A stretch of DNA of 64,000 bases from Halobacillus yeomjeoni (GTDB taxonomy: Bacteria; Bacillota; Bacilli; Bacillales; Halobacillaceae). Positions within the stretch are counted from its first letter, which is position 1; each line of letters starts with the position of its first letter. The notes beneath the pieces were generated by a model that saw only the letters and a program-made list of their open reading frames with translations, ran no database searches and was not told the DNA's origin. The stretch is taken from positions 806,001-870,000 of the forward strand of contig NZ_JAIVAI010000001.1 of the NCBI RefSeq assembly GCF_020171525.1, in the 5' to 3' direction. Shown piece after piece: positions 1 through 64,000 of this stretch. Position numbers and translations under genes: made by a program.

Positions 1-526
1 TCTCCCATTTCGTCCGCTTCAACCCCATAGGCAGGAACACTCTTTTATGCAAAAGTTCAGGAAAAGATATCCCGTATACTTCTCGTATGAGTTGAGTCAT
101 CAGTCGAATGTTGATCCCTCTATATGCCCAGTGCTCACCAGCGGGAAATTCTCTTATGATTTCTCCAGATAGCGTTTCATCCAGACCGTGTGTATGAGTT
201 ACCAAATGTCGAATCGTCGTATGACCAAAAATGTCAGGATCTATATTTTTGAAATAGTTACATGCCAGATCATCAAGGCTTCCTATTTTCCCTTCATGTA
301 GTGCAAATGCAATCGTCAGGCCCAGATAACTTTTCCTTACAGAGGCTACATTGAACCTGGAGGATTTGTTTACAGGTGTTGCATCGTAGGTGTTCGAGTG
401 TGTCCCATTGTAATGTTCAAAGACAACCCTATTGTTTTGCATAACTGTAAGGGCAGCGGCAGAACTTTTATTTCTTTCTTTGATGTCCTCTACCCATGAA
501 ACCATATTTTCATAGTTTACATTCAT
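1..526 (-). CDS. Beta-lactamase-family serine hydrolase, 3' end cut off by the window edge
   Basis: This is the N-terminal 175 codons of a penicillin-binding-protein-like serine hydrolase (Pfam beta-lactamase, class C type). The catalytic S-x-x-K motif is read as SVRK at residues 62-65, followed by a Tyr-containing segment (WAYRGIN, Tyr136) where class C-like enzymes carry the general-base Tyr. The start is the ATG at 524-526, preceded by a GGAGAGGG ribosome-binding site. No signal peptide is visible, so a cytoplasmic esterase or peptidase-like role is more likely than cell-wall work. The substrate cannot be told. The gene continues past position 1, so the C-terminal motif (KTG-like) is not seen. 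The next gene upstream is a phosphotransferase. Confidence 0.82.
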   Translation of the reverse strand, partial: MNVNYENMVSWVEDIKERNKSSAAALTVMQNNRVVFEHYNGTHSNTYDATPVNKSSRFNVASVRKSYLGLTIAFALHEGKIGSLDDLACNYFKNIDPDIFGHTTIRHLVTHTHGLDETLSGEIIREFPAGEHWAYRGINIRLMTQLIREVYGISFPELLHKRVFLPMGLKRTKWE

Positions 527-602
527 TCTGTTCCCTCTCCATCCAACGTCTTAGAAATATTTTAGTACCAAACCATTTTACTTAACTTCGGATAATCGTA
601 TT

Positions 603-1394
603 TTAAATCCATTCATTACCATGGGTACGTATGAACTCAATATCCTTGCGGTAATGCTCCACATGTCCCTCATCAACCATTTCTTGAAAAGCTCTATCTC
701 CTTCTTCAGCTTTTCTTTGTATTGTTTGGGTCAGCCCTTCCAATCTCAACAAGACCATATCTATGTAGTCCTTTTTCATAGCCACACCGTAGGATTTAAA
801 AAACAATTGAACTCTATGTTTGATATGTCGAGCATGCAGCGAGGGTTTATAGGGGTAGGCCTCACCTGATTCAGAATAAAACACTCTACTTAAAGGAACA
901 CAAGTATATAAAGTATAGGCAATATCCCACAATCTCGGCCCTGGACCAGCAACGTCGAAATCGATGATTCCTACAGGCTTCTCATCCTTAAAAATGATAT
1001 TGTATATCGCAAAATCATTGTGGCATAGCACTTCAAATGGTTGAGGTGTGTGATCAATGGGTGCCCAATCTTCTTCAATGTGGAAATCACTAACACTATC
1101 ATGATAACGACGCAGCATTCTTGCTATTTCAATCAAGTTACCTTCAGACCACATGTATTCCTTATTTGGATCATTGCCGGCTTTTCCTTCAATGAAAGTT
1201 AAAATCTCTCTTCCCTTCTCATCAATACCTATATACCTCGGAGCATATGTAAAACCTTTGTATTCTAAATGCTTTAATAGTTTATGCACCTTTCGACTTT
1301 CCGGTTTCAACTCCCGTCTAACGGTGGCTCCCACGCGATAAACATCCGAGACATTCCCACCTGCCAGCCTTTCTTCATTGTCGTAGTGTGGCAT
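603..1394 (-). CDS. Aminoglycoside phosphotransferase (APH)-family kinase-like protein
   Basis: This 263-aa protein has the fold signature of APH/choline-kinase phosphotransferases. It carries a Brenner motif HNDFAIYN (His125, Asp127, Asn132) and a Mg-binding IIDFD (Asp145). The N-lobe has a glycine-rich loop, LAGGNVSDVYR. It probably phosphorylates a small hydroxylated molecule with ATP. The substrate is unknown, and drug resistance should not be assumed. I chose the ATG at 1392-1394 because AAGGAGATT lies 8 nt upstream. A longer frame reaches 1439, but it would begin at the stop codon of the VOC gene and has no ribosome-binding site. It is probably cotranscribed with the VOC gene just upstream. 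Confidence 0.82.
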   Translation of the reverse strand: MPHYDNEERLAGGNVSDVYRVGATVRRELKPESRKVHKLLKHLEYKGFTYAPRYIGIDEKGREILTFIEGKAGNDPNKEYMWSEGNLIEIARMLRRYHDSVSDFHIEEDWAPIDHTPQPFEVLCHNDFAIYNIIFKDEKPVGIIDFDVAGPGPRLWDIAYTLYTCVPLSRVFYSESGEAYPYKPSLHARHIKHRVQLFFKSYGVAMKKDYIDMVLLRLEGLTQTIQRKAEEGDRAFQEMVDEGHVEHYRKDIEFIRTHGNEWI

Positions 1395-1439
1395 CTTTCT
1401 AATCTCCTTCATGGCTCTTAAATCAAGACAAATAATCAC

Positions 1440-1862
1440 TTATTTTGATAACGAAGAATAACGTTTCTTAAAATCCGGACTTAGTTCACTCCAAACATCA
1501 AAAGCATTGGAATCTAAATCATAAAACACAAAATTTCTGCCAGGATGCCCACGATCCTCAATATCTTTTAAATCGACTTCATTCTGCTTAAGATAGTTGT
1601 GAAGTTCTATTAAGCTATCTAATCCATCCACTTCAAAAGTCAGTGAAAAATGCTCATTTCCATGTTGGTCAGTAAATTGATTATTTTCTCCACCTTGAGA
1701 TTTCACGAGGAAAAAGCTCTGATTTGCGAATTCAAGAATTGCTTTCTCCTCGTCCTGATAATTCTCAATAGCACCTAACTTCTCTTGATACCAATTTGAT
1801 GAAGATACAACATTAGAAACCGGTATATAAGCTGCACCCACACGCTTTAAATAATGGTTCAT
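1440..1862 (-). CDS. VOC (glyoxalase/bleomycin-resistance/dioxygenase) superfamily protein
   Basis: This 140-aa protein has the length of a single VOC domain. The first beta-alpha unit (IPVSNVVSSSNWYQEKLGA) and the closing strand (FVFYDLDSNAFDVWSE) are typical of the superfamily, and the terminal Glu and the FxxxLD segment fit a metal-binding or ligand-binding half-site. Members act as lyases, dioxygenases or binding proteins for toxic small molecules, and this one cannot be assigned a substrate. AAGGAG precedes the ATG by about 6 nt. The stop is 45 nt before the chosen start of the downstream phosphotransferase, so the two probably share a transcript. Confidence 0.8.
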   Translation of the reverse strand: MNHYLKRVGAAYIPVSNVVSSSNWYQEKLGAIENYQDEEKAILEFANQSFFLVKSQGGENNQFTDQHGNEHFSLTFEVDGLDSLIELHNYLKQNEVDLKDIEDRGHPGRNFVFYDLDSNAFDVWSELSPDFKKRYSSLSK

Positions 1863-1972
1863 ATTACAACTCCTTTTTAACTTTCATACTGATCACCCCA
1901 CCAATTGGCTAAAGAGAGAAAGGCTGATAAAATACAAATTCAGGATGCACAGCTGTCAGGAATTTAAATATT

Positions 1973-2431
1973 TCAGCAAAGGACCGGATCACACAGGTCT
2001 ACGTGATCTTCTTGTTCTGTCCATTTTGTATAGATTTCCAGAGTCCACTCATTGGGTACCCTTTCATATCTATGCTCCTCTATCCATTTGTGCAAATCGG
2101 AATAGACTTGATGGATGTTTGATGAACGCCCTTTATAGTTTAAAACAGCATATGTATTGGCAGGGATAACAAGACTCACCATGCCTTCAGGAACCTCTTC
2201 AACTTCATGGACCTCGTAACACACCCAATATCCATCACCCTGTTCTGAAGTTTCTGCCGCTTTGAATGCCCCGATCAGTTTGACCGGCTCTACTAATTGG
2301 TTGATTTCATCTTTCCTTCGCTGTAGGGCCATGGATGCCTCTGGAATCGCTTGACCGTAACCTTCCATAGATGCACAAATGACACGAAAGCCTACTAACT
2401 TCTTATCACCCATTTTTCTTATACCACTCAT
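1973..2431 (-). CDS. GyrI-like / effector-binding domain protein
   Basis: This 152-aa protein has the pattern of the stand-alone GyrI-like small-molecule-binding domain found at the C-terminus of AraC-type regulators. It has a central segment around GYWVCYEV, then VPANTYAVLNYKG, an HKWIEEH helix region, and a late TLEIYTKW strand. There is no DNA-binding domain, so it would act as a binding or sequestering protein or a minor hydrolase. No good ribosome-binding site precedes the ATG at 2431 (AAGGAA abuts the codon), and an in-frame ATG six codons later is possible. The family assignment is from sequence pattern only. Confidence 0.68.
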   Translation of the reverse strand: MSGIRKMGDKKLVGFRVICASMEGYGQAIPEASMALQRRKDEINQLVEPVKLIGAFKAAETSEQGDGYWVCYEVHEVEEVPEGMVSLVIPANTYAVLNYKGRSSNIHQVYSDLHKWIEEHRYERVPNEWTLEIYTKWTEQEDHVDLCDPVLC

Positions 2432-2659
2432 TTCCTTAATCTCAACCCACTCCTCTATATAAGGCTTTAAATATCACTTTCTGGAAAAGTATGTTATTTC
2501 CTTCTTTTTTATTTGTTCATTCTTGTAGATTAATTTAGGGAAGACAAAGATTCTTGAGTAAAATACTTGAGTTTGAACATGAATGGTATAGGATTTATCA
2601 TTTGAATTGAAATTTAGTTCTAAAAAAAGAACATATCATGTCAGGGAGGAATAATAGCT

Positions 2660-3265
2660 TTGAATAAAACGTTCTTACCATTTGTAGTCTTAGCTTCATT
2701 TATGCTTTTAGCTGCTGGTTGTTCAGATTCCTCATCTGAAACCAATCAAAACAGCGGTGAAGAATCTTCTACCGTTTCTACCGAAAAGGATAGTGGTTCT
2801 GTTTCTAAAGACAAAGAAACCATCCGCACTTACTTGGAATATGAGTTCACCGGGCCGACCAAAGAGCTCAGCCAAGCTTACGAGAAATTTTATGCAGATG
2901 GATCCGACCGTGACCGTTCCATATTAAAGACTTATATTGATGACCATTATAAACCTCTTGTGGCTGAAAATGATTACCCCGAATTTGTAAACGTCGGTCA
3001 TGTTCTTGAGTGGCTGGGAATGGCACAGCGAACGGGGTACGAACTGAAACCAGCAGACATCCGAATTGTAAAAGATGAATCTGGAATGAAAGATGCTTAC
3101 ACTTACACTTTCCAAGTCAGAGTGGAATACAGTAAAGAGGGAAAAACCGACACAGCCATGGTTACAGGAAACATTCATTTGAATGAGAACAACCGAATTT
3201 CGTTAATTGGAAATGTAAGTGACAGATCATTGAGGTCAGGAATGCTGTCATCTTTTAAAAACTGA
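2660..3265 (+). CDS. Putative secreted lipoprotein, unknown function
   Basis: This is the only convincing plus-strand gene in the window. It starts with TTG at 2660, 9 nt after a strong AGGGAGGA. Residues 1-20 form a lipoprotein signal peptide ending in LAAGC (lipidated Cys21), followed by a Ser/Thr/Glu-rich linker to about residue 50 and then a soluble domain of about 150 residues. I do not recognise the soluble domain. A strong terminator follows at 3309-3341, so the gene is monocistronic. Being divergent from its minus-strand neighbours marks it as an independent accessory gene. Confidence 0.8.
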   Translation: MNKTFLPFVVLASFMLLAAGCSDSSSETNQNSGEESSTVSTEKDSGSVSKDKETIRTYLEYEFTGPTKELSQAYEKFYADGSDRDRSILKTYIDDHYKPLVAENDYPEFVNVGHVLEWLGMAQRTGYELKPADIRIVKDESGMKDAYTYTFQVRVEYSKEGKTDTAMVTGNIHLNENNRISLIGNVSDRSLRSGMLSSFKN

Positions 3266-3308
3266 TTCGAGCTTAAGAATTTGAAATTAAATTCTAAAAT
3301 TCTTTAAT

Positions 3309-3341
3309 AAGGTCAACCCAACCAAAGGGTTGACCTTTTTT
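3309..3341 (+). terminator. Rho-independent terminator of the lipoprotein gene
   Basis: The stem AAGGTCAACCC / GGGTTGACCTT is perfect over 11 bp with a 7-nt loop and runs into T's. It lies 43 nt after the stop at 3265. Confidence 0.92.
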
Positions 3342-3380
3342 AATTGCAAGTTTTCATGGGTTTATAATCCTCATAATATA

Positions 3381-3408
3381 AAAGAACTCTCTAGCCAGAG
3401 AGTTCTTT
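3381..3408. terminator. Perfect hairpin between convergent genes
   Basis: AAAGAACTCTCT and AGAGAGTTCTTT pair perfectly over 12 bp with a 4-nt AGCC loop. It sits 46 nt beyond the end of the minus-strand gene at 3455-3805 and also follows the plus-strand terminator. The U-runs are weak on both sides, so a bidirectional terminator is likely but not certain. Confidence 0.6.
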
Positions 3409-3454
3409 AAAACCTTTCATTTTTAAAACGCACACTTATATTGGGGTTGCAGTT

Positions 3455-3805
3455 CTATTTATATGCCTTTGAAAATGTCGAAGGTGTAAATGAAACTTTA
3501 TATTTTCCCTCAAGTTCTTTCTGTAATTTCTCTGTTAGTTTCAATCCTTCTTTGTTATGATCTTCTTCAAGTTCAATGCCATTAGGGACTATTCCGTCTC
3601 TTTCCCAATCAATCCATTCACCATACTTTCCGATCCATTCCATTAACTCAAACTTCAAATCGCGTCTAATTGGAATCTCTTCAATGTCAAAATTACAATT
3701 ACAGCGATGGCACCAAACAGGGTCTGCCCCCACATCTCCCTTAACTTTCAATTCTTTGATTTCTTGAATTTTACATAGACATCTCAAATTGTTTTCCATC
3801 TCCAT
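3455..3805 (-). CDS. Small Cys-rich (zinc-ribbon-like) hypothetical protein
   Basis: This 116-aa protein is not recognised as a named family. Two Cys clusters in the N-terminal third, CLC near residue 10 and CHRCNC near residue 35, are spaced like a small zinc ribbon. The rest is charged and carries aromatic residues (WIGKYGEWIDWERDG), which suggests a soluble intracellular protein. No convincing ribosome-binding site precedes the ATG at 3805. A TTG seven codons in, preceded by GGAGATGG, is an alternative start. It has no close neighbours, and both flanks are about 200 nt of non-coding sequence. Confidence 0.6.
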   Translation of the reverse strand: MEMENNLRCLCKIQEIKELKVKGDVGADPVWCHRCNCNFDIEEIPIRRDLKFELMEWIGKYGEWIDWERDGIVPNGIELEEDHNKEGLKLTEKLQKELEGKYKVSFTPSTFSKAYK

Positions 3806-3843
3806 TTATAAAAATAAACTATCCCTTAAGAAAGATAATCTAC

Positions 3844-3886
3844 CCAGCAATTACCTTCATTCTTTGAAAAATCATTGCTGGTTTTT
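3844..3886 (+). other. Orphan stem-loop with a T-run on the plus strand
   Basis: CCAGCAAT (3844-3851) and ATTGCTGG (3874-3881) form an 8-bp stem with a 22-nt loop followed by five T's on the plus strand. No plus-strand gene lies upstream. It may be a decayed terminator. The surrounding 3806-4019 gap shows nothing else. Confidence 0.3.
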
Positions 3887-4019
3887 CATTATTTGTGCAT
3901 TTATAATTTGTGTACTTAAGTGAAAGGGGAAGGTTAGGTCATATAAATGGAGATAAGTAGTATGGATTCCAGCTATTATGACGATTATTATTTAGGATAT
4001 GGAATCTCTACTCTTGAGC

Positions 4020-4835
4020 TTAATCCACAGTAAATTCAGCAGCAAGCTGTTTCTTGATATCAGTATCCTTTGCTTTCAATGGTTGAACTACTCGATACTT
4101 CCCTTTGTCTAAACCCCAGTCTTCCAGATGAATTTGCTGTATAAGAACTTCTCCTGGCGACAATTCATAACCTATGTCCTCAACAGAACGAGTAAGATTA
4201 ATCGTCTTCCAGTTCCCATCCTTATTCTCCTGAATAAAATAATCCTTCCCGAAGAATAGCCAGGTAGGTCCCCAATTTTCTACTTTTAACGTTAGGCGTT
4301 TAGCGGTTTGTTCTTCAATGGAAACTTGGGCGTTTAATTCACGAGGGGGCACGTAGTACATTACAACATCTGTATCCAGAACTTCTCCTTCATCACCTAA
4401 TATCTCCTGGCTGTAGGAATACAACACACCATTTTCCTCAGGTAACTGAACCGTAAGTTTCTCTCCTTCTGTAAAAATTTCCTCTCTTACGATCCGCAGC
4501 TTCTCCAATTCTCTATTTCTTTCCACTAACTGGACTCTAACTTTTTGTTCAGGAAAGACTTCAAAGGAACCCACATCTTCCTTCGGTTCTGCCATGAAGA
4601 AAGGGTTATTGATGAACAACCCTTTAAAATACTTTCCTGTAAACGGCTCATATCCCGTTTTTGCATAGATATCATCCGACGTCCAAGGGCGGTGATCTGA
4701 AAAGCTCAACTCATTATTCGGAGACCCAATTTTACTTGGAATCACTTGAGATGCCATTTTTGTATTTCCGGAAGAGCACCCAATTGTAATGACAATCAAG
4801 CAAACAAATACAGCTATCCTTTTCTGCAAAGACAT
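4020..4835 (-). CDS. Secreted lipoprotein with a C-terminal Ig-like domain
   Basis: This 271-aa protein has a hydrophobic signal segment ending in VITIGC, predicting lipidation at Cys20. The C-terminal third, with WLFFGKDYFIQENKDGNWK followed by LSPGEVLIQQIHLEDW, resembles the small bacterial Ig-like domain common in Bacillus envelope lipoproteins (Big_14 type). That assignment is from pattern. The middle region is unrecognised. The ATG is preceded by CGGAGGGGGG. The role is probably extracytoplasmic binding or envelope structure, with no enzymatic motif seen. It is flanked by 214 and 234 nt of non-coding sequence, so it appears to be transcribed alone. Confidence 0.72.
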   Translation of the reverse strand: MSLQKRIAVFVCLIVITIGCSSGNTKMASQVIPSKIGSPNNELSFSDHRPWTSDDIYAKTGYEPFTGKYFKGLFINNPFFMAEPKEDVGSFEVFPEQKVRVQLVERNRELEKLRIVREEIFTEGEKLTVQLPEENGVLYSYSQEILGDEGEVLDTDVVMYYVPPRELNAQVSIEEQTAKRLTLKVENWGPTWLFFGKDYFIQENKDGNWKTINLTRSVEDIGYELSPGEVLIQQIHLEDWGLDKGKYRVVQPLKAKDTDIKKQLAAEFTVD

Positions 4836-5069
4836 CCCCCCTCCGTTCTAGAAAATGTAATCAATACATTGATTTAGACGAACTCCCCGGTTGGGAGTTA
4901 CAAAAAAAGTAAGAACATCCAAGAGTTTCTCCCATTCTTATTCACACTCGTTACTATTCGTGACTTATGTATGATTTTAAAAATTCCATTCTCTTTTGGT
5001 TGTTTATATAAGACTTCGATGTATCGAAGGAGACTCTTAGCTGATGTACCTTCTATTCTTTTATGTAAT

Positions 5070-5540
5070 TCAATTAACTTTTAAAGCTTCTGCCTCATGT
5101 TTAACCTTAGATATCACATCTTCCTCATAAAATTCTAATGCCACTTTGTCACCTTTAAGCCGGTCAATCATTTCACTAATTTCATACCACTCTATCAAAT
5201 CATCAGGATAGTATAGTTCTGTCGCCACAACATGGAAGATTTTTTCAGTTAAATAAACGAGATCAGAGTAATTATCAGATTTAATTATTTCATTTGCTAG
5301 ATGTCCTATATGAGCTCTCGCACAAACTTCAAAGACAGGCTGTTGAACTTCCAGCTCATTCAGGGCTTTTTTAAAATATTCTTCTACTTCAAAGATATTA
5401 TCTTTAATAGTAAAAGAAGCAATTATGTATAATGATGGTGAATACACGCTTTTCTCTAATAAACTGTGTGACCAATGAATATAGTCTTCAACTAAAACGG
5501 TCTCCTTATGGATTTTATAAAATAGAGCATTTGTCTGCAT
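5070..5540 (-). CDS. Hypothetical protein, unknown function
   Basis: This 156-aa protein is not recognised. It is predicted to be soluble, mostly helical and acidic, with no signal peptide, membrane segment or Cys motif. The start ATG at 5540 follows AGGGGGTAACGT, a good ribosome-binding site, so it is likely expressed. It ends well before the lipoprotein gene, and the upstream HAD gene stops 19 nt before its start, so the two probably form a transcript with the HAD phosphatase. An immunity-type or other small accessory function would be a guess. Confidence 0.6.
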   Translation of the reverse strand: MQTNALFYKIHKETVLVEDYIHWSHSLLEKSVYSPSLYIIASFTIKDNIFEVEEYFKKALNELEVQQPVFEVCARAHIGHLANEIIKSDNYSDLVYLTEKIFHVVATELYYPDDLIEWYEISEMIDRLKGDKVALEFYEEDVISKVKHEAEALKVN

Positions 5541-5559
5541 ACGTTACCCCCTTAAATAG

Positions 5560-6228
5560 TTAAACCATTGAGTGTTTTGATCCGTTGAATAAAAACGTTA
5601 ATTCATTCAAATCATGGATGACCACATCAGCTTGAGAAAGCTCTTCTGCTTTTGCGAAATCAAAATGGCATCCGATTGCTTTGAAGCCATTACCTTTGGC
5701 AGCATGGATATCTGAAAGACGATCTCCGACGACCGCTCCATCTCTAATATTGTGAGTTTCAGCAATTTCTTTTACCAAGTCCGTTTTATTCAAGCTGTCG
5801 ATCTGTTCTATACTGTACGTTTCAGAGACCCATCGATCCAATTGATAATACTCGACAATGGCATTCAAATATTTTTTCAATCCGTTACTGGCTATGTAAA
5901 TATCGAACTGATTCGCTTTCAAATGGGTGAATACCTCCGTAACATACGGATACAATTCCCCTTTTCCCTCTTTGATATTTGTTACTAAACTATCAAGAAA
6001 ATACGAATCCACTTGCGACCTATGTTCAAGGGTAAATTCAGGTAATAACGTTTCCCACACTTCAGGTAAAGGTACTCCCATAATTTCACGGTATTGCTGA
6101 AGAGGAGTTTCCGCACTCCATAAACCTCTCTTCCTTAAGTCATCGAACGTGTCATCCAGAGACAATTCTAAAATTTTCGCCGTCTGGAACAGCGTACCGT
6201 CCATATCAAATATGATTGCTTGAGTCAT
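5560..6228 (-). CDS. HAD-superfamily phosphatase (subfamily I)
   Basis: All four HAD motifs are visible in this 222-aa protein: DMDGT (Asp8 nucleophile, Asp10 acid/base), SNG (motif II, about residue 115), a Lys before the fourth motif, and VGDRLSD (motif IV, Mg2+ ligands). The helical cap between motifs I and II is of the phosphoglycolate-phosphatase/nucleotidase size. It is a cytoplasmic Mg-dependent phosphohydrolase whose substrate cannot be inferred. AAGGGGAATGCGAT precedes the ATG. A second, only distantly similar HAD protein is encoded 200 nt upstream. Confidence 0.88.
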   Translation of the reverse strand: MTQAIIFDMDGTLFQTAKILELSLDDTFDDLRKRGLWSAETPLQQYREIMGVPLPEVWETLLPEFTLEHRSQVDSYFLDSLVTNIKEGKGELYPYVTEVFTHLKANQFDIYIASNGLKKYLNAIVEYYQLDRWVSETYSIEQIDSLNKTDLVKEIAETHNIRDGAVVGDRLSDIHAAKGNGFKAIGCHFDFAKAEELSQADVVIHDLNELTFLFNGSKHSMV

Positions 6229-6258
6229 ATCGCATTCCCCTTACTAATTAAAAAATGA

Positions 6259-6378
6259 TTAAATCAGGTCATCTTCGCCTTTTAACCTTTTCACTTCTTT
6301 TTCGAGATACCCTAAACGCCGCTGTATTCTATAAAAAATGGGAACATAAGCAATTACCAGAATGATCATCCAGACCAT
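6259..6378 (-). CDS. 39-aa single-pass membrane miniprotein
   Basis: This small ORF runs from the ATG at 6376-6378 to TAA at 6259-6261 and is preceded by GAAAGGAGGCGG, one of the strongest ribosome-binding sites in the region, 5 nt before the start. The product begins MVWMIILVIAYVPIFY, a single hydrophobic segment, followed by a basic and then mixed-charge tail (RIQRRLGYLEKEVKRLKGE) that could form a short coiled coil. The architecture fits a small regulatory or scaffold membrane peptide. The function is unknown. It lies between two HAD phosphatase genes in the same orientation. Confidence 0.68.
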   Translation of the reverse strand: MVWMIILVIAYVPIFYRIQRRLGYLEKEVKRLKGEDDLI

Positions 6379-6434
6379 TCAAACCGCCTCCTTTCAATGA
6401 GTTTCATGTCGTCTTACATTACTACAACCTCCAT

Positions 6435-7058
6435 TTATTTTCCATACAATGTTAAGAGATCATCAAATCTATCTATCACTTCATCGTACTGTGGTACCTG
6501 TCCAAAACCATACGCTGCGTAGACAAACGGAACGCCCGCATATCTGGACGCCTTGTAATCGCCTTCTGTATCTCCGACATATACAGGATGGGAAAGGTTA
6601 TTTCTGTCGATGATCAATTGAATGTTCTCCCCTTTAGAAAGTCCTGTCCGTCCTGGATTTTCAAAGTCTGAGAAATAGTTTCCAAGCTTGTGATAGGCAT
6701 AAAAAGATTCTATGTATCCATCCTGGCAGTTGCTTACGATAAAAAGCTTGTACTTTTTTGAGAGTTGATTCACCACCCTCTCTGCATTATGGAAGAGAAG
6801 TCCACCTTTGTCCCTTAAGAAATCTTTCTCCATATCCCCACACTCCTGAATCAATCGCCTTTGATGATCCTCATCTGCTTCGGGGAAGAGAATTCTTCCG
6901 ACCTCGTCCATTTGAAGGCCCATGATTCCCTCTAAATCTGTTCGTGTCAATTCTTTTTGAATCTGATCCGATTCTCTTATTCTGCTATTCCATGCTTCCA
7001 GGACGGTATCGATCGGGTCCCAGATCGTTCCATCCAAATCAAAAATGATACTATCCAT
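6435..7058 (-). CDS. HAD-superfamily hydrolase
   Basis: The HAD motifs of this 207-aa protein are DLDGT (Asp7, Asp9), SNC (about residue 110), a Lys in the KGENI segment and GDTEGD (about residue 163). Size and cap insertion match small phosphatases such as phosphoglycolate phosphatase-like proteins, but the substrate is unknown. The start overlaps the 3' end of the nucleotidyltransferase gene by 8 nt, so translation is probably coupled and the two products may act on related metabolites. Confidence 0.88.
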   Translation of the reverse strand: MDSIIFDLDGTIWDPIDTVLEAWNSRIRESDQIQKELTRTDLEGIMGLQMDEVGRILFPEADEDHQRRLIQECGDMEKDFLRDKGGLLFHNAERVVNQLSKKYKLFIVSNCQDGYIESFYAYHKLGNYFSDFENPGRTGLSKGENIQLIIDRNNLSHPVYVGDTEGDYKASRYAGVPFVYAAYGFGQVPQYDEVIDRFDDLLTLYGK

Positions 7059-7845
7059 TCGTAAGCTCCCCTCTACATATGTTTTCGAAATGACCGACCA
7101 TCCTTTTCAGAAAGGATTGAGTTTGATGATCGACGGCGTTATGAGATATGATCCATTCCATTTCCCCATTTAAAAGTGCTGCTATCTTCATCACAGCTTT
7201 TTCATGTGATGAAGGGTTCACAGACTCATAAATATCTTTAATAGACTCTACTTTATCCAACGGAAGATGATTGGTTACGGCTTTCAACCCGAGGCGTGAA
7301 CGATCTTTTTCATATCCATAAAGCATGACATTGGAAAAACTGCTCATGGTATAACGCAGCATTTCTGCGGCCCAAAGGTGATTCCCTCGCTCAGAGGCCT
7401 TTTTATATTGAAATAGAAACCATGCTATATCCATGACATAATCTTTGAATTCTGTATCAGAGAGTGTAAGTTTACCATCCGTAATGTATTGTTCCATCAT
7501 ATTCTCCGGGTCATATAGAACAGTGAAATAATCTTTGTTTTGAAAGGTTTCTTCGGTCACTGTAAAAAGGTCGACGTGCAGATAATCGTCATATACAGCG
7601 ATGACCTGAGGAGCGATAATGAAAATGTCATCATAAAAAATGATTTCCCTGTAAGCTTTCAAGTGGGTGGATCTTCTTGAGAGAAAGTTCTCTTTATCTT
7701 GTTCATGAATGAGACAATATAAATCGACGTCGGAATGGGAGTCGTGTTCATTCCTTCCCATGGACCCCTTCAGGAATATACTTCGCACCGCAGGATCTTC
7801 TTTAAGGCTTTCTACAATTTTATCCACGGCTATTTCTTGACGCAT
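7051..7845 (-). CDS. Nucleotidyltransferase-domain protein (aminoglycoside-adenylyltransferase-like)
   Basis: The N-terminal half of this 264-aa protein carries the DNA polymerase beta-like nucleotidyltransferase signature: GSMGR at 27-31 followed by SDVDL with the metal-binding pair Asp39 and Asp41. A third acidic residue is in HVDLF. The C-terminal half is helical, as in aminoglycoside 6-adenylyltransferase-like proteins. It would transfer a nucleotide to a small molecule or protein, and the substrate is not evident. I chose the ATG at 7843-7845 because GGGGGAGGAAATC precedes it; an upstream in-frame ATG at 7878 has no such site. It overlaps the downstream HAD gene by 8 nt. Confidence 0.83.
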   Translation of the reverse strand: MRQEIAVDKIVESLKEDPAVRSIFLKGSMGRNEHDSHSDVDLYCLIHEQDKENFLSRRSTHLKAYREIIFYDDIFIIAPQVIAVYDDYLHVDLFTVTEETFQNKDYFTVLYDPENMMEQYITDGKLTLSDTEFKDYVMDIAWFLFQYKKASERGNHLWAAEMLRYTMSSFSNVMLYGYEKDRSRLGLKAVTNHLPLDKVESIKDIYESVNPSSHEKAVMKIAALLNGEMEWIISHNAVDHQTQSFLKRMVGHFENICRGELTNG

Positions 7846-7997
7846 GATTTCCTCCCCCTTATTGGTAAAGATAAACATTACGTCATTTTACCGATTTTTC
7901 TTAAAATTTTCAACAATTTATTTGACATGAGGGAATAAGTGTAACTTTCAAGCTTACCTTAGAAGTCTTGATCCTATAAAGCCTTGCAAGACGTCTC

Positions 7998-8564
7998 TCA
8001 ACCAGGCGAGTTTTTACAGTAGATCAGGTTATCCGTCCACTCTCCAAACTCATAAATGAATCCTTTTCTCGTGCACTCATACTCCAAGCCCACACGCTCT
8101 GCAAGCTTAACCGAAGCAGGATTATCTAGATTGATGTGGGCTTCTATCCGGTGAAAGCCAAGCTGTGTAAAAGCAATGTTCAACGCCGCTTCAACAGCTT
8201 CTTTTCCGTATCCGTTCCCCCAATGCTGATTATGTATAGAATATCCGATCCTTCCCCACTGGAAGTTGTCCCGACCTAAAGTTGAAAAATCCACCATTCC
8301 TAGATGGACGTCATCTTCCTTTCTGAACACACCAAATATATGAGCGGAATCGTTTAAGGCGAACTGCTGGTGTTTCTCTACTAAACTGTTGAACCAATCC
8401 ACTGTGCATTCCGTCATATCCAGTTTTCCTTTGTCATGGCGATGCATAGATGGATAACGGTTTTTAAATTCCGTCAGCCAATTTTTATAGTCCGTTTTTA
8501 ATAGAGGTCGAATGACCAACCTTTCTGTATTCACTTCTAAATGAAATGCTGTTTCAAGATCCAA
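7998..8564 (-). CDS. GNAT acetyltransferase, RimJ/RimL type
   Basis: This 188-aa protein has the RimL-family N-terminus (TERLVIRPL) and the acetyl-CoA-binding motif A, WGNGYGKEA (115-123). The late segment NPASVKLAERVGLEYE is the usual motif B region. It transfers an acetyl group from acetyl-CoA to an amine of a protein N-terminus or a small molecule. TTG at 8562-8564 is the start, preceded by AGGAG with 8-nt spacing. No operon partners are close. Confidence 0.87.
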   Translation of the reverse strand: MDLETAFHLEVNTERLVIRPLLKTDYKNWLTEFKNRYPSMHRHDKGKLDMTECTVDWFNSLVEKHQQFALNDSAHIFGVFRKEDDVHLGMVDFSTLGRDNFQWGRIGYSIHNQHWGNGYGKEAVEAALNIAFTQLGFHRIEAHINLDNPASVKLAERVGLEYECTRKGFIYEFGEWTDNLIYCKNSPG

Positions 8565-8652
8565 TTCACCAGCTCCTATTCATCTATTTTTTTACATAAA
8601 ATTCCCATGCCTTAAGGTTATCAGAATCGATGAGTTTCTCCTAGTACACCAA

Positions 8653-8682
8653 TAAAAAAAGTGTACCCAGTAATGAGTACAC
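8653..8682 (-). terminator. Terminator of the small membrane protein gene
   Basis: On the minus strand a 9-bp stem (GTGTACTCA / TGGGTACAC, one G-U pair) with a TTAC loop runs straight into seven T's, 15 nt after the stop at 8697. Confidence 0.9.
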
Positions 8683-8696
8683 CCAAGAAATAACAT

Positions 8697-8894
8697 TCAT
8701 TGTTGTTTTCTTAATTCAGCAGTCAGGTTATTGATTTCCACGATGACACAGATTAACAGGCCAGAGATGACCCCAAATAAAGTAGAAAGGACTAACAGAC
8801 TTTCTGAAGCATACCCTGCACCAGCGAACATCATAAAGGTCATATAACCAAATACAGCTCCTAAAACGATTCCTGATATAATTCTTAACAACAT
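8697..8894 (-). CDS. Small two-helix membrane protein
   Basis: This 65-aa protein has two hydrophobic segments (about residues 3-25 and 33-53), with a short loop rich in small residues between them and a charged tail ending in ELRKQQ. GGAGG precedes the ATG at the right distance and a strong terminator follows, so it is a real monocistronic gene. No family is recognised. Members of this kind are often of unknown function in Bacillaceae. Confidence 0.72.
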   Translation of the reverse strand: MLLRIISGIVLGAVFGYMTFMMFAGAGYASESLLVLSTLFGVISGLLICVIVEINNLTAELRKQQ

Positions 8895-8999
8895 GTAATT
8901 CCTCCAAGAACATTCAACTATTAATAGAATTTATGTAAAATTCCCTGTCCATTGTATCAGAGTCATTTGATTATTGCCGCGTTCATTCCCTGCAGAACT

Positions 9000-9033
9000 A
9001 AAAAGGCCGCACTCGTTGAAGAGTACGGCCTTT
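9000..9033 (-). terminator. Terminator of spoVS
   Basis: AAAGGCCGTACTC pairs with GAGTGCGGCCTTT (one mismatch) around a TTCAAC loop, followed by TTTTT on the minus strand, 31 nt after the spoVS stop. Confidence 0.92.
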
Positions 9034-9063
9034 GTTGTTTGAAGGTTATGGAACTATTGACTG

Positions 9064-9324
9064 TTAGCGAGGCTCGACAATCAGCTTGATTGCCGTACGT
9101 TCCTCCTCCTCAATCATAATGTCGGTAAAGGCTGGAATACAAATCAAATCCAATCCACTAGGGGCTACAAATCCCCTGGCTATGGCAACGGCTTTAACTG
9201 CCTGATTCAAAGCTCCAGCTCCGATCGCTTGAATTTCGGCGGTACCGCGCTCTCTCACCACATTTGCTAAGGCTCCTGCTACTGAATTAGGTACGGATTT
9301 TGCTGATACTTTTAAGACTTCCAT
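9064..9324 (-). CDS. spoVS: Stage V sporulation protein S
   Basis: This 86-aa protein is almost identical by eye to SpoVS. It contains KVSAKS, PNSVAGALA, AEIQAIGAGALNQAVKA, GFVAPSGLDLICIPAFTD and the C-terminus KLIVEPR. SpoVS is a small Alba-like nucleic-acid-binding protein needed for progress to stage V, spore coat assembly and dehydration. The start at 9324 is set by AAGGAGG 9 nt upstream and matches the family length, although the frame is open six codons further. A sigma-H-like promoter lies at 9368-9397, and ymdB lies upstream, as in B. subtilis. Confidence 0.97.
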   Translation of the reverse strand: MEVLKVSAKSVPNSVAGALANVVRERGTAEIQAIGAGALNQAVKAVAIARGFVAPSGLDLICIPAFTDIMIEEEERTAIKLIVEPR

Positions 9325-9367
9325 TACTAGTTCCTCCTTCAATCACTATAGTTGTTCCATAACTACT

Positions 9368-9397
9368 ATATTCTTGGAGATGTAGAATATTACCTTT
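9368..9397 (-). promoter_or_regulatory. Putative sigma-H promoter of spoVS
   Basis: On the minus strand AAAGGTAAT, 12 nt of spacer and CAAGAATAT match the sigma-H consensus RNAGGAWWW-N11/12-RNNGAATWW with two mismatches. It sits about 45 nt before the spoVS start. B. subtilis spoVS is known to depend on sigma-H. The match here is by eye. Confidence 0.65.
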
Positions 9398-9432
9398 TCA
9401 TTATGAAGGAATTTGTCGCAAAATTCAAACTT

Positions 9433-10230
9433 TCACTCGAAGAAAGGATGGTCGTCATTGATAAGTATACGCTGGACTTTCTTCGCTTTTCCGGTCTCAT
9501 TGTCTACATCTACCAAAAATCCGCTTAGTTGTGTCCTACCCTTTTTTGGAACTTCAAAACGTACTGGAAGATTTGTGAGGAATCTTTTTAGGACAGCTTC
9601 TCTTTCCATACCTAATATCCCATCATAAGGTCCTGTCATACCTACATCGGAAATGTATGCGGTCCCCTGTGGAAGAATCCTGTCGTCTGCCGTTTGGATA
9701 TGGGTATGCGTGCCCACATTCACACTTACGCGGCCATCCACATACCATCCCATCGCCTGCTTCTCACTTGTGGCTTCAGCATGGAAATCAAGGAAAATGA
9801 ACTTCGTACGCTTTTTGGCTTCTTCAATCAGTTCGTCGATTTTCCGGAATGGATCGTCATTCGGGCTCAGGAATGTTCTTCCCTGGAGGTTGATGACGGC
9901 CACTTCAGCTTTTGGAGTTTTGACATAAGTAATGCCCTTACCCGGCGTGCCTTCAGGAAAGTTAGCAGGGCGGACGAGATATTTAGCATCATCTATAAAA
10001 TCAAAGATCTCTTTTTTATCCCATGCATGGTTTCCAAGCGTGACCGCCTGTGCACCTTTTTCAAGAAAACGACGGTAAATCTTTTCAGTGATCCCTTTGC
10101 CGGATGCTGCGTTTTCTCCGTTAATGATGGTCACTTCCGGCTGGTATTTCTGCTTCAACTTAGGTACATATTCATCTACCATATCTCTACCTGGAGAACC
10201 TACGACGTCTCCTATAAATAATATTCTCAT
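9433..10230 (-). CDS. ymdB: YmdB metallophosphodiesterase
   Basis: This 265-aa protein is the calcineurin-like phosphodiesterase YmdB. Metal-binding motifs appear in order: GDVVGSPGRD near the start, NGENAASGKG (about 39-48), GNHAWD (about 66-71), DFHAEATSEK (about 150) and GTHTHIQTADDR (about 175). YmdB controls the choice between motility and biofilm in B. subtilis and affects RNA turnover, and it is classically encoded next to rny. The ATG at 10230 is preceded by AAAGGG and fits the family length; the open frame extends 10 codons further without support. The rny terminator at 10344-10380 separates it from rny, so it may have its own promoter. Confidence 0.96.
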   Translation of the reverse strand: MRILFIGDVVGSPGRDMVDEYVPKLKQKYQPEVTIINGENAASGKGITEKIYRRFLEKGAQAVTLGNHAWDKKEIFDFIDDAKYLVRPANFPEGTPGKGITYVKTPKAEVAVINLQGRTFLSPNDDPFRKIDELIEEAKKRTKFIFLDFHAEATSEKQAMGWYVDGRVSVNVGTHTHIQTADDRILPQGTAYISDVGMTGPYDGILGMEREAVLKRFLTNLPVRFEVPKKGRTQLSGFLVDVDNETGKAKKVQRILINDDHPFFE

Positions 10231-10343
10231 AATCGGACCCTTTCTATTTTTCGTAATCAAAATAATCCTTACTAAGTACTCTGGTTATATCGGAAAGAAT
10301 GTACTCTGCCTTATACATTTTTTCCTGATCTGAGAGTTTCAGT

Positions 10344-10380
10344 CAAAAATAAATGAAGCGACCGGAACTGGCCGCTTCAT
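10344..10380 (-). terminator. Terminator of rny
   Basis: An 11-bp stem, ATGAAGCGGCC / GGTCGCTTCAT with one G-U pair and a 6-nt loop, is followed by a T-rich run. It begins only 4 nt after the rny stop. Confidence 0.88.
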
Positions 10381-10384
10381 CGTA

Positions 10385-11947
10385 TTATTTCGCGTACTCC
10401 ACGGATCGTGTTTCACGAATCACTGTCACTTTAATATGGCCTGGATAATCGAGTTCACCTTCGATACGGTTTCGAATATCTCGAGCCAGTTTGTTTGCTT
10501 CAAGATCATCAATTTCATCAGGGCGAACCATAATTCTTACTTCACGACCAGCTTGGATGGCGAAGGATTTCTCTACTCCATCGTAAGATTCAGAGATCTC
10601 TTCAAGCTTTTCGAGACGTTTGATATAGTTCTCGAGTGTTTCACTTCTAGCTCCAGGGCGTGCCGCTGATAGGGCATCGGCTGCAGCGACGAGTACAGAA
10701 ATGATGGAAGTCGGTTCTTCATCACCATGGTGAGAAGCGATTGCGTTAATGACTGTCTCATTTTCTTTGTACTTGATCGCAAGTTCTTTACCGATTTCTA
10801 CGTGGCTTCCTTCAACTTCGTGGTCGATCGCTTTACCGATATCATGCAGCAAACCTGCACGACGTGCGAGCACTTCGTCTTCGCCAAGCTCGGCAGCAAG
10901 TAAGCCGGATAAGTAGGCAACTTCTGTCGAGTGTTTCAGGACGTTTTGACCATAGCTCGTACGATATTTCAAGCGGCCAAGGATTTTGACCAAGTCTGGA
11001 TGAAGACCGTGGACACCAACCTCAAACGTAGTTTCTTCACCCACTTCGCGGATGTAATCATCCACTTCACGACGAGATTTATCGACCATCTCTTCGATTC
11101 GAGCCGGGTGAATACGTCCGTCTTGTACAAGTTTCTCGAGTGCCATTCGTGCTGTTTCTCTTCGGATCGGATCGAAGCCGGAAAGAATGACAGCTTCTGG
11201 CGTATCATCAATAATCAGATCAATTCCTGTCAACGTTTCCAGTGTACGGATGTTACGGCCTTCACGACCGATGATCCGACCTTTCATTTCATCGTTAGGC
11301 AGGTTGACAACAGAAACGGTCGTCTCTGCGACATGGTCAGCAGCACAACGTTGCAAGGCTAGTGAAAGAATGCTTTTCGCTTTCTTGTCTGCTTCCTCTT
11401 TCGCACGGTTTTCGGCTTCTTTGATCATGATAGCTGATTCATGCGATACTTCTTGCTCCACTCGTTCTAAAATGATTTGTTTCGCCTGGTCTGATGTCAA
11501 GCTTGAAATGCGTTCAAGCTCAGTTTGCTGTTCTTGAAGCATAGCTTTCACTTTGCTTTCCATTTCTTCAATTTGTTGTTGTCTCTCGGCAAGAGTTTCC
11601 TCTTTCTTCTCGAGTGATAGATCACGCTGGTCAAGCGTTGCACTCTTACGATCAAGATTCTCCTCTTTCTGTGTTAAACGATTTTCAGTTTTCTGCAGTT
11701 CTACGCGGCGTTCGCGGATTTCGTTCTCCGCTTCCTGGCGAAACTTCTGATTCTCTTCTTTCGCTTCAAGAAGAGCTTCTTTTTTGGCTGATTCAGCATT
11801 TCGTCGACCTTCTTCTACGATTTGCTTTGCAAGTTCTTCAGCACTTGAAATTTTCGCCTCCGCGATCGATTTCCGAATAAGATAACCAACAACAGAACCG
11901 ATGATAAGGGCAAGCAAAATGAAGATGAGCGAGGATATCAAATCCAT
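10385..11947 (-). CDS. rny: Ribonuclease Y
   Basis: At 520 aa this matches RNase Y exactly in length. An N-terminal transmembrane helix (about 5-25) anchors it. A long coiled coil (about 30-195, rich in Glu/Lys/Arg) follows, then a KH domain with [11 protein letters not shown] (about 220-230) and an HD domain with HDIGKA (about 365) that performs the endonucleolytic cleavage. RNase Y starts mRNA decay at the membrane as part of the degradosome-like network, together with PNPase, also encoded in this window. AGAGGAGG precedes the ATG. A sigma-A promoter lies at 12061-12089. Unlike B. subtilis, no pbpX lies between recA and rny. Confidence 0.98.
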
Positions 11948-12060
11948 ATTTTCACCTCCTCTTGCTATGAACTTGGTCCGTTTGTCGGTAATTACAAACG
12001 TTTCATTTTCAGTTTCATTTCATTAAATTAAGGGTATAAAGATGAAAATGATACACATTC

Positions 12061-12089
12061 ATTTTATGCTTGACCATGCATAATGTCAA
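12061..12089 (-). promoter_or_regulatory. Sigma-A promoter of rny
   Basis: TTGACA, exactly 17 nt, then TAAAAT on the minus strand. This gives a 5' leader of about 105 nt before rny. The rest of the 328-nt gap at 11948-12275 holds only the recA terminator. Confidence 0.85.
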
Positions 12090-12222
12090 GGAATCGTCAT
12101 ATTCCGGCCATCACTATTTTTAAATATTTGAAACTATCTGTCTTTTCTATCAGGCTAAATCCTTGTGCCTATCGACTTTTACAACCTTCGACATCCGCTG
12201 ACATTTTTTAAAATAAATATGT

Positions 12223-12260
12223 AAAAAAAGGCAGCACCTTTGATGGGCGCTGCTTTTTTT
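12223..12260 (-). terminator. Terminator of recA
   Basis: GCAGCGCC pairs with GGTGCTGC (one G-U) and the stem is extended by A-runs and T-runs on both sides, so it could work in both directions. It lies 15 nt after the recA stop. Confidence 0.92.
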
Positions 12261-12275
12261 AATCATTTAAAAGAG

Positions 12276-12710
12276 TTAAACATCCAAAGTCTCTTGATTT
12301 TCAGACTTAGAATCTGCTGCTTCTTCAGGGTCTGACTCCATCTTATAGTGATCGCGGATGAGACGTTTCACTTCTTCATACACTTCCACATTCTCTTTCA
12401 AGAATTGTTTCGCATTCTCACGACCTTGACCAAGTCTTTCATCATTATAAGAGTACCAGGAACCGCTCTTCTGGATGATATCCAGGTCGGTACCGATATC
12501 CAGCAGTTCCCCTTCACGGGAAATACCTTCTCCGTACATGATGTCTACTTCTGCTTGTTTGAATGGCGGGGCTACTTTGTTCTTCACGACTTTTAGACGC
12601 GTCTTGTTCCCGACCATTTCGTTCCCTTGTTTCAATGTTTCTGCACGGCGGACTTCAAGACGCACGGAAGAATAGAACTTCAGTGCACGACCGCCAGGAG
12701 TTGTTTCAGG
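12276..12710 (-). CDS. recA: RecA recombinase, 3' exon (C-terminal 144 residues)
   Basis: This exon begins with [15 protein letters not shown], the second half of DNA-binding loop L2 and the following strand. It continues through MYGEGIS and GSWYSY to an acidic C-terminus, as expected for RecA. It has no start codon of its own: the TTG at 12711-12713 is the last intron base plus neighbouring intron sequence, and no ribosome-binding site precedes it. The first codon, CCT, follows directly on the 5' exon's AAT, giving the universally conserved GVMFGNPETTPGG once the intron is removed. The total length after splicing is 347 aa, compared with 348 in B. subtilis from memory. Confidence 0.95.
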
Positions 12711-13674
12711 CAAACTCTATAGATTTTCCATTTCTATAGTGTGGACTATATCTTCATCTCGATCCTAAATCGAGAGCCTTGCACTTCCAGCAGCAGCCTA
12801 TCTTCTACTGTACCCTACTCAGTTGACTCATTAAAGAATCCTTTTCGGTAGTCTCTACACCTTCCTAAAAATAGGCTTGGCACGGTATTACCCTTAAGTA
12901 ATGGGGGGCTCCACCGTTAGCAGCTTTTAAAGCTACACCCTTAGGCAATAAGGTTCACAAGGTTTTTTGCTTGCTATCGCTAGCAAGGGAAACCCTTAGT
13001 AAACTCTTTAATCTTCTGCAATACTATATCTTTTTGTGCTAATTGTTCCTCATGGATTACTAAGTAATAATACCCGTGTGATTTTAAATATGCCTGCTTT
13101 CTTTTATCGCGATCTTTAACTTTAGGAATAGAATGGGACCAACTTCCATGTACATCTAAGCAATGCTTTCTGCCTAAATAAAAGTCAATCGACCATTTAT
13201 TAATTCTTTTTTGCTTAAGATAAGCAAGGTCCATTTCAATTAGAAACTTTTCAACTTTTTGCTCTATAAGGGTGTCATAATTCTTCCTTCTAACTTGAAT
13301 CCCGAGTTGTTTTCTCCGCCTAGCTACACAAGCATCAGTAACTCCATACTTGGCAGCAATTTCAACATGAGAGAGGTAAGGGTTTTTTAATTCCTCCAGG
13401 ACTTCACTACTTTTTGGAAGGTATAACTTCCAATGCCTTGTTCTTTTCAACCCTAATAAATTGATTATTTCTCCAACTCTCCTGTAATCAACACCTATGG
13501 CAGAAGCAATTTCGGTTAGCTTTAGTTGATAGTTCTCTTTGATATAGTCAACTTGCCATTGTTCTATATTCCTAAATGTTCGGTTCGCAATTTTCACAGG
13601 CATTTACCACAACTCCATGTAAGCAATTTAGCCAGCGAGATACGTCATTCAGTAGATTAAGCAACTAATTGTTG
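12711..13674 (-). ncRNA. Group I self-splicing intron inserted in recA
   Basis: This 964-nt insertion sits between codons Asn203 and Pro204. The 5' exon ends in U and the intron ends in G, the group I rule, and removal restores RecA in frame. Near the 3' end the minus strand shows canonical core elements. A CCTA-TTTT-TAGG hairpin is followed by GTGTAGAGACTA (12860-12849) and by AAGATATAGTCC (12754-12743), whose GACTA and TAGTC form P7. The P8 hairpin is at 12757-12775 (7 bp, TCTCGAT/ATCGAGA) and the P9 hairpin at 12717-12739 (CTATAGA/TCTATAG). The endonuclease gene lies in the 5' half, upstream of the core. I could not settle the P1 pairing. The intron is visibly AT-richer than the exons. Group I introns in recA are known in the B. 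cereus group and its phages. Confidence 0.93.
12980..13603 (-). CDS. Intron-encoded homing endonuclease, EDxHD (Vsr-fold) type
   Basis: This 207-aa protein has its own ribosome-binding site (GGAG, 9 nt before the ATG). The N-terminal half has two helix-turn-helix-like units: LKLTEIASAIGVDYRRVGE (28-46) and a second around YLSHVEIAAKYGVTDACVA (76-94). The C-terminal half matches the EDxHD nuclease pattern: Glu114/Glu118, Asp140 in WSIDFYL, LDVHG with His152, and Asp164/Asp166 in KDRDKRK, ending in HGYYYLVIHEEQL. Such enzymes cut intronless recA alleles and spread the intron by repair; I-Bth0305I from a Bacillus phage recA intron is the named relative. All key residues are present, so it is probably active. 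The family assignment is by motif and could be confirmed by structure prediction. Confidence 0.85.
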   Translation of the reverse strand: MPVKIANRTFRNIEQWQVDYIKENYQLKLTEIASAIGVDYRRVGEIINLLGLKRTRHWKLYLPKSSEVLEELKNPYLSHVEIAAKYGVTDACVARRRKQLGIQVRRKNYDTLIEQKVEKFLIEMDLAYLKQKRINKWSIDFYLGRKHCLDVHGSWSHSIPKVKDRDKRKQAYLKSHGYYYLVIHEEQLAQKDIVLQKIKEFTKGFPC

Positions 13675-14283
13675 ATTTCCGAACATGACTCCGACCTTTT
13701 CGCGAATTTGGTTGATGAAAATGGCCGTCGTTTTCGATTTGCTGATGGCACCAGAAAGCTTACGAAGGGCTTGAGACATCAAACGTGCCTGCAAACCGAC
13801 GTGGGAGTCTCCCATTTCACCTTCGATTTCTGCCTTAGGTACAAGGGCTGCTACGGAATCAATAACAACCATGTCTACTGCTCCACTACGAACGAGGGCT
13901 TCCGCGATTTCTAACGCTTGTTCCCCTGTATCCGGTTGAGAGAGTAATAGTTCTTCGATATCGACACCAAGTTTCCGTGCATAAACAGGATCCAGGGCGT
14001 GCTCTGCATCGATGAATGCGGCCGTGCCACCTTTACGCTGAGCTTCAGCTATCGCGTGCAGGGATACGGTCGTCTTACCGGAAGATTCAGGACCATAAAT
14101 TTCTACGATTCTACCTCGTGGATAACCGCCGACTCCCAGCGCGACGTCCAAGGCTAGTGAGCCACTTGGAACGGTGTTGACTTTCTGTTCCGCTCCATCG
14201 CCCATTTTCATGATGGAGCCTTTACCGAACTGTTTTTCAATTTGGCGTAACGCCATATCTAACGCTTGTTTACGATCACTCAT
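13675..14283 (-). CDS. recA: RecA recombinase, 5' exon (residues 1-203)
   Basis: This exon encodes the ATPase core. It has Walker A GPESSGKT (64-71), the catalytic Glu region IDAEHALDP (91-99), Walker [11 protein letters not shown] (138-147), loop L1 (about 151-160) and the start of loop L2, ending at Phe-Gly-Asn203. Without splicing, translation runs five codons into the intron and stops at 13657, giving a truncated 208-aa protein. RecA forms filaments on single-stranded DNA, drives recombination and triggers LexA self-cleavage. AAAGGCGG precedes the ATG. The promoter and LexA box lie at 14314-14364, and cinA lies upstream behind a terminator. Confidence 0.98.
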
Positions 14284-14313
14284 ACTATACCGCCTTTCAA
14301 AATTTCTACTCCT

Positions 14314-14342
14314 ATCATAACTTGTTTTTTACCGTTTGCCAA
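14314..14342 (-). promoter_or_regulatory. Sigma-A promoter of recA
   Basis: TTGGCA, exactly 17 nt, then TATGAT on the minus strand, 30 nt before the recA start. It lies downstream of the LexA box and the cinA terminator. Confidence 0.88.
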
Positions 14343-14350
14343 CTAAAAAG

Positions 14351-14364
14351 CGAATATTTGTTCC
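14351..14364. promoter_or_regulatory. LexA (DinR) box of recA
   Basis: CGAATATTTGTTCC matches the Bacillus SOS box CGAACRNRYGTTYC at 12 of 14 positions. It lies 8 nt upstream of the -35 box, a usual place for recA control in Bacillus. Confidence 0.8.
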
Positions 14365-14382
14365 CTATTTTTCTAGGTGAAT

Positions 14383-14429
14383 AAAAAAGGGAATTTTCAA
14401 GTTTATCAGATGTAAATTTGAAAATTCCC
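14383..14429 (-). terminator. Terminator of cinA
   Basis: A 12-bp perfect stem, GGGAATTTTCAA / TTGAAAATTCCC, with a 17-nt loop ends in TTTTTT on the minus strand. It separates cinA from the recA promoter. Confidence 0.92.
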
Positions 14430-14439
14430 ATTGGTTCTC

Positions 14440-15687
14440 TTAGTTGTTTTTCATCTTTAAATAATAGAATAGAAGCTCATAACCTTTTTTCACGGCCCGC
14501 TTCCTCACTTTATCACGCCCACCATCGAAATGATAGCTTTCTACGAACGAATACTCTGAACCAGCCTGCAAGGCAATGTAAACGGTCCCCGGCTCATGAC
14601 CTTCGCTTGCGTCAGGACCTGCCACGCCCGTAAAGCTGAGCGTGACATCTGCATTCAAACGATATCCTGCATTTTCTGCCATTGTCTCTGCACATTCCGC
14701 ACTGATGGTGCCATAGGAATCAATCAAGGACGCCGGCACTCCCAATACGTGTTGTTTCGCCTCGGGTGTATAGGTCACAAGAGCGCCTTTACAAACGTTT
14801 GAAGCTCCAGGTAAAGAGATGATTGCTTCTATGAACTTTCCTCCTGTCAGACTCTCTGCTGAGCCTACAGTAAGCTTCTGTCGTTTGAGCAGGTCACGAA
14901 CCGTCTCTTCAATGGTCACCTCATCACTGCCATAGTAGAACCGGCCGACGCGGTCTAAAACGACCTTTTTCATTTCTGAAACATTGTTGATGGCTTCTTC
15001 ATGACTTTCCCCTGTCGCTGTAATCCGTAAACCCACTTCTCCTTCACCGGCCAACGGGGCCAAAGTAGGGTTGGTTTGATTAGAAATCAAATCACTGAGC
15101 TCATCTTCCAAAGAAGACTCCCCAATCCCGATAAAACGCATCATTTCTGAAACGATTTCGGATTTTAGGTCATATGTTTTACGGAGGTGCGGGAGGACAT
15201 ATTCGGTCATCAACTGTTTCATCTCGGATGGCACTCCCGGAAGGAAGACCCACATCGTCCCCTCATGTGTAACGATTTGACCTGGAGCCATACCTTCATC
15301 ATTCTGCAGTACCTGGGCATGTTCGAACACAAGTGCTTGTTTTCGGTTATTTTCTGTCATGGGCAAGCGATTTTTCTCATAATACGAAGAAATCCTGTCC
15401 ATCGATTTTGGATCTTCAATCAGCTTCTGCTGCAGAATCATTCCAGCAGCATCCCTCGTCATGTCATCTTCTGTAGGACCAAGTCCACCAGTGATGATGA
15501 TGACTTCTGAACGTCGCTCAGCTGTTTGAAAAGCGTCCTGGACTCTGTCCATGTTGTCTCCTACTACATGGTGATGATAAACAGGCATCCCGATTTTAGC
15601 CAGCTGCTGGGAGATCCATTGGGCGTTCGTATTCGCAATCTGACCGAGAAGAAGTTCTGTACCGACAGCTATGATTTCTGCGTTCAT
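14440..15687 (-). CDS. cinA: Competence/damage-inducible protein CinA
   Basis: This 415-aa protein is full length. The N-terminal MoCF-like domain (about 1-170) carries GTELLLGQIANTNAQ and ITGGLGPTEDDMTRD. The C-terminal domain (about 255-415) carries SAESLTGG and FTGVAGPD, typical of the CinA/PncC nicotinamide-mononucleotide deamidase. The family recycles NMN and other pyridine or ADP-ribose compounds, and the gene is often coupled to recA in competence regulons. Here a terminator and a separate recA promoter uncouple them. The ATG overlaps the pgsA stop by 4 nt (ATGA), and GAGGGATT serves as the ribosome-binding site. Confidence 0.96.
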   Translation of the reverse strand: MNAEIIAVGTELLLGQIANTNAQWISQQLAKIGMPVYHHHVVGDNMDRVQDAFQTAERRSEVIIITGGLGPTEDDMTRDAAGMILQQKLIEDPKSMDRISSYYEKNRLPMTENNRKQALVFEHAQVLQNDEGMAPGQIVTHEGTMWVFLPGVPSEMKQLMTEYVLPHLRKTYDLKSEIVSEMMRFIGIGESSLEDELSDLISNQTNPTLAPLAGEGEVGLRITATGESHEEAINNVSEMKKVVLDRVGRFYYGSDEVTIEETVRDLLKRQKLTVGSAESLTGGKFIEAIISLPGASNVCKGALVTYTPEAKQHVLGVPASLIDSYGTISAECAETMAENAGYRLNADVTLSFTGVAGPDASEGHEPGTVYIALQAGSEYSFVESYHFDGGRDKVRKRAVKKGYELLFYYLKMKNN

Positions 15688-16262
15688 TTGGAATCCCTCA
15701 TGACATGCCAGTTTTTCTTAAAGTAATCGTAACCGGAATACACCGTTATAATTAAGGCCAGGTATAAAGCAATGGTGCCTAACGGGAAACCGATGAATGC
15801 GAGCGGCCAATTGTGAAGCAGCAAGAGGGAAATCGCGACGATTTGGATCCATGTTTTCAACTTGCCCATTTGACTTGCAGCAAGCACACTGCCTTCTCCT
15901 GCAGCCACGAGACGCAGGCCTGTGACCGCAAACTCACGGCTGATGATGGCAATCACGATCCAAGCGGGAGCAAGCCCGATTTCCACAAGTAAAATCAATG
16001 CGGCACTGACAAGAAGTTTATCAGCCAGCGGGTCTAAGAACTTCCCTAGATTGGTAACAAGATTGTACTTCCTTGCAATATAACCATCAATCCAATCGGT
16101 TGTCGATGCAATGATGAATAAAAGCGCACCTAAAAAGTGGGAAACAGGCAGTTCACGTTCCCCCATTTGAAACGCTCCCCAATCAAAAGGGACACTCATT
16201 AAAACGATGAAAACAGGGATTAATAAAATACGGGAAATGGTTATTTTGTTTGGCAAATTCAT
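15684..16262 (-). CDS. pgsA: CDP-diacylglycerol-glycerol-3-phosphate 3-phosphatidyltransferase
   Basis: This 192-aa integral membrane enzyme makes phosphatidylglycerophosphate from CDP-diacylglycerol and glycerol-3-phosphate, the committed step to phosphatidylglycerol and cardiolipin. The CDP-alcohol phosphotransferase signature is complete: D56..DG-Y-I-AR (Asp59, Gly60, Arg64) then G73, Asp77 and Asp81. Five to six hydrophobic segments surround it. Its substrate is supplied by CdsA, also encoded in this window. It overlaps cinA by 4 nt. Confidence 0.96.
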   Translation of the reverse strand: MNLPNKITISRILLIPVFIVLMSVPFDWGAFQMGERELPVSHFLGALLFIIASTTDWIDGYIARKYNLVTNLGKFLDPLADKLLVSAALILLVEIGLAPAWIVIAIISREFAVTGLRLVAAGEGSVLAASQMGKLKTWIQIVAISLLLLHNWPLAFIGFPLGTIALYLALIITVYSGYDYFKKNWHVMRDSK

Positions 16263-16291
16263 GGGTTCACTCTCCTAAAATCAAATACATA

Positions 16292-16354
16292 AAGGCTGTC
16301 CAACACTAGACATAAGGACAACAGCCCCTCTATATCCATGCTCTGGACAGCCTT
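16292..16354 (-). terminator. Long-loop hairpin between rodZ and pgsA, possible terminator or attenuator
   Basis: AAGGCTGTCCA and TGGACAGCCTT form a perfect 11-bp stem enclosing 41 nt, with a smaller GGGCTGTTGTCC structure inside. There is only a short T-run, so partial termination or RNA processing is as likely as full termination. Confidence 0.45.
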
Positions 16355-16366
16355 ATCTTAAACTTC

Positions 16367-17308
16367 TTACTGGAAATTCAGCAAGAGTTTTTGAGTAGAA
16401 ATGTTCGGTTTTGGAAATTCAACAGGCTGCCCGTTCACGTTGACGACTACGGCAGGAGCGTTTCCTGTCTTCACATGCAGTTGTTCTTTTCCTGTCATAT
16501 CAAGTTCAATCGGTGAATCTTCTGCCGTGTACTCGATCGGGCTGATCAAGCTTTCGCCACCTTTAGGAGCTTTCACTTCTAAATACGTACGGCCTGTAAT
16601 TTCTATCGTCACTTTGGGATCTTCAACACCTGATATTGTGTACACGTGCTCAGGGAAAGATCCTGAACCTTCCTGGACAAGCTCTGCTTGTAATTCTTCA
16701 GCAGGCTCCTCCTCTTTTTCTTCTTCATCAGAGCTGCCTGAATCTGAGGATTCCCCCTCTTTATCAGAGGACTGATCACTGTTACCTTCCTCTTTCGGTT
16801 CTTCTTCATCCGCAGGCTCTTCGGTCTGTTCAGGAACGCTGATATCATCACCGCCGGTTTCCGCCTGCCCTTCGGTGCCGCCTCCATTAGAATCGTTCCC
16901 ATTCAATAAGAAAGCCCACACCATAAACAGAATACCGACCACAAGGAGGACCGTCATAATGCTTGGAAACAATTTGAAGGCTTTCGAGCTCTGGGCTGCA
17001 TTGTTCGTTTTGGCTTTATTGACACGACTATACTGCACGAACCCTTCATCTTCGAATGTCGGCAGTTCACTTTCATGCTCCTCCATGACCTGCTCGGGAT
17101 CCAACCCCACAGCTGAAGCATATTCACGGATAAATGCCCTTGTGTAAAACTTGCCAGGGAGAACACTGAATTCATTTTTTTCAATCGCTTGTAGGTAACG
17201 TTTTTGAATTTTTGTCGTCTCTTGTACTTCTTCTAAGGACAACCCTTTGGATTCACGGGCTTCCTTCAGTCGTTGTCCGATCTCCATATCCATGTCAACA
17301 CCATCCAT
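16367..17308 (-). CDS. rodZ: RodZ-family cell-shape protein (YmfM)
   Basis: This 313-aa protein is laid out like RodZ/YmfM. It has a cytoplasmic helix-turn-helix of the Cro/C1 type (about 10-75, IGQRLKEARESKGLSLEEV), one transmembrane helix (about 113-135), a long Glu/Asp/Ser/Gly-rich linker (about 138-208) and a C-terminal beta-rich DUF4115 domain (about 215-305). RodZ links MreB filaments to the elongasome. The acidic linker is long and repetitive, which fits a salt-tolerant host but is not proof of one. No strong ribosome-binding site precedes the first ATG, and ATGs at codons 6 and 8 are possible. Confidence 0.9.
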   Translation of the reverse strand: MDGVDMDMEIGQRLKEARESKGLSLEEVQETTKIQKRYLQAIEKNEFSVLPGKFYTRAFIREYASAVGLDPEQVMEEHESELPTFEDEGFVQYSRVNKAKTNNAAQSSKAFKLFPSIMTVLLVVGILFMVWAFLLNGNDSNGGGTEGQAETGGDDISVPEQTEEPADEEEPKEEGNSDQSSDKEGESSDSGSSDEEEKEEEPAEELQAELVQEGSGSFPEHVYTISGVEDPKVTIEITGRTYLEVKAPKGGESLISPIEYTAEDSPIELDMTGKEQLHVKTGNAPAVVVNVNGQPVEFPKPNISTQKLLLNFQ

Positions 17309-17311
17309 TAC

Positions 17312-18103
17312 TTAAAAATCAAACATGGAAAACCCATCATTCATGGACATGCTTGGTTTTTCCACGGTCTCATAGGTTATTTCTTCATCATCGTTATTGC
17401 GGAGTTCAATAATGTAATCAAAATCATCCATGGAATATTCGGTTTCCTGAACAAAAATATCTGGATGTTCAATCACTTTTGTAGCAGGCAGTCGCATAAT
17501 TTCCCTCACCAGCTGCCAATGTTGTTCTGTAGCACGCCTGGCAGAGACGACACCATCAATGATATAAAGGTTGTCCTCACTGTATTCATCCTCAATCAAT
17601 TGATTTCTCACGGTCTGTTTCAAAAGCGTGCTGGATACGAACAACCATCTCTTGTTCGCACAAACACTCGCGGCTACGACAGATTCTGTTTTCCCTACTC
17701 GAGGCATTCCCCGGATTCCGACGAGCTTATGCCCTTCTTTCATGAACAATTCTGCCATGAAGTCTACGAGGAGACCCAGGTCTTCACGGTTGAAACGGAA
17801 AGTCTTTCGATCGTCAACATCACTATGTATATATCTTCCGTGCCGGACAGCCAATCGGTCTCTCAGTTTAGGTTTTCTCAGTTTGGTCACTTTGATTGTA
17901 TCCATCGTATTCAGGATCGACTTCAACCTCGTGATCTGCTCTTCATCCTGGCACAAAAGAAGCATGCCGCGGTGAGAGTTTTCCACCCCATTGATCGTTA
18001 CAATATTGATCGCCATCATACCTAACAACGAAGAAATATCTCCAAGAAGTCCAGGGCGGTTGTATTGTATTTCATATTCTAAATACCATTCCTGTTTCTC
18101 CAT
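17312..18103 (-). CDS. ymfK: YmfK, ACT domain plus DUF3388 with a P-loop
   Basis: This 263-aa protein has an N-terminal ACT-like segment (about 8-75, EYEIQYNRPGLLGDISSLLG and MMAINIVTINGV) and a C-terminal DUF3388 region containing a Walker A-like loop, GMPRVGKTE (132-140), and a hydrophobic strand ending in Asp (NLYIIDG). The combination suggests a ligand-sensing NTP-binding protein. The function is unknown, but the gene is conserved next to rodZ. GAGGAGTTGTGTT precedes the ATG. It ends 3 nt before the rodZ ATG, so translation is likely coupled. Confidence 0.88.
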   Translation of the reverse strand: MEKQEWYLEYEIQYNRPGLLGDISSLLGMMAINIVTINGVENSHRGMLLLCQDEEQITRLKSILNTMDTIKVTKLRKPKLRDRLAVRHGRYIHSDVDDRKTFRFNREDLGLLVDFMAELFMKEGHKLVGIRGMPRVGKTESVVAASVCANKRWLFVSSTLLKQTVRNQLIEDEYSEDNLYIIDGVVSARRATEQHWQLVREIMRLPATKVIEHPDIFVQETEYSMDDFDYIIELRNNDDEEITYETVEKPSMSMNDGFSMFDF

Positions 18104-18254
18104 AACACAACTCCTCTGGAAAATGTCAGATTTTGTCTAGGTCATTCGATAATTGCAATTCCTATTCTTTATCTATCATAAAGGATTTCAATTCAATAAG
18201 AAAGGGTGAAGCACAGAATACAAAAAAATTCGGCAAGCAGACTGCTGTTTGAAT

Positions 18255-18284
18255 ATAAAAACCGCACAGAATGTCCTGTGCGGT
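18255..18284 (-). terminator. Terminator after ymfJ
   Basis: A 9-bp perfect stem, ACCGCACAG / CTGTGCGGT, with a 6-nt loop is followed by TTTTT on the minus strand, 10 nt after the ymfJ stop. Confidence 0.88.
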
Positions 18285-18293
18285 GATGTCGTG

Positions 18294-18560
18294 CTACTGC
18301 TGCTGCTGTGTGCCTTCGTTTCTGACCAGTTTAACCATCATATTGGCGATGGCATGCTGTTCTTTTTCATCCGCTACGTTCCAAAGATCACGAAGAACCG
18401 CTTCCTGATCGTTTTTAGCATCAACGGATGTAGCCAAGTAATTTCCGATTTCATAAGCCAAATCAGAAACCGCCCTTTGGTCCATGCCTTGACCTTGCGC
18501 TTGATGTAAACGGTCGCCTAAAAAGTCTTTCCAAGTATCAAAATTGTCTAAAACAGACAT
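18294..18560 (-). CDS. ymfJ: YmfJ, DUF3243 family protein
   Basis: This 88-aa soluble helical protein starts MSVLDNFDTWKDFLGDRL and ends in a Gln tail. It matches the DUF3243 family of about 85 residues. The ATG at 18558-18560 has GAGGAGGAAACAGTG upstream; ten more codons are open but unsupported. The function is unknown. The gene is flanked by ymfI and ymfK as in B. subtilis and is closed by a terminator. Confidence 0.88.
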   Translation of the reverse strand: MSVLDNFDTWKDFLGDRLHQAQGQGMDQRAVSDLAYEIGNYLATSVDAKNDQEAVLRDLWNVADEKEQHAIANMMVKLVRNEGTQQQQ

Positions 18561-18631
18561 CACTGTTTCCTCCTCTGAAGTGGTATTCATGCTTAGTATG
18601 AGAGGTCACAGCTTTTTTATGCAGAGAATTT

Positions 18632-19351
18632 TCAGGACCAGCCACCGTTGACTTTCAAGATGTGACCGGTAATATAGCTCGATCGATCTGACAAAAGAAA
18701 CTCGATGGCATCGCCCACTTCTTCCGTCCTGCCAGCACGGGAAAGTGGAATTTCTTCTTCCACCGCTCCGAATTCTTCTTCTGATAGCTCCTCATTCATT
18801 TTAGTCGCAATCAGTCCTGGAGTCACAGCGTTCACACGGAGGCCGCTTGGCCCCACTTCTTTAGCCAGGCCTTTCACAAAACTGATCTGTGCACCTTTCA
18901 CAGCGCTATAGGCGACTTCCATGCTTGCACCCTCTTCACCAAACAAAGAAGAGACAACGACGATATTCCCTTCCCGATTCCGGATCATAGAAGGAAGGAG
19001 ATGCCGGGTGATCAGCCACGGTGCTTTGACATGCACCCTGTATAAGGCATCCATGTCCGCTTCTTCCATATCTTGAAAAAGGCCTTTCCATAGGTGGCCG
19101 CCGGCAAAGACGACACTATCCCAATCAGAGTCGATCATATTAATGAATGAACGGATGCCCTCGTCAGTGGAAAGATCCGCTTGAAAAGAGCCTAAACGCT
19201 GTGCAGGTGGAATGTTTTTATTCAGTTTATCGATCGATTTCGCATTCGAGTGATACTGGAGACCGACGGAGTATCCCTTTTTGACGAGGGATAACACCGT
19301 CGAGGATCCAATTTCACCACTGGCGCCGATAATCAGGCAGGTTTTGCTCAT
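18632..19351 (-). CDS. ymfI: Short-chain dehydrogenase/reductase (YmfI, FabG-like)
   Basis: This 239-aa classical SDR has the nucleotide-binding GASGEIG (9-15), the catalytic Ser around SS134-135, and YSAVK (Tyr148, Lys152). The C-terminal end, GHILKVNGGWS, is FabG-like. It reduces or oxidises a carbonyl with NAD(P)H. The physiological substrate is unknown, although the family resembles 3-oxoacyl-ACP reductases. The ATG overlaps the ymfH stop by 4 nt, so it is translationally coupled to the peptidase pair. Confidence 0.92.
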   Translation of the reverse strand: MSKTCLIIGASGEIGSSTVLSLVKKGYSVGLQYHSNAKSIDKLNKNIPPAQRLGSFQADLSTDEGIRSFINMIDSDWDSVVFAGGHLWKGLFQDMEEADMDALYRVHVKAPWLITRHLLPSMIRNREGNIVVVSSLFGEEGASMEVAYSAVKGAQISFVKGLAKEVGPSGLRVNAVTPGLIATKMNEELSEEEFGAVEEEIPLSRAGRTEEVGDAIEFLLSDRSSYITGHILKVNGGWS

Positions 19352-20637
19352 GTGGTTTGAGGCTTCACCTGGAAGACGGAAATCGCTTCGTCTTTGATCC
19401 AGTGTTTCAAATATTCATCGGCATCCTTCGTAGTCAATGATTCAATGACCGGCAGCACATCAAACAAGTCGACACCGAGTGTGTGGTAATGCGTGAACTG
19501 GTTGGCGATGAATTCCATGGAGTTCAAGGCACGCATGAATTGACCGATTTTTTTACGTTTCATCCGGGTGAAATCTTCTTCAGAAATGCTCTCGACTTTC
19601 AGTTCGTGCAGCATTTCCTTCACGCGTTTTGCCATAGCATCAGGTTTCCGGGAGTCGCCGCCTAAAATCGTGAATCCGAACTGGCGGTCCAGCTCCGTTT
19701 CATATTGGAAGCTGTCGTCAATCAGGTCTTCTTTATAAAGCTCTTCATAGAACTTTCCGCTCTTGGAGAAGTAATAATCAAGGATCATGCTCGATAAAAG
19801 TTCCGCTCGAAGCAGCTCTTTTCCAGAAAGCTCAGAGACGTTTTCTTTAACTCCTACCATAGCTTTAGCGGTTGTCACCGGCATCTCAATGGAGTTCTCA
19901 GCTTTGTATACAGAGGTCGGTTCCTCCGGATAAGAGCGGTTGATTTCTGGAGCAGGAGGAAACTCCTTGCTGTTTTGGTTCTCGCGGATCAAATTCATCA
20001 TCGCTTCGGGCTCGAAGTTTCCTGCTACGAACAACACCATGTTGGAAGGGTGATAGAACGTTTCGTAACACGTATACAAATCGTCTTTCGTAATTTTTTG
20101 GATCGAATCGACCGTCCCTGCAATATCCACTTTGACAGGATGCTCGTGATACAGACTTTGAATCGTGCCGAAGAATGAACGCCAGTCCGGCTGATCATCA
20201 TACATGCGGATTTCTTGAGCAATGATCCCTTTTTCTTTCTCCACGGATTCTTCAGAGAAATATGGATCCTGCACGAAGTTCAATAAAATTTCTACGTTTT
20301 TTTCAATCTGGCTTGTCGCCGAGAACAAGTACGCTGTTTTCGTAAACGATGTGAAAGCATTCGCTGATGCGCCAAGCTTCGTGAAATCCTGGAACACATC
20401 CCGGTCTTCTTTTTCAAATAGTTTATGTTCTAAAAAGTGAGCGATCCCTTCAGGTACTGTCACTTTTTCATCTTTACCGATCGGCGTGAACGTTTGGTCG
20501 ATAGAACCGTAATTCGTTGTAAAGATCCCGAATGTTTTCGCCATTTCAGGCTTGGATAATAGGAATACCTGCAGGCCATTATCCATCGTTTCTTTATATA
20601 CTTTTTCTTTCATCTGCTGATAGACTAATTCTTCCAC
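19348..20637 (-). CDS. ymfH: M16-family zinc peptidase (YmfH), catalytic subunit
   Basis: This 429-aa protein has an intact inverted zinc motif, HFLEH (His67, Glu70, His71), with the third ligand Glu142 in IAQEIRMYDDQ. It belongs to the two-subunit M16B group in which one partner holds the active site and the other only shapes the chamber; the partner here is YmfF. GTG at 20635-20637 is the start, after GGAGGGG. It lies 1 nt after the ymfF stop. The substrate is unknown. Related AlbE/AlbF pairs process peptides. Confidence 0.93.
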   Translation of the reverse strand: MEELVYQQMKEKVYKETMDNGLQVFLLSKPEMAKTFGIFTTNYGSIDQTFTPIGKDEKVTVPEGIAHFLEHKLFEKEDRDVFQDFTKLGASANAFTSFTKTAYLFSATSQIEKNVEILLNFVQDPYFSEESVEKEKGIIAQEIRMYDDQPDWRSFFGTIQSLYHEHPVKVDIAGTVDSIQKITKDDLYTCYETFYHPSNMVLFVAGNFEPEAMMNLIRENQNSKEFPPAPEINRSYPEEPTSVYKAENSIEMPVTTAKAMVGVKENVSELSGKELLRAELLSSMILDYYFSKSGKFYEELYKEDLIDDSFQYETELDRQFGFTILGGDSRKPDAMAKRVKEMLHELKVESISEEDFTRMKRKKIGQFMRALNSMEFIANQFTHYHTLGVDLFDVLPVIESLTTKDADEYLKHWIKDEAISVFQVKPQTT

Positions 20638-20638
20638 T

Positions 20639-21916
20639 TTATTCCCCTCCTTCTTTGCTTGTCAGGAAGTAAACCGTATCCAACTCGATTTTGTTCGCCA
20701 TTTCGATGACATCTTGTTTGGATACTTTTTTGATATGGTCGATCAATTCATTGGCAGGCATTTCTGCACCTGAAATCATTTGGTGGTAAAGCACTTCGAT
20801 CAAACCGTTCGCATTATCCATCGTCTCCTGCAGTTGGTTGATCACCTGCTGTTTCGTTTCTTCCACTTGTTCTTCAGAGAAATCCCCATTCTTCATAGCT
20901 TCCATTTGTTCTAAAATAATGGACTTCGCCTGATCATAATCTTTCGGATCGATTCCGCTGAACACCAGTAGAAGCCCCTTATGGCTTTCAAATCTTGAAG
21001 CGGCGTAGTAAGCGAGGCTGTGCTTTTCACGTACGTTCATGAATAACTTGGAACTTGGGAACCCTCCGAAAATGCCGTTGAAAATCTGGAGCGCATAATA
21101 GTCATCATCGCCGAATTTTGTATACGTGCGGTAGCCCATATGCAGTTTACCTTGGTTGACTTCCTCACGCTCGACGACTTCGTTCACCTGTTTCACCTTT
21201 TTAATAGTAGAAACTTGATCATTGTCTTCATTCTGATCTCTCGTGAAGTAATCGTCAGCCACTTTTTCAATGAAAGATTCGTCCAAATCTCCGATGACAT
21301 ACACATCCAGCATGTCGCCGGCAATCATTGACTGGTAATACTCATACAGTTTCTCAGGTGTGATTTCAGGCATATCCTCGAGATAACCGTGGACATGAAG
21401 CGCATATGGTTCTTCTTCACACATGTGATCCATCAGCCGCATGTTCGCATAGCTCATTTTGTCATCCTTGATGGAGGTGATTTTCTGTTCTAGCGTCTGT
21501 TTTTCCCGGTTGACGATCTCAGGGTCGAAGCCTTCTCCGACTTTTTTAGGATCGAACAACACTTCATTGAATAATTTCAAAGCTTCTTCCAAGATCGGTT
21601 CCTGGTCATTCAAGTACGCTTCGTTGACGACTTCCATCCGGAAGCTGATCACGTGGTTTTCACCTTTCTTAGAGCCGTCACTGGATAATGCAGTGCCATA
21701 GAGGTTTTCTAAAGCGGATTGCAGCGAGCGGACATTCGGATGCTCATTAGTCGCCTTTTGCAGAACGTGGGGGAGCAGTGCTCGCTCTGTAATCCCTTCC
21801 CTTTTTAAAGGTGCTTTGAATTTAGCGACAATCGTGATGGTCTTATACTTTTTCGTCGGTAGAATATGTAAACGATATCCTTGTTTATTCAACAACTTTT
21901 CTTCCGTAATCTTCAT
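20639..21916 (-). CDS. ymfF: M16-family peptidase-like protein (YmfF), non-catalytic partner
   Basis: This 425-aa protein has the M16 two-lobe layout but lacks HxxEH. The equivalent stretch reads LPHVLQKATNEHPN, so it cannot bind zinc. It is the expected non-catalytic half of a heterodimer with YmfH, as in alpha/beta mitochondrial-type processing peptidases. The segment RTYTKFGDDDYYALQIFNG and a Gly-rich NGIFGGFPSSKLF resemble the substrate-steering loop of the family. The ATG at 21916 is first in the ymfF-ymfH-ymfI run. Confidence 0.91.
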   Translation of the reverse strand: MKITEEKLLNKQGYRLHILPTKKYKTITIVAKFKAPLKREGITERALLPHVLQKATNEHPNVRSLQSALENLYGTALSSDGSKKGENHVISFRMEVVNEAYLNDQEPILEEALKLFNEVLFDPKKVGEGFDPEIVNREKQTLEQKITSIKDDKMSYANMRLMDHMCEEEPYALHVHGYLEDMPEITPEKLYEYYQSMIAGDMLDVYVIGDLDESFIEKVADDYFTRDQNEDNDQVSTIKKVKQVNEVVEREEVNQGKLHMGYRTYTKFGDDDYYALQIFNGIFGGFPSSKLFMNVREKHSLAYYAASRFESHKGLLLVFSGIDPKDYDQAKSIILEQMEAMKNGDFSEEQVEETKQQVINQLQETMDNANGLIEVLYHQMISGAEMPANELIDHIKKVSKQDVIEMANKIELDTVYFLTSKEGGE

Positions 21917-22059
21917 GTTTCATCCTCCTCTACGTATCTTTTTCTATTATAAACCCATATTGGTGGATTCATCCATATAAGCTATGTCTTATGCTACGGT
22001 AAATGCAGCAAAAAGTAAAAAGATTGATTGAAGACGATAATCAATAATTCATCCGCACC

Positions 22060-22094
22060 ATAAAACGCTTGAACCCTTTGAAAGTTCAAGCGTT
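22060..22094 (-). terminator. Terminator of the DUF1456 gene
   Basis: An 11-bp perfect stem, AACGCTTGAAC / GTTCAAGCGTT, with a 9-nt loop runs into TTTTAT on the minus strand. It lies 45 nt after the stop at 22139. Confidence 0.75.
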
Positions 22095-22138
22095 AAAATG
22101 GTCGGATCCAGAAGCAGTTCTTCTCCTGCTTGTAGTCA

Positions 22139-22657
22139 TCACCCTCGATATTTAAGCGTCAATCCCTTTAAGAAATTTCTCGCGTATTGATCGCCGAACA
22201 CTTTGTAGTTTTTGTGTCCTTCTTTCCTTAATAATGCACTTACTTCTCCTTTTGTTATCTTAACGCCTGCTTCTTCTAATATGTCTATAATATCTTCACT
22301 TGTTAATTTGAGAGCGATTTTCACTTTTTTCAGCATGACATTATTCACACTTGAGTAGTTTTTAATCATCCTGTTCGGCTTCTCAGGCTGCCCTGGTTTC
22401 GTTTCCTGAGGACCTCTTTTAAACGTAATCAAGCCATTCAAGAATGATTCCAGCATGCTGTTGGTACATTTGATGTGATGTTCGTCTTCGAATTCTTCAT
22501 CGGACTCAGCATCGGCATCATCGTCTGCCTTAGTAAGGATTTTCTGGACTTGTTCTTTCGTAAAATCATGACCGCCCAGTTTAAATATTTCCACCATATC
22601 CTGATCCTTTATATCGAGTGCATATCTCAGCCTGATTACTATATCGTTATTATCCAT
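22139..22657 (-). CDS. DUF1456 (YehS-like) protein
   Basis: This 172-aa soluble protein is made of two related halves. Each begins with a short LRYAL or KIALKL helix, then a DxVEIFKLGG or DIIDILEEAG segment and a VQKILTK or VSALLRKEG helix. Between them is an acidic stretch (about 44-60). This duplicated architecture matches DUF1456/YehS, whose role is unknown. GGAGG precedes the ATG at 22657, and the gene has its own terminator, so it is monocistronic. Confidence 0.85.
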   Translation of the reverse strand: MDNNDIVIRLRYALDIKDQDMVEIFKLGGHDFTKEQVQKILTKADDDADAESDEEFEDEHHIKCTNSMLESFLNGLITFKRGPQETKPGQPEKPNRMIKNYSSVNNVMLKKVKIALKLTSEDIIDILEEAGVKITKGEVSALLRKEGHKNYKVFGDQYARNFLKGLTLKYRG

Positions 22658-22807
22658 TTGTAAACCTCCATTTTTTAACCTGCCCCACTTTAGAAGGGGC
22701 CACTCAATCTCAAAAGAGCATTATATCACAAAATCTACAGTCTCCGCTTTCAATTATGATGATCTTCCCCGCTTTTCATTATGTATCTGCACCCAGTGCT
22801 GTCCAAT

Positions 22808-22837
22808 GAAAAAGCCCAGTACAGTTTGTACTGGGCT
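22808..22837 (-). terminator. Terminator of the nupNOPQ operon
   Basis: An 11-bp perfect stem, AGCCCAGTACA / TGTACTGGGCT, with an AAC loop is followed by TTTTTC, 6 nt after the nupQ stop. Confidence 0.93.
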
Positions 22838-22843
22838 GAAGAT

Positions 22844-23803
22844 TCACCGATTGCCTTTGACATAAGGCTCACCGAGAGATTTTGGTGCTTCCGCACGACC
22901 GATGAATCCGGCCAGAGCGAGAATCGTCAACACGTAAGGAGCGATCAATAGGAAGATTTGTGGTACATCTTCCAGGACCGGCACACTTGAGCCTACGATA
23001 CTTAAACTTTGAGCAAATCCGAAGAAGATGGCTGCTCCGAGTGCACCTAATGGGTGCCATTTACCGAAGATGACGGCTGCGAGGGACATGAACCCCTGCC
23101 CTACAATGGTTGCATGGGAGAAGTTCAACGCGATCGTCAAAGCAAAGACTGATCCACCAAGTCCACCCATCGCCCCCGATAACATAACAGCGACATAACG
23201 CATTCCATAAACATTGATTCCGTTCGTATCCGCAGCCATCGGGTGCTCACCGACTGAACGCAGGCGCAGTCCGAATGGCGTTTTGAATATGATGAACCAA
23301 GCTACGAAGGCAAGGATGATCGCAAGGTAAGATGTCAAATACATACCGGAGAAAAAGAGATCTCCGATAACCGGAATTTTGCTTAAGACAGGAATATCCG
23401 TTGTATAGAAAGGTCGTTCGACCATATCCGTCTGTCCTTTTTCATACCATTGTTTCGTCAAAAACAGACCGATTCCCAATGCTAAAAAGTTGATCGCGAC
23501 TCCACTTACCACCTGGTCGGCACGGAATGTGATGGATGCCACCGCATGAACCAAGGCAAACAATGCAGATACGATCATGGCTACGATAATGGAAATCCAA
23601 GGAGTGGCATCACCGAATGTTTCATGGAAAGTCAAATTGAAGACAATCCCCACAAAAGCCCCCATGACCATCAACCCTTCAAGTCCGATGTTGATGATCC
23701 CGGACCGCTCACTGAATACTCCACCGATCGCAGTGAAAATAAGAGGGGCTGCAAAGAATAACGCTGCTGGAATAATCGAAGCTAATACATCAATGAATCC
23801 CAT
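22844..23803 (-). CDS. nupQ: Nucleoside ABC transporter permease NupQ (YufQ)
   Basis: This 319-aa hydrophobic protein has about eight membrane segments and belongs to the branched-chain/ribose-type permease family. The segment ERSGIINIGLEGLMVMGAF near residue 31 is typical of the BmpA-type nucleoside transporters. With NupP it forms the membrane channel of the importer powered by NupO and fed by NupN. GGGAGGGGAAAT precedes the ATG at 23803, and the nupP stop touches it. A strong terminator follows. Confidence 0.93.
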   Translation of the reverse strand: MGFIDVLASIIPAALFFAAPLIFTAIGGVFSERSGIINIGLEGLMVMGAFVGIVFNLTFHETFGDATPWISIIVAMIVSALFALVHAVASITFRADQVVSGVAINFLALGIGLFLTKQWYEKGQTDMVERPFYTTDIPVLSKIPVIGDLFFSGMYLTSYLAIILAFVAWFIIFKTPFGLRLRSVGEHPMAADTNGINVYGMRYVAVMLSGAMGGLGGSVFALTIALNFSHATIVGQGFMSLAAVIFGKWHPLGALGAAIFFGFAQSLSIVGSSVPVLEDVPQIFLLIAPYVLTILALAGFIGRAEAPKSLGEPYVKGNR

Positions 23804-24850
23804 TTATTTCCCCTCCCTTTTGAAACGTAAAATAATCCAACGAATCATGTAACTGGATGCTACGAAGAAAATGATCAACGCAATGACGATTTCTACGAGC
23901 TCTGTCGGGACTCCCGCTTCTGTAGGCATATTCAATGCACCAATTTTCAGTGTACCGAATAGGAATGCAGCTAAAACGACACCGAATGCTGTATTCGCAC
24001 CAAGCAGGGCGACGGCGATTCCGTCAAAACCGATATTTGTGAATCCTGATTTCACGGACATGTACTCGAAGGTCCCCAAACCTTCCATCGCACCCGCAAG
24101 ACCTGCGAATGCACCTGAAATGACCATTGCGAGTACGACGTTCTTCCCAACGCTCATCCCAGCATAATTGGATGCGTTCTGGTTGAATCCTACTGCACGG
24201 AGTTCGAAGCCACGTGTCGTTTTATTCAAGACGAACCACATGACGAAAGCCATCGCAAGGGCGATGAGCAATCCCCAGTGAAGCCTCGAGAAGTACGTCA
24301 TACCGGCAAGCCAGTCAGAGGCTAAAGAGGCGGATTTTGCGACTTTGTCCGTTTGGTCGCTTCCATCTGTCAAAACGTTTCGTACAAGAGAGTTAGAAAT
24401 ATATAAGGCAATATAGTTCATCATAATGGTTACGATTACTTCGTGAACGCCGAGTTTGGCCTTTAAAATACCAGGGATGAATCCCCAGAATGCTCCAGCA
24501 AGAGCGGCCGCAAGTACGGCGAGCGGCAGGTGGATGATCATCGGCAGTTCAAAGGATATACCGACCCACACCGACGCGATCCAACCGACGAATACTTGAC
24601 CCTCTACCCCGATATTCAAAAGTCCTGTCCGCAATGCGAATGCCACGGCAAGCCCTGATAGGATATAAGGAGTCACTTGTCGTAAAGTTTCCCCTAGGAA
24701 ATAAGCATCTCCGAATGCTCCATTCCACAATGCAGCATAGCCGGCAACCGGATTATATCCGAAAGCCACCATAATGATGGCACCGGAAAGTAAACCCAAT
24801 ACGACCGAAATGATCGGGATCAGGATATTTACTGTTTTGTTTGAAAACAT
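23804..24850 (-). CDS. nupP: Nucleoside ABC transporter permease NupP (YufP)
   Basis: This 348-aa permease has about nine hydrophobic segments. The family-specific segment LRTGLLNIGVEGQVFVG lies at about 75-95. I placed the start at the ATG 24848-24850, where AGGTGG lies 8 nt upstream. The GTG four codons earlier would overlap nupO and has poorer spacing. It forms the importer channel with NupQ and is translated right after the ATPase. Confidence 0.92.
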   Translation of the reverse strand: MFSNKTVNILIPIISVVLGLLSGAIIMVAFGYNPVAGYAALWNGAFGDAYFLGETLRQVTPYILSGLAVAFALRTGLLNIGVEGQVFVGWIASVWVGISFELPMIIHLPLAVLAAALAGAFWGFIPGILKAKLGVHEVIVTIMMNYIALYISNSLVRNVLTDGSDQTDKVAKSASLASDWLAGMTYFSRLHWGLLIALAMAFVMWFVLNKTTRGFELRAVGFNQNASNYAGMSVGKNVVLAMVISGAFAGLAGAMEGLGTFEYMSVKSGFTNIGFDGIAVALLGANTAFGVVLAAFLFGTLKIGALNMPTEAGVPTELVEIVIALIIFFVASSYMIRWIILRFKREGK

Positions 24851-24851
24851 A

Positions 24852-26378
24852 TCACTGGCCACCTGCCTTTTCTTCTTTATTACCAGCCATCAGTAAACCG
24901 AGGTGCTGCTCGTTCGTTTCTTCCGGCTTCACTTGTGAAACGATTTGACCATCGAACATGACCGCAATCCGATCGCTCAAGTTCATGATTTCTTCAAGTT
25001 CGAATGAAAGAAGCAGTACGGCGCGGCCTTTATCTCTTTCTTCGATCAATTTTTTATGGATGAACTCGATCGCACCGACATCCAACCCTCTTGTCGGCTG
25101 AGCGGCGATGATCAAGTCAGGAGAACGATCGACCTCACGACCGATGATCGCTTTCTGCTGGTTTCCTCCTGATAAGGCACGAGCCTTCGTGTAAGCATCA
25201 GGCGTCCGGACATCATATTCATCAATCAATTCCTGCGCTTTTTTATAGATGTTCTTGAAGTTCATGACGCCATTTTTTGAAAAAGGCTCCTGGTAGTAAC
25301 TTTGCAGGACCATATTCTCTCCAATCGGAAAGTCGAGCACAAGACCGAACTTATGACGGTCCTGAGGAATATGGGAAACACCGGATTGCGTGACCTTTCG
25401 TGGCGTCAGGTTCGTAATCACTTTTTCATGAAGCTGAATTGTTCCAGACTCACTTTTCCTGAGCCCCGTAATCGCCTCGATCAATTCAGACTGACCATTC
25501 CCGTCGACGCCGGCGATTCCGACAATTTCTCCTGCTTTGACTTCCAGGTTCAAGCCTTTGACCATTTCAACGCCACGGGCATCCTTCACTCTAAGGTCTT
25601 TGATGGATAAGAAGGTTTCTTTAGGCTCTGCAGGTTTTTTTTCCGTGGAAAAGCTGACTTCACGTCCGACCATCAGGGAGGCTAGTTCTGTCGGATTGGT
25701 TTCTGACACATCGACCGTGCCGATTCCCTGACCTTTACGGATAACTGTACACCTGTCACATACTTCCATGATCTCTTTCAATTTGTGAGTAATCAAAATG
25801 ATTGATTTGCCTTCTTTGACCAAGCTTTGCATGATTTCAATCAATTCTTTTATTTCTTGAGGTGTCAGGACAGCTGTCGGCTCATCAAAAATAAGGATCT
25901 CAGCTCCACGATACAGCGTTTTCAAAATTTCCACACGTTGCTGCATGCCGACAGAAATATCCCGGATTTTCGCTTTAGGATCGACATTCAATCCATAACG
26001 TTCGGAGAGTTCTTTGACTTCTTTCTCTGCTTTACGAATGTCGACGGTCCCGACTTTTCTCGGCTCACTGCCTAGGACGATGTTTTCTGTGACCGTAAAC
26101 GTATCTACGAGCATGAAGTGCTGGTGCACCATCCCGATGCCGAGGGCATTGGCAACATTCGGGTCCGTGATGTTCGCTTTATCTCCACGGACTTTTATTT
26201 CCCCTTTTTCAGGCTGATACAGACCGAAAAGCACGTTCATCAGTGTCGATTTGCCGGCTCCGTTTTCACCTAGCAGGGCATGGATTTCCCCTTTTTTCAC
26301 TTGCAAGTTGATATTATCATTGGCGACAATACCCGGAAATTCTTTTCGGATATTGAGCATTTCTATCACATAATCCAT
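24852..26378 (-). CDS. nupO: Nucleoside ABC transporter ATPase NupO (YufO)
   Basis: This 508-aa protein is a fused double ATPase. The first half has Walker A GENGAGKS (37-44), signature VGMQQR and Walker B LIFDEPTAVL. The second half has a degenerate P-loop, GVDGNGQSE, signature LSGGNQQK and IIAAQPTRGLD, as in other sugar/nucleoside importers of this group. The start at 26378 gives the family length. A 557-aa reading to 26525 would run through the terminator and hairpin that separate nupN and nupO, so I rejected it. GGGAG lies about 12 nt upstream, and a closer GTGGGAAT is weaker. Confidence 0.94.
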   Translation of the reverse strand: MDYVIEMLNIRKEFPGIVANDNINLQVKKGEIHALLGENGAGKSTLMNVLFGLYQPEKGEIKVRGDKANITDPNVANALGIGMVHQHFMLVDTFTVTENIVLGSEPRKVGTVDIRKAEKEVKELSERYGLNVDPKAKIRDISVGMQQRVEILKTLYRGAEILIFDEPTAVLTPQEIKELIEIMQSLVKEGKSIILITHKLKEIMEVCDRCTVIRKGQGIGTVDVSETNPTELASLMVGREVSFSTEKKPAEPKETFLSIKDLRVKDARGVEMVKGLNLEVKAGEIVGIAGVDGNGQSELIEAITGLRKSESGTIQLHEKVITNLTPRKVTQSGVSHIPQDRHKFGLVLDFPIGENMVLQSYYQEPFSKNGVMNFKNIYKKAQELIDEYDVRTPDAYTKARALSGGNQQKAIIGREVDRSPDLIIAAQPTRGLDVGAIEFIHKKLIEERDKGRAVLLLSFELEEIMNLSDRIAVMFDGQIVSQVKPEETNEQHLGLLMAGNKEEKAGGQ

Positions 26379-26422
26379 CAATTCCCACACTCCCTGGATG
26401 TATAGATTTACCAAAAGCGTCG

Positions 26423-26493
26423 TACTCTCAAGAAAATCATCAAACGAAGAGGGCCGGCTTAAGCTCTTCATTTGATGATTTTCTCTTTGAGTA
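26423..26493 (-). repeat. Long inverted repeat between nupN and nupO
   Basis: The arms at 26423-26451 and 26464-26493 pair over about 28 bp with few mismatches around a 12-nt loop. It lies directly downstream of the nupN terminator. In binding-protein operons such structures protect the upstream mRNA and set the expression ratio. Confidence 0.8.
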
Positions 26494-26494
26494 G

Positions 26495-26522
26495 AAAAAG
26501 GCTGGCTTGTACCAGCCTTTTT
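26495..26522 (-). terminator. Intra-operon terminator after nupN
   Basis: An 11-bp perfect stem, AAAAAGGCTGG / CCAGCCTTTTT, with a 6-nt loop begins 10 nt after the nupN stop. The A and T arms let it act in both directions. It probably gives partial termination, so that more binding protein is made than ATPase. Confidence 0.88.
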
Positions 26523-26531
26523 CACATCACC

Positions 26532-27653
26532 TTATAGAGAATCCACGTAAGTTTTCAGATCGTCTCTGTTACTTGGAACTTCAACATCACCATTGACGAT
26601 TTTCTCTTTCCAATCTTCAACAGCAGCGATGATTTCCTCGTTCAGAGCCTCTTCGTTCGTACGCGCAATGCTGATTGCATCATCATCAAGACCATATTCA
26701 AGGACCTTACCACCTGGGAATTCACCCTGTTTAGCTTGGTTGGCAACATCTTGAACAGCGATATCTACACGTTTGACCATGGAAGTAAGGGTAACGTTCG
26801 TATCTTCGATCGCACCTTCTTCATATTGGTCACGGTCAACACCGATGACCCAGTAATCTTCATCAGGGTTGTTTTTCTTCAAGTCTTTCGCTTGAGCGAA
26901 TACGCCGTTACCTGTTGCACCTGAAGCGTGATAAATGACGTCGATTCCTTTTGAATACATGTTAGAAGCAATCAATTTCCCTTTGTCTGCCGCAGCAAAG
27001 CTTTCAGCATACTGGACATCCACGTCGATATCAGGGTTGACGGATTTAGCACCAGCGACATACCCTGCTTCGAATTTGTTGATCAAGTCTCCATCGACTC
27101 CACCTACAAATCCAATTTTATTCGTCTTTGTCTTCTTGGCAGCAGCTACTCCTGCCAGGAAAGAACCTTGGTGTTCTTTGAAAGTTACGCTTGCTACGTT
27201 GTCACCTTTAGCAACTGAGTCTACAACACTGAACTTTGTATCTGGATACTGTGCAGCAACCTCTTCAATAGCCGGCTGCAACAGGTAACCGATACCGAAG
27301 ATCAAGTTATAATCTTGACGCACAAGACGGTTGATGTTCGTCGTATAATCTGCGTCACTCTCGGATTGTGCGTAGTCAAATCCTTCTCCCTTACTCAAGC
27401 CATGCTCTTCACCGAAAGCCTGCAGGCCTTCCCAAGCAGACTGGTTGAAGGACTTATCGTCGACTCCACCCACATCCGTAACCATCGCAACAGAAAAGTC
27501 TCCGTTACCTTCTCCAGATGTTTGCTCTTTTTCCTCTTTTTCGTTCGTATCTCCGCCTGCTTCTCCTCCATCTTCAGAAGAACCGCATGCGCCTAAAATC
27601 AACCCGATCGCCAATAGTAAAGAAAACATTAAAAGAAAACGACTTTTGAACAA
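26532..27653 (-). CDS. nupN: Nucleoside-binding lipoprotein NupN (BmpA family)
   Basis: This 373-aa protein is the substrate-binding lipoprotein of the nucleoside importer. The signal peptide ends in LILGAC (lipidated Cys23), followed by a Gly/Glu/Asp-rich linker (about 25-50) and a BmpA/Med-type domain beginning FSVAMVTDVGGVDDKSFNQS. The TTG at 27651-27653 lies 8 nt after AGGAGG. The in-frame TTG two codons earlier would be only 2 nt away, so it is unlikely to be used. It is first in the nupNOPQ operon and just downstream of the regulator ymfC. Confidence 0.94.
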   Translation of the reverse strand: MFKSRFLLMFSLLLAIGLILGACGSSEDGGEAGGDTNEKEEKEQTSGEGNGDFSVAMVTDVGGVDDKSFNQSAWEGLQAFGEEHGLSKGEGFDYAQSESDADYTTNINRLVRQDYNLIFGIGYLLQPAIEEVAAQYPDTKFSVVDSVAKGDNVASVTFKEHQGSFLAGVAAAKKTKTNKIGFVGGVDGDLINKFEAGYVAGAKSVNPDIDVDVQYAESFAAADKGKLIASNMYSKGIDVIYHASGATGNGVFAQAKDLKKNNPDEDYWVIGVDRDQYEEGAIEDTNVTLTSMVKRVDIAVQDVANQAKQGEFPGGKVLEYGLDDDAISIARTNEEALNEEIIAAVEDWKEKIVNGDVEVPSNRDDLKTYVDSL

Positions 27654-27766
27654 AACCAATACCTCCTATGTTAGTTAAGTATTCATTTCTCAGAAACTGT
27701 GGTTCTTTCCTTCAGAGTACTTGCCTCACCTCCTTAAATGTATAGAACATTCTGTTTTGTAAGCCC

Positions 27767-28492
27767 TTACACTCTTTTTCGTAAGACATGAAAGCTGAAC
27801 TTATCTGCCCTGAAATAATTGGATGATAACAGTAAAGGTTCGTCTTCCTGGGTATAATGCATCTGTTTCAATAGTAATAACGCCTGGTCAGGCTCACAGT
27901 TCAAAACCGGTGAAATCCGTTCGTGGTAGCCAATCGGTTCGATGTCTGTGACGGCATACGCTACTCTTTTTCCGGTATACTGCTCTAAAATATGGAACAT
28001 TGATTTCGCTTCCCTGATCTGTTCTATGGGAATCAAGCTTTCTGGAATCTTGTCCTCACAATAAACGACCGGCTGATCATCAGCTGTTCTTACTCGTTCA
28101 ACTTTGGCGATCCTATGTAAATCAGGATTTGTAAAACGCCTGCGATCGTCTTCACTTGGTTCTACAAGATCAGCAGATAAGTATTGTGTACCGGGTTTCA
28201 TCCCTGATTGCATGATCATGGATGTAACACTGCTTAACTCTTCTATGCCTGAGGTGAAAATCGGTTTCGGATTGACGAAAGTTCCTACCCCATGACGCCG
28301 GGTCACTACCCCTTCTTCCTCCATAAGTCGTAGAGCTTCTCTTAGTGTTGCCCGAGAAACGCCCAATGATTTAGAAAGTTGGAATTCTGAAGGTAGTTTT
28401 TCTTTTTCTAAATAGATACCGCTTTCAATATCCCTTTTGATTTGTTCAATCACCTGTAAATACAGGTGTCGTGTATCCTGCCTTATGGACAT
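27767..28492 (-). CDS. ymfC: GntR-family transcription regulator (YmfC, HutC/UTRA type)
   Basis: This 241-aa protein has an N-terminal winged helix (about 8-72, [21 protein letters not shown] and [15 protein letters not shown]) and a C-terminal UTRA ligand-binding domain (about 90-235). It is the YmfC neighbour of spoIIIE known in Bacillus. Here it is immediately upstream of nupN in the same orientation, 113 nt apart, which suggests it regulates the nucleoside importer. That is inference. GGAGTGAAATCG precedes the ATG. Confidence 0.91.
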
Positions 28493-28530
28493 TCGATTTC
28501 ACTCCAAGTCTATTAAACTACGATTAGAGA

Positions 28531-28550
28531 TCTGACATCTGACGTTAGAC
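28531..28550. promoter_or_regulatory. Possible operator upstream of ymfC
   Basis: TCTGACGTTAGA (28538-28549) is a palindrome with one broken pair, preceded by another TCTGACA. The spacing and symmetry suit a GntR-family dimer site about 40 nt from the ymfC start. There is no other evidence. Confidence 0.3.
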
Positions 28551-28648
28551 ACATCACATTTTGAAATAAATATAACACTATTCCATGGATAAATAAATAG
28601 AATTAGGTCATTTTTCTGAGTTTTGTTACAAAAACATTTCAAAAGCGA

Positions 28649-28678
28649 CAAAAAAGCTACTGCTTTTGCAGTAGCTTC
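28649..28678 (-). terminator. Terminator of spoIIIE
   Basis: A 10-bp perfect stem, AAGCTACTGC / GCAGTAGCTT, with a 4-nt loop ends in TTTTTT, 8 nt after the spoIIIE stop. Confidence 0.94.
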
Positions 28679-28685
28679 TTGTAAA

Positions 28686-30989
28686 TCAGGAAGATTGTTC
28701 CTCAGATTGAGAGACGAGAACTGAACGCGGTTTACTTCCTTCATATGGTCCGACAATGCCGTTATCTTCCATCGCATCGATCAAGCGGGCGGCACGTGTG
28801 TAACCGACCCGAAACCTGCGTTGAAGCATGGAAACACTGGCACTTTGCATTTCAATCACCATTTGGACCGCCTCCGGATAAAGGTCGTCATCCACCTCTT
28901 GTTTCACTTCGCTCTCTTCCTCAGGAATCATCTCTTCCTGGTATTGCGCACGCTGTTGTTCCACACAGAAGTTGACGATTCGTTCGACTTCATCATCTGA
29001 TAAGAAAGCCCCCTGTACACGAGTAGGCTTATTGGCCCCCACAGGGGTGAAAAGCATGTCTCCCCTGCCGAGCAATTTTTCCGCTCCACCGGAATCAAGA
29101 ATCGTTCTCGAATCGGTCTGCGAAGATACGCTGAAGGCAATCCTTGAAGGGATGTTCGCTTTGATGACTCCTGTAATGACATCCACAGAAGGACGCTGGG
29201 TAGCAATGATCAGATGGATACCTGCAGCACGTGCCATTTGAGCAAGTCTCGTGATCGCATCTTCCACCTCATTGGATGCCACCATCATCAAGTCGGCCAG
29301 CTCATCGACGAGCACGACGATGTAAGGTAGCTGCGGCTGCGTGTCTTCATTTTCATTATTGTGCTTTTTGATGTACTCATTATAGCTTTCGATGTTTCTC
29401 GTTCCAGTATCAGAGAAAAGATCATACCTTCTCTCCATTTCCGATACGACTTTCTTCAAAGCGCGGGAAGCCTTTTTCGGATCAGTGACGACGGGAGCCA
29501 ATAAATGAGGAATGCCATTATAGACATTCAGCTCCACCTTTTTCGGGTCGATCATCATCATTTTCACTTCGTGAGGCTTCGCCCTCATCAAAATGCTGGT
29601 GATGATTCCGTTGATACACACACTCTTCCCGCTTCCGGTCGCACCTGCAACAAGCAGGTGAGGCATTTTGTTCAATTCAGACATGACGGCTTCACCTGAA
29701 ATATCGCGTCCCAAAGCAAAGCTTAGTTTAGCTTCAGGGCTCGATTTTCCTGTTTCAAGAACTTCCCGCAAGGAAACCATGGAAACCTCTTGGTTCGGCA
29801 CTTCAATTCCGACCGCCGACTTTCCTGGAATCGGAGCTTCAATCCTTATATCTTTCGCTGCCAACGCAAGCGCCAGATCATCATTCAAGTTGACGATTTT
29901 ACTTACTTTGACACCGACGTCCGGATATACTTCATACTTGGTAACCGCCGGGCCGACGTGGACTTTCGTCACTTTCGCTTTGACACCGAAGCTTTGGAAA
30001 GTCTTTTCAAGCTTTTTCACTGTCGCCTGGATGTGTGAACGCCCTTGACTCTGTGGACTGGACGACGGCTCGTCCAACAAGTCGAGGCCGGGAAGCTGGT
30101 AATCGAAGTTTTCCAACTCTGCTGTCGGCATCGACCTTTCCAGGCTGACCTCTTCCTCTTCACCTGATGTCTGAGGAGAAGGTGTCGATGGAGTTTCTGG
30201 CGGCTCCGGTTTGTACTGGTTTTCTGTAAAGTCCTGAATCAGTGGTTCTTGATAGGAAGATTCATCGTCAGTCTCACTTGAATCATTCATATCACTGATT
30301 TCATAGACGACTTCTTTATCAGACTCATCCGCTTCAGAAGTTTTCTTTTCCGGCTTACCTTCCTTGATTCTTTTCATTTGATCCTGTCCGAGCGCTTTCA
30401 GTTTCATTCCTGCTTTAGAAACCAAATCTCCGATCGACCTTTCGCTGATGAAAATAACTCCGATCACGAGCAGGAAAAAGGAAAGAATAGCCGCTCCGGC
30501 TCCGGAAAATAAATAATAAGTGACGGACAATAGCAGAGCACCTGCCAACCCACCGCCGATGCTGTAATAGCTTGCATCTCCACGCATCATTTCAGTGACG
30601 CGGTCCCAGGTCAGCGCCATGATCGACGGACTCCCCTGAGCCAGCTCTTCCGATAACGTTTCTAAATGGGTGAACAGAAGAAGAGCTGTAATGATGATAT
30701 AAATGCCAAGTAAACGTTTATGTAAAAATGTCGGCCATTTTCTTTTCACCATTAAATATATACCTACCACGAGAAAGAATATGGAGGCGATAAAATACCA
30801 GACTCCAAACAAAAACTGCCACAACCGTTCAAGTCCCCCTGGAATCGCTCCATCACTGATCGCAGAAGCTCCGCTCCCGAATACAGCGATCAAAACAAAA
30901 AAGAGACCGATAATCTCAAATTTGACCTGCTCTTTTAAACCTTTCGATGCAGCTTTTTTCTTGGATTTCGTTTTTCTCTTTCGAGCCAT
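28686..30989 (-). CDS. spoIIIE: DNA translocase SpoIIIE
   Basis: This 767-aa protein (B. subtilis 787) has four to five N-terminal membrane segments (between residues 25 and 183) and an acidic Pro/Glu/Ser linker (about 215-315). The motor domain carries Walker A GATGSGKS (449-456), Walker [13 protein letters not shown] and the C-terminal gamma winged helix around [15 protein letters not shown]. It pumps chromosome into the forespore during sporulation and clears trapped DNA at septa. The linker is more acidic than I would expect from Bacillus. GGAGGTG precedes the ATG. ylzJ and tepA follow upstream as in B. subtilis. Confidence 0.97.
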
Positions 30990-31090
30990 ATAATGAACAC
31001 CTCCCAGTGCGTTGCATATTTCATTACCATTGAGTATGTAGTCAAGCTTTTATCTTTCAGGCGAACCCATTTGAACTGGAATTTTCAAAA

Positions 31091-31143
31091 AGAGAAGGAT
31101 GTCGATTGCCTCTTCCATGAGAAGAACACAAGTTCGACATCCT
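31091..31143 (-). terminator. Terminator of tepA-ylzJ
   Basis: AGGATGTCGA and TCGACATCCT form a 10-bp stem around a 33-nt loop, followed by TCTCTTTTTG. The long loop lowers confidence. Confidence 0.6.
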
Positions 31144-31184
31144 GACTGACAGTTGTATTTATTATACCATATCTTTCCGAGATT

Positions 31185-31391
31185 TTACGAGTCCAACCAT
31201 TGTCCCGGTTGGAGAGAAGGGTCCATGTAATGGGCAGGGTCCGTGGAGAGGACTTGAACGATTTGTTTCCTTCCATCTTCTGTATCCCTGCACTTCACAT
31301 GACAGTTTTTCGATTGATGAAACATCACAGACTCTTTTTTCTCTTCGTTTGGAAAAATATCAAGTTCACTTAAGGGGGTGTAATGAATCAT
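31185..31391 (-). CDS. ylzJ: YlzJ-like small protein
   Basis: This 68-aa soluble protein starts [14 protein letters not shown] and ends in [11 protein letters not shown], matching the YlzJ-like family found between tepA and spoIIIE. The function is unknown. The start overlaps the tepA stop by 4 nt (ATGA), indicating translational coupling. Confidence 0.86.
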
Positions 31392-32107
31392 TGGACCACC
31401 TGGCTGTCGGAGTCTTTATCTTTTCCAATCAACTCATTCAATTTGGCCATCGCTTCTTTTACTCCGCCCACAGCATCGATCAGCCCATGATCGACAGCGT
31501 CCTGCCCGACCACATTCGTTCCGATATCACGGGTCAGGTTTCCTTTTTCGAACATCAATTCTTTGAACTTATCTTCTGAAATATTGGAATGGCGGGTGAC
31601 AAAGTTGACGACTCTATCCTGCATCTTATCCATATATTCGAATGTTTGAGGGACACCGATGACAAGACCGGTCATACGAATCGGGTGAATGGTCATCGTC
31701 GCTGTTTCCGCAATGAAAGAGTAGTTTGCTGACACGGCAATCGGCACTCCGATCGAGTGACCTCCACCGAGGACGATGGATACGGTCGGTTTCGACAGAG
31801 AGGCAATCATCTCTGAAATGGCAAGCCCCGCTTCAACGTCTCCACCTACCGTATTCAACAATACGACCAGCCCTTCGATTTTCGAGTTCTGCTCGATAGC
31901 GATCAATTGTGGAATCAAATGTTCATATTTTGTCGTTTTATTTTGAGACGGAAGCTGTACATGCCCCTCCACTTGTCCGATGATCGGAAGTACGTGAATA
32001 TTGGAATCCGCCGGCTGTGGGACACTGGACTGTCCTAGCTGCTGGATTTTGTCTACGATCGAGGGTTTTCCTTGGTCTTTTTCTTGTTCTTGAGGAGATT
32101 CTTTCAT
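31388..32107 (-). CDS. tepA: Translocation-enhancing protein TepA (ClpP-like serine protease)
   Basis: This 239-aa protein has the ClpP/SppA-like core. [18 protein letters not shown] (about 85-102) forms the oxyanion region, [11 protein letters not shown] (about 117-127) carries the putative nucleophile Ser, and a His-containing [10 protein letters not shown] follows. TepA is linked to protein translocation and to degradation of spore small acid-soluble proteins in B. subtilis. The ATG at 32105-32107 follows AAAGGAG. A longer frame to 32239 has no ribosome-binding site. B. subtilis carries rnjB between dapA and tepA; it is missing here. Confidence 0.93.
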
Positions 32108-32263
32108 CTGTAAAAACTCCTTTCGCTCTTTTCTCGTAGTATGACTCAGAAAACAAGTATCATACCTAAAAAAGCGATAGGAGATGGATCGTATGTTCAT
32201 GGTTGCTCGCTCAAGCTCAACGGGGACATCTTTGTACAAAAGTTGGATATATGGCTTAACAAC

Positions 32264-32300
32264 TAAAAACCCGGAGGGACCTACATCCCCAGCCGGGTTT
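32264..32300 (-). terminator. Terminator of the asd-dapG-dapA operon
   Basis: An 8-bp stem, AAACCCGG / CCGGGTTT, with an 18-nt loop runs into TTTTT, 14 nt after the dapA stop. Confidence 0.82.
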
Positions 32301-32313
32301 CATCACTTCTTCA

Positions 32314-33180
32314 TTATGATTGAAACAGATTTCTAACGTCATTCTGCTGGTCAGGATTCAAGGGAACAAGGGGTAATCTTACAGAACCTGTGTCAATCCC
32401 TCTCAGCCGCAACGCTTCCTTGACCGGAGTGGGCGATGGTGCACTGAACATTCCGTTGAAAACGGGGAGTAGTTTTTGGTGCAGTTCCGCCGCTTCCTTC
32501 CTCTTTCCTTGTTCATGTAAGGCGAGCATTTTCTGCATTTCTTTCCCGACTACATGGGAAGATACAGAAATGATCCCACTTGCTCCTATTGTATAGGAAG
32601 GCAGAGTCAAATTATCATCTCCGCTGTAAAGGCTGAAACCGTCCTCGGTTTTGGAAATGATGGCTGCCATACTGTCCAAGTCCCCTGTCGCTTCTTTGAC
32701 TGAAACAATGTTCGGAATATTGGATAGAGCAATTATGGTTTCTGGTTCAATTTTCACGACTGCACGACCGGGGACGTTATAGATCATAACCGGGATTCCT
32801 ACAGCTCCAGCTACGGCTTTAAAATGTTCATAAAGACCATTTTGACAGGGTTTATTATAGTAAGGGGCTACGACCATGACGGCATCGACGCCTATTTGCT
32901 CTGCCTGTTTTGATAATTCGACACTGGCTCTCGTATCATTGCTTCCAGACCCGGCAATAACCGGAACGCGCCCTCCGACTACCTTCACCACGTGCTTCCA
33001 AAGGGAGATTTTCTCATCTGTACTCAGTGTAGGCGACTCTCCCGTCGTTCCAGCGACAACCAGCCCATCACTTCCGTTATCGAGCAGATAGTCGATCAGT
33101 GTGGTCGTCGTATCAAAATCGATGTTTCCTTTTTTATCAAAAGGGGTCACCATTGCGGTCAACACTTTCCCGAAGTTCAT
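32314..33180 (-). CDS. dapA: 4-hydroxy-tetrahydrodipicolinate synthase
   Basis: This 288-aa aldolase-type enzyme condenses pyruvate with aspartate semialdehyde. Key residues are GTTGES (44-49), Tyr134 in MIYNVPGR and the Schiff-base Lys162 in SVKEATGD. The product feeds both lysine/diaminopimelate synthesis for the wall and, through DpaA/DpaB upstream, dipicolinate for the spore core. The start overlaps the dapG stop by 4 nt. Confidence 0.97.
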   Translation of the reverse strand: MNFGKVLTAMVTPFDKKGNIDFDTTTTLIDYLLDNGSDGLVVAGTTGESPTLSTDEKISLWKHVVKVVGGRVPVIAGSGSNDTRASVELSKQAEQIGVDAVMVVAPYYNKPCQNGLYEHFKAVAGAVGIPVMIYNVPGRAVVKIEPETIIALSNIPNIVSVKEATGDLDSMAAIISKTEDGFSLYSGDDNLTLPSYTIGASGIISVSSHVVGKEMQKMLALHEQGKRKEAAELHQKLLPVFNGMFSAPSPTPVKEALRLRGIDTGSVRLPLVPLNPDQQNDVRNLFQS

Positions 33181-34418
33181 GTCATCGTCTCCCCTTTCAG
33201 GGCATCTTTGTTGAGCTCGAATGCGTCATGGAGTGCGTTTACAGCAGGTACCAGATCTTCTTCTTTGATCAATACCCAAATCGTCGTATGGGAATCCGCC
33301 GATTGAAGGATTTGAATTCCGGAGTCGGTCAACGCCTGCACAATTTTAGCTGTTACACCAGGATACCCGGCAATACCTGCACCGACGGTTGACACTTTTG
33401 CACAGCCTTCTCTGATTTCCGGTTCATAACCGAGATCTCTCAAAATCCGTTCTGCTTTTTGTGTGTACAATTTATCGATCGTATACACGACACCACTGGG
33501 AGAAATATTGATGAAGTCTACAGAAATGTTGGCAGAGGCCATCGATTTGAATACATCGGATTGAAGAATGGAAGGATCATCTTTCGATTGGACTTTGATT
33601 TGTGTGATGCCGAGCATATGAGCGATTCCTGTGACAGTACGGTCAGATATATCCTGCCCTTCTTTCACTTGTCTAAGCCCGGTTACAAGCGTCCCTGGGA
33701 GGTCTGAATAAGTGGATCGTACACGCAATGGTACTTTCGCATACATGGCAATTTCAACCGCTCGAGGGTGAATGACTTTGGCACCCTGATAAGCCAGATT
33801 ACAAATCTCATTGTAAGTGATGGTGTTAATCGGGCGGGCAGATTGAACAAGCCGTGGATCGGCGGTCATGATTCCATCGACATCGGTGAAAATATCGATG
33901 AACTCAGCAGACAGGGCAGCTCCAAGTGCGGCTGCTGAGGTATCACTTCCCCCACGTCCGATGGTTGTGGTTTCACCATCTTCCGTTTGTCCTTGGAAGC
34001 CTGCTACGACGACGACATCTTTAGTTTTCAGTTCTTTGAAAATACGGCTTGGATTGACACGGAGAATTTTTGCTTTTGTGAAGTCTTTATTGGTTACAAA
34101 ACCTGCTTGAGCACCTGTCAAAGACACGGAAGGGATTCCTTCTTTTGAAAGTTCATGCGAGAAAACGATGGAAGAAATCGTCTCCCCGCATGACATGAGA
34201 AGGTCTTGTTCTTTAGAGGAAATGGTACCATTCGGATAGTCGATCAAGCTGAGGAGCGTATCTGTTGAATAAGGATCTCCAAGCCTCCCCATCGCCGACA
34301 CCGTGACGACCACCTTATACCCTTCCTGCCTTGCCTTTTTGACATGAGCAATCGCCCGGGATCTGCCTTCAGCGTCCCGGACGGATGTGCCCCCAAACTT
34401 TTGAACAAGTAGCTTCAT
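33177..34418 (-). CDS. dapG: Aspartate kinase I (DapG), DAP-sensitive type
   Basis: This 413-aa kinase has KFGGTS (7-12), the Asp-binding FTDVDGIMTADPR (about 195) and two C-terminal ACT domains (about 265-400; for example TQIKVQSKDDPSI and VSTVGAGIAGYPG). It makes aspartyl phosphate for the lysine/DAP/dipicolinate branch, which fits its place between asd and dapA. Both ACT halves are complete, so allosteric control is expected. GAGGTGGCCGA precedes the ATG. Confidence 0.96.
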   Translation of the reverse strand: MKLLVQKFGGTSVRDAEGRSRAIAHVKKARQEGYKVVVTVSAMGRLGDPYSTDTLLSLIDYPNGTISSKEQDLLMSCGETISSIVFSHELSKEGIPSVSLTGAQAGFVTNKDFTKAKILRVNPSRIFKELKTKDVVVVAGFQGQTEDGETTTIGRGGSDTSAAALGAALSAEFIDIFTDVDGIMTADPRLVQSARPINTITYNEICNLAYQGAKVIHPRAVEIAMYAKVPLRVRSTYSDLPGTLVTGLRQVKEGQDISDRTVTGIAHMLGITQIKVQSKDDPSILQSDVFKSMASANISVDFINISPSGVVYTIDKLYTQKAERILRDLGYEPEIREGCAKVSTVGAGIAGYPGVTAKIVQALTDSGIQILQSADSHTTIWVLIKEEDLVPAVNALHDAFELNKDALKGETMT

Positions 34419-34445
34419 TCGGCCACCTCAACTCATAAAAAAGTT

Positions 34446-35492
34446 TTACAGCCATTCATTCGATACGATTCGTTCAGCGATTTGAACCGAGTTCCATGCG
34501 GCTCCTTTCAGCAGGTTGTCAGATACGACCCACATATGGAACCCGCGCTCATGGTCCAAATCTTTACGGACTCTTCCTACAAAGACTTCCCTCTTCTCGG
34601 CTGCACTAAGTGGAGTAGGATAGGTTTGTGTGGAAGGATCATCCTCGAGAACGATTCCAGGTGCATGAGCCAGCAAGTTTTGTATATCTTCGACCGTGAC
34701 TCCGTCTTTTTCGATTTCTACGTATACACTCTCTGCATGTGAAGTGAAGAAAGGTAACCGCACACATGTGGCTGCAACAGAGAGGTCTGGCATATGCATG
34801 ATTTTTTTCGTTTCGTTGATCATTTTCATCTCTTCGTAGGTATAACCATTTTCTTGGAACACATCAATTTGAGGAAGTGCATTGAAAGCGATCGGTGAGT
34901 GTTTATTGTCGCCTTTGACCGGCAGGATGTTCGCTTCCAGTTCTTCCCCATTGAGAAATGCCTGGGACTGCTCCCTCAATTCTTCCGCTGCCTCTGTACC
35001 TGCGCCGGAAACGGCCTGATAAGTGGAAACGATGATGCGCTTCATACCTAAAGCCTTTCTTATCGGCTCCAGAGCTGCGACCATTTGAATCGTGGAGCAG
35101 TTCGGGTTGGCAATGATTCCTTTATGAAGTTTTATATCTTCTTCATTCACTTCGGGTACCACAAGAGGTACATCCTCCGCCATACGGAACGCACTGGTAT
35201 TGTCTATGACTACAGCCCCGCGTTTGACAGCTTCATGAGCGAATTTTTTTGATACGGAACCCCCTGCGGAAAATAGGGCGATATCGATGCCTTCAAAGCT
35301 TTCTGGTGTTGCTTCTTCCACTGTTTTTTCCTCGCCTTTAAAGCTCATTTTCAAACCGGCTGAACGGCTGGAGGATAATAGTTTCAGTTCGTTGATTGGA
35401 AAATTGCGATCTTCAAGTGTTTCAAGCATTTTCTGTCCGACGGCTCCTGTTGCTCCGACGATAGCTACGTTGTAAGTTTTAGTATGACTCAT
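34446..35492 (-). CDS. asd: Aspartate-semialdehyde dehydrogenase
   Basis: This 348-aa protein has the NADP-binding GATGAVGQ (13-20), the nucleophile Cys132 in NPNCSTIQ and a later [13 protein letters not shown] segment. It reduces aspartyl phosphate to the semialdehyde used by DapA. It is the first gene of the asd-dapG-dapA operon, with dpaB ending 97 nt upstream of its start. AAAGGGGAT precedes the ATG. Confidence 0.97.
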
Positions 35493-35589
35493 GAGAGGAT
35501 CCCCTTTCTCTATGAATAGTTTTTTGAATAGTAAGTCATGTCACTATTTTTGTAATTCTATCATACTTCATCGAGATACAGGAAAATTT

Positions 35590-36189
35590 TTAAGAAGTCG
35601 GGTATCTTTCTATCAGAACAGGCTGGATCTGCTTGCCATCTAAAGCGCTCTCAATCGTTTTTGGAATTAATGTCATATCAGCAACGAGTGAATTCGGTTT
35701 TTTGAATGGGTGGTCCTGCCCGAGTGGAACAAAATAGATATTTTTGGTCGCCATCAAGCGCATCACATTGACTCCGTTCAACCCTAAAGCATCATTCGTC
35801 GATATCGCTACGACTACCGGGCTTTCATTCCTTAAGGTCGCTTTAGCTGCCATCAATACCGGAGAGTCGGTGAGGGCATTGGCGAATTTACTCGTCGAGT
35901 TCCCCGTCATAGGTGCAATCAGCATGCAGTCCAGCGGTCTTTTCGGACCAAGAGGTTCTGCATCCGGTATCGTCAGAATCGGTTCTTCATTCGTAATCTC
36001 TTTGATCGTTTTCAAATGATCGGCAGCATCCCCGAATCTTGTATCCGTTTTTTGGACGGTATAGGATAAAATCGGAATCACTGTCGCTCCCATTTCGACT
36101 AATTCTTTCATGACTGGAAAAACTTCGTGGTACGTACAATGAGATCCTGTCAGACCAAATCCGATGACCTTTCCTTTTAAACTACTCAT
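35590..36189 (-). CDS. dpaB: Dipicolinate synthase subunit B (SpoVFB)
   Basis: This 199-aa flavoprotein-fold protein begins MSSLKGKVIGFGLTGSHCTY. It has LIAPMTGNSTSKFANAL and VVVAISTNDALGLN, as in DpaB and other HFCD-type flavoproteins. With DpaA it oxidises dihydrodipicolinate to dipicolinic acid in the mother cell. The ATG at 36187-36189 has AAAGGAGACTGAAG upstream and overlaps the dpaA stop by 8 nt. A longer frame to 36324 is antisense-like padding and was not used. Confidence 0.96.
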   Translation of the reverse strand: MSSLKGKVIGFGLTGSHCTYHEVFPVMKELVEMGATVIPILSYTVQKTDTRFGDAADHLKTIKEITNEEPILTIPDAEPLGPKRPLDCMLIAPMTGNSTSKFANALTDSPVLMAAKATLRNESPVVVAISTNDALGLNGVNVMRLMATKNIYFVPLGQDHPFKKPNSLVADMTLIPKTIESALDGKQIQPVLIERYPTS

Positions 36190-37081
36190 CTTCAGTCTCC
36201 TTTCCTTGCTGTTCCAATAATAGGCGGTAAACGACATCAGCAATGATCCTTCCTGCCGTCTTCGGAGCGACGATTCCGGGCAGTCCAGGGGCAAGCATCG
36301 CTTTGATGCCTCTTTTGTCAGCAAATTGAAAGTCTGTGCCGCCAGGTTTAGAAGCTAAATCTATAATAAGTGCATGAGCGGGAAGTTGTTTGATCACAGA
36401 CGCATCTACCACCAAGTGAGGAACGGTGTTCAGTAAAATGTCGCATTCCATATTCGCTTTCTGCATCTCATTCATATCGATAGGTGTCAATCCCATTTCA
36501 TAAACACGGGCGATATTCTGAGAGGATCTGACCCCTACCGAGACATCTGCCCCTAAATTGCTGAACGTCCGGGCAAGCCCCATTCCGACCCGCCCGAGGC
36601 CGAGCACAATCACTTTCGAACCATGAATCGTTATATCTGTGTGTTGAATCACTAATAATATTGTGCCTTCTACAGTAGGAATAGAGTTGTATATGGCAAC
36701 ATCATCACGATCCATCAAAGGAATAAGCGTACGATCCACTTTAGCTGCTATATTCACGAGAAAAGGTTTCGTAATTCCAGTAAGGATCAGACAATGTTTT
36801 GGTGTTTTTTTCAACCAATCTTCGGATAATTGGATCAATTGATTTGAAAAAATCCCCTCAATTTTCCCTTCGTCATCCGTGCCGGCAATAGGTAGGATGA
36901 TGGCATCCAGTTTCTCCACCTGTTTGCTGTCAAAATCAAGATCGATCGCTTCTGTGAAGCTCTCATTGAGTTGATCGAAACCGGCTATATATACCGTTGC
37001 ATTCCATTTATTCAACCGCCGGATGATTTCGATTTGCCGGGCATCGCCCCCTATTACCGCTACATGATATCCAGTTAACAT
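36182..37081 (-). CDS. dpaA: Dipicolinate synthase subunit A (SpoVFA)
   Basis: This 299-aa NAD(P)-dependent subunit has an N-terminal domain beginning YHVAVIGGDARQIEII. A Rossmann motif, VIVLGLGRVGMGLARTF, lies at about 160-176, and a Gly/Pro-rich KAMLAPGLPGIVAPKTAG near residue 265. The operon dpaAB is made late in sporulation. A sigma-K-like promoter sits just upstream (37119-37127) and a terminator isolates it from ymxH. Confidence 0.96.
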   Translation of the reverse strand: MLTGYHVAVIGGDARQIEIIRRLNKWNATVYIAGFDQLNESFTEAIDLDFDSKQVEKLDAIILPIAGTDDEGKIEGIFSNQLIQLSEDWLKKTPKHCLILTGITKPFLVNIAAKVDRTLIPLMDRDDVAIYNSIPTVEGTILLVIQHTDITIHGSKVIVLGLGRVGMGLARTFSNLGADVSVGVRSSQNIARVYEMGLTPIDMNEMQKANMECDILLNTVPHLVVDASVIKQLPAHALIIDLASKPGGTDFQFADKRGIKAMLAPGLPGIVAPKTAGRIIADVVYRLLLEQQGKETEDE

Positions 37082-37118
37082 GGCGGATGTCTCCTTCTTT
37101 TATGATGTAATCTCTTTG

Positions 37119-37127
37119 TATCCTATG
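37119..37127 (-). promoter_or_regulatory. Putative sigma-K -10 element of dpaAB
   Basis: CATAGGATA on the minus strand fits the mother-cell consensus CATANNNTA, 38 nt before the dpaA start, with AC-containing sequence about 15 nt further upstream for the -35. B. subtilis spoVF is known to use sigma-K. Confidence 0.6.
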
Positions 37128-37159
37128 CCGAAGCAGAAAGTTAGTGATTTCACTGAAAA

Positions 37160-37190
37160 TAAAAAAACACCCCAGTTTTCACTGTGGTGT
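37160..37190 (-). terminator. Terminator of ymxH
   Basis: A 10-bp stem with one mismatch, ACACCACAGT / ACTGGGGTGT, and a GAAA loop runs into TTTTTTT, directly after the ymxH stop. Confidence 0.92.
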
Positions 37191-37193
37191 AGG

Positions 37194-37427
37194 TTATGAT
37201 TTTTTCAATAAAATGGTGTCTTCGCCTATCGTCGCAATCTGTTCCCAATCAATGATCAATGCTTTTTTTGAGGATCCCATACTCATGAGGCCTTGGTTCA
37301 TGATCACTAAGGAACGGATATTCCCTGTTTCAGGCTCAATGATAAGGTCTGCCTTTCCTAAAACTCCTAATTTCTGTCCTGTTTCCACATCTATGACTTC
37401 CTTGTTCGCAAGGTTCTTCAACCTCAT
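37194..37427 (-). CDS. ymxH: YmxH, PRC-barrel domain protein (YlmC/YmxH family)
   Basis: This 77-aa protein is a single PRC-barrel. It begins MRLKNLANKEVIDVETGQKLG and has DLIIEPETGNIRSLVI and a late DWEQIATIGEDTILL. It is sporulation-associated and of unknown function. GAGGAGG precedes the ATG. In B. subtilis the peptidase gene mlpA lies between ylxY and ymxH; here ylxY ends 14 nt upstream of ymxH and mlpA is absent. Confidence 0.9.
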   Translation of the reverse strand: MRLKNLANKEVIDVETGQKLGVLGKADLIIEPETGNIRSLVIMNQGLMSMGSSKKALIIDWEQIATIGEDTILLKKS

Positions 37428-37441
37428 GTCGTTCCTCCTCT

Positions 37442-38365
37442 TTAACGCTCTTCACTTAACAACGTCGGAAGCGTTCCGATACGGTAACCTTCCTGTCTTA
37501 TGGCATCGATCAATGCAGGCAGGCTTTTTTCCGTCACTTGTGTCGGGTGCATCAAAATGGTAGCCCCGTTATGAAGCTTACCCATCACCCTTTCGATGAG
37601 GACATCAGTGGTCGGCTTTTTCCAATCTACAGTATCCACTGTCCATAGGATGGTTTCCATACCCATGTCATGCGCAGCTTCTACTGTCCCTTGATTATAA
37701 CTGCCCGCGGGTGGTGCGAAATATTCGATTTTTGTTTTCGTAAGAGCGAACAACAAGTCGTCCGCTTGTTCCAGGTTTAATTTTGCCTGTTCCTTGCTCA
37801 TCCTCCCCATGTCTTTATGCTTATATCCATGACTGCCGATCAGATGTCCCTGCTCTTCGATCATTTGCACATGATCGGTGAATTTCTCTGCAAATGCTCC
37901 ATCAATAAAGAAATTGGCTTTCACTTGCTTATCCGCTAATGTCTTCAACATTCCCGGCAGATATTCTTCCCCCCAGGAAACATTGACTAAAAAAGCGACC
38001 ATTTCTTTCTTGGGATTTCCACGGTAAATCGGTGAAGGATCAAGATCCTCCATGGACCTTTCCGGTTTGATGGATTTGTACACCAAAAGCTTCGGATCGA
38101 ATTTCCCTTTTTTCTTCATTTTTTTGTAAGAAGCATCGACATCCACTTCTCTTCCTTCAATGCCCGGGGTCTTTTTCCAAACTGAATCGATTCGGGCATT
38201 CTCTGGTTTCCACTCATATTGTGCTTTCCTTGATTCAATCACTTCATATAAGTCCGTAGTTTTACTTACAGGACTCAGCTGCTGCTGTGTTTCCATGAAA
38301 GCCAGTCCAAATCCGAGACAGATAAAGATTAAGACACTCCAAAGGGCCACCACCCGTAATCTCAT
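37442..38365 (-). CDS. ylxY: YlxY, polysaccharide-deacetylase-fold protein
   Basis: This 307-aa protein has an N-terminal signal/anchor (about 5-22) and a NodB-fold domain with ANFFIDGAFAEKF, LIGSHGYKHKDM, AKLNLEQADDLL, YFAPPAGSYNQGT and ATILMHPTQVTEKSLPALI. The first catalytic motif, normally TFDDG, reads NVSWGEE, so the base Asp and first metal Asp are missing and deacetylase activity is doubtful. The second ATG (38363-38365) is preferred because GGGGAGG lies 6 nt before it. The gene follows pnp in the B. subtilis order but is separated from it here by 1.2 kb of repeats. Confidence 0.9.
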   Translation of the reverse strand: MRLRVVALWSVLIFICLGFGLAFMETQQQLSPVSKTTDLYEVIESRKAQYEWKPENARIDSVWKKTPGIEGREVDVDASYKKMKKKGKFDPKLLVYKSIKPERSMEDLDPSPIYRGNPKKEMVAFLVNVSWGEEYLPGMLKTLADKQVKANFFIDGAFAEKFTDHVQMIEEQGHLIGSHGYKHKDMGRMSKEQAKLNLEQADDLLFALTKTKIEYFAPPAGSYNQGTVEAAHDMGMETILWTVDTVDWKKPTTDVLIERVMGKLHNGATILMHPTQVTEKSLPALIDAIRQEGYRIGTLPTLLSEER

Positions 38366-38494
38366 AAGCATCCTCCCCCAGTAAAAGTCTATGGTTGAGG
38401 AGGGAGAAGTAGACCTTGTACATGTATGTTTAATTTGAATAATATAAATTACAATGTGCTTTTCTCTTTTCGTTTATACTCACTTTCTTATTCC

Positions 38495-38683
38495 TTTGGA
38501 GCATGTTTCGAGATCCTTGATGAGAAGGATGGGGCTTTAGAAAACGGCTCGCTTTCCGTGGGCATGTGGTGAGCTTCCTCAAGGCAGAGCCTTTGCGGGA
38601 TCTCACCGATCATGTACATCCCACAGGAGTCTCCCCGTTTTCTAAAACCCCATTACGTTAATGATACACTCGAAACATTCCAA
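38495..38683. repeat. Foldback intergenic repeat, copy A
   Basis: An inner inverted repeat, GGGGCTTTAGAAAACGG (38531-38547) against CCGTTTTCTAAAACCCC (38635-38651), has one mismatch. An outer one pairs TTTGGAGCATGTTTCGAG with CTCGAAACATTCCAA at 38669-38683, with one 2-nt gap. Between them are GGTGAG and CTCACC and the CCCACAGGAGTCTCCCC segment that recurs at 39070-39100. No gene is present, and GC content is higher than in the flanks. It resembles the palindromic intergenic repeats common in Bacillaceae, recalled from memory. Confidence 0.8.
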
Positions 38684-38794
38684 TGACAGCCACGCCCTCT
38701 TGCTATGAATACCAGACAACGGTGATTACGAGAATATGATAAAGAAAAAGGAGCCCAAGAAGGGAGGTAATTTTCAGGAGAAGTTAACAAGTTC

Positions 38795-38875
38795 TGGTCC
38801 ACAGGGCTCAAGCTCTAGGCACCTTGCCGCCTCCAGGGGGAGCGAACCCTTCCATGCCGCTTACGTTTGAAACTA
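38795..38875. repeat. Second GC-rich intergenic repeat type
   Basis: The block around CCACAGGGCTCAAGCTCTAGG and GGGGGAGCGAACC shares CACAGGGCT and CCCCCTC-like stretches with the inverted half at 39338-39385, but its body differs. It is probably a partial or decayed member of a related repeat family. No ORF lies in 38366-39578. Confidence 0.5.
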
Positions 38876-38909
38876 AGCTTTCCTCATCACTTTTTTTATT
38901 TTTAAATTA

Positions 38910-39489
38910 GGCTCTGTTAAAGTTTAGTGTTGATATATCCATCAAAAAAAGAATTCATTACGAAATGTTTGTATGCGTGTAGGGCTCCGGGAAAAGGTTC
39001 GCTTTCCATGGGGCGGGCGCTGAGTCTCCTCAAGGAATAGCGCCTTCCGGGGCCTCACCTGTCCCACACGTCCCATAGGAGTCTCACCGTTTCCCTCCGC
39101 CCTTTGCTTCATCAGAGTGCCTCGAAACAAGATCTTTTAAAAGAAATACTTCACCTTGATGGGAGGAAGTATAAAATCTTAAAACCAAGATGCTGTGTTT
39201 CATTCTCTTAGGAGTGGCATAAGGACCGAACGATCTTGATAATAGGCCTTTTTTACATAGATGTCACAGATTTTATAATGCAAAGGGCGGAGGGGAAGGG
39301 GGAGACTCCCGCGGGAGAAGGAAACAGGCTCTGTTCCCACAGGGCTTTAGCCTGAGGAAGCTTGCAGGTTCCCCCTCTAGGTGCGCGGACTCTTCCCCGA
39401 CGCCCCTGCACTTCATAGGAGGTTTGAATTCATTTCTGTCCAAACAGATTTATAAAACAAAGAATATCAACACCAGCCTTTAACAGAGC
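38910..39489. mobile_element. 580-bp MITE-like foldback element with 9-bp target duplication
   Basis: The ends are inverted repeats. The left end (38911-38936) and right end (39464-39489) match at 23 of 26 positions, sharing GCTCTGTTAAAG and TGTTGATAT. The identical 9-mer TTTAAATTA flanks both sides (38901-38909 and 39490-39498), as expected for a target-site duplication. Inside, two diverged GC-rich halves face each other: CCCTCCGCCCTTTG (39093-39106) is repeated inverted as CAAAGGGCGGAGGG (39281-39294). No transposase ORF is present, so movement would need a partner elsewhere. I cannot assign the IS family. Confidence 0.75.
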
Positions 39490-39502
39490 TTTAAATTAAA
39501 CC

Positions 39503-39531
39503 AAAAAAAAAGAAACTGGCGGGCCAGATTC
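39503..39531 (-). terminator. Terminator of pnp
   Basis: GAATCTGG pairs with CCAGTTTC (one mismatch) around a CCCG loop and runs into nine T's after TTTC on the minus strand, 48 nt after the pnp stop. A second hairpin, GCTCCAT/ATGGAGC, lies between it and the stop. Confidence 0.78.
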
Positions 39532-39578
39532 TTTTCTTTGCTCCTCCGCTCCATATTAAATGGAGCTTTTGGAGGCGT

Positions 39579-41702
39579 TTATTTTTCTTGTTTTACTTCT
39601 TCTTCTTTTTTCTCATCAATGATGACAGCTTTACGGGAAAGGTTGATACGTCCCTGGTTGTCGATCTCTTTGACTTTCACTTTAAGAGAATCACCGATTG
39701 AAACGACATCTTCGACTTTACCTATACGCTCTTCAGCCATTTCAGAGATGTGGACAAGGCCTTCCTTGCCTTTGAACAATTCAACGAAAGCACCGAATTT
39801 TTCGATACGTTTCACTTTACCGTCGTAGACTTCTCCGACTTCTACTTCACGGACGATATCTTCGATGATCTTTTGGGCAGTGGCATTCATTTGAGCATCC
39901 GTAGAGGAAATGAACACTGTACCATCCTGTTCGATATCGATTTTAACGCCAGTATCATCAATGATCTGGTTGATTTGTTTTCCGCTTGGTCCGATGACAT
40001 CACGAATCTTATCAGGGTTGATCTTCATCGTCATGATCTTCGGAGCATACTGGGACAATTCGCTACGAGGCGATTCGATGGTATCCACCATGTGTCCAAG
40101 AATATCCAAACGTCCTTTTTTCGCTTGAGCAAGAGCTTCTTCCAGAATCTCGCGGGAAAGTCCTTCAATCTTGATGTCCATTTGAAGGGCTGTCACGCCT
40201 TTTTCAGTTCCTGCTACTTTGAAGTCCATGTCTCCAAGGGCATCTTCCATTCCTTGAATGTCTGTCAGGATCGTATAATCTTCTCCAGATTTGACCAGAC
40301 CCATGGCAATACCAGCTACCGGTGCTTTGATCGGTACACCTGCATCCATCATCGCAAGCGTACTTGCACAAATACTCGCCTGGGAAGTGGAACCATTGGA
40401 TTCAAGTACTTCGGACACAAGACGAATCGTGTACGGGAACTCATTTTCAGAAGGAATCACTTGTTCAAGTGCACGTTCACCGAGAGCACCATGTCCGATT
40501 TCACGACGGCCAGGTCCACGGATCGGGCCGGTTTCCCCTACAGAGAATTTCGGGAAATTATAGTGGTGCATGAAACGTTTGGATTCTTCTAGATCCAAAC
40601 CATCAAGGATCTGAACATCTCCAAGCGCACCCAGCGTACAAACGCTCAAGGCCTGCGTTTGTCCACGAGTGAACAAACCGGAACCGTGTGTACGTGGAAG
40701 CAATCCTACACGTGATGTCAGCGGGCGGATTTCATCCACTCCACGGCCATCAGGACGAATTTTATCTTTTGTAATCAGGCGGCGGACTTCTGTTTTGACG
40801 ATGTCATCAAGAATAGATCCGACTTGCTTAAGCGTTTCTTCGTCTGCTTCTTTTTCTTCATAAGAAGCCATGACGTCCGCTTTCGCTTGATCGATCGCAT
40901 CTTCACGAGCTTTTTTCTCTTCGGTCTTGATTGCGGATGTGATCGCTTCTTTCGCTTCCGCTTCGACTTGATCCTTCAGCTCCTGATCAAGGTCGAACAA
41001 CTGGACTTCCATTTTCTCACGGCCGACCGCTTCAATGATCTCTTCCTGGAAAACCACCAGGCGTTTGATCTCTTCGTGGCCGAACATGATCGCTTCCAAC
41101 ATGTCTTCTTCAGATACTTCCTGCGCACCTGCTTCTACCATGTTGATAGCATCCTTGGTTCCTGCGACCGTCAAGTCGATGTCACTTTTCTCCTGTTGTT
41201 CAACAGTCGGGTTGATGACGAATTCACCATCTACGCGTCCAACGATGACGCCTGCAATCGGTCCCTCAAACGGGATGTCTGAAACCCCAAGGGAAATGGA
41301 TGAGCCGAGCATCGCTGCCATTTCAGATGAACAATCCTGATCCACACTCATGACTGAGCTGATGACTTGTACATCATTACGGTAACCTTCCGGGAAAAGT
41401 GGACGGATCGGGCGGTCGATCAAACGGGACGCAAGCACAGCTTTATCACTTGGACGCCCTTCACGTTTGATGAAACCTCCAGGGATTTTACCGACCGCAT
41501 ATAAGCGCTCTTCGTAGTTTACTGTCAATGGGAAGAACGGTAAATCTTTTGGTTCTTTTGAACCTGTTGCGGTTGAAAGAACGGTTGTATCTCCGTAATG
41601 GATGAGGGCAGCACCGTTTGCCTGTTTAGCTAATTCGCCGATTTCAACAGAAAAAGTGCGTCCGGCTACATCAATTGAGAACACTTGTTTTTCTTCTGCC
41701 AT
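39579..41702 (-). CDS. pnp: Polynucleotide phosphorylase
   Basis: This 707-aa exoribonuclease has two RNase PH domains (about 10-210 and 310-550), a linking alpha domain, then a KH domain (about 555-615, [15 protein letters not shown]) and an S1 domain (about 620-690, [21 protein letters not shown]), with a charged tail. It degrades RNA 3' to 5' using phosphate and is the main 3' exonuclease of Bacillus mRNA decay, alongside RNase Y in this window. It lies downstream of rpsO as usual, but a terminator separates them. GAGGAG precedes the ATG with rather long spacing of 11 nt. Confidence 0.98.
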
Positions 41703-41792
41703 AAAGAACTTAACTCCTCTCGAATAACTCTATAATTCATATCATATCAAGGGTCTATTGTCAGTTTACACCCTTATGTATGTAAACATACA

Positions 41793-41818
41793 GAAAAAGC
41801 GGGAATACTCCCGCTTTT
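41793..41818 (-). terminator. Terminator of rpsO
   Basis: A 10-bp stem, AAAAGCGGGA / TCCCGCTTTT, with a 4-nt loop runs into T's, 12 nt after the rpsO stop. Downstream is an imperfect inverted repeat around TGTATG/CATACA before pnp. Confidence 0.92.
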
Positions 41819-41829
41819 CCGAAACTACA

Positions 41830-42099
41830 TTAACGACGCAAGCCAAGACTCTTGATCAACTCACGGTAACGTGTAATGTCTTTATTACGTAGGTAGTTCA
41901 ATAGATGACGACGGCGACCTACCATTTTAAGCAGTCCACGACGAGAGTGGTGGTCTTGCTTGTGCATACGCAGGTGCTCGTTCAAGCTCGTGATTTGCTC
42001 AGTCAGTACAGCGATTTGTACTTCTGGAGAGCCAGTGTCATTTTCATGAGTTTTGTACTCATTGATTAGTTCCTGTTTACGTTCTTGTGTGATAGCCAT
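41830..42099 (-). CDS. rpsO: 30S ribosomal protein S15
   Basis: This 89-aa protein is of standard length. It has [15 protein letters not shown] (about 21-35), [14 protein letters not shown] (about 50-63) and [10 protein letters not shown]15 binds the 16S rRNA central junction early in 30S assembly. CAGGAGGTG precedes the ATG with good spacing. A structured leader (42130-42178) lies upstream and may allow S15 to repress its own translation. Confidence 0.98.
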
Positions 42100-42129
42100 G
42101 TTTAGCTACACCTCCTGAAAAATATTAAA

Positions 42130-42178
42130 TTCCCTATCGCCGAGCGGACGTCGGAGTCTCGCTCCGCCAAGCGAAGGT
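42130..42178 (-). promoter_or_regulatory. Putative S15 autoregulatory leader of rpsO
   Basis: The minus-strand leader can fold as CGGAG-CGAGA-CTCCG (42152-42166) or, exclusively of that, as GAGCG/CGCTC (42160-42164 with 42142-42146), with outer CGC/GCG pairing. It ends about 20 nt before the rpsO Shine-Dalgarno. S15 leaders with alternative structures are known in Bacillaceae. The equivalence here is inferred. Confidence 0.45.
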
Positions 42179-42226
42179 TCCATACTAAAGCGTACATTTT
42201 TTTGGGCTGAAATGCAAGGAAAACCT

Positions 42227-43168
42227 TCAATTTTTGCGGAAAAAATCGCGGATTGTCGCTTCGTCCTGTTTCAGTTGTTTGATCAATTCTTCCACACCAT
42301 TGAATTTCTGCTCATCGCGGATCATTCTATGAAAATGAACCTTCAAAGTCTGGTCATAGAGATCTTCATCGACATCAAACAGATGTACTTCCAGATTCGG
42401 CTGATCGGCGGTTTCATGGAAGGTCGGTTTTACGCCTAAATTCGCCATTCCATAATAAGTGAAATCTTTATGATCGACAGATACGGCATAAACTCCGACC
42501 TTCGGAATATAGTAGTCCGGGCTCACATCCACATTGGCAGTCGGAAAACCGATCGTTCGCCCGCGCCGGTCCCCTTGGATGACATTTCCTGTGACCGTGA
42601 ACGTACGGCCGAGAAGCTGATTCACTTCTTCAACCTCACCTCGGTCCAATAACGAGCGGATCCGGGTGGAACTGATTTTCTCTTCATCTTTTTCCACTTT
42701 TTTAATCACGGTCTGCTCCAACCTGCCTTTGGCGAATTCCGGCAGGTTATCCATAGATCCCTGCCCTTTATGACCATAGCTGAAATCAAAGCCGGCTACG
42801 ACATGTTCCACGTGGAGACCGACGAAAAACTCATCCACGAACTTTTGCGGGGATAAGGAAGCAAGGGACTGGTCGAAAGTGATGACAAATAGATAATCGA
42901 TTCCCATATCTTCCAGGATCTCCTGTTTGAGAGGCAGTGGAGTAATATAGTGGGCGTGCTGTTTTTCTTTTTTCAAAACGACAGAAGGATGAGGATCGAA
43001 CGTCATGACAGCACTTTTCAAACCTTGCTCCTGCGCTTCGCTTTTAGCGGTCTCAATCACTTGCTGGTGCCCGCGGTGGACCCCGTCAAAAAAACCGACG
43101 GCTGCAACGCTCGGGTCCAGTTTAAGGTCTTTGGTCCTCGAAGACTCAGTAAGACGAAACGTTTTCAA
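42227..43168 (-). CDS. ribC: Bifunctional riboflavin kinase / FAD synthetase
   Basis: This 313-aa protein has an N-terminal nucleotidyltransferase domain (GFFDGVHRGHQ at about 25-35, DFSYGHKGQG, SSTRIRSLL) that adenylates FMN, and a C-terminal flavokinase domain (GRTIGFPTANV, YGMANLGVKPTF). It makes FMN and FAD in the cytosol. I start at the TTG 43166-43168, where AGGTG lies 6 nt upstream; the resulting MKTFRL start matches the B. subtilis MKTI start. The GTG three codons earlier overlaps that ribosome-binding site. It lies downstream of truB. Confidence 0.95.
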   Translation of the reverse strand: MKTFRLTESSRTKDLKLDPSVAAVGFFDGVHRGHQQVIETAKSEAQEQGLKSAVMTFDPHPSVVLKKEKQHAHYITPLPLKQEILEDMGIDYLFVITFDQSLASLSPQKFVDEFFVGLHVEHVVAGFDFSYGHKGQGSMDNLPEFAKGRLEQTVIKKVEKDEEKISSTRIRSLLDRGEVEEVNQLLGRTFTVTGNVIQGDRRGRTIGFPTANVDVSPDYYIPKVGVYAVSVDHKDFTYYGMANLGVKPTFHETADQPNLEVHLFDVDEDLYDQTLKVHFHRMIRDEQKFNGVEELIKQLKQDEATIRDFFRKN

Positions 43169-43195
43169 TTCACTCACCTGCTTTGCTGCTTAGTA

Positions 43196-44092
43196 TCAAA
43201 ACACACGTACGGGTTTCACCTTGCCAGCTTTACTCGGATGTGGTTGGTAAATGGCCAATACTTCTCCATTACATTGGACTGTGAAGACATCCGCCTTCAC
43301 ATGTTCCGGCTCATCCAGTACCCGTCCATGCTTGATCAATGGTTTAAGATCTTCATTCACCGTCCATGTCGCCAAGTGGGATAAGCCTTTCGATATAGGA
43401 AGAAGCAGTTGTTCACCGTGCCCTTCATCGACTTTTTGCTGTACCTCGTCGAATGTATAACAATCCGCTCTCTCGATATCAGCGGTCCGTGTTCGGACCA
43501 GTGTATCCATATGTGCAGGGTAGCCTAACGCCTGTCCTATATCTACACAGAGGGTGCGTATATATGTACCTTTAGAGCACACGACCCGGATAGAAAAAGT
43601 TGCTGTGCCCTCTTCATGGTGAACCTCATCACTCAGTAGAGTCAATTCTTTGATCGTCACTTGACGTTCCGGTCGATCCACTTCCAATCCTTCTCTTGCA
43701 TACTCATAAAGTTTTTTTCCTTTCACTTTGACTGCTGAGTACATCGGAGGTACTTGAGTGATTTCCCCTCGGAATCCTTCAAGTATTTGTTCGATTTCCT
43801 CCAGCTGTAAGGAAGGATTTACTTGTTCTGTGGCAAGGACTTCTCCAGTCGCATCTTCTGTTTCTGTGGAAAACCCGAGTTTCACCTTCGCTTCATACAC
43901 TTTATCCGTATCCGTCAGAAATGGAACGATTTTCGTCGCTTTCCCGACACAAAGTGGAAGCACCCCTTCGACATCAGGGTCCAGCGTACCGGTGTGACCG
44001 ATTTTTTTCGTCCTTAACATTCCACGTGCTTTACTGACACAATCGTGGGATGTAAATCCTTTCGGCTTCCATAATGGAAGTATACCATCCAT
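43196..44092 (-). CDS. truB: tRNA pseudouridine-55 synthase
   Basis: This 298-aa enzyme has the catalytic motif IGHTGTLDPD (Asp38) and MYSAVKVKGKKLYEYAREG (about 125-145), with a C-terminal PUA-like tail. It makes the universal pseudouridine of the T-loop in tRNA. The start at 44092 follows GAGGTGGAATTT and gives the family N-terminus MDGILPLWKP; the frame is open 51 codons further but has no support. A hairpin at 44133-44160 separates it from rbfA. Confidence 0.96.
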   Translation of the reverse strand: MDGILPLWKPKGFTSHDCVSKARGMLRTKKIGHTGTLDPDVEGVLPLCVGKATKIVPFLTDTDKVYEAKVKLGFSTETEDATGEVLATEQVNPSLQLEEIEQILEGFRGEITQVPPMYSAVKVKGKKLYEYAREGLEVDRPERQVTIKELTLLSDEVHHEEGTATFSIRVVCSKGTYIRTLCVDIGQALGYPAHMDTLVRTRTADIERADCYTFDEVQQKVDEGHGEQLLLPISKGLSHLATWTVNEDLKPLIKHGRVLDEPEHVKADVFTVQCNGEVLAIYQPHPSKAGKVKPVRVF

Positions 44093-44132
44093 AAATTCCA
44101 CCTCAAACTTCAAGTAAGATTGGATACAGATA

Positions 44133-44160
44133 GAATCCGTGCTCCAATGAGCACGGATTC
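44133..44160 (-). repeat. Perfect hairpin between rbfA and truB without a U-run
   Basis: GAATCCGTGCTC and GAGCACGGATTC pair perfectly over 12 bp with an ATTG loop. The following TATCTGTATCC is not a terminator tail, so mRNA processing or partial attenuation is likelier. Confidence 0.75.
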
Positions 44161-44168
44161 CAAGTCTC

Positions 44169-44519
44169 TTAGCTGTCTGTATCGTTAAGGTCACGAAGGA
44201 TCGTTTCAATGCGGTTCCCTCGTTCGACGGCTTCGTCCACCTCAAACATGATTTCAGGTGTTTTGCGAAGACGAATCCGCTGACCGATTTCTGAACGGAT
44301 GAACCCTTTCGCTTTGGCGAGACCTACCAGGGTATCATGCTTCTGTTTGTCATCTCCTAAGACGGAAATGTACACTTTGGCCTGCTGAAGATCTCCGGTC
44401 ACTTTGACTTCTGTTACCGTAACGAAGCCGACACGTGGATCTTTGATTTTTTTACTGATGATGTCACTCATCTCTTTTTTCATTTGCTCTCCGACACGGT
44501 TAGCACGTAAATCATTCAT
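44169..44519 (-). CDS. rbfA: Ribosome-binding factor A
   Basis: This 116-aa KH-fold protein starts [21 protein letters not shown] and contains [18 protein letters not shown] and [20 protein letters not shown]. It helps mature the 5' end of 16S rRNA and is important in the cold. GAGGTGAAGAAAC precedes the ATG. It follows ylxP and infB as in other Bacillaceae. Confidence 0.96.
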
Positions 44520-44546
44520 GTTTCTTCACCTCTTCTAAACAAAACG

Positions 44547-44825
44547 TCACAGCCATTCCAGAACTGTATCAGCACGCTCCAGTTCTGGAAATGAATCGAT
44601 AAAAGAAAGCGTTCTTTGTATCGTTTGTTCAGCTATGACTTTATCACTGGCTACCGTCACTATTCCAATACAAGTACGCTGCCAGAGGTTTTGATAGTCC
44701 AACTCACTGACTGAAACGTTGAAATCGTTTTGGATTCTAGTGATCACTCGTTTTAAAACGGAGCGTTTTTCCTTTAAAGACTGCGCGTCATAGATGATGC
44801 ATTCCACCTCAGCGCTTAAGATCAT
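44547..44825 (-). CDS. ylxP: YlxP, DUF503 family protein
   Basis: This 92-aa protein starts [27 protein letters not shown] and has [16 protein letters not shown], typical of the DUF503 family always found between infB and rbfA. It is probably a ribosome-associated accessory protein of unknown function. Its ATG overlaps the infB stop by 4 nt, so its translation is coupled to IF-2. Confidence 0.92.
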
Positions 44826-46894
44826 GTGCGTTCGACTTCTTGCATTTCATAAGGTTCGATGATGTCTCCGACTTTGATGTCGTTGAAGTTCTTGATTGTA
44901 ATTCCACACTCATATCCTTGCATTACTTCTTTCGCATCATCTTTATAACGTTTCAGTGCATCGATTTCACCTTCATAAATGACGACGCCATCACGGATGA
45001 CACGGATACCGGAATTACGTGTGACTTTTCCTTCTGTTACATAAGAACCAGCGATGGTACCGACTTTAGAAACTTTGAAGATATCACGAACTTCGACTTG
45101 TCCGATGATTTTCTCTTCAAATACAGGATCAAGCATCCCTTTCATAGCCGCTTCGATTTCTTCCATCACTTTATAGATGATGTTGTGCAGACGAATTTCA
45201 ACGTCTTCAGATTCAGCTGCTTTTCTAGCATTCCCGTCTGGACGTACGTTGAAACCGATGATGATTCCATTAGAAGCGGATGCAAGTGTGACGTCGGATT
45301 CTGTGATCGCACCGACACCCGTGTGGATGATTTTCACTTTCACGCCTTCCACGTCGATCTTTTCAAGAGATCCTGCCAATGCTTCGACAGACCCTTGTAC
45401 GTCACCTTTGATGATCAGGTTGATGTCTTTGATGTCGCCTTGTTTGATCTGTTCGAAAAGATCATCCAGGCTTACTTTTGCGTTGGCACTACGGTTCTCT
45501 TCCAGCTGTTTCTGTGCACGAGCTTCACCGACAGAACGAGCTTTCTTCTCATCTTCAAAGACAAGGAAACGATCGCCCGCCTGCGGTACGTTGTTCAGTC
45601 CCGTGATTTCAACCGGCGTAGACGGACCTGCCACTTTGACACGGCGTCCGATATCATTGACCATCGCACGTACACGACCGAATGTATTTCCTACGACCAG
45701 GGAGTCACTGACATTCAGAGTACCGTTCTGTACAAGAAGCGTCGCAACAGGGCCGCGGCCTTTATCAAGCTCAGCCTCAATGACCGTACCGTATGCCGGA
45801 CGGTTCGGATTCGCTTTCAATTCTTCCATTTCAGATACAAGGACGATCATCTCTAGAAGTTCATCGATTCCTTCGCCTTGGACAGCAGACATTTTGACGA
45901 AAATCGTCTCTCCACCGTAATCTTCAGAAATCAATTCATACTCCATCAGTTCCTGCATGACACGGTCAGGGTTCGCCCCTTCTTTGTCCATCTTGTTGAC
46001 AGCAACGATGATCGGAACACCTGCTGCTTTCGCGTGACTGATCGCTTCTTTCGTCTGTGGCATGACGCCATCATCCGCTGCTACGACTAGAATAGCGATG
46101 TCTGTGACCTGAGCACCGCGGGAACGCATGCTTGTGAATGCCGCGTGACCTGGTGTATCCAGGAATGTAATCTTCTTATCATTTTCTTCAATCTGGTAAG
46201 CACCGATGTGCTGGGTGATTCCACCAGCTTCACCCTCTGTAACTTTCGTATCACGGATACGATCGAGCAATGTCGTTTTACCGTGGTCGACGTGACCCAT
46301 GATGGTAACGACTGCCGGGCGCTCCTGCAAGTCTGCTGGATCATCTTCGAAGGTCATGTTTTCAATATCCGTTTCATCAACGATGACTTCTTCTTCTACT
46401 TCAACGCCGAACTCTTCACAGATCAGTTCAATGGAATCTGGGTCCAGGTCTTGGTTTTTCGTAGCCATGACACCAAGGAACATCAATTTCTTGATGATTT
46501 CAGAGGAATCTTTATTCAGCTTTTCAGCAAGTTCGCCGACCGTCAAGCTGCCGGAATAAGTAACTTTTTCCGGTGTCTGTTTTTTGTTCTTTTTCGGCGG
46601 CTGCTGTTGCTGTTGGTTTTGGTTGTTTCTTTGTTTATTTCTGTTGTTCTTTTGATTCGCAGGCTTTTGATTGTTCTTGTTAGAAGACTTCTTCTCATTT
46701 TTAGGTTTGTTATCCTGTTTCTTTTCAGGAGCCTTCTCTTTACCGAATGTCTGGTCCAGCTTCTTCGCTACATCATCATCCAATGTAGACATATGGTTTG
46801 AAACCTCTACATTCATTTCTTTGAGTTGATTGATAACTTGTTTGCTTGTTACTTCGTTCTTTTTGGCATATTCATATACGCGCATTTTACTCAT
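44822..46894 (-). CDS. infB: Translation initiation factor IF-2
   Basis: This 690-aa GTPase has an N-terminal helical IF2-N domain (about 3-50), a Lys/Asn/Gln-rich unstructured stretch (about 52-110, with five Gln in a row), a second IF2-N (about 115-165) and the G domain with G1 GHVDHGKT (200-207), DTPGHAAF and NKMD. C-terminal domains bind initiator tRNA. It places fMet-tRNA on the 30S subunit. The ATG at 46894 follows GGGGGTGAACAT; the longer 734-codon frame would overlap ylxQ and was rejected. Confidence 0.97.
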
Positions 46895-46898
46895 ATGT

Positions 46899-47213
46899 TC
46901 ACCCCCGAATAGATTCATCGAGTAGCGATTGCAACTTTTTCGCAAATCCTTGGTCAAGAACTGCGATCGCGACTCTCCCTGCTTTTCCAATGGCGTGTGA
47001 TAATGTTTCTCGATCATCCACCACATAGCAAGGTATATGATAGAAGCTGCACTTATCTGTGAGCTTCTTTTTCGTTTGTTTCCCCGTATCTTCTGCTATG
47101 AGCACGAGCTTTGCTCTGTTTTTTTGGATATCCCGGACGATTGCCTCTTCTCCGAGCGTGCATTTTCCCGCCCGCATCGCAAGTCCGAGCAGATTCAAGT
47201 AGCGTTGGCTCAT
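46899..47213 (-). CDS. ylxQ: YlxQ, L7Ae-like ribosomal/RNA-binding protein
   Basis: This 104-aa protein of the L7Ae/L30e fold (RplGA) has [18 protein letters not shown] near the start and [16 protein letters not shown]. It binds kink-turn RNA. The start overlaps the ylxR stop by 4 nt and infB begins 5 nt after its stop, so all three are translationally linked. Confidence 0.93.
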
Positions 47214-47485
47214 TGTGGCTCGTCCTGGACTTTCTTTTTTAATTGTTCATAAATCTCAGGTTCCACTTGTGCATTCAAATGACGGTTCAAAATGTTTTGC
47301 TTCTCCGCTTGTTCGATGACGTCCAAGTCTTTGGAAAGATAAGCGCCTCGGCCGTTCTTCTTTCCGGAGTCATCTACAAAGACTTCTCCCTCTTTGTTAC
47401 GGACGATTCGTATCAATTGTTTCTTAGGCAGCATTTCCTGTGTCACTACGCATTTGCGCAGTGGTTGTTTTTTAGAACGGGACAA
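47210..47485 (-). CDS. ylxR: YlxR (RnpM), RNase P-modulating RNA-binding protein
   Basis: This 91-aa protein has LRKCVVTQEMLPKKQLIRIV and GRGAYLSKDLDVIEQAEK, the signature of the YlxR family. Recent work in B. subtilis names it RnpM, a modulator of RNase P. It starts with TTG (47483-47485) after AGGAGGGG. It is sandwiched between nusA and ylxQ. Confidence 0.93.
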   Translation of the reverse strand: MSRSKKQPLRKCVVTQEMLPKKQLIRIVRNKEGEVFVDDSGKKNGRGAYLSKDLDVIEQAEKQNILNRHLNAQVEPEIYEQLKKKVQDEPQ

Positions 47486-47497
47486 TTGGACCCCTCC

Positions 47498-48604
47498 TTA
47501 CTCTTCAGACCATTCTTCTTCAGTTTCAAAATCGTCTTCTACTGCTGCGTCTTCACTTAACAAACCTTGCTCTCGAGCTTCACTTTCACTCTTGATATCA
47601 ATCTTCCAGCCTGTCAGTTTCGCAGCAAGACGAGCATTTTGTCCCCGTTTACCAATGGCCAGCGACAGTTGATAATCCGGTACAATGACTGTCGTCGCTT
47701 TCTCTTCTTCGTCCACCAGTACTTCAACGACTTTGGACGGGCTCAGAGCATTGGATACATATTCGACCGGATCTTCAGAGAATTGAACGATATCGATCTT
47801 TTCACCTTTCAATTCGTTGACGATCGCTTGTACCCTTTGTCCACGCTGTCCTACACAAGAACCGACCGGATCGATTTCCTGATCTTCTGCATAAACGGAA
47901 ATCTTCGAACGGTCACCAGCTTCACGGGCAACGGACATCACTTCTACTGTTCCATCGTAAATCTCTGGTACTTCCATTTCGAATAGACGCTTAAGCAGTC
48001 CTGGATGTGTACGTGACACGTAAATATGAGGTCCTTTGTTGCTGTTTTCCACTTTTGTGACAAAAACTTTCAAACGGTCATGGACTTCATAGGTTTCCGT
48101 CGGCATTTGTTCGCCCTCAGGAAGTCTTGCTTCAATTTTACCTAGATTCACATAAACGAAGCGTGGGTCTTTTCGTTGGATGATCCCAGTCATGACGTCT
48201 TCTTCACGATCCACATACTCCCCATAAATGATGCCGCGCTCTGCTTCACGTACACGTTGAGTAACGACCTGTTTTGCGGCTTGAGCTGCAATGCGGCCAA
48301 AATCCATCGGTGTAACCTCAACTTCGATTACATCCTCGACTTCATAGTTAGGATCGATTTCCTTCGCATTTTCAAGGGAAATTTCCTGCTGCGGGTCCAT
48401 GACCTCTTCAACAATGTCTTTCCTTGCGAAGACTTTCATTGTTCCTTCTTCTTCATTGATATCCACGCGTACATTCGTCGCAGAATTGAAGTTTTTCTTA
48501 TAAGCACTGATCAACGCTGCTTCAAGCGCCTCCAGCAATAGGTTCTTGTCGATGCCTTTTTCCTTTTCCAAATAATTCATGGCATCAAATAGTTCACTAC
48601 TCAA
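47498..48604 (-). CDS. nusA: Transcription termination/antitermination factor NusA
   Basis: This 368-aa protein has an N-terminal RNA-polymerase-binding domain, an S1 domain (about 135-200) and two KH domains (for example CVGQRGQRVQAIVNEL and AIGKRGQNARLAAKLTGWKID). It ends in an acidic tail. The TTG at 48602-48604 (MSSELFDAMNYLEKEKGI) matches the B. subtilis NusA start and follows GGGGGAG; the open frame further upstream overlaps rimP and was rejected. Confidence 0.96.
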   Translation of the reverse strand: MSSELFDAMNYLEKEKGIDKNLLLEALEAALISAYKKNFNSATNVRVDINEEEGTMKVFARKDIVEEVMDPQQEISLENAKEIDPNYEVEDVIEVEVTPMDFGRIAAQAAKQVVTQRVREAERGIIYGEYVDREEDVMTGIIQRKDPRFVYVNLGKIEARLPEGEQMPTETYEVHDRLKVFVTKVENSNKGPHIYVSRTHPGLLKRLFEMEVPEIYDGTVEVMSVAREAGDRSKISVYAEDQEIDPVGSCVGQRGQRVQAIVNELKGEKIDIVQFSEDPVEYVSNALSPSKVVEVLVDEEEKATTVIVPDYQLSLAIGKRGQNARLAAKLTGWKIDIKSESEAREQGLLSEDAAVEDDFETEEEWSEE

Positions 48605-48617
48605 CAGTTTCTCCCCC

Positions 48618-49091
48618 TTAATTGAACGTAACAGCCAAGTTCGCCTTCGCGATTTTTTCGAACGGAACTTCAAGCTGTTTTTTACGTGTTTTGATTCGAA
48701 TTTCAACGACGGCTGTTTCATTTTCAAAAGAAACGAGCGTACCTTCGAATTCTTTTTCCCCATCAATCGGCTCATATAGTTTCATATAAACATGTTCGCC
48801 GACATATTTCTCAAAGTCTTTTTGTGTCTTCAATGGACGCTCGGCTCCCGGTGAGGAGACATCCAAGAAATAGGCCATATCAATGGGATCTTCCTCATCG
48901 AGCTTCTCGCTCAATTTTTCGTTGACGATCCCGCACTCTTCGATATCCACACCGCCTGGTTTATCGATGAATACACGCAGAAACCAGTCCTGGCCCTCTT
49001 TTTTATATTCGATATCAACGAGTTCTAAATTCATTTCATCTAAAATAGGTTGAACCAGCTTTTCTGTGACGGATGTGACATGATTGCTCAT
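48618..49091 (-). CDS. rimP: Ribosome maturation factor RimP (YlxS)
   Basis: This 157-aa protein is the first gene of the rimP-nusA-ylxR-ylxQ-infB operon. It has [22 protein letters not shown] and [14 protein letters not shown], as in RimP, which helps build the 30S subunit. The ATG at 49089-49091 has GGAGGGAAAGAGC upstream; 11 further codons are open without support. Confidence 0.95.
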
Positions 49092-49216
49092 GCTCTTTCC
49101 CTCCTTTTTTACGATTTTCTCCAATTAATCGCGATTTTAATACGATATCCACTTGTTCATCTTGTCGTTAAGTATGGATCAAAGGAAAAAGATGGGCCCG
49201 ATAGATGTCCACGGAA

Positions 49217-49244
49217 AACCGCTATGACAAGAATCATAGCGGTT
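49217..49244 (-). repeat. Perfect hairpin upstream of rimP
   Basis: AACCGCTATGA / TCATAGCGGTT, 11 bp, with a 6-nt loop, then TTTTCC on the minus strand. It is one of three hairpins filling the 381-nt polC-rimP gap (49092-49472), where I see no ORF. It could terminate polC transcription weakly. Confidence 0.7.
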
Positions 49245-49313
49245 CGGTCGCGCGGCCACTCCGGCCCTTATCAATCAAATCTTTCCTGACTAACATCAGC
49301 GCTGAATATAGAC

Positions 49314-49339
49314 GAAAGAGTGGGTTGCCCCACTCTTTC
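49314..49339 (-). repeat. Perfect hairpin in the polC-rimP gap
   Basis: GAAAGAGTGGG / CCCACTCTTTC, 11 bp, with a GCAA tetraloop. There is no U-run after it. Confidence 0.75.
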
Positions 49340-49408
49340 GGTCCGTTCCTATCGCTCTTGTCACCATAAAAAATATACCATAGTTGCTTATTTTATGCAA
49401 CTGACAAA

Positions 49409-49451
49409 GGGAGGCGCTGAATCACTCCAGCATCAGCCCCCTCTTTTTTAG
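49409..49451 (-). terminator. Possible terminator of polC
   Basis: GAGGGGGCTGA pairs with TCAGCGCCTCCC (with a bulge) around a 12-nt loop 21 nt after the polC stop. On the minus strand only CCCTTTG follows; the T-run is on the other side. Activity is therefore uncertain. Confidence 0.5.
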
Positions 49452-49472
49452 CTTGTCAGGTTGTATCTATGA

Positions 49473-52400
49473 TCAGAAAAGGGAAAGTTGGTTTTCATCC
49501 GGCATGCCTTCGAGACAGCCGAAGTCATCCAGATATTCAAGCACTGTCTTCGAGATCCGGCTTCGTTCACGTAAGTCCTGCTTCGAGAGGAATTCCCCTT
49601 CTTCCCTTGCATTCACGATGTTGATGGCGGCATTCGTTCCGAGGCCGTCGACCGCGTTGAATGGAGGAATCAGTTCGTTTCCATCTACGATGAAGTTCGT
49701 AGCGCTCGACCGGTAAAGGTCCACGTTTTTGAATCCATAGCCTCGTTGACACATTTCCAGAGAGAGCTCAAGCACAGTCATCAAGTTCTTCTCTTTTGGT
49801 GTGGCGTCGAGTCCCTTGGCCTGTATTTCCTCAATACGCTTTCGGATGGCATCTGCGCCTTTGACCATCGTATCCAGTTCAAAGTCGCTTGCACGTACCG
49901 TAAAGTATGCGGCATAGAAATAGATCGGATAATGTACTTTGAAGTAAGCGATTCTAACAGCCATCAGTACATAGGCTGCCGCGTGTGCTTTCGGGAACAT
50001 GTACTTGATTTTTTTACAAGAATCAATGTACCAGTCCGGGACGCCGTGCTTCTTCATTTCCTCGATCCATTCATCCTGCAGGCCACGCCCTTTACGGACG
50101 AATTCCATGATTTTGAAGGCAAGGGAAGGTTCAAGACCTTTATGAAGCAGATAGACCATGATGTCATCACGACACCCGATTACTTCGGGGAGTGTACATA
50201 TGCCGTCATTGATCAGCTGATCCGCGTTTCCGAGCCATACGTCAGTCCCGTGGGACAGGCCGGAAATGATGACAAGTTCAGCGAATGTACTCGGTTTGGT
50301 ATCCTCAAGCATCTGCCTTACGAATCGTGTACCGAACTCAGGGACCCCGAGTGTTCCGGTTTTACACAAAATTTGGTCTGCTGTCACTCCTAAAGCTTCA
50401 GGACCACTGAAAATCTTCATGACTTCCGGGTCATCGACCGGTATTTCTTTTTGGTCGATTCCGCTCAAATCCTGAAGCATACGGATCATCGTCGGATCAT
50501 CGTGTCCGAGGATATCGAGCTTCAGTAAGTTATCATGGATGGAATGGAAATCAAAGTGAGTCGTCCGCCACTCTGACTTCGTATCATCTGCCGGGAATTG
50601 AATAGGAGAAAAGTCGAAGATCTCCATATCATCCGGCACTACGATGATACCACCCGGGTGCTGACCAGTCGTCCGCTTGACGCCCGTACAACCTTGTACG
50701 AGACGGTCGACTTCTGCGTTTTTATATTGGATCTGGTGGTCACCAGCATATCCTTTTACATATCCATAAGCGGTCTTCTCAGCAATCGTACCGATCGTAC
50801 CCGCACGGAAGACGTTATCTTCACCGAACAGTTCTTTCGTGTAATTGTGGGCACGAGGCTGGTATTCCCCTGAGAAGTTCAAATCGATATCGGGAACCTT
50901 ATCCCCTTTGAAACCAAGGAAGGTTTCGAAAGGAATGTCCTGACCATCTTTTTTCATCGGCGTCTCGCATTTCGGACAGGCTTTTTCCGGAAGATCAAAA
51001 CCACTACCGACGGAGCCGTCATTGAAAAACTCGTGGTACTGACAGGAAGGACACACGTAATGTGGCGGCAGCGGGTTCACCTCTGTAATGTCCGTCATCG
51101 TCGCAACGAAAGATGAACCGACAGAACCACGGGAACCTACAAGATAGCCGTCTTCCAGTGACTTGGTCACGAGTTTTTGTGAAATCAGATAAATGACGGC
51201 GAAACCGTGTCCGATGATACTGGCCAGCTCTTTCTCCAAACGTTTTTCTACAAGTTCAGGAAGCGGAGCACCATAGATGCTTTCTGCTTTCCTGTAACTC
51301 ATCTCACGAATCTCCTGGTCGGCTCCTTCGATATTCGGAGTGAAAAGATCTTCTTTGACAGGTGTGACTTCGCCGATGCGGGATTTGATCTCATGGGTGT
51401 TCGTCACGACCAACTCTTTCGCCTTTTCTTTCCCCAGGAAACTCAATTCTTCGATCATTTCATTCGTCGTCTTGAAATGGACGTCAGGCAGCGTCTGGCG
51501 ATTCAAAGGATTTCCGTTTTGAGAGGAAATCAAAATCTGGCGGTATTGACGTTCATGGGGATCCACGTAGTGGGCGTTCCCTGTAGCCACCACCGTCTTT
51601 CCTAAACGCTCTCCCATCGCCACAAGTCGTTTCAGAATATCATAAATCTGTGCTTCATTCTGGACCAGGTCTTTTTCAATCAAGTGCTTATAGTTGCCCG
51701 GGGGCTGTATTTCAATATAATCGTAAAAGTCCGCCGTTTTTTCAGCTTCTTCTTCTGATTTCTGCATCATCGTCTCGAACACTTCGCCCTTGTCACAGCC
51801 GCTTCCGACCAGAATGCCTTCTCGAAGCTTGGAAAGGCGGGAGCGTGGGATCCGGGGAACCCGGTAAAAGTAATTCACATGCGATTCCGACACAAGACGG
51901 TACATGTTTTTCAACCCCGTACTGTTCGTCGCAAGCAATGTACAGTGGGAAGGTCGTGAACGTTGATACGCTTTCCCTTCTCCCATGTAATCATTCAAAT
52001 TCTTGTGATTGGTGATTCCGCGTTCAATCGCCTTCTTCAACAATTTCCAAAGAAGATAACCGGTCGCTTCAGCGTCATAAATCGCCCGGTGGTGCTGGGT
52101 AAGTTCGATATCGAACTTCTTACAAAGGGTGTTCAAACGGTGGTTTTTCAATTCGGGTACAAGCAGACGTGCGAGTTCCAGTGTATCGATGACTGGGTTT
52201 TTCGACTTTTCATAATCGATGGCCTGAAACCCGGCGTTCAAGAAACCCATATCGAAACTGGCGTTGTGGGCAACGAGAATATCGTTTTCCATCCATTTAT
52301 GGAAGTCTTTCAACACATCTTCGATTTCCGGTGCATCCCTCACCATGTCATCCGTAATTCCGGTCAAGTCCACAGTCGTCTGGGAAAGTGGCTGGTGAGG

Positions 52401-53765
52401 ATTGGCAAACGATTCGAAGCGGTCGATGATTTCGCCGCCCTGAACCTTGACGGCTGCAAGCTCAATGATCTTGTCATAAACTGCTGAAAGTCCGGTTGTC
52501 TCAACGTCAAACACGACGTACGTGTCGGATTCGAGGTCACGATCCTGTTCTTCATAAGCGATGGGTACGCCATCATCGACAAGGTTGGCTTCCATGCCGT
52601 ATATGATTTGGATTCCGTTTTTTTCACCGGCTGAATGTGCTTCAGGATACGCCTGCACGACAGCGTGGTCCGTAATGGCGATGGCCTCATGTCCCCACTC
52701 CGCGGCTTTACTTATCAGACGTGAAGGGGCAACGGGTGCATCCATTTGACTCATTGTGGTATGGGCATGCAGCTCGATCCGCTTCTCCCCTTCAGGAGCA
52801 TCATCTTTTCTGAGATTCGGTTTGAATTCATTGATATCATTCGCCATCATCGTCAGTTCATGAGTGAAGTTATCGGTCTGGATCGTTCCACGTGCTTTGA
52901 TCCACATCCCTTTTTGAATTTGTTTGAACATCTCTGCATGATCGTCTCCGCGGGAAAACATCTTGATGGAGAAGGAATCCGTGTAATCGGTCGCTTTAAG
53001 CAGCAGCAAGTGCCTGCCAGAGCGCAGTTCTTTCACTTCGACATCAAAAACGTAACCTTGGACGATTTTCCGGCGTTCTTCTTCCTGGATGTTTTCCATC
53101 GGTTCTGCATCCTCTTGGATCTTATAACCGATTTCCACCGGACCTTTCGGCTTGTCATCGCCTTTATCTTTGGCACGTTCTTCCTGCTCTTTCACAGCTT
53201 GCTGGACGAGAATTTTATCTTCTTTCTGACGTTCTTCCTGGAACTTCTTGATTTGTTCCTGCTCTTCCTTCACTTCTGTCGAAAGCATCAATGGAGGAAG
53301 TCCGCAGCTTAGACAAAAGTTCTGCAGTGGCTGTTCCAGCTTTTTCTTGACCGCATGACTCTCAGCTAAGTTTCTACAAGTTAACATAATCTTATTTCCG
53401 GTAACTTCAGGTTTCTGCTCCATCAATAGATCTTTGTAGCTCGGAGTCAAATTGGTCATCGTTTTGATGAAGCCCTGCCAGTATTCGATGATATCCTGAG
53501 CATCGACTTCTTTGTTCTCCGTTTCTATCGTCCAGTGCACTTCTGCAATGGAACGGAACGTGCTTTTGAGCTTTGCAGAAAATAACTCATAGACGGAGGG
53601 TGGCAGAGGCTTCGGCATCCAAAAATGGAAGTGCCACTCCTTCTTTTCACGATAGACCACCAATTTTTTCATTGTACTTTCTTTGAAATGAGGTTCAATC
53701 AGATCATGTGGGAATTGGATTTGCTCCAATAAATAATGCATTTTTTCCTGATTGCTGACACCCAA
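49473..53765 (-). CDS. polC: DNA polymerase III alpha subunit, PolC type
   Basis: This 1430-aa Gram-positive replicative polymerase has an N-terminal domain and an OB fold (about 230-315). A PHP half with ELHAHT (about 331-336) is interrupted by a DnaQ-like 3'-5' exonuclease with DVETTG (about 420-425) and later HNASFDMGF. Zinc-binding CPSC and CPKC pairs and the catalytic [12 protein letters not shown] (around 960) follow. The finger/duplex-binding region closes the protein. The TTG at 53763-53765 lies after AGGAGG with 7-nt spacing. An ATG 14 codons earlier overlaps the ribosome-binding site and was not used. Confidence 0.97.
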
Positions 53766-53811
53766 TGTGATTCCTCCTCCCGTTTCCCCTGTTTCAATTC
53801 CGCTCATGAGT

Positions 53812-53844
53812 ATACCCTTGCTCCTAGTTAACCAGCAAGGGTAT
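53812..53844 (-). repeat. Hairpin between proS and polC
   Basis: ATACCCTTGCT / AGCAAGGGTAT, 11 bp perfect, with an 11-nt loop. It sits between the proS stop and the polC ribosome-binding site and has no U-run. Confidence 0.7.
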
Positions 53845-53860
53845 CCATTCGGGACTTATT

Positions 53861-55564
53861 TCAGGATGTATACCAATTTTTTATATAATCGACGATTTCT
53901 GATTGATTCAACTCATCTTGTTCACCTGTCGACCGTTCTTTGACTTCTACAATCCCTTCAGAAGCTTTCTTGCCTACCGTGATGCGGACAGGGACACCGA
54001 ACAAGTCGCTGTCAGCGAATTTGACACCGGCACGTTCTTTACGGTCGTCATATAGAACTTCAATTCCAGCGTCCAGTAATGTCTCATAAATCTCATCCGC
54101 CAATTGCTTTTGATCTTCTTTTTTAGGATTCATAGAAAGTAAGTGTACTTGATAAGGGGCGATATTTTTCGGCCAGGTGATTCCACGGTCATCGTGATAC
54201 TGCTCTACGATTGCCGCAAGCGTTCGGGATACGCCGATTCCATAAGAACCCATGATCATCGTCTTCGCTTTCCCTTGATCGTTCAGGAAGGTCGCATTCA
54301 TACGCTCTGAGTAAAACTCTCCAAGTTTGAAGACGTGTCCGACTTCGATTCCACGAGCAAATTTGATGACACCTTCCCCGTCCGGACTCGGATCGCCTTC
54401 TTCGATAAAGCGGAGGTCTGCATACTGCGTCACTTCAAAATCGTTACCTGGTGTGACATTGGTAAAGTGATACCCTTCCTCATTCGCTCCACAGGAAACG
54501 TTGACTAAGGATTCGACAGCAAAGTCAGCGATGACATCGACTTCTTCTGGTACGTCGATCGGTCCAAGAGAACCGAAGCCGGTACCAAGTAAGCGTTTTG
54601 TATCTTCTTCACTTGCCAGTTCAACCATGTCTGCGTCATAAACGTTCTTTACTTTCACATCATTCACTTCATGATCTCCACGCGTCACAACCATGACGAA
54701 ACGTTCATCCACCTGGAATAGCAGTGATTTAAGACCTTTGGCCAGATCATGTCCAAGATAATCAGCGACATCCTTCATTGTTTTTTGCCCCGGTGTCGCC
54801 ACTTTTTCTTTTTCTTTAGGTTGTTCCGTGGACTTTTCGTACGTCTTTACAACCGGAGCCATTTCAATGTTAGCTGCATAGCGGGACGTATCTGAATAAG
54901 CGATGACGTCTTCTCCGACTTCAGAAAGCACCATGAATTCATGGGTGTCTTTACCACCCATCGCTCCAGAGTCCGCGATGACGGCACGGAAATTCAAGCC
55001 GCAGCGTCTGAATACGTTGGAGTAGGCCTCGAACATTTTGTCATAGGTTTCATCGAGGCTCCCATAAGAATCATTGAAAGAATAAGCATCCTTCATCAAG
55101 AATTCACGGCCTCTCAAAAGCCCGAAGCGAGGACGCGCTTCATCCCGGAATTTATTTTGAATTTGGAAAACCGTCAATGGAAGCTGTTTGTAACTTTTCA
55201 CTTCATTCCTGACTAAGCTGGTAATCACTTCTTCATGAGTCGCTCCAAGTGCAAACTCGCGCTGATGACGATCGTTGATCCGCATCAATTCAGAACCGAA
55301 CGTCGTCCAACGGCCTGTCTCTTTCCATAGTTCAGATGGCTCCAAAGCAGGCATGATCATTTCATGCGCTCCGATCTTCTCCATTTCTTCACGGACGATA
55401 TCTTCGACCTTCTTCAATACCCGGCGGCCGATCGGCAGGAAGCTGTAGATTCCTGAAGCGATTTGGCGTATGTATCCCGCACGTACGAGAAGCTGATGAC
55501 TTTTAATCTCAGCATCGGCTGGGTTTTCTTTCAGTGTTGGAATTAGCATTGTACTTTGTCTCAT
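53861..55564 (-). CDS. proS: Prolyl-tRNA synthetase
   Basis: This 567-aa bacterial-type enzyme is class II, with [15 protein letters not shown] (motif 1 region), [17 protein letters not shown] (motif 2) and [11 protein letters not shown] (motif 3). A YbaK-like editing insertion lies between about 220 and 405. It charges tRNA-Pro and clears mischarged Ala. AGAGGTG precedes the ATG. No T-box motif is seen upstream, where a long hairpin sits instead. Confidence 0.97.
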
Positions 55565-55600
55565 GTACTCGCACCTCTATTCTTTGAATTGAAAAGCATA

Positions 55601-55694
55601 AGCGCCCTTGTGAGACAGGAACAGCATAAGCAAAACCACGATGCGGCTTTTCAGCCACACGATGGTTTTGCTTATGAATCATTGTCCGGGCGCT
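55601..55694 (-). repeat. Two-tier hairpin between rasP and proS
   Basis: An inner stem pairs 55625-55648 with 55653-55676 over about 24 positions (wobbles, one true mismatch) and closes with a GAAA tetraloop. An outer stem, AGCGCCC (55688-55694 read on the minus strand) with GGGCGCT (55601-55607), encloses it. There is no U-run and no T-box signature. Confidence 0.75.
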
Positions 55695-55718
55695 GAAGCT
55701 GATTGATCATTTTAAACA

Positions 55719-55763
55719 AGCTGGAAGCCTAAGGAGAGCTGTCGTCTCAAATGGCTTCCAGCT
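55719..55763 (-). terminator. Possible terminator after rasP
   Basis: AGCTGGAAGCC / GGCTTCCAGCT, 11 bp perfect, with a 23-nt loop, 7 nt after the rasP stop, followed by TGTTTAAAATG. The weak tail suggests partial termination. Confidence 0.5.
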
Positions 55764-55770
55764 CTTCATT

Positions 55771-57027
55771 TTACAAAAATAGTCGTTGGATGTCATTCCA
55801 AGTGACGACGAGCATCAACAGCATCAGTAATGCGAAACCGATGAAGTGGACGATCCCTTCTTTTTGTGGATCGATCGGTTTGCCTCGCACGCCTTCAAGT
55901 CCTACAAATAAAAGACGTCCCCCATCAAGGGCTGGCAATGGAAGCAAGTTGACGATACCTAAGTTGATACTTAAAATGGCCGTCCACATCATGAAGTTGG
56001 TGAATCCGGTCCGGACAACCTGATCCGTAGCGTCGTAAATGCCTACAGGACCTGAAAGCATATCAAGAGAAAATTGTCCTGTGACAAGCTTTCCTAAGTT
56101 GGTCAGTATCAGTGCAGACCATTCATACGTCTGTGTGAATCCAAAGGTCAGTTTTTTGACGAAGGAATCTTCAAATGCGCGGGCTACACCAACCTGGCCG
56201 ATCGTTTGATCCTGGCTTTCGATGGCTGCCGGGGTCACCTGGATGTTTTCGTTCTGTCCTTCCCTTTCTACAGTCAGGGAAATTTCCTTATCCGGGTGTT
56301 CCCGGACGATGAACGTAAACTCTTCCCATGTGGAGACGGGTTCTCCATCGATGGCTACGATCCGGTCGCCTGCCATCAAACCGGCTTTCTCGGCTGGAGA
56401 ATCGGCTTGGATTTTTCCTAATTCCGCTTCATCCGAAGGAACACCTTGAATGAATCCTAAAATCATGAAAAGGACGATCGCCAATACGAAGTTCATCAAT
56501 GGGCCTGCAAATAACTGCATCGCACGCTGTGGTACCGTCTTCGATGAAAACTGACGGTCATAAGGAGCGATTTGAGTTTCTTTTTCGTCCATGACGAACA
56601 TCGCTTTTGGATCGACTTCAAAAAACAATTTTTCATCTTCATCAATTTCATAACCTTCGATGACAAGACGGTGATCCAGATCTGCTCTCTCAACTTCAAT
56701 GACCCGGGCATGAGGATGCTTCGATTTATTGTTGACGATGATTTTGCTCACTTTACCGTCTGCGTTGAATTCCAAACCGACGTGATGACCGGCTTTCAAC
56801 TCAACCAGTTCAGGGTCTTCTCCTGCGACTCTCACATAACCGCCGATCGGCAGCAGACGAATCGTGTACAACGTTTCATTTTTTGTAAATGCAAAGATCT
56901 TCGGTCCGAAACCGATGGCGAACTCACGAGCAAGCATACCGGCCCGTTTTGCAAAAATGAGATGCCCCCACTCATGCACAAAGACGAGTAAACCGAACAT
57001 GAGTATAAATGCAATCACTGTAGTCAA
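55771..57027 (-). CDS. rasP: Site-2 intramembrane metalloprotease RasP
   Basis: This 418-aa membrane protease has the zinc motif HEWGH (18-22) in the first helix, a PDZ domain (about 175-255) and LDGG near the C-terminus (about 350). It cleaves anti-sigma factors such as RsiW within the membrane. The TTG at 57025-57027 has AAGG upstream and aligns with the B. subtilis start; the GTG three codons earlier lies inside that ribosome-binding site. It follows dxr, separated by a gap containing a decayed repeat. Confidence 0.95.
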
Positions 57028-57048
57028 TTGAAGCACCTTCCTTTTAGT

Positions 57049-57210
57049 TTAGCTCTGTTAATCTCAACTGTTGCTTTCATAAAGGTAAAAAATCAAGGAG
57101 CCGGAGAAGATGGTGCACTTGCTGATATCACAGGTAAGCCTCCACGTTTTACTGCGGGAGCTCTCCCGCTTTTACCGCAGGAGCCTCTCCATTTCCACCG
57201 CCTCCTTCTG
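57049..57210. repeat. Decayed copy of the foldback repeat family
   Basis: GCTCTGTTAA (57052-57061) followed seven bases later by TGTTG matches the end of the 38910-39489 element. Further on, CTGCGGGAGCTCTCCCGC with CCGCAG forms a nested palindrome, and the reverse complement resembles the GGGCGGAGGGG half of that element. There is no second end, so it is probably a remnant. Confidence 0.5.
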
Positions 57211-57229
57211 ACGTCATGGAACATTGTCT

Positions 57230-58375
57230 TTAATTTAAATGGAAACGGACACGATTTCTTGTTTCCTCATCAATAGAAAGTATGGTAGACAAGTCCGGGT
57301 TATGAATCCGATCGTGATTTTCCAAAGCTTGTTCAATCCTTTTTTCAATATCCAGGAAAGATATTTTCCCTTCCAGGAACAACTGAACTGCTTCTTCATT
57401 TGCTGCGTTCAATACAGTGGTCATGGAACCACCGGCCCGTCCAGCTTCATAGGCCATACGCAGACACGGGAAACGCTCCATATCCATTTTTTCAAAATGT
57501 ATTGTGGCGATTTCTTCAAGATCAAGCTGTTTGGTCATCGGCAGATCCAGCCGGTCCGGGTAGGTCAATGCATATTGGATAGGTACTTTCATATCCGGAG
57601 TTCCAAGCTGTGCCATGACACTCCGATCGACGTATTCAACCATCGAATGGATGACACTTTCTCTATGAAGAATAACATGAATCCGGTCATAGGGTACATC
57701 AAAAAGCCAGTGAGCTTCGATGACTTCCAACCCTTTATTCATCATGGAAGCAGAGTCGATGGTGATCTTTGCACCCATACTCCAGTTTGGGTGATTCAGT
57801 GCATCTTTAACCGTCACACCGACAAGTTCTTCTCTCGTTTTGTCACGGAAACTTCCTCCCGAAGCGGTGATGATCAATTTGTGGATGTCACTTTTCTTTT
57901 CCCCGTTCAGTGACTGATAAATCGCAGAGTGCTCACTATCGACCGGAAGCAGTTCCACACCATATTTCTTCGCTTCTGACATGACGAGATGGCCTGCCGT
58001 GACTAACGTTTCTTTATTGGCGATAGCGATGATTTTCTTCGCCTGGATCGCTTTCAATGTAGCAGGAAGGCCGATACTACCCATGACAGCGTTGACCACG
58101 ACATCGACCGGATCAGCGACACTTGCTTCTACCAGTCCTCCACGTCCGCTCAGAATGAGATCGTGATCGATTTGTTTCGATAGTTTTTCTTTCGTTTCTT
58201 CGTCTTGAACGACGATCATCTTCGGTTGAAACTCTTGGATCAAAGGTAAAGCCTTTTCAATATTCCGCCCGAAAGCAAGGGCATATACGGAAAATTCATC
58301 AGGGTGCAGACGAATCACATCCAGTGTTTGAACGCCGATCGATCCTGTCGCCCCGAGTAATGCAATTTGTTTCAT
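57230..58375 (-). CDS. dxr: 1-deoxy-D-xylulose-5-phosphate reductoisomerase
   Basis: This 381-aa enzyme of the MEP isoprenoid pathway has the NADPH motif [11 protein letters not shown] (5-15), [11 protein letters not shown] (about 120), the metal/substrate loop [13 protein letters not shown] (about 143-155) and [15 protein letters not shown]. Its product leads to the isoprenyl chains used by UppS, encoded next door. AAAGGAGAAGGGATC precedes the ATG. Confidence 0.97.
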
Positions 58376-58449
58376 GATCCCTTCTCCTTTCAGGATGGCT
58401 ATGACCCTCCCTCATTGTATCTCTGGGAGATGGTCATCAGAGCATAGTA

Positions 58450-59247
58450 TTAAATAAAGTTGATTAGATGAAGGATCGGTAAAATGAAGATCAAACTGTC
58501 AAATCGATCTAAAACTCCCCCGTGACCCGGGAGAATCTTTCCCGAGTCTTTGACGGCGTAATGCCTTTTGAACGCTGATTCAACAAGGTCTCCAATCTGG
58601 CCTGCGATTGAAATAAGAACCGTTACCACAAGAACAATCAGCATTGAATGATCAAGAGGGGCGACCAGTTGGAAGATCACAGCGGTGATACACGCGAGCA
58701 CGATCCCGCCGACAGATCCTTCAATCGTTTTTTTAGGACTGATTTGCGGCCATAGTTTGTTTTTACCAAAGGCACGTCCGAATAGATAGGCTCCTGTATC
58801 CGTCGCCCAGACGACGAATAAGGCAAAGAATAAATATTCCAGGCCCCCATCTCTCGTTTCGATCAAATAATTGAATCCCATTCCGATGTAGATGACGGAT
58901 ATGAGTAAAAAACCGGCATCATCGAATGTGAAACGGTTTTTTACGAGTACGGTATAACTCAACAGGACCAGGACCGCAAGCAGTGTAATTTCGGATTTTG
59001 TTATCAGTTCTGTAATATCGATATCAAACTTCATCAAATGTTTGTAAGGGAACATGAGTGCCCACATCAATAATAACCCTAACCCGGAAGCGACCGAGTA
59101 TCGGGAGATTTTTTTCATACGGATCAGCTCAAGCAGTGCGATACTTGCAATCACATAGACGAAGAGCTGAAATACCCAGCCTCCGAAAATGACGATCGGT
59201 AAGAATATCAGTGCCGCTACTACGGCTGTGATCGTTCTTTGCTTCAT
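58450..59247 (-). CDS. cdsA: Phosphatidate cytidylyltransferase
   Basis: This 265-aa protein has about seven membrane segments and ends with the CdsA signature SAFKRHYAVKDSGKILPGHG followed by GVLDRFDS. It makes CDP-diacylglycerol, the substrate of PgsA in this window. It begins 12 nt after the uppS stop and is the downstream member of the uppS-cdsA-dxr-rasP run. Confidence 0.96.
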   Translation of the reverse strand: MKQRTITAVVAALIFLPIVIFGGWVFQLFVYVIASIALLELIRMKKISRYSVASGLGLLLMWALMFPYKHLMKFDIDITELITKSEITLLAVLVLLSYTVLVKNRFTFDDAGFLLISVIYIGMGFNYLIETRDGGLEYLFFALFVVWATDTGAYLFGRAFGKNKLWPQISPKKTIEGSVGGIVLACITAVIFQLVAPLDHSMLIVLVVTVLISIAGQIGDLVESAFKRHYAVKDSGKILPGHGGVLDRFDSLIFILPILHLINFI

Positions 59248-59259
59248 AACTTTCCACCC

Positions 59260-60027
59260 TTATACCCCGCCATATCGGCGTTTACGGTTTTGATAATCAT
59301 ATAATGCTTTTTCAAAATGACTTTCATCGAAGTCCGGCCAATATACTTCAGTAAACCAAAACTCTGCGTAAGCGAGCTGCCAGAGCAGGAAATTGCTCAA
59401 CCGCTGCTCCCCGCTCGTCCGAATCAACAAGTCTGGTTCGATCAAGTCTGATGTGTACAATTGGGAGGAGAAGAGATCCTCTGTAATATCACACGAAGTA
59501 AGCTCCCCATCCTCAACTTTCGCTGCTATTTGCTTCACTGCATTGACCATTTCGAACCGACTTCCGTAATTCAGTGCAAAGTTCAAGATCAGGCCGTCGT
59601 TGTGCTTCGTTCGCTCAATCGCTTCATCGACAGCTTTCTGTGTGTGGGGAGGAAGGACATCGAAATCCCCAATGGTTCTGACTTGAACATTTTTTTCAAT
59701 GAGTTCAGGCAAATATGTATTTAAAAAGTCCACAGGGAGCTTCATTAAGAACTCGACTTCATTCTTTGGACGCTTCCAGTTTTCAGTGGAGAAGGCATAG
59801 AGAGTCAGCACTTTGACGCCGATACCAGAGGCGTGGCTGACGATTTTCTTCACCACATTCATTCCTTCTTTATGGCCGGCAATCCGTGGCATTCCTCGGT
59901 TTTTGGCCCACCTTCCATTCCCATCCATGATGATCGCTACGTGTTCCGGAAGCTGATTATAATCAAGACCCACCGTTTGAGGAACGGGTTGTTTTTTATT
60001 TTTAGTAAATGGAAACTTGATTGGCAT
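59260..60027 (-). CDS. uppS: Undecaprenyl diphosphate synthase (cis-prenyltransferase)
   Basis: This 255-aa protein has IIMDGNGRWAKNRG (catalytic Asp35), LTLYAFSTENWKRP, LILNFALNYGSR and RTSGEQRLSNFLLWQLAYAE. It builds the C55 carrier for peptidoglycan and teichoic acid precursors in the cytosol next to the membrane. It starts a group with cdsA, dxr and rasP; frr lies upstream behind a terminator. Confidence 0.97.
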   Translation of the reverse strand: MPIKFPFTKNKKQPVPQTVGLDYNQLPEHVAIIMDGNGRWAKNRGMPRIAGHKEGMNVVKKIVSHASGIGVKVLTLYAFSTENWKRPKNEVEFLMKLPVDFLNTYLPELIEKNVQVRTIGDFDVLPPHTQKAVDEAIERTKHNDGLILNFALNYGSRFEMVNAVKQIAAKVEDGELTSCDITEDLFSSQLYTSDLIEPDLLIRTSGEQRLSNFLLWQLAYAEFWFTEVYWPDFDESHFEKALYDYQNRKRRYGGV

Positions 60028-60147
60028 GTTTAATCCTCCAGTGCGTTTGTTCCATCTTTCTATTATATACTATTATCCTACACCATGCCTCCCCTTTCGT
60101 GAAAGGTATAGCGAGGAAATGTTGTTCGGAAGGAAGGTCAGCTGCAA

Positions 60148-60183
60148 AATAAAAACCGCGCTGCCAAACATCTACAGCGCGGC
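60148..60183 (-). terminator. Terminator of frr
   Basis: An 8-bp stem, CCGCGCTG / CAGCGCGG (extended by A-T/G-C pairs), with an 11-nt loop runs into TTTTT, 26 nt after the frr stop. Confidence 0.9.
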
Positions 60184-60208
60184 TTTATACACCTTATGGC
60201 ATATCGAA

Positions 60209-60766
60209 TTATACTTCCATGATTTCTTCTTCCTTGGTTTTCGCAAGCTTGTCGATTTTGTCGACATGCTGATCTGTCGCTTTTTGGACGTCGTCCTGAT
60301 AAGAGCGTAGTTCGTCTTCAGTCAATTCTCCGTCTTTCTCAAGCTTCTTCAGACGGTCGTTGGATTCACGACGGATGTTACGAACCTGCACTTTCGCTTC
60401 TTCAGCATAGCGGCCGACGACTTTAGACAAGTCTTTACGACGCTCTTCTGTCAAGGCAGGAATGTTGATACGCACAATATTTCCATCACTGGAAGGTGAT
60501 AAGCCAAGATCCGCTTTTTGAATGGCTTTTTCAATTTCAGCGATCGCAGACTTGTCATACGGTGTGATGACAAGCAGACGAGGTTCTGGTGCAGAAACCT
60601 GAGCCAGTTGGTTCAATGGCGTAGCAGCACCATAGTAATCCACATAGACATTATCCAAAATGTTCGGTTTAGCACGGCCTGCTCTTACTGTAGCAAGCTG
60701 ACGAGAGAAAGCTTGGACTGCTTGCTCCATTTGTTGTTTCGTTTCATTAATCACGGCATCTGACAT
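60209..60766 (-). CDS. frr: Ribosome recycling factor
   Basis: This 185-aa protein has [21 protein letters not shown] (about 26-46), [15 protein letters not shown] and [19 protein letters not shown], as in RRF. With EF-G it splits the ribosome after termination. Its start is 2 nt past the pyrH stop, so the two are translationally linked. Confidence 0.97.
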
Positions 60767-60768
60767 GA

Positions 60769-61491
60769 TTATTTCCCCCTTACAATTGTTCCTATATTTT
60801 CGCCCATTACGGCTTTTTTGATATTACCTTCTTCAGTTATAGAGAATACCAGTAAATCGATGTCGTTGTCCATACATAAGGAAGAAGCAGTGGAATCCAT
60901 GACTCCAAGTCCTTCGTTCAATACGTCCATGTAAGAGAGCTGATCGTATTTCTTGGCGTCTTGATTGATTTTCGGATCATCCGTATAAACACCATCTACA
61001 TTGTTCTTCGCCATCAAGATGACATCAGCCTCCACTTCAGCAGCACGTAGTGCAGCCGTTGTATCTGTGGAGAAGTATGGATTCCCAGTTCCTGCAGCAA
61101 AGATCACGACGCGTTTTTTCTCAAGATGACGGATCGCTTTTCTGCGGATATAAGGCTCTGCGACCTGCCTCATTTCAATAGAAGTCTGCACACGGGTTGG
61201 AATACCCAAGTTTTCTAAACTATCTTGGAGAGCAAGTGAGTTCATCACTGTAGCCAGCATACCCATGTAATCGGCATTCGCCCGGTCCATTCCCATTTCA
61301 GCTCCGACTTTTCCGCGCCAAATATTGCCGCCTCCGACGACTACGGCGACTTCCACACCGAGTTCGGCCACTTCTTTTACCTGACGTGAGACGGATTGGA
61401 TGATGCTTGGTTCAAGGCCGTAACCAGCTTCCCCACTCAAAGCCTCTCCACTTAGTTTTAGTACAATACGACGATAGCGAGCAGTAGTCAT
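60769..61491 (-). CDS. pyrH: Uridylate kinase
   Basis: This 240-aa bacterial UMP kinase of the amino acid kinase fold has KLSGEAL near the start, [13 protein letters not shown] (about 48-60) and [16 protein letters not shown] (about 129-144). It makes UDP and is allosterically controlled by GTP and UTP. It follows tsf and precedes frr, as in B. subtilis. Confidence 0.97.
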
Positions 61492-61551
61492 AGTAACCTC
61501 CCGTGTTTTTCATTTCTTCTTGGTGAATTTGTGCTGTATGTAGCATCATTT

Positions 61552-61587
61552 TTGAAAATAGGGAACACGCTGAAGGTGTCCCCTATT
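61552..61587 (-). terminator. Terminator of rpsB-tsf
   Basis: A 12-bp stem with one wobble, AATAGGGGACAC / GTGTTCCCTATT, and a 7-nt loop is followed by TTCAAAAATG, 11 nt after the tsf stop. The weak tail suggests some read-through to pyrH. Confidence 0.7.
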
Positions 61588-61598
61588 CCAAAACATCA

Positions 61599-62483
61599 TT
61601 ATTTTTTAACTTGGCTCATGACTTCATCAGCAAAGTTTTCTTCGCGTTTTTCCATGCCTTCGCCAACTTCGAAACGGTCGAAACCAGTGATCTTACCACC
61701 AGTAGATTCAACGAATTTCTTCACTTTTTGGTCAGGATCTTTAACGAAGTCCTGTTCAAGCAGGCAGATCTCTTGGAAGAACTTGTTCAGACGGCCTTCT
61801 ACCATTTTTTCAACGATATTTTCAGGCTTTCCTTCGTTCAATGCTTGTGTTTTAAGCATTTCACGCTCGCTGTTCACTTCTTCTTCAGAGATTTGATCTT
61901 GAGATAGGTAACGAGGGTTGACAGCTGCTACGTGCATAGCAACGTCTTTAGCCGCCTGCTCGTCTGTAGATCCTTCAAGAACTGTAAGGACACCGATGTT
62001 ACCACCCATGTGAAGGTAAGCACCGAATGCGTCGTTATCAGTTTTCTCTTTGATTACGAAACGACGTAGAGAAATCTTTTCACCGATCTTAGCGACTCTC
62101 TCAGTGATGTAGTCGTTAAGAACTTCTCCCTCACCGTGCAGCTTCTGTTGAAGAGCTTCTTCGACAGTTGCAGGCTTTTGAGAAAGCAGGTGCTGACCTA
62201 GGTCTTCAAGCAGTTGTTTGAACTGATCGTTCTTCGTTACGAAGTCTGTTTCACAGTTCACTTCGAAAAGCACAGCTGTGTTTCCGGAAACTTTGATTGC
62301 TGCAGAACCTTCAGCAGCAATACGGTCTGCTTTTTTAGCAGCTTTGGAGATTCCTTTTTCACGAAGCCAATCGACAGCCTTTTCCATGTCGCCGTCAGTT
62401 TCAGTTAGTGCTTTTTTACAATCCATCATTCCAGCACCAGTTTTTTCACGAAGTTCTTTTACCATTTTAGCAGTTACAGCCAT
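61599..62483 (-). CDS. tsf: Elongation factor Ts
   Basis: This 294-aa protein has [16 protein letters not shown] (10-25), [14 protein letters not shown] (the TDFV contact with EF-Tu), [11 protein letters not shown] and [11 protein letters not shown]. It recycles EF-Tu by GDP/GTP exchange. It lies directly downstream of rpsB, with an attenuator-type hairpin in between. Confidence 0.98.
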
Positions 62484-62542
62484 TTGAAAGCCTCCTTAAT
62501 AAATAAACGAATGATTCTGGACGATCATGTCCTTTTTCTTTT

Positions 62543-62580
62543 AAAAAAGGTGATAAAAGGTATACCCCCTTATCACCTTT
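62543..62580 (-). terminator. Terminator/attenuator between rpsB and tsf
   Basis: An 11-bp perfect stem, AAAGGTGATAA / TTATCACCTTT, with a 13-nt loop runs into TTTTTT, 8 nt after the rpsB stop. Since no promoter is evident before tsf, partial read-through is expected. Confidence 0.9.
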
Positions 62581-62588
62581 GAACACTC

Positions 62589-63320
62589 TTACTCAGCAGC
62601 TGTTTCTACTTCTGCTTCTTCAGTTGTTTCAGTTTCTTCCCCTTGCTTCGCTTCAAGAACAGCGTCTGCCATCTTGGAAGTAAGCAATTTAACCGCGCGG
62701 ATTGCGTCGTCGTTCGCTGGGATCACATAGTCGATTTCATCTGGATCACAGTTTGTGTCGACGATTCCTACGACAGGGATGTTTAGTTTATGAGCTTCAG
62801 CAATAGCGATACGCTCTTTACGAGGGTCGATGACGAACATTGCATCTGGTAGACCCTTCATTTCTTTAATACCGCCTAGGAATTTCTCAAGACGATCTTT
62901 CTGCTTAAGCAGGTCCATGACTTCTTTTTTAGGAAGTACATCGAACGTACCGTCTTCTTCCATGCGCTCAATGTCTTTAAGACGGTTGATACGCTTACGG
63001 ATTGTGTCAAAGTTAGTCAATGTTCCACCCAACCAACGCTGGTTGATGTAGTACATGCCGCAACGAGTTGCTTCGTCACGTACTGTATCTTGTGCTTGTT
63101 TCTTCGTTCCTACGAAAAGGATGTTTCCGCCGTTTTCGGCTACCTCTCTTACGTAGTTGAACGCTTCATCCACCTTTTTAACTGTTTTTTGCAGGTCGAT
63201 GATGTAAATTCCGTTACGCTCCGTGAAGATGTATTTTTTCATCTTCGGGTTCCAGCGACGGGTTTGGTGTCCGAAATGAACACCAGCTTCTAGTAGCTGT
63301 TTCATAGAAATAACTGACAT
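62589..63320 (-). CDS. rpsB: 30S ribosomal protein S2
   Basis: This 243-aa protein starts [20 protein letters not shown]. It has [33 protein letters not shown] and [20 protein letters not shown], as in S2, with an acidic C-terminal tail rich in Glu and Thr. AGGAGG lies before the ATG. The promoter at 63441-63469 and a folded leader lie upstream. Confidence 0.98.
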
Positions 63321-63355
63321 GATAGTTCCTCCTGTTTGGTTTTTTTAGTATCCTC

Positions 63356-63419
63356 CGCCTCGTTCATCTCTTTCTACAAACTCTTGTCCAAGAGCAACCT
63401 GTAGAAAAATCCGAAGGCG
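63356..63419 (-). promoter_or_regulatory. Structured leader of rpsB
   Basis: In the leader, CGCCT (63356-63360) pairs with AGGCG (63415-63419), TTCTACA (63372-63378) with TGTAGAA (63400-63406), and CTCTTG with CAAGAG in the tip (63381-63394). The nested three-stem fold ends about 20 nt before the ribosome-binding site and suits autoregulation by S2. Confidence 0.6.
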
Positions 63420-63440
63420 TGTGTATTGACACCGACAGTA

Positions 63441-63469
63441 AATATACCACAACCCCATCCTTCTATCAA
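63441..63469 (-). promoter_or_regulatory. Sigma-A promoter of rpsB
   Basis: TTGATA, exactly 17 nt, then TATATT on the minus strand, about 120 nt before the rpsB start. It overlaps the region just after swrB, so rpsB can be transcribed apart from the motility genes upstream. Confidence 0.88.
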
Positions 63470-63474
63470 GGTGT

Positions 63475-64000
63475 TCAGAGATTTTTTTGGTGGAATTTTA
63501 ATAGAAGTTCCACCTCTGTTTTACCCCGGTCCAATTTTTTTGCGATTTCATCTATAGAATATCCCCTGTTTTTCATATCCATGATCTGCGACTGGATCGA
63601 AGGTTGGTATCCACCCATTTGTTCTGGTTCCGGTGGGGAGTATTCCGACGCAGGGGATTCCCCTTGAATATTCCTGGGTCTCTTTGGAGTCGGCGGAGTG
63701 TATTCTTCCTGAACGTCCCTGGGCCTATTTGAAGTCGGCGGGACATATTCTTCCTGAACATCCCTGGATCTATTCGAAACCGGCGGAACATACTCTTCCT
63801 GAACATCTCTTGTTCTCCTTGGGATAGACGGGGGTGTATACCCCTCCGCTTCAAGACCTGAGCTCCTGGAATGCGCTGTAAAAGAATAGGAACGGTGTTC
63901 AGGCTGTGAATCAGCCTTGAGCATTTCACTCATCTTCTGATTTTCCTCTTTGATTTCGGTCAAATAGGAAGTGAATAAATCCTCAATTTCACGCGCTACT
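63475..64000 (-). CDS. swrB: Swarming motility protein SwrB (YlxL), 5' part outside the window
   Basis: The frame is open to the window edge at 64000, so the TTG at 63963 is internal and the N-terminus (expected membrane anchor) is missing. The visible part reads a coiled-coil-like stretch (VAREIEDLFTSYLTE and following), then a Pro/Arg/Glu-rich region with three 15-residue tandem repeats, and the family C-terminus GYSIDEIAKKLDRGKTEVEL with LLKFHQKN. SwrB promotes flagellar basal body maturation in B. subtilis and lies between sigD and rpsB. The repeats make it longer than the 167-aa B. subtilis protein. Confidence 0.88.
   Translation of the reverse strand, partial: VAREIEDLFTSYLTEIKEENQKMSEMLKADSQPEHRSYSFTAHSRSSGLEAEGYTPPSIPRRTRDVQEEYVPPVSNRSRDVQEEYVPPTSNRPRDVQEEYTPPTPKRPRNIQGESPASEYSPPEPEQMGGYQPSIQSQIMDMKNRGYSIDEIAKKLDRGKTEVELLLKFHQKNL
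63682..63816 (-). repeat. Three in-frame 45-bp tandem repeats in swrB
   Basis: Three 15-codon units encode RTRDVQEEYVPPVSN, RSRDVQEEYVPPTSN and RPRDVQEEYTPPTPK, followed by a degenerate fourth (RPRNIQGE). The DNA units are also highly alike, which points to recent expansion. Confidence 0.9.

Follow-up and report, generated by a model that had tools for sequence, protein, structure and literature searches.

A group I intron carrying an EDxHD endonuclease frame in recA of Halobacillus yeomjeoni, and an unspliced message that seems to end in a degron-like tail

The interrupted recA gene and its ribozyme

The window, i.e. the whole 64,000-nt stretch of Halobacillus yeomjeoni DNA analysed here, carries recA on the minus strand (14283-12276), split after Asn203 by a 964-nt insert. 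The 5' exon terminates in ATG TTC GGA AAT (M-F-G-N203), the first letters of the insert are CAACAATTAG and its last GAGTTTG, and the 3' exon opens with CCT GAA ACA at 12710. Both exons are open and are 97.5% and 91.0% identical to the RecA of a same-genus genome (L091). Once the insert is removed, RecA is 347 aa long, like the uninterrupted protein of the same genus. The 20 recA genes found among 21 same-genus genomes (threshold E 1e-50) all read through codon 203, with a stop-to-stop frame no shorter than 362 aa; the twenty-first genome, in about 1000 contigs, gave no recA match at E 1e-50. In the window genome, which is 98.5% complete, the split gene is the single recA match at E 1e-50, and recA was found in 40 of the 41 genomes of the relatives search, the window genome included. 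The preliminary description had placed the split exactly after Asn203, with U at the exon end, G at the insert end and a continuous loop L2 upon removal of 964 nt; the coordinates, the letters themselves and the same-genus genes agree with it on each point. An intein at codon 203 is ruled out by the stops that close the reading frame in the insert, and a group II intron by the group I fold (see below). The features of the locus are as follows.

13675..14283, minus strand: recA 5' exon, codons 1-203, ending in U (Pfam RecA, 3.9e-111)
12711..13674, minus strand: group I intron, 964 nt (covariance model, fold and exact exon fit)
12276..12710, minus strand: recA 3' exon, 144 codons and stop, starting CCT (Pfam RecA 6.3e-29, RecA_C 4.7e-28)
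12980..13603, minus strand: predicted EDxHD homing endonuclease frame, 207 aa, within the loop of P1; the clamp strand, the guide and P2 coincide in part with its last codons
13657..13674, minus strand: in-frame tail of the unspliced frame, QQLVA-stop (from the sequence and the tail count)
13655..13662, minus strand: GCUUAAUC, suggested 5' strand of a stem that would close the ORF loop by pairing near 13008-13013, in the last endonuclease codons
12988..12993, minus strand: internal guide sequence GUUUCC, forming P1 with exon GGAAAU (13675-13680); inside the endonuclease frame and invariant in nine cores
12970..12987, minus strand: P2 hairpin CUUGCUA-GCGA-UAGCAAG, containing the stop codon of the frame
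12956..12962, minus strand: P3 5' strand, partner 12777-12783; 7 pairs, formed in every cell, one of which changes from G-U to G-C
12757..12775, minus strand: P8 hairpin, one pair showing four pair types
12744..12748, minus strand: P7 3' strand UAGUC, partner GACUA at 12849-12853; invariant
12717..12739, minus strand: P9 hairpin, from the nine-core fold

The Rfam Intron_gpI covariance model, a check proposed in advance, matches at 12966-12724 of the minus strand with E 2.3e-6; the score of 34.2 bits lies under the gathering score of 50, which is a curation threshold and not a biological feature. Two scans took in eight and then six other loci. In the first, five introns of the recA lineage match at E <=0.01 (L013, L045, L048, L050 and L051; 28-47 bits), and in the second L095, L096 and L117 match at E <=0.05, the seven matching recA relatives scoring 28-47 bits. 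L052, a true member of the lineage, has no match at E 0.01, nor do L047 and L082, which lie outside it. A pattern running from P7 to the 3' exon occurs once in the window and in none of 100 shuffles, and so is not due to chance.

Nine cores, that of the window included, were aligned on a structure drawn by hand. In this fold 97.5% of cells are paired, a percentage biased towards the structure because it was derived from the same nine sequences; the stronger part is the two-sided changes, found in 11 of 66 pairs (28 cells, against 8.5 in shuffles). This signal is lost when the partners are slid. P3 and P7 are almost invariant, their support being pairing and position. The intron of the window has the P3/P7 pseudoknot core together with P4-P6, P8 and P9, the 5' exon U pairs with the guide G, and the intron ends in G, as is expected of group I. 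P7, P8 and P9 had been described from the start; P1 (GGAAAU/GUUUCC) and P3 come in addition. Covariance model and covariation support the 964-nt recA insert as a group I intron. We take its subgroup to be IA-like, judging by the hairpins between P7 and P3.

Near the 5' end of the intron, GCUUAAUC may pair with the last endonuclease codons. The mean duplex energies, -12.9 kcal/mol for cognate strands, -9.6 for swapped and -6.9 for shuffled ones, are suggestive; they come from 10 of 13 introns (L045 and the near-copies L011 and L014 being omitted), some of them closely related, with overlapping segments in the short ones. P10 is weak: of 11 introns, 10 form three pairs, and L051 has its third pair broken. 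As one change fits (window) and one breaks (L051), no claim is made of its covariation.

The endonuclease frame and a probable route to splicing and homing

The guide corresponds to codons G-F-P near the 3' end of the endonuclease frame, and the stop codon of the frame falls in P2, which places the frame in the loop of P1. Since its last codons double as guide and P2, introns devoid of the frame retain these parts of the RNA.

Residues 111-201 of the 207-aa product match the catalytic domain of I-Bth0305I (PDB 3r3p) at E 2.7e-13, and a profile of four such endonucleases does so at E 3.9e-20. Pfam DUF559, MTES_1575 and Vsr also match, all below their cut-offs. E114, D140, H157 and D166, the EDxHD catalytic residues, are invariant in all four endonucleases. 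In the crystallised 3r3p chain, Ala stands opposite D140 and H157; we infer these Ala residues to be inactivating mutations. An AlphaFold model made with four sequences (mean pLDDT 78.8, pTM 0.44) retrieves 3r3p as the sole PDB entry at E <0.001 (E 2.2e-5), in keeping with the Vsr-like fold that had been anticipated. Among viral models, the top structure match is A7KV39 (266 aa, E 1.7e-13, 30% identity over 205 columns), with an rmsd of 12.7, so that the domain arrangement does not superpose; this entry is presumably I-Bth0305I itself. Two putative helix-turn-helix-like units precede the nuclease domain, as judged by weak Pfam matches and predicted helices. Between the endonucleases of the window and L052, dN is 0.145 and dS 1.88, the latter near saturation. 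In the 41 relatives the endonuclease finds only the window genome and two weak matches (E 6e-4 and 8e-4). Sequence match, invariant residues and predicted fold support the identification of the frame as an EDxHD homing endonuclease, as first proposed.

The locus is almost certainly occupied by a mobile group I intron, lodged after codon 203, in the DNA-binding loop L2, of the only recA found in the genome, which splices to give a 347-aa RecA and whose frame specifies a homing endonuclease. Splicing, cutting and homing would proceed as follows. The pre-mRNA would fold with P1 made of exon GGAAAU and guide GUUUCC and with the P3/P7 pseudoknot, guanosine would attack after the exon U, and the joined exons would encode the 347-aa protein. 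The frame in the P1 loop would yield a Vsr-like EDxHD endonuclease that bears two helix-turn-helix-like units. The most likely role of this enzyme is to cut recA alleles lacking the intron at the conserved site, repair then copying the intron in. It is plausible that RecA aids the homing of its own intron. An intron that no longer splices, leaving the cell without full-length RecA, would suit the Rfam score under the cut-off, but is very improbable given that all core helices are present and conserved and that both exons have stayed open and so similar to those of L091.

Distribution and movement of the intron lineage

A scan with the pattern of a collection holding one genome per species (84,980 species) returned 7 stretches, five of which are recA introns at codon 203, in Bacillus litorisediminis and four Anoxybacillus species. 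The others, L012, which has no RecA match, and L008, judged by its own sequence, are likely chance matches. The pattern fixes one form of P7 and misses members with a different form. A RecA search of 397 genomes of the order found further split recA genes among the matches listed. In the same 397 genomes the ribozyme model R1 has matches at E <=0.001 in 41, which fall into two clear classes. The upper class comprises 10 genomes with 290-347 bits, every one of them in recA at N203; in the lower class all are at or below 67 bits, and none of 26 lower-scoring loci checked in the order and the class (L097-L122) holds recA. As seven of the ten high scorers are in the R1 model and G245 is a near-copy of one of these, the fresh finds are G229 and G340 only. 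In 398 genomes of the class the window alone scores high, the next match having 103 bits. The latter (L117), the top-scoring ribozyme found outside recA, belongs to a different order of the class; its host gene reads as ribonucleotide reductase.

The ten bearers are spread over 8 families. Four carry the endonuclease (the window, G121, G229 and G245) and six do not, so that forms of the intron with and without it occur at one recA codon. The 415-nt intron of Anoxybacillus caldiproteolyticus has its frame reduced to the last codons and the 307-nt intron of Bacillus litorisediminis has even fewer left; by eye, the introns without the frame at this recA site retain C-terminal codons of it. To call the chromosome of the window distant, as was done at the outset, overstates the case: it is one of several members of the lineage within its order.

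Other inserts occur in recA genes of these genomes. Intron-like inserts follow G202 in L047 and L082 and codon 64 in L057, L058, L082 and L085, the two being combined in one recA in G312 (L082); at the thresholds applied, Rfam matches none of L047, L082 and L057. Group II-like inserts, presumed such from a 5' GUGYG, are seen at about codon 204-205 (L079, L081), near codon 215 (L080) and near codon 95 (L069-L073, L084). In five genomes (G148, G221, G268, G292 and G312) a single recA is interrupted twice, which makes this gene look like an intron hot spot in the order.

Comparisons of introns with their exons support horizontal movement of the lineage. The introns of A. thermarum, A. ayderensis and A. 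pushchinoensis show 1-2 differences in 984 nt, their recA exons 29-55 in 960 nt; at four-fold sites 0 of 66 differ in the endonuclease and 20-32 of 145-146 in recA. Near-identical introns in diverged exons imply recent spread. A 2014 review (PMC3984707) states, in the part consulted, that there is little evidence for horizontal intron movement among bacterial species; the Anoxybacillus introns are evidence of that movement. Within 92 nt of the site lie 1 of the 55 exon differences between thermarum and pushchinoensis, 5 of 29 between thermarum and ayderensis and 4 of 51 between ayderensis and pushchinoensis. With one of three pairs clearly depleted near the site, co-conversion is not claimed.

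An old intron of the order, patchy through many losses and with little horizontal movement, would explain why divergence of intron and endonuclease between families about equals that of recA (outside Anoxybacillus, four-fold sites have diverged to a like extent in the endonuclease and in recA) and why the bearers cluster on the recA tree, where 1 of 500 shuffles is as low. This reading is unlikely, however. In the recA tree the window is nested among 19 rows that lack the intron, 18 from its own genus and one from its own family (support of the clade 100/98). Intron presence requires 7 changes, of which 5 are forced, and in no case among 200 bootstrap trees does one change suffice. Moreover, an intronless genome (L056) sits among the Anoxybacillus species whose introns are near-identical.

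The horizontal movement first suggested is thus supported for the lineage, on its patchy occurrence in 8 families, the Anoxybacillus spread and the 7 changes on the tree, but not for the window's own copy. The nearest intron, L052, is about 90% identical in the core and 77% (aa) in the endonuclease; four-fold differences number 28 of 47 in the endonuclease and 95 of 142 in recA, near saturation in both. The two have diverged alike, which lends no support to the window having lately acquired the intron from a sampled host, and kin so diverged do not allow the transfer to be dated. Phage, plasmid and viral collections gave no close relative (among the matches listed, only E >=0.06) and thus neither a phage or plasmid donor nor a vector.

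Proposed fate of the unspliced message and comparison with known systems

The unspliced recA frame continues into the intron as QQLVA and then stops; unspliced mRNA would be translated only as far as this point. The tails of other lineage members are QRLVA (4), QRIVA, QLVVA, RYMVA and QLQTA; that of L013, QQRVIA, keeps the frame through a 3-nt length change, and one member has QFTLGFPC, with no Ala end. At a second recA intron site the tails are KLAV or KIAA. LVA is a degron variant of the ssrA tag, and QQLVA has the LAA/LVA-like C-terminus of ssrA-type degrons. The tmRNA tag of the window genome is GESNENLAVAA. Of six genomes tried, four others have tags ending in ALAA and none was called in L237. 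The unspliced recA message thus seems to end in a tail resembling a protein-destruction tag, and the Ala-ending tail may act as a degron on the unspliced protein.

Tails were counted across intron sites for a part of the matches listed. The 132 rows entered, of which 130 were resolved at 23 sites (L142 and L171 were not found), contain at least eight pairs in which both rows are one gene: L110/L144, L118/L164, L121/L165, L136/L159, L137/L168, L138/L211, L156/L199 and L204/L219. Omitted beforehand were near-copies (L011, L014, L083), repeats (L087-L094, L162), L170, and loci with host frame or exon end unfixed (L112, L117, L140, L153, L191, L192, L202, L203, L205, L208-L210, L222, L225, L228); among these the tail of L225 ends in EAA and that of L228 in NLC. 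By eye, from sequence motifs, we take the host genes to be those of flagellin, ribonucleotide reductase (RNR), thymidylate synthase, QueF, tape measure, amidase, terminase and helicase. Tails of at least three residues were considered, one locus being drawn per site, with the other two frames as control.

At a mean of 10.6 of 15 sites with such tails the last residue is Ala; in the control frames this is so for 2.9 of 42 site-and-frame rows (13 of 211 rows overall). These odds are rough, since the measure and the three-residue cut were chosen after seeing the tails, and the sites are not fully independent, since some introns are related. The form [LIVMAYF][AV][AV] is reached at a mean of 5.2 of the 15 sites and in 0 of 211 other-frame rows. 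Of the 13 sites read once the idea had been formed, a mean of 9.2 end in Ala. The flagellin site DVD has an Ala end in 20 of 20 rows (YALAA in 11). Against the rule stand the RNR sites SRRG and NPC, with Ala ends in 3 of 7 and 3 of 4 rows, and the recA codon-64 site, where two of four have a tail (ELVA, ERIA), the other two being EM and EK. Also against it, Ala ends are absent from the flagellin site NAQDG (0 of 11 rows, EMPL or EMPR) and the amidase site (0 of 1), and eight sites have no tail of three residues. The group II-like inserts in recA end in CC, CF, CS or RP. Lytic phages give FLG (T4 td), SFA (T4 nrdB, presumably), ELT (T4 nrdD) and SFT (Twort), none of them LVA/LAA-like; the tail rule is therefore not universal.

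Several flagellin and queF-like loci, so named by eye, stand out. At the flagellin DVD loci (L099, L102, L110, L113, L114, L133, L141 and others) the unspliced frame ends in YALAA or a variant, resembling ssrA ends. At the flagellin 3' site (L105, L107, L111, L118, L121 and others) the group I match comes after an intact flagellin stop codon and a second C-terminus lies downstream (QANQQPQGVLQLLR); 1 of 33 rows has an Ala end, the other 32 encoding a flagellin-like C-terminus. Spliced and unspliced mRNA might here both yield full flagellin. Group I matches in a queF-like gene (L100, L104, L120, L131, L132) have a stop one residue into the intron.

One proposal, which we consider evenly balanced between right and wrong, is that group I introns of bacterial protein genes use their first in-frame codons to give the truncated, unspliced host protein a C-degron of ssrA type (LVA, LAA, IAA), so that ClpXP would destroy a poisonous RecA N-terminal fragment, one flagellin site receiving a complete substitute C-terminus instead; introns would thus manage the fate of unspliced products. 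An RNA hairpin or shared intron ancestry, with no selection on the peptide, is a somewhat less probable source of the Ala ends. Small stems apparently lie at the stop codon in several introns (partly by eye), and related tails are common to some sites (tape measure QLG and AEAG; RNR RNSG and APTG). This account fits poorly with the rarity of Ala ends in the other two frames, with the retention of frame across different insertion phases at an RNR site (by eye), and with its retention through the length change in L013. If the degron proposal is true, the tail accounts for an intron in the gene of an essential, polymer-forming protein, couples host fitness to splicing efficiency and offers the intron a route to be harmless upon splicing failure.

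I-Bth0305I and a group I intron reportedly occur in recA of Bacillus phage 0305phi8-36. At the level of the gene, the window likewise has a group I intron inside recA, and its endonuclease, like I-Bth0305I, appears to have a C-terminal Vsr-like EDxHD domain behind helix-turn-helix units. It differs from I-Bth0305I in that the two are about 30-37% identical and in that the host gene is a chromosomal recA. For I-Bth0305I the source is Taylor 2011 (cited in PMC3943268). Bacillus anthracis and its kin reportedly have a recA group I intron as well (Ko 2002, as cited in PMC3984707 and PMC1995217). Among titles and the starts of abstracts, with few subscription journals covered, no paper was recognised as describing this recA intron lineage or intron-encoded degrons. 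Flagellin genes of thermophilic Bacillus also contain group I introns (Hayakawa and Ishizuka, as cited in PMC3984707). Like the present one, these are chromosomal group I introns in Bacilli, and at one flagellin site among the analysed loci the unspliced frame receives an Ala-ending tail, as in the recA lineage. Unlike that lineage, the flagellin introns lie in another gene, at another site, and have a different ribozyme (R1 about 36-57 bits, compared with 290-347).
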